This document shows, piece after piece, positions 1-21,607 of a DNA stretch of 21,607 nucleotides (the first letter of the stretch is position 1; the number at the start of each line of letters is the position of its first letter). The stretch is from a virus, in IMG/VR virus record IMGVR_UViG_3300046321_000143, positions 1 to 21,607 of that record; one strand, written 5' to 3'. The notes below the pieces were generated by a model. That model ran no database searches and was not told the origin of the DNA. It saw nothing but the letters and a program-made list of their open reading frames with translations. A program made the position numbers and the translations under genes.

Positions 1-331
1 CATGTACTTCATCTATAATGAAAAGTCCAACATCTTTATACTTAATACCTTCAGATAGTAATGTACCTTTTGTTTTAACTATAATTCTATTCTTAAGATG
101 AACAGGAAATGTAGCTAAAAGTTTTATCCATTGTTTATATATAATATCATTAGGTACTGATATTACATAATTAGATTTAAACTTACTTTCAACTTTTTGT
201 ATAGCAAGTATAGCTAAATAAGTTTTACCTGAACCTGGATACCAATCTGCAATACCATTATAGTCAGCTTTTTCCCATTTATCTATACATTCGAGTTGTC
301 TCTCGACTCTATTAGGATCAAGTATTAACAT
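1..331 (-). CDS. SF2 (DExH-box) helicase, N-terminal part; gene runs off the left edge
   Basis: An ATP-dependent nucleic-acid translocase or helicase, probably for phage replication or recombination. I read the first 110 codons from an ATG at 331. Motif I (Walker A) is PGSGKT near residues 32-37, inside ADWYPGSGKTYLAILAIQ. Motif II is FIIDEVH just before the window edge, a DExH box typical of superfamily 2 (Snf2/UvsW/RAD3-like groups). The C-terminal RecA-like domain lies outside the window, so the subfamily cannot be fixed. crAss-like phages usually carry an SNF2-type helicase next to DNA polymerase, and this position fits. The start overlaps the end of the upstream gene (TGA at 318-320) by 14 bases, indicating translational coupling. 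Confidence 0.82.
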   Translation of the reverse strand, partial: MLILDPNRVERQLECIDKWEKADYNGIADWYPGSGKTYLAILAIQKVESKFKSNYVISVPNDIIYKQWIKLLATFPVHLKNRIIVKTKGTLLSEGIKYKDVGLFIIDEVH

Positions 332-944
332 GGTCTAATTCATTTATAGGAAAGAAATCACCATTGTCTAAATAAGCAACAATAGCAGTCATATTCCTGA
401 GGTTTACTAACTTTATCGCTTTGATCGTTTTAGTTTCTTTTTGTTTAATCGATACTAATTCAATTGTACTTCTATACTTAAAATTGACTATAACTTTGTC
501 TCCTATCATAAACCTAGTATCAATATCTTGAATAATTTTAAAATGTATAGGGTAAAGTGGTGGTAAAATATCTACTAAATCATTAGCTCTTTCTGTATCT
601 TGAGTGGCTTCAATGAAATCAGTATAATCTTCTATTTTTACTTTACTATTAGGTACTAGTACAATAGTAACATTATTAATATCTATAAAAGTATGATTAG
701 GATAAAATGTTTTATCCCTTTGTTTAGGTTTTGTACCTGAACCTCTTGGATTAGTATTTGTTTTTCTTGCTACTGTTTTAATAGGTTTAGTAATAGTAGC
801 TTCACCGTTAGCATTAGCAGAAGTAAGACCACTAACGACACTACTCTTACTTAAGGGCAGGTCACTGCGTTGTGCTTCGCCCGTATTAGAGACTGAGTTT
901 GTGTTTGTTTCTACTAGTACCTTAAAGTTTCTTTTTGTTTCCAT
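318..944 (-). CDS. Unidentified early protein between polymerase and SF2 helicase
   Basis: This 208-residue protein belongs to no family I recognise. Residues 1-80 are low-complexity and Ser/Thr/Asn/Lys-rich, probably a disordered linker. Residues 85-205 are beta-rich, with a short FMIGDKVIVNF segment reminiscent of small SH3-like barrels. Its ATG overlaps the polymerase stop codon by one base (TAATG), and its 3' end overlaps the helicase start by 14 bases, so it is embedded in the replication operon and probably co-translated. Part of the linker, encoded around 860-885, is markedly GC-richer than its surroundings and contains the TACGGGC word discussed in the findings. A role in replication is inferred from context only. 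Confidence 0.75.
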   Translation of the reverse strand: METKRNFKVLVETNTNSVSNTGEAQRSDLPLSKSSVVSGLTSANANGEATITKPIKTVARKTNTNPRGSGTKPKQRDKTFYPNHTFIDINNVTIVLVPNSKVKIEDYTDFIEATQDTERANDLVDILPPLYPIHFKIIQDIDTRFMIGDKVIVNFKYRSTIELVSIKQKETKTIKAIKLVNLRNMTAIVAYLDNGDFFPINELDHVNT

Positions 945-3265
945 TATTTAAGCCAGTGTTGAGCAATTTCATGGTCTGCACCAATTGTTACGTTCTTTAA
1001 ATATCTATTAGCTACTTCAACCATAATACTAGCTTTAACTTCAGCAATATCTTTATAGAATTTACCTTTGATAAATTTATGTGGTAGTAACACATTAACA
1101 ATTTTGTTAGTATCTGATACTAATAAATTATCATTTTGTTTATCCACAATTTCATCATGAACCCATAATAAAACTTTAGCATCAAGTTTATGTTTACGAT
1201 AGTATGTAGCTAATACAACAGTTGCTTCTTTAACAAAATCAGCTTGTGTACCTTGTATTCTAACATTTCTTGCTTCTGACTCTTCAGCACTAATTTCTTT
1301 AAAATGTGTTTCTTTGTTGATTTCTTTTTTAATTTGTTCTATCAATCTTGGAAACCATCTTCTAGCGTTAGTTCTGTAGTTAATAATAACAAAACCTTGT
1401 TTAACAGCAGCAGCAGTAGCACCTTCAACCATAGCAAATGTATCTGGAAGTTCTTTCTTGATAGTATTTATAACTATCTGTCCTTCTTCTTTAGGCACAT
1501 TTAATGTTTCACCTGCTTTTTTACCATACATACCATAGATAGCACCAAAGGTCATACCTTTAAATCCTTTTCTAAATCCAGGTGGGTCAGTTTTAGTAAC
1601 TAAAAATGATTTAGCATTTTCAAAATACTTTTCATATAAAGTTTCTAATTCATATTTAATACCACCCGTAAGTTTTTGCATTTGCTTATAAATCTTACTT
1701 GCTCTAGCTCTATAAATATTTCTCCAACAAATTGTAGCCATGTGACTATGCATATCTATTTTAGAAAGATTAATAAGTTTAAAATCTTGAGCGTGAGAAG
1801 CCATAACAATTAATTCTGCACCACTATAATCAGAAGTATTTAATTTGTAACCTGGAGGTGCAATAAAACAAGCACGATATTGTGCTTCAGCAGGGACATT
1901 TTGAGATTGAAATTTATCAGGTTCTCGTTTACCACCGCCTGATTGCATTCTACCTGTAACAGCAGCTGTTTGTCTATAAATAGTATGAAGTTTACCTGTT
2001 ACTGGGTTTATTTTCTTAATAAAATTAGCACCAAAACTTGTAATCTTATTTTGAACTGTACTATATTCTATCCATAGCTTAATAAATTTAGCCATAATAG
2101 AATCAGGTTTATCAATAAGATATTTCTCAAACATGGGCATACTAACTTTATAAGTAGATACAGGCATATAAGATTGTTCATTACTACTAAAAGTTGGAAT
2201 AGCATAGCCTACTTCTGTAGGTAAGGGTTGATTAAGTCTACCAAAGATTTTAACCATTTCAGTAGGAGTATTGTAATTTACTGATAATTTAGGGTCAGGT
2301 TTATACTCTTTCTTGTTAGTTATAGCTTTAATAGTAGATGGTTCACCAAATAAATCTAATACATTAGTTGTACCATCATCATTAATGTAATCATCTGCAA
2401 CACTGTTAGTTCTAAGTTTATTATACTTATTACCAGCTAATGCAATTTTAGGGTCTAAACCTTTGTATAATTCATTTTCAGATACATAATCTCTAAGACG
2501 TCTAACTTCTTCATCAAGTTTTAATTGAATTTCAAGTCGTTTATCTTTATTAGATTGAATAATACTAATCCATTTTTCAACATCAAAATCAATACCTTCA
2601 TTTTCACTATCAGCTAAGATAGAAATAAGAGGGAATTCAATACCATATATAAGAAATTCCATTTTGTACTTCTTAATAATAGGACGTTGTTTAAGTCTAA
2701 TTTTAAGTGGGTCATTAAGGTCATTTGCTAAATACTTGATATGATGATATTCAATTCTGAATTTAGTAACATCTTTATCAACAAATTCTAATCTTACATC
2801 TTTATCTCTGTATTCTTTTAGATAACGTTTAACAAGTTCACCTAGATTATTATGTCTATAGTAACCCATAAATAAACGTTGTTCTGCTATAATAACATCA
2901 TATACTCTTGTAAGTAAAATGTCATATTTAGCTTGAATAAATTTAATATCGAATTTAAGATTAGCACCTATAATTACAATTTTACGAGTAAGAATATGTT
3001 CATAAACTGATGTAATGTCAACGTCATAAGCAAATATAAATTTGTTTGCATTAGTACCTATACCTGTTAACATGATATCAGATACATAAGGGTCTAAACC
3101 TGTAGTTTCTAAATCGAGGGATTGAATTTTAGCATTACCAATTACATTGTGATATAATCTTATACCATAAGCAGCATCTATAACTCTAATGTCATCAAAC
3201 TCTTCAATTGTAAACTTAAGGTATTCTCTGTATTCTTCTGGTTTATTAGTTACAAAATATATCAT
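944..3265 (-). CDS. Family A DNA polymerase with 3'-5' exonuclease domain
   Basis: The phage replicative polymerase, 773 residues. The proofreading domain is N-terminal: Exo I SLDLETTGL at 49-57, Exo II ANLKFD around 101-106, and Exo III as Y178-L-A-N-D182. The polymerase domain has motif A NTSDYSGAEL with catalytic Asp at 479, motif B from R565 (RKGFKGMTFGAIYG, Lys 569, Tyr 577), and motif C WVHDEIV with His 703 and Asp 704. In motif A the usual QI of bacterial Pol I is GA, closer to the SG form in T7 polymerase. Residues 265-350 form a long, poorly conserved stretch before the palm. All catalytic residues appear intact, so both activities are expected. Family A polymerases occur in many crAss-like phages. 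It starts 9 bases after the preceding stop. Confidence 0.97.
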   Translation of the reverse strand: MIYFVTNKPEEYREYLKFTIEEFDDIRVIDAAYGIRLYHNVIGNAKIQSLDLETTGLDPYVSDIMLTGIGTNANKFIFAYDVDITSVYEHILTRKIVIIGANLKFDIKFIQAKYDILLTRVYDVIIAEQRLFMGYYRHNNLGELVKRYLKEYRDKDVRLEFVDKDVTKFRIEYHHIKYLANDLNDPLKIRLKQRPIIKKYKMEFLIYGIEFPLISILADSENEGIDFDVEKWISIIQSNKDKRLEIQLKLDEEVRRLRDYVSENELYKGLDPKIALAGNKYNKLRTNSVADDYINDDGTTNVLDLFGEPSTIKAITNKKEYKPDPKLSVNYNTPTEMVKIFGRLNQPLPTEVGYAIPTFSSNEQSYMPVSTYKVSMPMFEKYLIDKPDSIMAKFIKLWIEYSTVQNKITSFGANFIKKINPVTGKLHTIYRQTAAVTGRMQSGGGKREPDKFQSQNVPAEAQYRACFIAPPGYKLNTSDYSGAELIVMASHAQDFKLINLSKIDMHSHMATICWRNIYRARASKIYKQMQKLTGGIKYELETLYEKYFENAKSFLVTKTDPPGFRKGFKGMTFGAIYGMYGKKAGETLNVPKEEGQIVINTIKKELPDTFAMVEGATAAAVKQGFVIINYRTNARRWFPRLIEQIKKEINKETHFKEISAEESEARNVRIQGTQADFVKEATVVLATYYRKHKLDAKVLLWVHDEIVDKQNDNLLVSDTNKIVNVLLPHKFIKGKFYKDIAEVKASIMVEVANRYLKNVTIGADHEIAQHWLK

Positions 3266-3274
3266 AAGTTTAAA

Positions 3275-3592
3275 TTAAAATGGTTGTCCTTCAGCAGGTG
3301 TAATAAATCTTTCTAATCTATGTAAAATATTAGTTACAGTTTTAAGTCTAAGCATTTGATGATTATCATTAGGATAATCAACTTGAAGATTACATAAAGC
3401 TTCTAAGAAATTAACTTCTCTATATTCTATGTAATTTATTATTAAACTTAAACAATAGTCTAAAGGTACTTTTACATATACAAACATAAAATCACTTAAA
3501 GATGAATTTATACCTTTATGATAAGCTGTAAGTCCTATATAAGTATTAGGATATTTAACCTTAATATTAGTAATATAATCATTAGTTGTCAT
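3275..3592 (-). CDS. Unidentified small protein between Dda-like helicase and polymerase
   Basis: About 105 residues from the chosen start (MTTNDYITN). The frame stays open upstream to an ATG at 3670 (131 residues), but that start would overlap the helicase gene by 89 bases. The ATG at 3592, or another at 3598, leaves only an 11-17 base overlap, like other junctions in this operon, so I prefer 3592. The sequence is rich in Tyr, Leu and Asn, has no membrane segment or recognisable motif, and ends 9 bases before the polymerase start. Function unknown; a replication accessory role is suggested only by location. Confidence 0.65.
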   Translation of the reverse strand: MTTNDYITNIKVKYPNTYIGLTAYHKGINSSLSDFMFVYVKVPLDYCLSLIINYIEYREVNFLEALCNLQVDYPNDNHQMLRLKTVTNILHRLERFITPAEGQPF

Positions 3593-4949
3593 AAACATAA
3601 ATTGTTTTACTTGTTCTACTAGATGCAACATATAAAAGACTTCTTCTTGTAAAACCATTATAACAAGCACGAAAAGATGGAAGATATATACCTACGTTAC
3701 TGTATGTACTACCTTGTGATTTATGAGTAGTTTGTGCATACCCATAATCAAAATCTTTTTTAGCAACTTTATCATTATAATTATTAAATACTTCATAGTT
3801 AATAAGAATTTTGTTTTTAAAGTCGTAAAACTCTCTCCATGCTCTAAACATTGTACCGTTAGTATGTCTACGTACTAATTCAGCTTCAAAGTCTTCTTTA
3901 CTACTAGGGTGTAGCATATACAATAAATTATCACAATTTACAGCTTTACATTCATATAATACAATTGGTATTTTACAAATTTTAACTGTTATTGCTTTAA
4001 CTTCTGTAAGAAGATAATCTTCTGAGTTTCTGATATGACTTTGAAAGAAAGGTGCAATATCAGTTTCTTTTCCAACTGTACTATAACCTTTAATTAAATC
4101 ACCAACAGCTACATAATCTTCTGAAGGATTTATTCTTTTTCGTAAAAATCCATTAACATTAGTTACTGTAGCATTATCAAAAGCTAATAATTTAGTATTA
4201 TAAGGATCTTTTTTAGCTTCTTCTGTTTTAAATAGTTTAACTATTTCATCAATGTAAGTAGGTCCTTTTCTAAGCATATAACCTTCACCTTTATCATTAA
4301 AAGTATCAGTAATTTTAGTTAATCTAGGTATAAATAAATCAGTACCATTTATAACATCTTCTCTTGCAATATGCAGTAGTTCATTAACAGGGTTGGACTC
4401 ATCTTGTCTCATTATCTCTGTAAGTTCAATTTGAGGATGTTTAATAAATGTATTACTAATTTTAGCATTTTGATTACCTTTTTCTACTGGTGGTAATTGA
4501 TATTTATCACCAATAAAAAGTATCTTAACTTTATATTGTTTACTGAGTTTAGTAATAAGGTTATGAATATAAGGTCCAATCATAGAGCATTCATCTATAA
4601 TAATAATCTTGTATTCTGATATTCTTTCTTGACCTTGAGGCATAAACATAACATTAGTAGGGTCGAAATCCTCCATATTAGTATTAGGTCTAAGTCCAAG
4701 TAAAGATTGAATAGTTTCTCCAGGATAACCTGTCATTTTGTTTATAACAGTTTTTGCTTGGTGAGTAGGAGCAGATACTGCAACAGACCTTATAGTACTT
4801 CGTCTAATAATTTCTTTAACAATAGTACTTTTACCACTACCCGCAGGGCCTGTAAGAGTTATTATACTGTTATCTTCATAATTATACTTTTTTTCTATAA
4901 AATCACCTACTACTTTAATGGCATTTTCTTGACCATTTGTAAAAGTCAT
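3582..4949 (-). CDS. Dda/RecD-like superfamily 1B DNA helicase
   Basis: A 5'-3' DNA helicase of the Dda/RecD2 type, 455 residues, close to T4 Dda (439). Motifs in order: Q-like TNGQENAI at 4-11; Walker A GPAGSGKST at 34-42 (Lys 40); motif Ia SAPTHQAK near 59-66; motif II IIIDECSM with Asp 119 and Glu 120; motif III FIGDKYQLPPV near 145-155; motif IV EIMRQDESNPV near 178-188; motif V YAQTTHKSQGSTYSN near the C-terminus; motif VI LLYVASSRTS. All core ATPase residues are present. Such helicases clear proteins ahead of the fork or support recombination-dependent replication. The 3' end overlaps the next gene. The upstream gap is 56 bases of A/T-rich leader without a clear Shine-Dalgarno sequence. 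Confidence 0.95.
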   Translation of the reverse strand: MTFTNGQENAIKVVGDFIEKKYNYEDNSIITLTGPAGSGKSTIVKEIIRRSTIRSVAVSAPTHQAKTVINKMTGYPGETIQSLLGLRPNTNMEDFDPTNVMFMPQGQERISEYKIIIIDECSMIGPYIHNLITKLSKQYKVKILFIGDKYQLPPVEKGNQNAKISNTFIKHPQIELTEIMRQDESNPVNELLHIAREDVINGTDLFIPRLTKITDTFNDKGEGYMLRKGPTYIDEIVKLFKTEEAKKDPYNTKLLAFDNATVTNVNGFLRKRINPSEDYVAVGDLIKGYSTVGKETDIAPFFQSHIRNSEDYLLTEVKAITVKICKIPIVLYECKAVNCDNLLYMLHPSSKEDFEAELVRRHTNGTMFRAWREFYDFKNKILINYEVFNNYNDKVAKKDFDYGYAQTTHKSQGSTYSNVGIYLPSFRACYNGFTRRSLLYVASSRTSKTIYVYDN

Positions 4950-5005
4950 ATTATTGTTTTTTATTGATTCATAAACATTAGTTTATAATTAAATAGGGTT
5001 TACCT

Positions 5006-5209
5006 TTATAGTAGAATTTTAAATCTTCTTCTATGTCTAGCTTTTCTTTCAGCTAAAAGTTCTTCATATACAGCTTTATTATTTGCATATTCATCAGAGT
5101 AATCTTTACCGTCTCGTAATAAAGCTTCATATCTTGTAATAGCGTTACTAAGAAAACCTTTAGTCATCTTAGTAACGTCTATTTCTTGTTCGTCTATAGT
5201 TACATACAT
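5006..5209 (-). CDS. Small charged early protein, unidentified
   Basis: A 67-residue protein, strongly charged and predicted mostly helical. Residues 16-56 look like a helical hairpin (Thr-Lys-Gly-Phe, then an E/L/A-rich second helix), and the C-terminus is basic (ARHRRRF). The basic tail would suit nucleic-acid or acidic-partner binding, but that is inference. It begins 4 bases downstream of the stop of the previous gene and is followed by a 56-base gap before the helicase. No family recognised. Confidence 0.7.
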   Translation of the reverse strand: MYVTIDEQEIDVTKMTKGFLSNAITRYEALLRDGKDYSDEYANNKAVYEELLAERKARHRRRFKILL

Positions 5210-5213
5210 ACAA

Positions 5214-5561
5214 TTAATTCATAGAATAAGTGCCTGCGATTACATTAACCATTTGTAAGTAATCATAAAAACTATCTTCTTCTACGAGTGTATAATCTAT
5301 TTCTATAGATTGTCTATCAGATGGTCTAGGTAGATTTTTTGCGACTAATGTATAACCAATTGGATTAACCATAGAAACAAATACATATTTTGATAAGAAT
5401 TCATTGTAACGCATACGTTCTAATGAGTGTCTATTTTCATGGTATCTAATTCTAGTATTAGTATCTTCTCTTGGACATATAAAAGTCAAAATAGATAAGG
5501 ACTTTAAGACTAAGTTAGTTTCATCTAAAACACCTTCTTCATTGAATGATGTAATTAACAT
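5214..5561 (-). CDS. Unidentified early protein (115 aa)
   Basis: No recognisable family. The protein is mixed alpha/beta with no membrane segment or metal-binding motif. The segment around residues 35-60 is rich in Arg, His and Glu (TRIRYHENRHSLERMR). Its ATG follows the previous stop codon directly (TAAATG) and its stop lies 4 bases before the next start, so it is coupled within the operon between the GroES-like gene and the Dda-like helicase. Confidence 0.72.
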   Translation of the reverse strand: MLITSFNEEGVLDETNLVLKSLSILTFICPREDTNTRIRYHENRHSLERMRYNEFLSKYVFVSMVNPIGYTLVAKNLPRPSDRQSIEIDYTLVEEDSFYDYLQMVNVIAGTYSMN

Positions 5562-5963
5562 TTAAATATCTTCTCTAACAAAAGCAAAAGGTGCATAAAT
5601 ATTAAGAACTCCAAGTTTAGGGGAATCATAACCTTCAATTGGAAATTGAATAGGTGTAATTTGACTTCTAGGTACTATAAGATTATCACCTACTTTAAGC
5701 TTTCTTTTTGAAGGTCTTTTAATTTCTTGAACTTCTACAAAAGCTAACTCATTTGTAGTTGTATTAGTTGTTATAGGAGCAGCTATTAAAGGTTCATGTA
5801 CTTTTACAACAGTAGCAATAGTATAGAATACATTAGCTTTTTCTCTTGCAATAGTTTCATCAGATTTAATAACATTACCTGATTTTGGGTACACAATGGG
5901 TTCCATAACCTCTACAATAATTTCGTCTGAATTTAAGATTTCAATTTGGTTTAATTTAAGCAT
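5562..5963 (-). CDS. Possible GroES (cpn10)-like protein
   Basis: 133 residues. The layout matches the co-chaperonin GroES fold: an N-terminal strand DEIIVEVMEP (like DRVIVKRKE), a mobile-loop region SGNVIKSDET (like AGGIVLTG), a strand IATVVKVHEP (like RGEVLAVG), then KLKVGDNLIVP (like DVKVGDIVIF), and a C-terminal FAFVREDI (like VLIMSESDI). It is longer than E. coli GroES (97), with a Thr/Asn/Pro-rich insert around residues 60-90. T4 gp31 is the known precedent of a phage GroES replacement used to fold capsid protein, but I infer the family from pattern only, and a generic small beta-barrel is the alternative. It abuts the next gene with no gap. Its leader contains the recurrent TATAAACCCAA motif, which overlaps the stop codon of the upstream endonuclease gene. 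Confidence 0.6.
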   Translation of the reverse strand: MLKLNQIEILNSDEIIVEVMEPIVYPKSGNVIKSDETIAREKANVFYTIATVVKVHEPLIAAPITTNTTTNELAFVEVQEIKRPSKRKLKVGDNLIVPRSQITPIQFPIEGYDSPKLGVLNIYAPFAFVREDI

Positions 5964-5986
5964 AAAATTTGAGTATTTATTTGGGT

Positions 5987-6697
5987 TTATATTAATGTTT
6001 GTTTTTCTATTAAATTAGTTTTATTAAACCAATATAATTTTTTATGTGTACGATGACTTTCTTTTAAACATAGTTTAACAGCTTCAATTGAATATTCAGT
6101 GTCTTTAAGTTCTAAAATATCATCATATTCTTTAATAATAATAGCACTCCATTTTGTTTTTTTAATTGCTATTACAGGTTGTTTTTCTTTTTTATTCTTT
6201 TCTAATATTGATATATGAATATGTTTGAAAGGTTCTAAATAATCAACTTGTTTTATAAATTGATGTTTTTTATGAGAACTTACCTTAGTTTCTAAACAAT
6301 ATCTTATACTTGACATACTAAAGTTATCTATATCTTGAGCTTCTTTTATATTGGTATAAGCTTTTATAATATTACCATAAAAATCTAAAGAAAATATAGG
6401 TGTAGATAAATAATAATCAAGATTAGGGCAATGTCCACCTATTTGTACATTAGTTAATGTACCAGTATTATCACATAATCTACCGTATTGCTTAATTAAT
6501 TTTTGTTCTAATATACAACCTTCTTCTAAAGTTAAATTATCTTTTACAATAGCATACTTACATTTAGAATTATAATATTCTTTCCAAGCGTTTGTTCTAC
6601 CTTTTAAATCTAAGGCTCTATTATTTTGTCCTAATCCAACATAAAATACTGTATCATCTTTTAATACGTGTATATATACATAATAGTTTGTATTCAT
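5987..6697 (-). CDS. GIY-YIG homing endonuclease with two NUMOD-type repeats
   Basis: A free-standing, self-mobilising nuclease of 236 residues. The catalytic domain occupies residues 1-95: YVYI at 6-9 and FYVGLG at 18-23 form the GIY...YIG strands, Arg 27 is the likely catalytic Arg, Glu 64 lies in EQKLIKQYG, and Asn 83 in LTNVQIGG. Two DNA-binding repeats of NUMOD1 type follow: about 98-148 (SLDFYGNIIKAYTNIKEA, then SIRYCL) and about 172-225 (KEYDDILEL, then SIEAVKLCL). The gene sits as a unit between early genes, flanked upstream by 327 bp of noncoding DNA. Its stop codon lies inside the leader motif of the downstream gene. Catalytic residues look intact, so it is probably active. Target site unknown; neighbouring DNA or a related phage is the usual case. 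Confidence 0.92.
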   Translation of the reverse strand: MNTNYYVYIHVLKDDTVFYVGLGQNNRALDLKGRTNAWKEYYNSKCKYAIVKDNLTLEEGCILEQKLIKQYGRLCDNTGTLTNVQIGGHCPNLDYYLSTPIFSLDFYGNIIKAYTNIKEAQDIDNFSMSSIRYCLETKVSSHKKHQFIKQVDYLEPFKHIHISILEKNKKEKQPVIAIKKTKWSAIIIKEYDDILELKDTEYSIEAVKLCLKESHRTHKKLYWFNKTNLIEKQTLI

Positions 6698-7024
6698 AAT
6701 ATGAATTATTTAATATTTGATGTAAAGATACTAAAAATAAAGATGCATTATAATACTATTCATGGATTAAAATCGCTTAGAGTTAAGAAAACCTTGCAAA
6801 TTTGAGGTGTTGAGGTTAAAATTGCAGTATTTTGAATTTTTAATTTAAATCAGCTAATATTTATATGTATATGTAATATCATATTTATAAGTACTATTGT
6901 GATTAGATACATTGACTACACCACTGTTTTTACCTGACTACATTTGTAATTTAGTTATTAAGAGTATGTAGTAAGCAGTGATTGCCCTTAATGCAAGATT
7001 CGTTCGTGTTACATATAGTTACAT
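6698..7024 (-). other. Noncoding spacer upstream of the homing endonuclease
   Basis: No frame on either strand gives a credible gene here. It contains a 24-bp imperfect repeat (core ATGGATTAAAATCG, 6762-6775) shared with 8461-8474, and a TATCTTTA box (6723-6730, minus strand) that weakly resembles a Bacteroidetes -7 element but lacks a -33 match. A long imperfect stem can form between CACTG...ACTACA (about 6920-6941) and TGTAGTAAGCAGTG (about 6967-6980). TTGCCC (about 6983-6988) pairs with GGGCAA (about 7033-7038) at the end of the next gene. I see no tRNA. Confidence 0.5.
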
Positions 7025-7264
7025 CTACATTATGGGCAAGTTACTTGTTAATCTTATTACAACTTTCAATTGATTTAAATTTTCAATTAAACCTGCATAT
7101 CTAATATCCTCCTCTGTTCTAAAAGCAATCATAGTTCTACCTGAAACAGTATGAGTAATAATCATTTTAGTTTCTAAATCTACAGCAGTGATAATAGTAT
7201 TAACATCATCTTGAACGATATGATATTTCTTATCCTTAAAGAATTGTAGTATAATCTTTATCAT
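7025..7264 (-). CDS. Unidentified small early protein (79 aa)
   Basis: A 79-residue protein with no family I recognise. It begins with a basic helix-like segment (MIKIILQFFKDKKYHIVQ) and continues as alternating hydrophobic residues, suggesting a small beta-rich domain. Its ATG overlaps the stop of the upstream gene in an ATGA junction (7261-7264), so the two are translationally coupled. Its stop is followed by the noncoding spacer before the homing endonuclease, so it may end a sub-operon. Confidence 0.65.
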   Translation of the reverse strand: MIKIILQFFKDKKYHIVQDDVNTIITAVDLETKMIITHTVSGRTMIAFRTEEDIRYAGLIENLNQLKVVIRLTSNLPIM

Positions 7265-7563
7265 TTCAATCTACCTTTAAGGGCATTTACACCACGAGTA
7301 TTTAATGGTACTCCATTTCTATTTAAAGCGTAACCACCTTTAGTATAATTACCATTTTTGTTAGCATTTACATTGAATGCACCTGGATTTGGAAATTCAA
7401 CTTTTCTTCCTGTTACTTTTATCATTTTTAAGTTATTTAATTTATTATTTATTAGCACCCTTCTTATATCAGTTCTATATACACTTTTAAAGTCTATGTG
7501 ATGTACTATAAGAATAGGGTCATTAGATAATAGGTCAAGATGTCTTGTTCCGTAACTTTTCAT
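7261..7563 (-). CDS. Unidentified basic early protein (100 aa)
   Basis: 100 residues, basic, with an Asn/Gly-rich C-terminal half (residues 62-98, for example NVNANKNGNYTKGGYALN) that is probably flexible. The N-terminal half has alternating hydrophobic residues and several His/Arg. No domain recognised. The start codon overlaps a TAA of the frame upstream (TAATG at 7561-7565). That junction is shared with true gene pairs in this operon and hints that a tiny ORF precedes it. Confidence 0.65.
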   Translation of the reverse strand: MKSYGTRHLDLLSNDPILIVHHIDFKSVYRTDIRRVLINNKLNNLKMIKVTGRKVEFPNPGAFNVNANKNGNYTKGGYALNRNGVPLNTRGVNALKGRLK

Positions 7564-7640
7564 TATCTATTTGCTGAGAACTTCCAATAGTGTCTATATA
7601 TCTTCCACTCTTCTTTGGTGACGGATGGTATATATTTCAA
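7563..7640 (-). CDS. Possible tiny ORF (25 codons, TTG start) or gene remnant
   Basis: A short minus-strand frame reads KYIPSVTKEEWKIYRHYWKF and then stops with TAA overlapping the ATG of the next gene. The Trp/Tyr/Lys-rich peptide looks protein-like and the stop-start overlap is typical of coupled genes. The only in-frame start is TTG at 7640. An ATG at 7644 preceded by AAAGG lies in another frame and stops after 16 codons. It may be a real leader peptide, the tail of a gene broken by an indel, or chance. Confidence 0.25.
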   Translation of the reverse strand: MKYIPSVTKEEWKIYRHYWKFSANR

Positions 7641-7809
7641 TCATTTCTTTTCCTTTAAAGATTCAATGATTTACTAAGCAACATATCTCTATACAGTTGC
7701 ATCTATTCCTATTATTACTAATAGGTTACAGTTTAAAGTCATAAGGATTTTGGACTATATTTTATAAGGGTTTATTCGCTCACTTACAAAACCTTATAAA
7801 TCGTATTGT

Positions 7810-8265
7810 TTAATCAGGTATTTGGTCTTCAATTAAAGATTCATACACAAGTAATTCTTTTTCTGTATAATCATTTTTAAGATAAGGTAAACTTATATTT
7901 CTAGGGTTATCAATAGTAGCAAACTCATAGTTATTATAACCATTTAAAAAGCCTTTTCTAAGCATATCTAAAGCTATTTCAAACTTATTTATATCATTTA
8001 CTAATTTAATACCTTTAGATGCAAAAGCGTATTCTCTACGAATAATATTATTAGGTTTAAATTTAAAATTAGTTAAGGAAGTAATAGCATTAGTAGCTGC
8101 ACAAGCATAACAAACAACATTAGATTTATTATTTATATCTAATTCGTGTTTAATACTGCCATAAGAACCCATATCTATATTATAATGTGGCTTTCTTAAG
8201 CCGTCTACAAGAGCAGTTAATATTTGTCTTGCAGTGAATTTGGTGAAATCTATTGTTCTAGACAT
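7810..8265 (-). CDS. Unidentified early protein (151 aa)
   Basis: 151 residues without a known family. The N-terminus (TIDFTKFTARQILTALVDGL) looks helical. A CYACAATNAI segment at about residues 52-61 has a CxxC pair that could bind a metal or be redox-active, but a single pair is weak evidence. The C-terminal third is rich in Asn, Tyr and Glu. It overlaps the end of the upstream gene by 16 bases and is followed by about 245 bp with at most a tiny ORF, so transcription may pause or end there. Confidence 0.7.
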   Translation of the reverse strand: MSRTIDFTKFTARQILTALVDGLRKPHYNIDMGSYGSIKHELDINNKSNVVCYACAATNAITSLTNFKFKPNNIIRREYAFASKGIKLVNDINKFEIALDMLRKGFLNGYNNYEFATIDNPRNISLPYLKNDYTEKELLVYESLIEDQIPD

Positions 8266-8450
8266 AATTCAGGCGTTTCAAAATTAATAACAAGTTTCTT
8301 TACTATTTTATAGCTAATAGGCTTATAAAAATAGTAAGTAATATAATGTTTCATACAAGCTAAACGAGCTTGGTTAGTTGTTGCTATTAATGTTCCTTTA
8401 GCAATTCTAGGTCTTTTGTTTTTTGGAGTAATAAAGGTGTTTGTTGACAT
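8250..8450 (-). CDS. Unidentified small basic protein (66 aa)
   Basis: 66 residues, strongly basic over the first half (TPKNKRPRIAKGTL), then a Tyr/Phe-rich stretch (KHYITYYFYKPISYKIVKK). Basic and aromatic content would suit nucleic-acid binding, which is inference. Its 3' end overlaps the next gene by 16 bases. The leader carries the CGATTTTAATCCAT repeat (8461-8474 on the opposite strand) only 10 bases from the ATG, directly after a hairpin that may end the preceding gene's transcript. Confidence 0.6.
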   Translation of the reverse strand: MSTNTFITPKNKRPRIAKGTLIATTNQARLACMKHYITYYFYKPISYKIVKKLVINFETPELCLEQ

Positions 8451-8460
8451 AATATTAATT

Positions 8461-8486
8461 ATGGATTAAAATCGTATTAAATACGA
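8461..8486 (-). terminator. Small hairpin followed by TTTT, between two early genes
   Basis: On the minus strand TCGTAT-TTA-ATACGA forms a 6-bp stem followed by TTTTAATCC. It lies 13 bases downstream of the stop of the 8499-8915 gene and just upstream of the next start. The stem is short, so it may be a weak terminator, a pause site, or part of the repeated leader element. Confidence 0.35.
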
Positions 8487-8498
8487 ATTGGTTAAATA

Positions 8499-8915
8499 TT
8501 ATTTTAAATATTCTATTCTAATTGTAAGTGGTAATTTTTTGAACAAGTATTTAGCAACATAAATATCTTCTAATTGTCGTAATACATTTTCATATTCAGA
8601 CGTTAAGTTTCTATTACGTTCAAATTTAGATTTTAAAGCTTTATCTAATCTATTTACATATAGTTTATAAGTAGTATGACTAGTATGTAAAAAATATACA
8701 ACATCATTTAAACTTACTTCAGCTATTTTAATATTATCTTTAATTAAATATTTAGTATCAGATACTATTGCATCATCTTCTATTTTGTAATTATGTAATA
8801 GTAATAACTTGTAAATTAAACCTACACTAGCTTGTGCGCCATCTTCACCAATTGAACTAAATTCTTCTTTTTTTAATATCATTTTTTGAGGTATAAAATA
8901 CCTACTGTCTCCCAT
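8499..8915 (-). CDS. Unidentified early protein (138 aa)
   Basis: 138 residues, charged and probably mostly helical, with a Lys/Arg/Glu-rich stretch (LDKALKSKFERNRNLTSEYE) around residues 90-110 that may form a coiled coil. No membrane segment or catalytic motif seen. I use the ATG giving MGDSRYF. Another ATG 4 bases upstream is out of frame and stops after five codons. The gene stands between a 164-bp spacer with two competing hairpins and a short spacer with a hairpin, so it may be a separate unit. Confidence 0.7.
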   Translation of the reverse strand: MGDSRYFIPQKMILKKEEFSSIGEDGAQASVGLIYKLLLLHNYKIEDDAIVSDTKYLIKDNIKIAEVSLNDVVYFLHTSHTTYKLYVNRLDKALKSKFERNRNLTSEYENVLRQLEDIYVAKYLFKKLPLTIRIEYLK

Positions 8916-8989
8916 TCATTTTTCAATTACTACGGAGTATAACGTATTATATTTTACAGTAGGATTTAGTTATAATTAATAATATATAA

Positions 8990-9015
8990 TAACCTTTGCA
9001 AGGTTACAATCCTTG
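8990..9015. other. Two mutually exclusive hairpins in an intergenic spacer
   Basis: TAACCTT-TGC-AAGGTTA (8990-9006) is a perfect 7-bp stem. Its right arm overlaps a second stem, CAAGG (8999-9003) with CCTTG (9011-9015), so only one can form. It lies about 70 bases downstream of the 9080-9367 gene. The first stem and loop resemble an Ala (TGC) anticodon arm, but no T-arm, D-arm or acceptor is present, so it is not a tRNA. Confidence 0.4.
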
Positions 9016-9079
9016 AACCAAATTAATCGAAACAGAATACTTAACGCTTTGGTAATCTAGTTAGACAAAAGTTAAATAA

Positions 9080-9367
9080 CTATTTAGGTTCATAAACACC
9101 AATGTAAATAGTGTTTCCATCAATATAATTAAGTCTAACAAGACTACCAACTTTAGGTATAGCTTCTAAATCATCATTCCAAATGAATTTAATATCATCA
9201 TAAGCTTGACTTTGTATAGGACTATAAATCCCATTTTCAATATGAGTTTCAAGTATCTCTTGTTTTAATTCTGCATCTTTTACACCTAAATCATAAGATA
9301 ATAGGCATACAGCAGCCATTGTAGCAAGACCTAATATAAGTATTGCTAAGTGTTTAATATTTTCCAT
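9080..9367 (-). CDS. Small single-pass membrane protein
   Basis: 95 residues. Residues 6-25 (HLAILILGLATMAAVCLLSY) form one hydrophobic helix after a short N-terminus with one Lys, followed by an acidic region, suggesting a membrane anchor with the C-terminal domain on one face. The C-terminal half (residues 60-95) reads as a small beta domain with a KVGSLVRLNYIDG segment. Function unknown. Phage early membrane proteins of this size often act in lysis timing, host takeover or superinfection exclusion, but nothing in the sequence decides. Its leader carries the recurrent ATATAAACTCAACTAAATA motif about 12 bases before the ATG. Confidence 0.72.
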   Translation of the reverse strand: MENIKHLAILILGLATMAAVCLLSYDLGVKDAELKQEILETHIENGIYSPIQSQAYDDIKFIWNDDLEAIPKVGSLVRLNYIDGNTIYIGVYEPK

Positions 9368-9403
9368 TGTAAAATTATTTAGTTGAGTTTATATTAATTA
9401 GTT

Positions 9404-9435
9404 CCTATACACAATATTCTCTACGTGTATATAGG
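9404..9435 (-). terminator. Hairpin downstream of the 9490-9837 gene
   Basis: CCTATACAC (9404-9412) pairs with GTGTATATAGG (9425-9435) with a two-base bulge, about 55 bases after the stop of the gene at 9490. No strong T-run follows on the minus strand; on the plus strand CTTTTATT follows. It may be a weak or bidirectional terminator or an RNA-processing stem. Confidence 0.35.
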
Positions 9436-9489
9436 CTTTTATTGTATCCACAAGATTATATCTAAAATTTCGTTATAAAATGATATAAA

Positions 9490-9837
9490 CTATACAATAT
9501 TTATTCGATATGTCAAAGAACGTGCAATAAAAAGAGAACAAGTTCTGAATTTAGCATTACCTATTTGTACAATAACATCTTGTACATAAACAGTAAAATA
9601 ACCTATATATACTCTGTTTTTAACATTGATTGTAATAACTTTAGCTTTAATATTTTGTAAGTTTAATTTACTACCAGTTAAAATAGGGTAAGCATTAACA
9701 ATATAATAGTTTTTAGTTTCATCTTTTTTATCATCATCTAATAATGTAAGAGCACTGCCATCTATTAAAAAGACTTCATCACCTACTTTAATATGAGGGT
9801 TACGAAAATGTGCAAGTTTATATGATTTTTTAGACAT
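9490..9837 (-). CDS. Unidentified small beta-rich early protein (115 aa)
   Basis: 115 residues, basic, dominated by alternating hydrophobic residues. A HIKVGDEVFLIDGSAL segment at 15-30 resembles the first strands of an SH3-like or KOW-type barrel, followed by an acidic loop (DDDKKDE) and further beta strands. It starts 7 bases after the stop of the upstream gene. Its TATAAACCAAACTAAATAC leader motif lies inside the last codons of that gene (INQTKY). No specific family or function can be given. Confidence 0.68.
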   Translation of the reverse strand: MSKKSYKLAHFRNPHIKVGDEVFLIDGSALTLLDDDKKDETKNYYIVNAYPILTGSKLNLQNIKAKVITINVKNRVYIGYFTVYVQDVIVQIGNAKFRTCSLFIARSLTYRINIV

Positions 9838-9844
9838 AATAGTA

Positions 9845-10075
9845 TTAGTATTTAGTTTGGTTTATAAGGTCAACAGGTAATGGATATTCTTTCCATAAGT
9901 ATTCTCTAATACCATTTAAATCTTCAAATCCATTTGGTATTTTAATTGTATTTGAATAAGAAGATATAATAATAATATCTTCATTGTGTTCTAACATGTT
10001 CTCAATTAGATGTAAAGGATAATTACCTTCCCAAGTGCTAGTTGTATTATTAGTTTTATTTATAATAATGTACAT
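9845..10075 (-). CDS. Unidentified small early protein (76 aa), first gene after the consensus promoter
   Basis: 76 residues, acidic, no known family. An N-terminal strand (MYIIINKT) is followed by a Trp-containing turn, a helix (LHLIENMLEHNE), a strand (DIIIISSYS) and a second helix, so a small alpha/beta fold is likely. It is the first gene downstream of the Bacteroides-type promoter at 10186-10216, about 110 bases away, so it is probably transcribed early. The leader holds two partial copies of the TATAAA(C/T)CAA element. Confidence 0.65.
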   Translation of the reverse strand: MYIIINKTNNTTSTWEGNYPLHLIENMLEHNEDIIIISSYSNTIKIPNGFEDLNGIREYLWKEYPLPVDLINQTKY

Positions 10076-10185
10076 AATAGTAAGTATTAAATTGTTTATA
10101 GTGAGTTTGATTTATAAGCATAATTTACCTTAGTACTATATGATTTTAGGTTATATGTGGTTGTATATATTTCACCTGATGGGTG

Positions 10186-10216
10186 CAAAGATAAGGTATT
10201 GTTTTGAGAATCCAAG
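10186..10216 (-). promoter_or_regulatory. Bacteroides-type sigma-ABfr promoter (minus strand)
   Basis: On the minus strand CTTG (10216-10213), exactly 19 bases, then TATCTTTG (10193-10186). This matches the Bacteroidetes primary sigma factor consensus (-33 TTTG, -7 TAnnTTTG) in all -7 positions and three of four -33 positions. It points toward the gene starting at 10075. A small hairpin, CACC-CATCA-GGTG on the transcribed strand (10173-10185), would lie at or just after the start of transcription. Confidence 0.7.
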
Positions 10217-10319
10217 CTGAAATAGTGTTAAAGCTTGATTTTAAAGGGCATAAGGACGTATTGAATAATATGATAAAATGTAATACGTTGTAAGTTAAGT
10301 GGTTAGCTATTAATTGGAT

Positions 10320-10500
10320 GTGAGTTTATAGCTGAATTGGTAGGATTGAGGGTAATATGATGAGATTGTAAGTGACTGATAATGAGGGTATGTGGAATTG
10401 GAGTAATGGAGATATATATATAGGTAGAGTGGAGAGGATTTTAGGGTGTAGAGGTGATAGGATTGAGAGAGTAATGAGTATGGTTATATTGTATATGTAT
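10320..10500 (+). repeat. Skewed degenerate inverted repeat, left copy (G-rich on plus strand)
   Basis: The plus strand here is G-rich with almost no C. Three anchors match the minus strand of 12462-12551 in the same order: AATATGATGAGATT (10354-10367, exact), TGGAATTGGAGTA (from about 10391; TGGAATAAGGAGTA in the other copy) and GGATTTTAG (10437-10445, exact). Anchor spacing is 37 and 83 bases here, 31 and 81 there. The copies have diverged but appear homologous. Confidence 0.6.
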
Positions 10501-10673
10501 TAGACTGGCTACATCTGTCCATCGCTCACTCTCCTTCATAGTTACAAGAAACTCTACTAACACTCTCACATGCATCAGCAGAGTCCTCATAACCACCTTA
10601 TTTACTCACTAAATAATCTTTTAATAACTATTCCTCATTGTGTTTTTATAAGGTTATCATCTAATCTCTTAAT

Positions 10674-10883
10674 AACTACAGGCTTCAGCATCCCTACCTC
10701 CACCTGTAGTTTTCCTAGTTGTGGTATTCTACGGTTATATTATTAATAGTATTAACTAGGGTCACCAGACTCTCTTAATCCAGTTCCCCTGGGTTAATAC
10801 CTGAACTATACCAATATTAGGTACAGTTGTTACTTTATTATCATTGTGCTATCTGACTTTTATAAGGACTTTAGACCTTTATA
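10674..10883. other. Cluster of four hairpins, possible structured RNA
   Basis: Stems: AACTACAGG (10674-10682) with CCTGTAGTT (10703-10711), 9 perfect pairs; TTAATCCAG (10775-10783) with CTGGGTTAA (10789-10797), 9 pairs with one T-G; AACTATACC (10804-10812) with GGTACAGTT (10820-10828), 8 of 9 pairs; TATAAGG (10861-10867) with CCTTTATA (10876-10883) with a bulge. The wobble pairs do not agree on one strand. The cluster lies just downstream of the membrane-protein gene that ends at 10972. Confidence 0.4.
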
Positions 10884-10971
10884 CCTAAGTATAGTGCATT
10901 ACACCCCCTTATATCTTTTATATTTAGTTATACAACTTCATAGTTATTATAATATAAGGGTAAGAGAGGTG

Positions 10972-11412
10972 TTATTTCCTTGATAATATTTCCATTAAAT
11001 CGGCAAAATCCTTAGGTTTATCCATTGTAATACCATTGTCATAGAATGTATTAAGTATAGCTTCTTTGATCTCTAAATTAGGAGCCTCAGCTAAGTCTTT
11101 ATACAATTGTTGATAGGTTTCATTTGTAAACTGGTTCTTAATTTGTCTATCTCTCTTATTTTCAAGATACATATCATGATATTTAGAGAATAGTTTAAAT
11201 GCACCTACACTAAGTATAAGTAATTGTAGTCCAATTGCAAATAAAATAATACTTATTACAACAAACATAGTTGTAAATGTGGTTGGTTCAATTTGATTAG
11301 CTTTATAGTATAAGGTAGTTGAATCAATTGCAACTGCACATGCTGATACTAGAGATACTACTGAAAGAACTAAGGTAAATATACCTATAAGGAAAGCTTT
11401 AATTGTTTTCAT
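10972..11412 (-). CDS. Two-helix membrane protein
   Basis: 146 residues. Two hydrophobic segments, about residues 7-29 (FLIGIFTLVLSVVSLVSACA) and 47-72 (FVVISIILFAIGLQLLILSV), are followed by a charged cytoplasmic-type region to the C-terminus (about 75-146) that looks helical. The first segment could be read as a signal peptide, but the following region lacks a clear cleavage site, so a two-pass inner-membrane protein is more likely. Function unknown; holin-like, superinfection-exclusion or replication-anchoring roles are all possible. It lies between the terminator of the upstream gene and a hairpin-rich spacer, so it may be transcribed on its own. Its leader has two 16-bp direct repeats. 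Confidence 0.75.
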   Translation of the reverse strand: MKTIKAFLIGIFTLVLSVVSLVSACAVAIDSTTLYYKANQIEPTTFTTMFVVISIILFAIGLQLLILSVGAFKLFSKYHDMYLENKRDRQIKNQFTNETYQQLYKDLAEAPNLEIKEAILNTFYDNGITMDKPKDFADLMEILSRK

Positions 11413-11434
11413 TTTAATGAGTGTTTAAAGGTTG

Positions 11435-11476
11435 TGAAATGTGAGTTTAAAATTAGATTGAAATGTGAGTTTAATG
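11435..11476 (-). repeat. Direct repeat in the leader of the membrane-protein gene
   Basis: TGAAATGTGAGTTTAA occurs twice with a period of about 24 bases (around 11436 and 11460), immediately upstream of the gene starting at 11412. On the transcribed strand it reads TTAAACTCACATTTCA, partly resembling the recurrent TATAAACTCAA leader motif of other genes. It could be a repressor or activator site or a translation element. Confidence 0.55.
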
Positions 11477-11481
11477 GTAAC

Positions 11482-11517
11482 CAAAAAAGAATGTGCCTAC
11501 TCGGTATGAGTAGACAC
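11482..11517 (-). terminator. Rho-independent terminator of the 11552-12214 gene
   Basis: On the minus strand a 10-bp stem, GTGTCTACTC with GAGTAGGCAC, closes a 5-base loop (ATACC) and is followed by ATTCTTTTTTGG. One pair is T-G only when read on the minus strand, supporting this orientation. A second stem, TACTAG with CTAGTA (11534-11551), lies directly at the stop codon. This makes the upstream gene a one-gene transcription unit. Confidence 0.8.
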
Positions 11518-11551
11518 AATCTATGTAACATAATACTAGTCTATGCTAGTA

Positions 11552-12214
11552 CTATTTTGCTACTTTAGCTTTTTCAGCTTTAGGTTCTTCTGTTTCAAGT
11601 ACTTCCTCAGGAGTCTCAAATTCAAGCTCTTCTGTTGTACCAAATACTTCTTGCTCAAGCTTGTCAGCCGGAGTTTCAGTAGGTACAGCAAGAGTTGGTA
11701 TAGCTACACTTACAGGAGCAGGAGCAGAGATACCAAATAAACCTTGCATAAGAAGCATTGGATTAGCACTATCCATAAAAGCACGTTGCGCATTCTCCAA
11801 ATCTGTAAGAGGGAACGTTAAAAAGCCTTCAACACGAGAACCTTTCTTAAGGGTTTTCAATGTATCACCAACTTTAGCTTCACCATTTTTTACAGCAGTA
11901 GATTCTTCACTAGCGATATAATCATCACCAGCTTCATGAAAAGCAACGTCTGCAAATCCAGTCTTATTAATCAATCCAATAATCGCATTACGGAATTGAT
12001 TAAGCATAAGAGGATTAGCACTTGCAACACCATTGTCAAATAAACCAGCAGGAATGTTAGAACCTCTTGCTGATTTATGTAAGTCAAGTAACGCTTGTTT
12101 ACAAGTTCTAGCAATTTGCTCTTGTTTTCCGTTGATAACAACAGTAAGACCTATAAACGGCTCAATGCCTGCTTTAGTAATAAGGTCTGCGGAGATAACA
12201 TTAAATGTATTCAT
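11552..12214 (-). CDS. Probable abundant early protein with acidic, Pro-rich tail (SSB-like role possible)
   Basis: 220 residues from the preferred ATG (MNTFNVISADL). The frame extends to an ATG at 12250, but those 12 extra residues look like translated leader. A globular part of about 150 residues (VINGKQEQIARTCKQALLDL, later VEGFLTFPLTDLENAQ) is followed by an Ala/Pro linker and a very acidic region (EELEFETPEEVLETEEPKAE) ending in Lys/Ala. Codon use is GC-richer than its neighbours, and the gene has its own terminator and a long structured leader, which suggests strong, separately controlled expression. An acidic tail after a globular domain recalls single-stranded DNA-binding proteins, but no OB-fold signature or typical C-terminal tip is visible, so the role stays open. 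Confidence 0.75.
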   Translation of the reverse strand: MNTFNVISADLITKAGIEPFIGLTVVINGKQEQIARTCKQALLDLHKSARGSNIPAGLFDNGVASANPLMLNQFRNAIIGLINKTGFADVAFHEAGDDYIASEESTAVKNGEAKVGDTLKTLKKGSRVEGFLTFPLTDLENAQRAFMDSANPMLLMQGLFGISAPAPVSVAIPTLAVPTETPADKLEQEVFGTTEELEFETPEEVLETEEPKAEKAKVAK

Positions 12215-12261
12215 AATATAAAGATTAAAGTTACGTGCGTTATGCCACATCGTTATGACCT

Positions 12262-12339
12262 ACGTATCCATACGTTGGTGAAGTGGTTAGTATAGCTGAA
12301 AGACAGTGTACACTGTTGTTTTCATAAAGAAAACTTTTT
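12262..12339 (+). ncRNA. Candidate small structured RNA ending in an intrinsic terminator
   Basis: Two palindromic stems are followed on the plus strand by GTTTTC-ATAAA-GAAAAC and then TTTTT (12318-12339), the form of a rho-independent terminator. No protein-coding gene lies upstream on this strand, so a short RNA starting near 12200-12260, antisense to the leader of the 11552-12214 gene, would explain the arrangement. No plus-strand promoter is evident. The alternative is a barrier against rightward read-through. Confidence 0.35.
12318..12339 (+). terminator. Rightward intrinsic terminator in the divergent region
   Basis: A 6-bp stem GTTTTC/GAAAAC with a 5-base loop is directly followed by five T residues on the plus strand. 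On the minus strand no T-run follows, so it is directional. Confidence 0.6.
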
Positions 12340-12351
12340 CAAACCAAACTT

Positions 12352-12422
12352 GTGGAATACAAATTCAAAATAACAGAACCCACAAAGGGTACGGGTATTT
12401 AAATTCCACGAAAAGTAGTGGG
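12352..12422. promoter_or_regulatory. Mutually exclusive stems in the leader of the acidic-tail protein gene
   Basis: GTGGAAT (12352-12358) pairs with ATTCCAC (12403-12409), enclosing ACCC-ACAAA-GGGT (12378-12390). The same CCAC (12406-12409) can instead pair with GTGG (12418-12421), and CCCAC (12379-12383) with GTGGG (12418-12422). Such alternatives are typical of RNA switches. Transcribed leftwards this would be the 5' leader of the gene starting at 12214. Confidence 0.4.
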
Positions 12423-12461
12423 GGTAACTATATGGGTGTGTACGTAAACATATTACTCATA

Positions 12462-12600
12462 CTAAAATCCAACCTCAACCCATCATCTTTAACTCCATAT
12501 ATTTTATACTCCTTATTCCATATCCTACACAATATCTAATCTCATCATATTTCCACCTATATCTAATTTAATTACTATATCCAATCTCTCCCAAACGTAC
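12462..12600 (-). repeat. Skewed degenerate inverted repeat, right copy (G-rich on minus strand)
   Basis: Inverted counterpart of 10320-10500. Anchors on the plus strand are AATCTCATCATATT (12538-12551), TACTCCTTATTCCA (12507-12520) and CTAAAATCC (12462-12470). The plus strand is C-rich with almost no G. The two copies bracket the membrane-protein and acidic-tail genes. Confidence 0.6.
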
Positions 12601-12674
12601 AAAATTTTACAGTATGTACCTATATATACGCCTGTACCTTTATTACTATATTATTATGGTATTTAAATTACTGT

Positions 12675-12710
12675 GTAATATTATATTTTTTTTTATTAGT
12701 AATATTATAT
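12675..12710. repeat. AT-rich direct repeat with T-tract
   Basis: GTAATATTATAT occurs at 12675-12686 and 12699-12710, separated by a T-rich 12-base spacer. The surroundings are nearly pure A/T. It could be a DNA-unwinding or protein-binding element, or part of the late promoter. Confidence 0.45.
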
Positions 12711-12829
12711 ATAATTTAGTATATATGGTTGTGTCTAGTTATGGCTTAATGACTGCCCGTACTAGAGAGTTTAGTTGTGTTAGTGACTAAAAAACTTTAA
12801 CAAAATTTTAACATTATTATATAGTATAT

Positions 12830-13048
12830 ATGAATGTTAAAAACATTATATTTGGCATATCTAAACGATATGAGAAACTAATACGAATTAACTCATCGTT
12901 ACGGGCAAGTATTACGCTTATTACTAATAATACTATTATATATAGATTTACATATACAATTACATATACAAAAAATATACAAATTATAGGTACTAATACT
13001 ACCTATTTTTCTGTTTTTACTAATAACCAATTTATAAATAACAATTAA
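12830..13048 (+). CDS. Doubtful small ORF ahead of the late block (72 aa)
   Basis: An open frame of 72 codons ends 12 bases before the start of the 13061 gene. The peptide is Asn/Thr/Ile-rich with a repetitive beta-like stretch (IIYRFTYTITYTKN). Codon use (CGA, CGG, CTA) differs from the neighbouring late genes, which prefer AGA/CGT, and the possible -7 box at 12847 lies inside it. In DNA this AT-rich an ORF of this length can arise by chance. The spacing before the next gene is the only support. Confidence 0.22.
   Translation: MNVKNIIFGISKRYEKLIRINSSLRASITLITNNTIIYRFTYTITYTKNIQIIGTNTTYFSVFTNNQFINNN
12847..12854 (+). promoter_or_regulatory. Possible late promoter -7 box
   Basis: TATATTTG fits the Bacteroidetes -7 consensus TAnnTTTG and is oriented toward the late genes, 200 bases upstream of the first firm one (13061). 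No TTTG is found at -33, so the match may be fortuitous or need a phage activator. Confidence 0.35.
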
Positions 13049-13060
13049 TACTTAATAACG

Positions 13061-13579
13061 ATGGCAAACGATATTATTCCTCAAGAACTTATTATACATA
13101 GACGTATACTTACTACTGCACTTGCAACTATTAGTAATGAAATGTATGCTAATAATGTTAAAACTACTTTTAAAACTAGATTTACATTTGTAGAAAAGAA
13201 AGATAGACCTTCTATGTATGCAAATACAATTCAACCTGTATACTTATTTGAAGTATATGTTGTAGATAAATCTAAAAACATTATTGGAGAATCTATTTAT
13301 CTTTATAATAACTATTATGTTAAACAACTTGAAATATCAGTTCATAAGTTAGAACAACAAGCTATTCAAGACTGGTTTACAAATGGTTCTAAAGCTCTTT
13401 ATAATGTTATGTTTATGGAACATAGTGAACGTGTTGCTGAAAATCTTGAACTAATTGATAAACTTAAAGCTGAGGGTGCTACAATGGATGTTGTTAAAGC
13501 TCGTGTAGACTTAGCTGATAAGAATATGATTAAAGATAGAGAAGCTAACATTATAGCTATGTTAAATAATAAATTATAA
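13061..13579 (+). CDS. Unidentified protein, first firm gene of the late block
   Basis: 172 residues, no family recognised. The N-terminal half (residues 1-90) mixes helices with a beta-rich segment (PVYLFEVYVVDKSKN). Residues 95-172 look helical and charged and may form a coiled coil (ENLELIDKLKAEGATMDVVK). Codon use is typical of the late block. The leader just before the ATG contains TATAAATAACAATTAATAC, similar to the element upstream of several early genes. The next gene starts 5 bases after its stop. A role in late-gene control or virion assembly is possible from position only. Confidence 0.78.
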   Translation: MANDIIPQELIIHRRILTTALATISNEMYANNVKTTFKTRFTFVEKKDRPSMYANTIQPVYLFEVYVVDKSKNIIGESIYLYNNYYVKQLEISVHKLEQQAIQDWFTNGSKALYNVMFMEHSERVAENLELIDKLKAEGATMDVVKARVDLADKNMIKDREANIIAMLNNKL

Positions 13580-13584
13580 GAAGT

Positions 13585-14025
13585 ATGCAAATAGATAATA
13601 CTCTAGCTGAGATTATAGTAGAAGTCCAAAGACGTACAAAAGAAAAATATAATAAAGATTTAAGCTTTAATAATGTTGTTGATATAATTGATATTCAACT
13701 TTCTGCTACAGCTTTTGGTTTTGCTAGAAACATACCTATATATTGGAAAGGATTTCTAAAGTTTATATGGACAAATAGAAGAGAAAGAAACAAAGAGAAA
13801 ACTGATTTGTTTAATACTGTTCTTGATGAAAATAATAACCTATCTCCCAAAGATAGAGAATACTACCATTACTTAGCTAGAGTATCTTCTCATATTAATT
13901 ATAAAACTTTAGAACGATTAGGTGTTAATGCTAAAGCATTATCTGTAGAGGAAGTTAAAGCTATTCCTAGCAATACTCCTCACTTCTTAAACTTTAAGGT
14001 TTTAGTAAAGAAAAAAAGAAAATGA
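13585..14025 (+). CDS. Possible HU/IHF-like DNA-binding protein
   Basis: 146 residues, basic. The stretch SFNNVVDIIDIQLSATAFGF, then NIPIYWKGFLKFIWTNRR (about residues 27-66), follows the HU/IHF order: helices, then a beta strand, Gly-Phe turn and Arg-rich arm (compare the GFGxF...R pattern of HU). The rest of the arm is not canonical and the C-terminal 80 residues are extra, with a KKKRK tail. crAss-like phages are known to encode IHF-like proteins near their structural genes, which makes this reasonable but unproven. It overlaps the next gene by 4 bases (ATGA). Confidence 0.5.
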   Translation: MQIDNTLAEIIVEVQRRTKEKYNKDLSFNNVVDIIDIQLSATAFGFARNIPIYWKGFLKFIWTNRRERNKEKTDLFNTVLDENNNLSPKDREYYHYLARVSSHINYKTLERLGVNAKALSVEEVKAIPSNTPHFLNFKVLVKKKRK

Positions 14026-14690
14026 CTAGACAATTTATAGGAGAGGAAAATGGAGACATCGTTATACATAAAAAAGAATGTTTACTTATAAACGATTTTG
14101 CTGTTCTGTTTAAAAGAGATAAAGGAAGTAAAAAAGATTTACAAGGTAAACATCAGCTTGTAGCTTGTGGAGAAATGAAATATATATATTATCATTTAGA
14201 TCCTCGTAGTGATTTTTATAATACTCCACTTAGCTTAGCACATCAACATATAATTGAACTTAGTGGTTTACCTGATAACTGGAAAACTGATAAAGTATTT
14301 GAACAAGCTTGCGATAAGTATAAAGAATTTCAACAATTAAGTTCTTTAGGTAGTGCTTACTTTTCAGCTGATTCTGCTTTATTTGAATTAGGTCATGATA
14401 CTAAAGATTTATTAGATATTGTTAGAACTTTAAAAGTAGAGTTAAAAGAAGTTGTTAGAACAACAAGTAAAAAGAATAAAGAATATACGTTAGAAGAATT
14501 AGAACTTATAACAAAAGTATTAGGTAAACTTGATGCTATTAATAAAGTTCAAAATAATATCATTGCTTTAATAAATAGTATGCCTAAGCTTACTACTACT
14601 ATTAAAGATTTAAAAGAACAGTATTCTCAGGAAGATAATGAAAATAATATTGTTGTCGGTGAAAGACAACTAGGTAATAGAGAAGATTAA
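14022..14690 (+). CDS. Unidentified late-block protein with helical C-terminal half
   Basis: 222 residues. An N-terminal domain (1-100), containing His, Cys and Asp residues in no recognisable motif, is followed by a long helical region (about 120-205) with heptad-like hydrophobics (LLDIVRTLKVELKEVV, LEELELITKVLGKLDAINKV) and an acidic Asn-rich tail. This suggests coiled-coil oligomerisation. A small terminase subunit often has a helical oligomerisation core and sits upstream of the large subunit, so that is one possibility, but no helix-turn-helix was identified. The next gene starts one base after its stop. Confidence 0.75.
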   Translation: MTRQFIGEENGDIVIHKKECLLINDFAVLFKRDKGSKKDLQGKHQLVACGEMKYIYYHLDPRSDFYNTPLSLAHQHIIELSGLPDNWKTDKVFEQACDKYKEFQQLSSLGSAYFSADSALFELGHDTKDLLDIVRTLKVELKEVVRTTSKKNKEYTLEELELITKVLGKLDAINKVQNNIIALINSMPKLTTTIKDLKEQYSQEDNENNIVVGERQLGNRED

Positions 14691-14691
14691 T

Positions 14692-15663
14692 ATGACACCA
14701 CTTATTCAAGACCAAGCTAAACATTTAGTGTTTACAGAAGAAGATCATAAATACGTTGATGAAAATAATCTTGTATATACATCTGTTACTACCTTACTAG
14801 ATAAATATAAAAGTAAATTTGATGTAGAGTTTTGGAGTATGTATACAGGTTTAAAAGATGCTGGTTATACTATTAAACCTTACCCTGAAGACCAAGCTAT
14901 TAGATTAGGTACTGTTAAGTTTAAACTTACAGACTTAAAAAAAGAAAACTATTACTTACAGTTACAAGAACTTACTAAAGCTAAGTGGGTTGTTAACTCA
15001 ACAGAAGCTTGTATTAGGGGTAATACTATTCATAATAGTATTGAACTTGGAATTAATAAAACTCGTAATGATATACGTGCTAAAGATAATGAACTTATAA
15101 CATATGAAACAAATCCTTTTAAGACTGGTAAAAATATTGCCACTATGAATGATTTGGATGCTTCTCATCTTAAAGATGAATATCCTTTTATATATAATAA
15201 GCTTAAACCACTTGTACAAGCAGGTGCCACTATCTTTTCAGAGAAACGTGTATATATGTCTAGATATGGTATTGCAGGTACTATTGATTGTCCTATTATA
15301 AAAGGTAAATACTTTTCTATTTTAGATTGGAAAAGTAACGCTGCTGATATGCATGATACACCTGGATATTATAAGAAAGAAAGAATAGGTAGTGAATGGG
15401 TTAAAAGTGATACTTGGATTATTACTGATGAAACTTTTAATGCTCCTATATCTCATATACCTGCTTCTAAGTTTCATACATATTGTTTACAATTATCTAT
15501 CTATGCTTATATTATGGAACAATGGGGATATGTACTTATACCTAATGGTCTTGCCATCGTCCATTATCCTCTTAATAAAGAGCCTGTATATATTCCCGTT
15601 CCATATCTTAGAAACGAAGTTATAGCTTTGTTTACTGACCACAAAAGAAAGCTCTCTGCATAG
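14692..15663 (+). CDS. PD-(D/E)XK nuclease of RecB/Cas4 type
   Basis: 323 residues, a metal-dependent DNA nuclease. Motifs of the RecB/Cas4 branch are in order: RGNTIHNSIE with His 114 and Glu 118; a possible acidic residue at Glu 184; GIAGTIDCPI with Asp 199; ILDWKSN with Asp 212 and Lys 214; and the QxxxY motif QLSIYAY with Gln 267 and Tyr 271. The active site appears complete. The N-terminal 100 residues contain the Thr/Ser-rich segment YTSVTTLLDKYK typical of this group. In crAss-like phages a nuclease of this family lies next to the packaging genes, and it may process replicated DNA or concatemers. The stop codon is inside a terminator hairpin, so it closes the first late operon. Confidence 0.92.
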   Translation: MTPLIQDQAKHLVFTEEDHKYVDENNLVYTSVTTLLDKYKSKFDVEFWSMYTGLKDAGYTIKPYPEDQAIRLGTVKFKLTDLKKENYYLQLQELTKAKWVVNSTEACIRGNTIHNSIELGINKTRNDIRAKDNELITYETNPFKTGKNIATMNDLDASHLKDEYPFIYNKLKPLVQAGATIFSEKRVYMSRYGIAGTIDCPIIKGKYFSILDWKSNAADMHDTPGYYKKERIGSEWVKSDTWIITDETFNAPISHIPASKFHTYCLQLSIYAYIMEQWGYVLIPNGLAIVHYPLNKEPVYIPVPYLRNEVIALFTDHKRKLSA

Positions 15664-15676
15664 GGAGCTTTTATTA
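15648..15676 (+). terminator. Rho-independent terminator overlapping the nuclease stop codon
   Basis: AAAGCTCTC (15648-15656) pairs with GGGAGCTTT (15663-15671) over 9 bp with one T-G pair, with a 6-base loop TGCATA containing part of the TAG stop. TTATTATT follows. Translation to the end of the gene would melt the stem, so termination may depend on whether ribosomes reach the stop. Confidence 0.8.
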
Positions 15677-15700
15677 TTAACCTAAAAACCCCAACTAGTT

Positions 15701-16141
15701 ATGCATAGTGCCATATTTTTAGATATTCCTAATCTAATAAAAACAAATAGTAAACAAGCTTTTCCAATACATAGAGAAGACTGGTCTATTTCACAAGAGA
15801 TTAAAGATATACTTACTAAATACATAGACCTTAATTATAAGGTTTTTCTTGTTGGTAATTATCCTAATATACCTGTACGTAAAAGAGAATCTAATCCTAT
15901 AGAGAATCTTTTTATTAATATTGCAGAGAGTCTTGAAAAAGAATTTAAACTTGAAACTAATAGTATTCATTTCGAATATGCTACAGATAATGATAACTTT
16001 GATTATTTACCTCTTCCTGGTATGTTTTATAACTTAGCTACTGAACATGATATTTTACTTGGATATTCTTTTATTATTACTACTTCTGTTTTATCTCGTT
16101 ATATACAATTATATTCGTCGATTAAACCTATAATTATATAA
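15701..16141 (+). CDS. HAD-like phosphatase fold protein, probably catalytically dead
   Basis: 146 residues whose pattern follows the GmhB/histidinol-phosphatase branch of the HAD superfamily. AIFLDIPNLI at the N-terminus stands for VFLDRDGTI, so the nucleophile Asp 8 remains but the second Asp is Pro 10. YKVFLVGNYPNIPVRK stands for the VVVTNQSGIARGK strand, with the motif II Thr replaced by Gly. DYLPLPGMFYNLA stands for CRKPKPGMLLQA, with the catalytic basic residue missing. The final DD/DK motif is also absent. This alignment is by eye. It lies between a terminator and the large terminase, so its transcription may start from an unrecognised promoter around 15672-15700. A structural or regulatory role is more likely than phosphatase activity. 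Confidence 0.6.
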   Translation: MHSAIFLDIPNLIKTNSKQAFPIHREDWSISQEIKDILTKYIDLNYKVFLVGNYPNIPVRKRESNPIENLFINIAESLEKEFKLETNSIHFEYATDNDNFDYLPLPGMFYNLATEHDILLGYSFIITTSVLSRYIQLYSSIKPIII

Positions 16142-16144
16142 GAT

Positions 16145-18481
16145 ATGAGAAGATTTGATTCCACCGCTTATGATTTAGTTCATAGTCTCGAAGATTTATT
16201 GCCTACTATGAATATAAATCAAGAGATATATCAAACTCCTTTTATCTCTACTCCTTATATTAATCCTGAGAATGAAGCTGAAGATGTATTAGAAATGTTT
16301 GACTTTGAAGATATAGCATTTGTTAATACTTCAGAAGCATCTATTGCTGCAAGGCATTTTCAGAAGCATGGTTGTTATACTAAAGCACATCCTAAATGGG
16401 ATAGACGTGAATATAAAGCTTTTTGGGATGAAGAGGAAAGAAAATGTAAAGAAGGACTTGTACTTCCTGGTAAACTTAAAATGAATGAAAATGGTATTTA
16501 TGAAGTTCAACAGATACATATAACTGGAGAGCATTATGGATACTTAAATTACTCTAAAATACAAGCTTCTAAAGATTTTGATGTTAAAGGTGGAGCATTA
16601 TTATCTCCTAATGGTGAACAACTACATAAAGTAGAACAAGGTATTATAAATAAACAAGCTTTGTTTCCTTCTTTTTGGGATGGAGATTATTATTTCTTTA
16701 AATCTATAGAACTTGCTAAAAGAGTAGGTAGACATATTGTTGTAGGTAAAGCTAGACGTAAAGGTTACTCTTATAAAAATGGTTGGTTAGTAGCTAATCA
16801 AGCTAACTTATATAGACGTAGTACTTCTGTTGTTGCTGCTTATGATAGTGCTTCTTTATTTGAAGATGGTACTATGAATAAAGTAGTTTCTTTCTTAGAT
16901 AATATAAATAGCCATACTGATTGGAATAAAGGTAGAATACATAATGCACTTGAACATATTGAAATTGGATATAGACTTAGAGGTAATCCTTCTAAACGTG
17001 GTTTTCTTTCTAATATATATACTGCTATACTTGGAAAAGACGGTGGTAAAATTAGGGGTAAAGATGCCGACTTAATACTTATCGAAGAAGCTGGAAAATG
17101 TGCTAATCTTTCTGATGTACTTGATGCTACATTAAAGTCTCTTGAAGATGGTACAAGAATGACAGGTCTTATGATTGTTTTTGGTACTGGTGGTGGAGCT
17201 GAAAATGCATGGGCAGGTTTTGAGGATTTATTCTATAATGTTATAAGTAGAAAATTCTTAGGCTTTGTAAACAATTGGGATGACGAAGCTACAGATGATT
17301 GTTGTGGTTTCTTTCACCCTTGTTTTATGTCTAAACCTGGACTTATTGATAGACATGGTAATAGTGATGTACAAGGAGGTATTGAATTTGAGCGTAAAGA
17401 TTTACTACGTTATGGTCAAGATGATGCTAAAATTACAAGTCACTTAATGGAGGAACCTAAAAAACCTTCTCAAGCTTTTAGTAGAGCTAAGAGTGAAATC
17501 TTTAATGCACAATTAATTGATGCTCATTTTAAACGTGTTAATAAACTTAATGGTAAAAACCCTGTTGGACGTGAAGGTGTATTTAACTTTAAAGTTAATA
17601 AAGTAGTCTTTAGAGATAGAGCTCTTATGGATGAAGATGAGTTAGCACTATCTGCTAGAGCCATACGTAATTATCCTATTGCTAAATCAGAAGATTCTAG
17701 AGGATGTTGGGTTATATATGATGAGCCTTATAGAGACCCTGCTACTGGTTTAATTCCTGAGAATCTTTATCATACTTGGGTTGACCCTTTTGCTATATCT
17801 AAAGATAAAGATAGTTTTACAACTAAAGACTCTTTAGCTTGTACTATTATATATGAAGCTGCTAATAATATGACTACTAGTAAAGGTGATAAAATTGTTG
17901 CTGTGTATGTTGGTAGAACTGCTGATACAACTGATTATGACCATCAAATGTTCTTAGGTGCTACATACTTTGGTAGTAAGGTTCTTTATGAAAACGATAG
18001 AGGTGATGTATATGCAAACGCCTTAAAATTAGGCTTTGTCAGCATTCTAAAAACTGAAACGACCTTTCAACATCAATCGGAAGTACAAAAGGGCGGAATG
18101 GGGCGAAAATACGGTATCTCAATAGGAGGGAATGCACAGCGAAAAGGCACTGCAATTATCTATTTAAAAAACTGGTTAATAAGTCCGAGGGGTAAAGATA
18201 TTCACGGAAACACGATATTAAATTTGCATTTAATATATGATTTACCTATATTGAAAGAGTTATTGAAATATGACGGTTCTAAGAATGCAGATAGGGTATC
18301 ATGTTTATTAATTGGAATGTATGATATTAAGGAAGCTCTTTATAAGCAACAAGTACCTGAAAGACCTAGACTAGAAGCAGAGGATTATTTTAACAATCCT
18401 TTTGGTGAAACTAGCAATGATAGTATATATAATGAGCAAGATAGTATAACAGGAGTTGAAATAGATTCCTACTTTAAATAA
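16145..18481 (+). CDS. terL: Terminase large subunit (DNA packaging ATPase-nuclease)
   Basis: 778 residues. It pumps DNA into the prohead and cuts it. ATPase domain: a deviant Walker A, GKARRKGYSYKNG, at 201-213, lacking the canonical GKS/T end; Walker B LILIEEAG with Glu 314 and 315; coupling motif VFGTGGG near 345. The RNase H-like nuclease has VDPF with Asp 547, YENDRGD with Glu 616, and NADRVS with Asp 716 as the likely metal ligands. The length and the neighbouring portal fit crAss-like phages. Codon use from about 18005 to 18340 (residues 621-732) differs sharply from the rest (CGA, GGG, CCG, TCG, ACG), yet the frame is intact. It starts 4 bases after the preceding stop and is followed 7 bases later by the portal gene. 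Confidence 0.93.
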   Translation: MRRFDSTAYDLVHSLEDLLPTMNINQEIYQTPFISTPYINPENEAEDVLEMFDFEDIAFVNTSEASIAARHFQKHGCYTKAHPKWDRREYKAFWDEEERKCKEGLVLPGKLKMNENGIYEVQQIHITGEHYGYLNYSKIQASKDFDVKGGALLSPNGEQLHKVEQGIINKQALFPSFWDGDYYFFKSIELAKRVGRHIVVGKARRKGYSYKNGWLVANQANLYRRSTSVVAAYDSASLFEDGTMNKVVSFLDNINSHTDWNKGRIHNALEHIEIGYRLRGNPSKRGFLSNIYTAILGKDGGKIRGKDADLILIEEAGKCANLSDVLDATLKSLEDGTRMTGLMIVFGTGGGAENAWAGFEDLFYNVISRKFLGFVNNWDDEATDDCCGFFHPCFMSKPGLIDRHGNSDVQGGIEFERKDLLRYGQDDAKITSHLMEEPKKPSQAFSRAKSEIFNAQLIDAHFKRVNKLNGKNPVGREGVFNFKVNKVVFRDRALMDEDELALSARAIRNYPIAKSEDSRGCWVIYDEPYRDPATGLIPENLYHTWVDPFAISKDKDSFTTKDSLACTIIYEAANNMTTSKGDKIVAVYVGRTADTTDYDHQMFLGATYFGSKVLYENDRGDVYANALKLGFVSILKTETTFQHQSEVQKGGMGRKYGISIGGNAQRKGTAIIYLKNWLISPRGKDIHGNTILNLHLIYDLPILKELLKYDGSKNADRVSCLLIGMYDIKEALYKQQVPERPRLEAEDYFNNPFGETSNDSIYNEQDSITGVEIDSYFK

Positions 18482-18487
18482 ATAAAT

Positions 18488-20842
18488 ATGCCGTTACCAA
18501 ATCAATTACTAACAATGGCTGAAAAGTCAGTTAGAGATACTAATACAGGTCTCACTAATATAGAAGAGACTATTGTTCATTATATTGATTCTTCAGGCTG
18601 GAAATCAGAATATGAAGAGATTAATAGATTATTTGCTGCTGTAGAAGGTATTATAAATTTTTCTGAATATAAAGCTATATTTGGTTCTACTAACCAAGAT
18701 TCAGGTGCAGATACAGACTTTATGTATAAATCTAAATTACAGAATCACAATATCCTTATGGGTATTGCTAAACTGTTAATTGGAGAGTTTGGTACAAGAT
18801 CACATGAGTATGAAGTTGTTAACTTAAATCCTAATGATGATATTTCTCGCACTATAGCTTTAAATATGGTTATTAAAGAATGGCACAAAAAGAAAGTCCT
18901 TATGGAATTTCAAAAAGTGACAGGTATGCAACCAAGTGAAGAACAACCTATGCCAGAACTTGAAAAGGTAGTTAACGAGTTTAATGCTAGCTTTAATGAT
19001 AGTACTTTAATTAAAGGTCAAGAAGCTCTTGATTTTATTAGATTCTATTGTAGTATTGATTTCAAGCTTACAGAAGCTTTTTATGATTACGTTGTAACAG
19101 GTGGATGTATAACATATAAAGATGTTATTAATAATGAAGTTGTATATGAACATGTTCCTAGAAATCAAGTCTTTATTTTAAATATGAAAGAAGGTAGTCC
19201 TTTTATTGAAGATGCTGAAGTTCATATTAGACGTCGTTTAATGACTCCTTATTCTATTTTAGAAATGTTACAAGAGGATATTGAAGAAGACCAAATTAAA
19301 GCTTTTCAAAATGAAGTTAATAATGGTTACAGTGAATACAATGCTAATTATGTAACTACAGGTAGAAATGGAGGTATGGCTGGAAACAACTATATTAATT
19401 CTAAAATACCTATGTCAGCTTATACTGATGGAATAGAAGTTTTTCATGTTGTATATACTTCTTTTAAAGATGTTTATATCTTATCTTATATAGATGAGTT
19501 TGGAATGGAACAAGAGAAAGAAGTTATAGCTGATTATGAATTAATACCAGACTTAGGAGATATAAGTATATCTAAAGAATGGTATACTTGTAAATTACAA
19601 GGTTATAAAGTTATGGATTACTTCTTTAAATGTGGTGAAGTTCCATTTGACCGTTCTGATGTAGATTCTAAAGGTAATTTAAAATCTTGTTATAATGGTA
19701 TTGTATCTAGAACTAGAATTGGAGAAATAAACTCTATTATAAAAGAAGGTTTAGTATACCAACGAACTATTAATGTATTAAAGTTCAGTATGGAAAAACT
19801 AATAAATAAGAATAAAGATAAAGTACTTGTTATGCCATATGGTTTAGTACCACGTTCTAAAGGTATTAGTACAGCTAAACAAGCTTATCATATGGATGCT
19901 ACATCTGTACTTTGGATTGATGAAGCTGCCCCTAATGCATCTTTTGCCGCTCAAATGATTAAGTCTATTGATATGTCTTTGAATGGTATTATTGCTGAAA
20001 TTAGTAGTTTAGTTATACAAACTAAAAACGAGTATTGGGAAGCTATCGGTATGAATGCTCAAAGATATTCTGATGTTAGTCAATATGCAGGTAAAGCTAC
20101 CACTGAACAAGCTATTGTACGTAGTGCTATTATTACATATGATTTAGTAAGTTCTTTTGATAAGATGGTAGAAAAAGATTATCAAGGTTTATTAGATATA
20201 TCTAAAGCTGCTTGGATTAATGGTATTAAAGAAGGTTATATCTTTAGTGATAGTTCTCGTGGTGTATTTGAAATGAATATTGATGATGCTAACTATCATG
20301 CATCTTCTAATTACAATGTATTTGTAAAAGATGCTACTACTAATACTAGAGGTATTGAAGCTATGAGAAGTTTTGCTGGTTCTATGTTACAAAATGGTGC
20401 CTCTGCTTCAGCTGTTAGTAAAATGTATACTACTAATAGTACTTCTAAAGTTAGTGTATTATTAGAAAAAATGGAAAAGGTACAACAAATGGTAGCTGAA
20501 CAAGCTTCACAAGCAGACCATGAAAGAGCCGTTCAATTACAAGAAATGCAAGCTGAACTTCAAAAAGCCGCTGATGAACTTAAAGTATATGAAATTGATA
20601 GTAAACTTGAAGGTGTTAAATATACTGCTGATAGAATGCTAGATGGTAGAAGTTTAGATGCTAATGGTGATGGTGAAAATGATTTGCCCGTAATGGAAGA
20701 TAATTCGTTTGAAGAAGAATTAAAAACTAGAGAAGCTAATAGAAAAGAAAGAATGGATAAGCATACTGTTACAAAAGATAATAAAGAACTAGAGTTAAAA
20801 GCTAAAGCTTTATCACAAAGAAAAACAACAAGCAATAAGTAA
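18488..20842 (+). CDS. Portal protein
   Basis: 784 residues, encoded right after the large terminase, the usual place for the dodecameric portal through which DNA enters the capsid. The identification rests on position, length and the overall mixed alpha/beta character of residues 1-600 (for example the acidic helix EILQ-like region near 255-275 and a long helix near 400-430). Residues 640-715 are a charged, Gln/Ala-rich coiled coil (VQLQEMQAELQKAADELK). It is followed by an EF-hand-like loop DANGDGEND at 724-732 and a highly charged tail. The Ca-binding look of this loop is unusual for a portal. No signal of truncation. Confidence 0.88.
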   Translation: MPLPNQLLTMAEKSVRDTNTGLTNIEETIVHYIDSSGWKSEYEEINRLFAAVEGIINFSEYKAIFGSTNQDSGADTDFMYKSKLQNHNILMGIAKLLIGEFGTRSHEYEVVNLNPNDDISRTIALNMVIKEWHKKKVLMEFQKVTGMQPSEEQPMPELEKVVNEFNASFNDSTLIKGQEALDFIRFYCSIDFKLTEAFYDYVVTGGCITYKDVINNEVVYEHVPRNQVFILNMKEGSPFIEDAEVHIRRRLMTPYSILEMLQEDIEEDQIKAFQNEVNNGYSEYNANYVTTGRNGGMAGNNYINSKIPMSAYTDGIEVFHVVYTSFKDVYILSYIDEFGMEQEKEVIADYELIPDLGDISISKEWYTCKLQGYKVMDYFFKCGEVPFDRSDVDSKGNLKSCYNGIVSRTRIGEINSIIKEGLVYQRTINVLKFSMEKLINKNKDKVLVMPYGLVPRSKGISTAKQAYHMDATSVLWIDEAAPNASFAAQMIKSIDMSLNGIIAEISSLVIQTKNEYWEAIGMNAQRYSDVSQYAGKATTEQAIVRSAIITYDLVSSFDKMVEKDYQGLLDISKAAWINGIKEGYIFSDSSRGVFEMNIDDANYHASSNYNVFVKDATTNTRGIEAMRSFAGSMLQNGASASAVSKMYTTNSTSKVSVLLEKMEKVQQMVAEQASQADHERAVQLQEMQAELQKAADELKVYEIDSKLEGVKYTADRMLDGRSLDANGDGENDLPVMEDNSFEEELKTREANRKERMDKHTVTKDNKELELKAKALSQRKTTSNK

Positions 20843-20856
20843 TCAATTAAAAAATT

Positions 20857-21607
20857 ATGTCAATAGAAAGTAAAAACAATAATGATGCTAATAATTTAGA
20901 CTCATTAGATAATGTATCTTTAGATAATATACATAACCCCCAACAACCTGACACAAACTATCCATCGAGTACGGGCGATGCTATTGAAAAAGCTGCTAAC
21001 GAACTTACACCACCTGCTCCTGTAATTCCTCCTATTGTAGAAAATACAACTGATGAAGGTAATGACGATAGTAATAATGGTAATGATGATGCTTTTGTTC
21101 CTATTGCGTCTTTTGATAGTTTAGTTAATATTCTTACAACTAAAACTAGTGAGACTTTAACAGACGAAGAAAATAAGCAGTTATTAGATATTGTTGATTC
21201 ATTTGGTGGGGAGGCTCTTAATAAAGATGGAGCAATTGTAGATGCAGAAGGTACAGTATTATATACAGCAGAACAAGTTAAACATTTTATTACTACTGAT
21301 ACTTTACCAGTTGATGAACAAGGTAATTTTGTAGATGCTACAGGGGTCATTGTTAAAACTAAAGTGGAGCTTTATAGAGAAACTACTACAGTAGGAACTG
21401 TTATGAATGCTTTAGCTAAAAATTTTAATATTGCATACGATGATGCTTATATGCCTGAGGACACTGAAGATTCTATTGTTGACTTAGTTGCTAAAGTAAC
21501 TAAAGTTATAGAAAATAGAAGTGTTGCTAATTATATGCAAATTAATCCTGAATTAGAAGCGTTTCGTAAACATCTGCAATTACATGGTAATGCAGAAGGT
21601 TTTAAAT
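20857..21607 (+). CDS. Acidic structural or scaffold-like protein, cut by the window edge
   Basis: At least 250 residues; the frame is still open at the right edge. The ATG lies 14 bases after the portal stop, behind an A/T-rich leader. Residues 1-85 are disordered, Asn/Asp/Pro-rich and strongly acidic (SSTGDAIEK, PPAPVIPP, DDSNNGNDDAF). The rest is acidic and mixed alpha/beta to alpha. Position after the portal and acidity would suit a scaffolding, head-completion or cargo protein, but no family is recognisable. It shares the TACGGGCGATGC word (20970-20981) with the linker of the 318-944 gene, where it reads TACGGGCGAAGC. Confidence 0.72.
   Translation, partial: MSIESKNNNDANNLDSLDNVSLDNIHNPQQPDTNYPSSTGDAIEKAANELTPPAPVIPPIVENTTDEGNDDSNNGNDDAFVPIASFDSLVNILTTKTSETLTDEENKQLLDIVDSFGGEALNKDGAIVDAEGTVLYTAEQVKHFITTDTLPVDEQGNFVDATGVIVKTKVELYRETTTVGTVMNALAKNFNIAYDDAYMPEDTEDSIVDLVAKVTKVIENRSVANYMQINPELEAFRKHLQLHGNAEGFK

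Follow-up and report, generated by a model that had tools for sequence, protein, structure and literature searches.

In phage lambda, nutL and nutR, together with the Rho-dependent terminators tL1 and tR1, form two outward-facing control sites that flank a central region, each combining a structured RNA element with a portion onto which Rho loads. For Rho to load, RNA has to be rich in C, poor in G, unstructured, and untranslated, and little else is needed; complete absence of G is not a requirement of known rut sites. Two tracts that are C-rich and free of G when read outward, irrespective of the side on which they lie, bracket a two-gene cassette in the stretch of DNA analyzed here (a 21.6-kb virus record of 21,607 nt; the window). 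These tracts are probably functional, and the most likely functions are the arrest of stray transcription and the initiation of DNA replication.

The window carries genes for TerL (16145–18481; match to phrog_6681, 9.5e-85) and portal (18488–20842; phrog_6547, 2.3e-65), both of crAss-like type as found in the Crassvirales, and a gene for DNA polymerase on the minus strand (944–3265). TerL matched 146 phage records, mostly Crassvirales and every one at less than 60% identity; identity was about 27–29% among the matches listed and, with Crassvirales records, reached up to about 30% over about 90% of the length. No near match to the window DNA was present among 50,697 phage records. Judged by TerL and portal, the window represents part of the genome of a crAss-like phage that is only distantly related to those on record. 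The likely genes left of 12214 all point leftward and those right of 13061 all point rightward; therefore, the tract pair sits at a divergent switch. Other genes of the arms encode a superfamily 1 helicase (3582–4949; AAA_30, UvrD_C_2), a match to the polynucleotide kinase 3′-phosphatase family (15701–16141; PF08645, 8.5e-5), and a product whose N-terminus resembles, by eye, GIY-YIG homing endonucleases (5987–6697; no Pfam match at E 0.1).

The left tract (10334–10503, minus strand) has 59 G and 1 C on the plus strand and is, thus, G-free and C-rich in its leftward, that is, outward reading; between 10377 and 10504 (128 nt), the plus strand is strictly devoid of C. The right tract (12449–12596, plus strand) has 44 C and no G on the plus strand, is likewise G-free and C-rich when read outward (rightward), and lies in a strictly G-free stretch of 152 nt (12445–12596). 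An earlier note on this DNA had claimed strand skew around the cassette; it is real and stronger than had been stated. The segment scores within the window were 80.5 (C-free, left) and 62.0 (G-free, right). Chance was controlled for by Markov-1 simulation of 300 whole windows, with a maximum of 47, and by 2,000 simulations of each intergenic region, with maxima of 53.75 (left) and 36.5 (right), so the skew of both tracts is beyond anything in the simulations. The note had also described a flip of the skew beyond each copy, toward the cassette, and this was seen as well: at 10505–10720, where the inner flank of the left tract is C-rich on the plus strand (G-rich when read outward), and at about 12385–12448 on the inner side of the right tract, which is G-rich on the plus strand. 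As had been noted too, just a membrane-protein gene, an acidic-tail gene, and noncoding DNA lie in between. A further C-free stretch of 70 nt, with a 16-nt direct repeat (TGAAATGTGAGTTTAA), is situated between the two cassette genes (11411–11480).

Relatives of the acidic-tail protein, at 58–72% identity, were present in six viral contigs, the TerL of which is 77–89% identical. Of these, five include both flanks, and each shows a tract on either side of the same cassette; L021, the sixth, includes the right flank alone and has the right tract. Distant relatives were added by a TerL profile. L031 and L037 (TerL 54–55%) have both tracts, with, for example, 88 C and no G in 213 nt, and 69 G and no C in 224 nt. 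The right tract of L026 is the same as that of L031; L028, covered on the right flank alone, has the right tract; L032 (TerL 47%) has both, albeit less C-rich; and both are present in G016, which was found via an element at the right inner edge (see below). Altogether, the tract pair flanks the same two-gene cassette in ten genomes, including the window, down to about 47% TerL identity. In L036 (TerL 44%), there is a left tract of 93 nt, and the right one is AT-rich. In L029 and L035, the pair was not found, the former having the acidic-tail gene without zero-C/zero-G tracts. The tracts do not count as independent events, given that there are two in each genome and that the genomes are related, and several of the relatives stem from one sample (3300020045). 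Across the clade, the tracts are 110–320 bases long, with one strand essentially lacking guanine, and the members of a pair are 1.7–2.6 kb apart. A second, inward-facing G-free tract of 75–97 nt was observed on the inner flank of the left tract in several relatives (L031:4368-4442, L037:4282-4378, L025:2186-2272, and L030:4133-4229).

Four contigs of 81–85 kb each have one main divergent switch, with the tract pair beside it. In three of them (G002, G007, and G008), the pair scored 50–145 versus at most 31 elsewhere, except for a smaller companion beside the left tract; in G016, the margin was narrow (49 and 34 versus 29 elsewhere). The right tracts align with each other at about chance, and the left tracts align somewhat better within the close group. 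Composition is conserved, and the letters drift. The proposal of the earlier note that the two sides form a paired functional element is, thus, supported, in that both tracts are kept across a deep clade in the same orientation and place while their letters drift.

The same does not apply to the notion that the two sides are degenerate inverted repeats, that is, copies of each other. Aligning 10300–10520 with the reverse complement of 12440–12620 resulted in a score of 234, compared with a mean of 202 (sd 18) for dinucleotide-shuffled sequences (p = 0.048); for the tracts alone, p was 0.41. The best word shared in inverted orientation is 17 nt long with a 94% match (10351–10367/12538–12554). 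In nine genomes with both tracts, left–right similarity was near the level of composition (z between −0.3 and 3.6, mostly below 2). Moreover, a motif in the left tract of the window (10367–10381, minus strand; TATCAGTCACTTACA, consensus TATCARCCAYTTACM) recurs in 8 of 10 left tracts with 0–3 mismatches and is missing from nearly all right tracts; its consensus was taken from the same sequences, and its probabilities are, therefore, post hoc. Scars of an old inserted or inverted cassette, which had been offered as another reading, fare no better: all relatives that include both flanks have the same genes in the same order, neither duplicated ends nor target-site duplications were observed, and the tracts are maintained across the clade, not decaying. 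Despite the shared 17-nt word, inverted repeats or cassette scars are, therefore, a highly improbable explanation.

What is conserved is a composition of three letters. Pooled outward strands consist of 30–32% A, 31% C, 0.5% G, and 36–39% T. If G were simply left out of the genome composition, about 17% C would be expected; therefore, C is favored as well as G avoided. The G+C content of the tracts (22–41%) is not lower than that of the genomes (25–33%), and, therefore, the constraint is on which strand carries G and not on melting. The predicted minimum free energy (MFE) of the outward strand was near zero in nearly all of 22 tracts; for 170-nt fragments sampled over the window, it averaged −0.155 kcal/mol per nt, with a maximum of −0.065. 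Within the three-letter alphabet, no extra selection against pairing was apparent (mean z about 0), because omission of G already removes structure. YC dinucleotides are not enriched in left tracts and slightly enriched in right tracts. Several other accounts of the tracts were considered and discarded. They are not coding sequence, as their letters are not conserved and the G-free strand contains no start codons. Cytosine deamination cannot, by reasoning, raise G on the C-free strand. A long hairpin that would pair the inner G-rich segment with the G-free tract is not general (block-shuffle z, −3.05 to +0.7; absent from L031 and L037), and no known structured RNA family was matched at the Rfam gathering threshold.

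Both cassette genes are encoded on the minus strand. The acidic-tail protein (11552–12214; 220 aa, counted from the MNTF methionine common to the homologues) yielded a low-confidence, beta-rich model (mean pLDDT 57) without a significant fold match; Pfam, PHROGs, AlphaFold, and Foldseek returned nothing usable as to its identity, and no copies of the gene were found in host genomes. The small membrane protein (10972–11412; 146 aa) matched no family above cut-off, and a similarly placed gene exists in L003, L007, L028, L031, and L037. The cassette ends in a noncoding 3′ region (10720–10971, minus strand), the start of which folds into a hairpin in four relatives, with double compensatory changes at 4 of 26 pairs; the window sequence aligns poorly there. 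This hairpin is a sign that transcription may run leftward as far as the left tract. In L003 (7362–7475), and likewise in L004–L006, the compensated hairpin lies just after the membrane-protein gene, has no Rfam match, and is a probable structured RNA.

Just inside the right tract lies an element of regularly spaced G-runs (12390–12440, plus strand; TACGGG-n13-CGAAA-n7-GGGGT-n8-GGGTG). It occurs as a single copy per genome, always pointing outward, and its spacing is fixed across the clade (ACGGG-n13/14-C(C/G)AAR-n7/8-GGGGT-n8-GGGT); the consensus fold is weak despite this conservation. Among 2.9 million viral contigs, 11 contained the exact pattern, and all are members of this clade; ten were already known, and the eleventh also has the tract pair. 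The element is, thus, clade-specific. A clade-specific element beside the right tract, a motif in the left tract, and a cassette gene that are all kept together would be in line with a single-stranded or RNA platform for a phage protein (the acidic-tail protein, a virion RNA polymerase, or a regulator), which could, for example, control early transcription in both directions. However, the gene occurs in L029 without zero-C/zero-G tracts and in L035 with no tracts; we regard a platform of this kind as unlikely.

Putative promoters of the two arms are located a few hundred bases outward of the tracts and were recognized by TAnnTTTG boxes, which we take to be the −7 promoter type of Bacteroidota. 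Outside the left tract, such a box, TATCTTTG, is present at 10186–10193 on the minus strand and recurs at the same position in L022, L024, L025, and L030 as TAcCTTTGCACC or TATCTTTGCACC. Outside the right tract, the box TATATTTG (12847–12854, plus strand) has counterparts at the matching place in L021 and L023, and similar boxes precede the first right-arm gene in L030, L031, L032, and L037. Next to the right-arm promoter, two TTTAACA direct repeats, 11 bp apart (12796–12813, plus strand), are conserved in an alignment of seven relatives and, by eye, also in L031 and L037; single copies precede the left-arm promoter in several genomes, and the repeats look like a regulator site. The same promoter is surrounded by a spaced inverted repeat (12754–12771/12890–12907; TGCCCGTA...TACGGGCA) that reads TGCCCATA...TATGGGCA in relatives, which is a paired change; there was no consensus fold around the promoter, although a TGCCC/GGGCA inverted repeat is visible there by eye.

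Leftward TAnnTTTG boxes also occur outside the right tract in several genomes, and from such a promoter, an inward transcript could arise, for example, as a long, G-rich leader of the acidic-tail mRNA; the tracts would then act as G-rich (C-free) RNA or through an inward R-loop. Yet chance is expected to produce boxes of this type in AT-rich DNA, there is no gene that an inward transcript of the left tract could serve, and G runs are not clustered beyond composition (CC at 1.02–1.12 of expectation on the complementary strand), so that this explanation seems quite improbable.

A more promising, though tentative, reading of the sequence is that the tracts are outward-facing Rho-loading insulators, which would shield the arm promoters from the central control cassette. 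RNA polymerase would exit the cassette leftward by read-through, and rightward by divergent or antisense initiation. The outward RNA would then enter a G-free, C-rich, unstructured, and untranslated stretch of 110–320 nt, an ideal loading site (rut site) for the host termination factor Rho, and Rho, once loaded, would release the polymerase ahead of the arm promoter, which lies a few hundred bases beyond the tract. Expression of the cassette would, thereby, be uncoupled from that of the two long arms of the phage. In favor of this reading, the outward strand is G-free and C-rich at both ends of the cassette; it would provide C-rich, G-poor RNA over the about 70–80 nt or more of a rut site, with little predicted secondary structure; and rut-like windows of 78 nt (at least 20 C and at most 2 G) concentrate at the tracts in five sequences. 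That composition is kept while the sequence drifts is as expected, because a binding platform would make little demand on sequence. The position also fits: the left tract follows the structured 3′ region of the cassette and precedes the next putative promoter, and the right tract lies between the divergent cassette and the putative right-arm promoter. The reading supposes outward transcription of both tracts, followed by binding of Rho and by termination; on the right, this transcription is putative, as the DNA between the acidic-tail gene and the tract revealed no rightward promoter. Against insulation by Rho, the convergent switch of the four 81- to 85-kb contigs has no such tracts, though terminators would be useful there too, and the strict absence of G and the G-run element are left unexplained; that YC dinucleotides, which rut sites would be expected to carry beyond base composition, are not enriched on the left and are slightly enriched on the right also counts against it.

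The main rival, which we consider rather less probable than not, is a bidirectional, transcript-primed replication origin. Here, outward transcripts would hybridize at the G-run segments, end or be cleaved where the G-free tract begins, and serve as primers for outward leading strands; the displaced strand, which is also the lagging-strand template, would be the G-free one, stay unstructured, and take up single-stranded DNA-binding protein (SSB) and helicase. The pair does sit at the divergent switch and at or near the minimum of the cumulative GC skew in four near-complete contigs (within about 2–4 kb in G002; a local minimum in G008), but this minimum is confounded with gene direction, as all genes of an arm point the same way. 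G-rich segments precede both tracts in the outward direction, the one on the right with the conserved G-run element, and the outward strand is predicted to be unstructured; however, the tracts are not the easy-melting, AT-enriched DNA of an origin, and neither initiator sites nor iterons were identified. The acidic tail of the cassette protein is in line with an SSB, but this role is only a guess, as the structure model is poor and gave no significant match to a fold such as the OB fold of SSBs. The C-richness and the position just inside the arm promoters are likewise unaccounted for by an origin. The Rho-loading insulator is, thus, ranked slightly above the origin, and the sequence cannot separate origin, R-loop site, and leader RNA. 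Irrespective of the mechanism, it is possible, if doubtful, that the tracts represent a new class of cis-element, in which mirror-image tracts conserved as a three-letter alphabet, with G banned from the outward strand and C preferred, mark the bidirectional hub of a phage genome and act on the single strand (RNA or ssDNA) in a way not described before.

A search of the open-access literature for G-free tracts in phages and for crAss replication origins found nothing relevant. In the genomes compared here, selection keeps one base absent for up to about 300 nt, with the order of the other three drifting, and elements conserved in composition alone are missed by alignment-based searches. If the tracts were Rho insulators, they would be a clean, naturally occurring model of Rho loading in Bacteroidota and of the way in which early and later transcription are kept apart in crAss-like phages; if they were origins, they would locate replication initiation in these phages.

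The phages crAss001, phi14:2, cr124_1, and cr127_1 belong to the same virus order as the window by TerL and portal and also have two divergent gene arms; a comparable tract pair is absent from the stretches of their genomes examined. With mitochondrial CSBII and ColE1 RNA II origins, the tracts share a G-run segment followed by a sharp switch in composition, and skewed strands. They differ from these in being two, mirror-imaged, and 1.7–2.6 kb apart, and in that the DNA after the switch is G-free, not AT-rich. What the tracts have in common with lambda nutL/nutR is that a central region is flanked by control sites that face outward; unlike in lambda, neither a boxA/boxB-like element nor an N-like protein or antiterminator was identified, and each arm seems to be served by a promoter of its own, outside the tract. 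Rut sites and Rho-dependent terminators resemble the tracts in providing C-rich, G-poor, unstructured, and untranslated RNA before the point at which transcription is to stop. Unlike rut sites, with the action of Rho here being putative, the tracts form one mirror pair per genome, at the divergent and not the convergent switch, and are entirely G-free over 110–320 nt.
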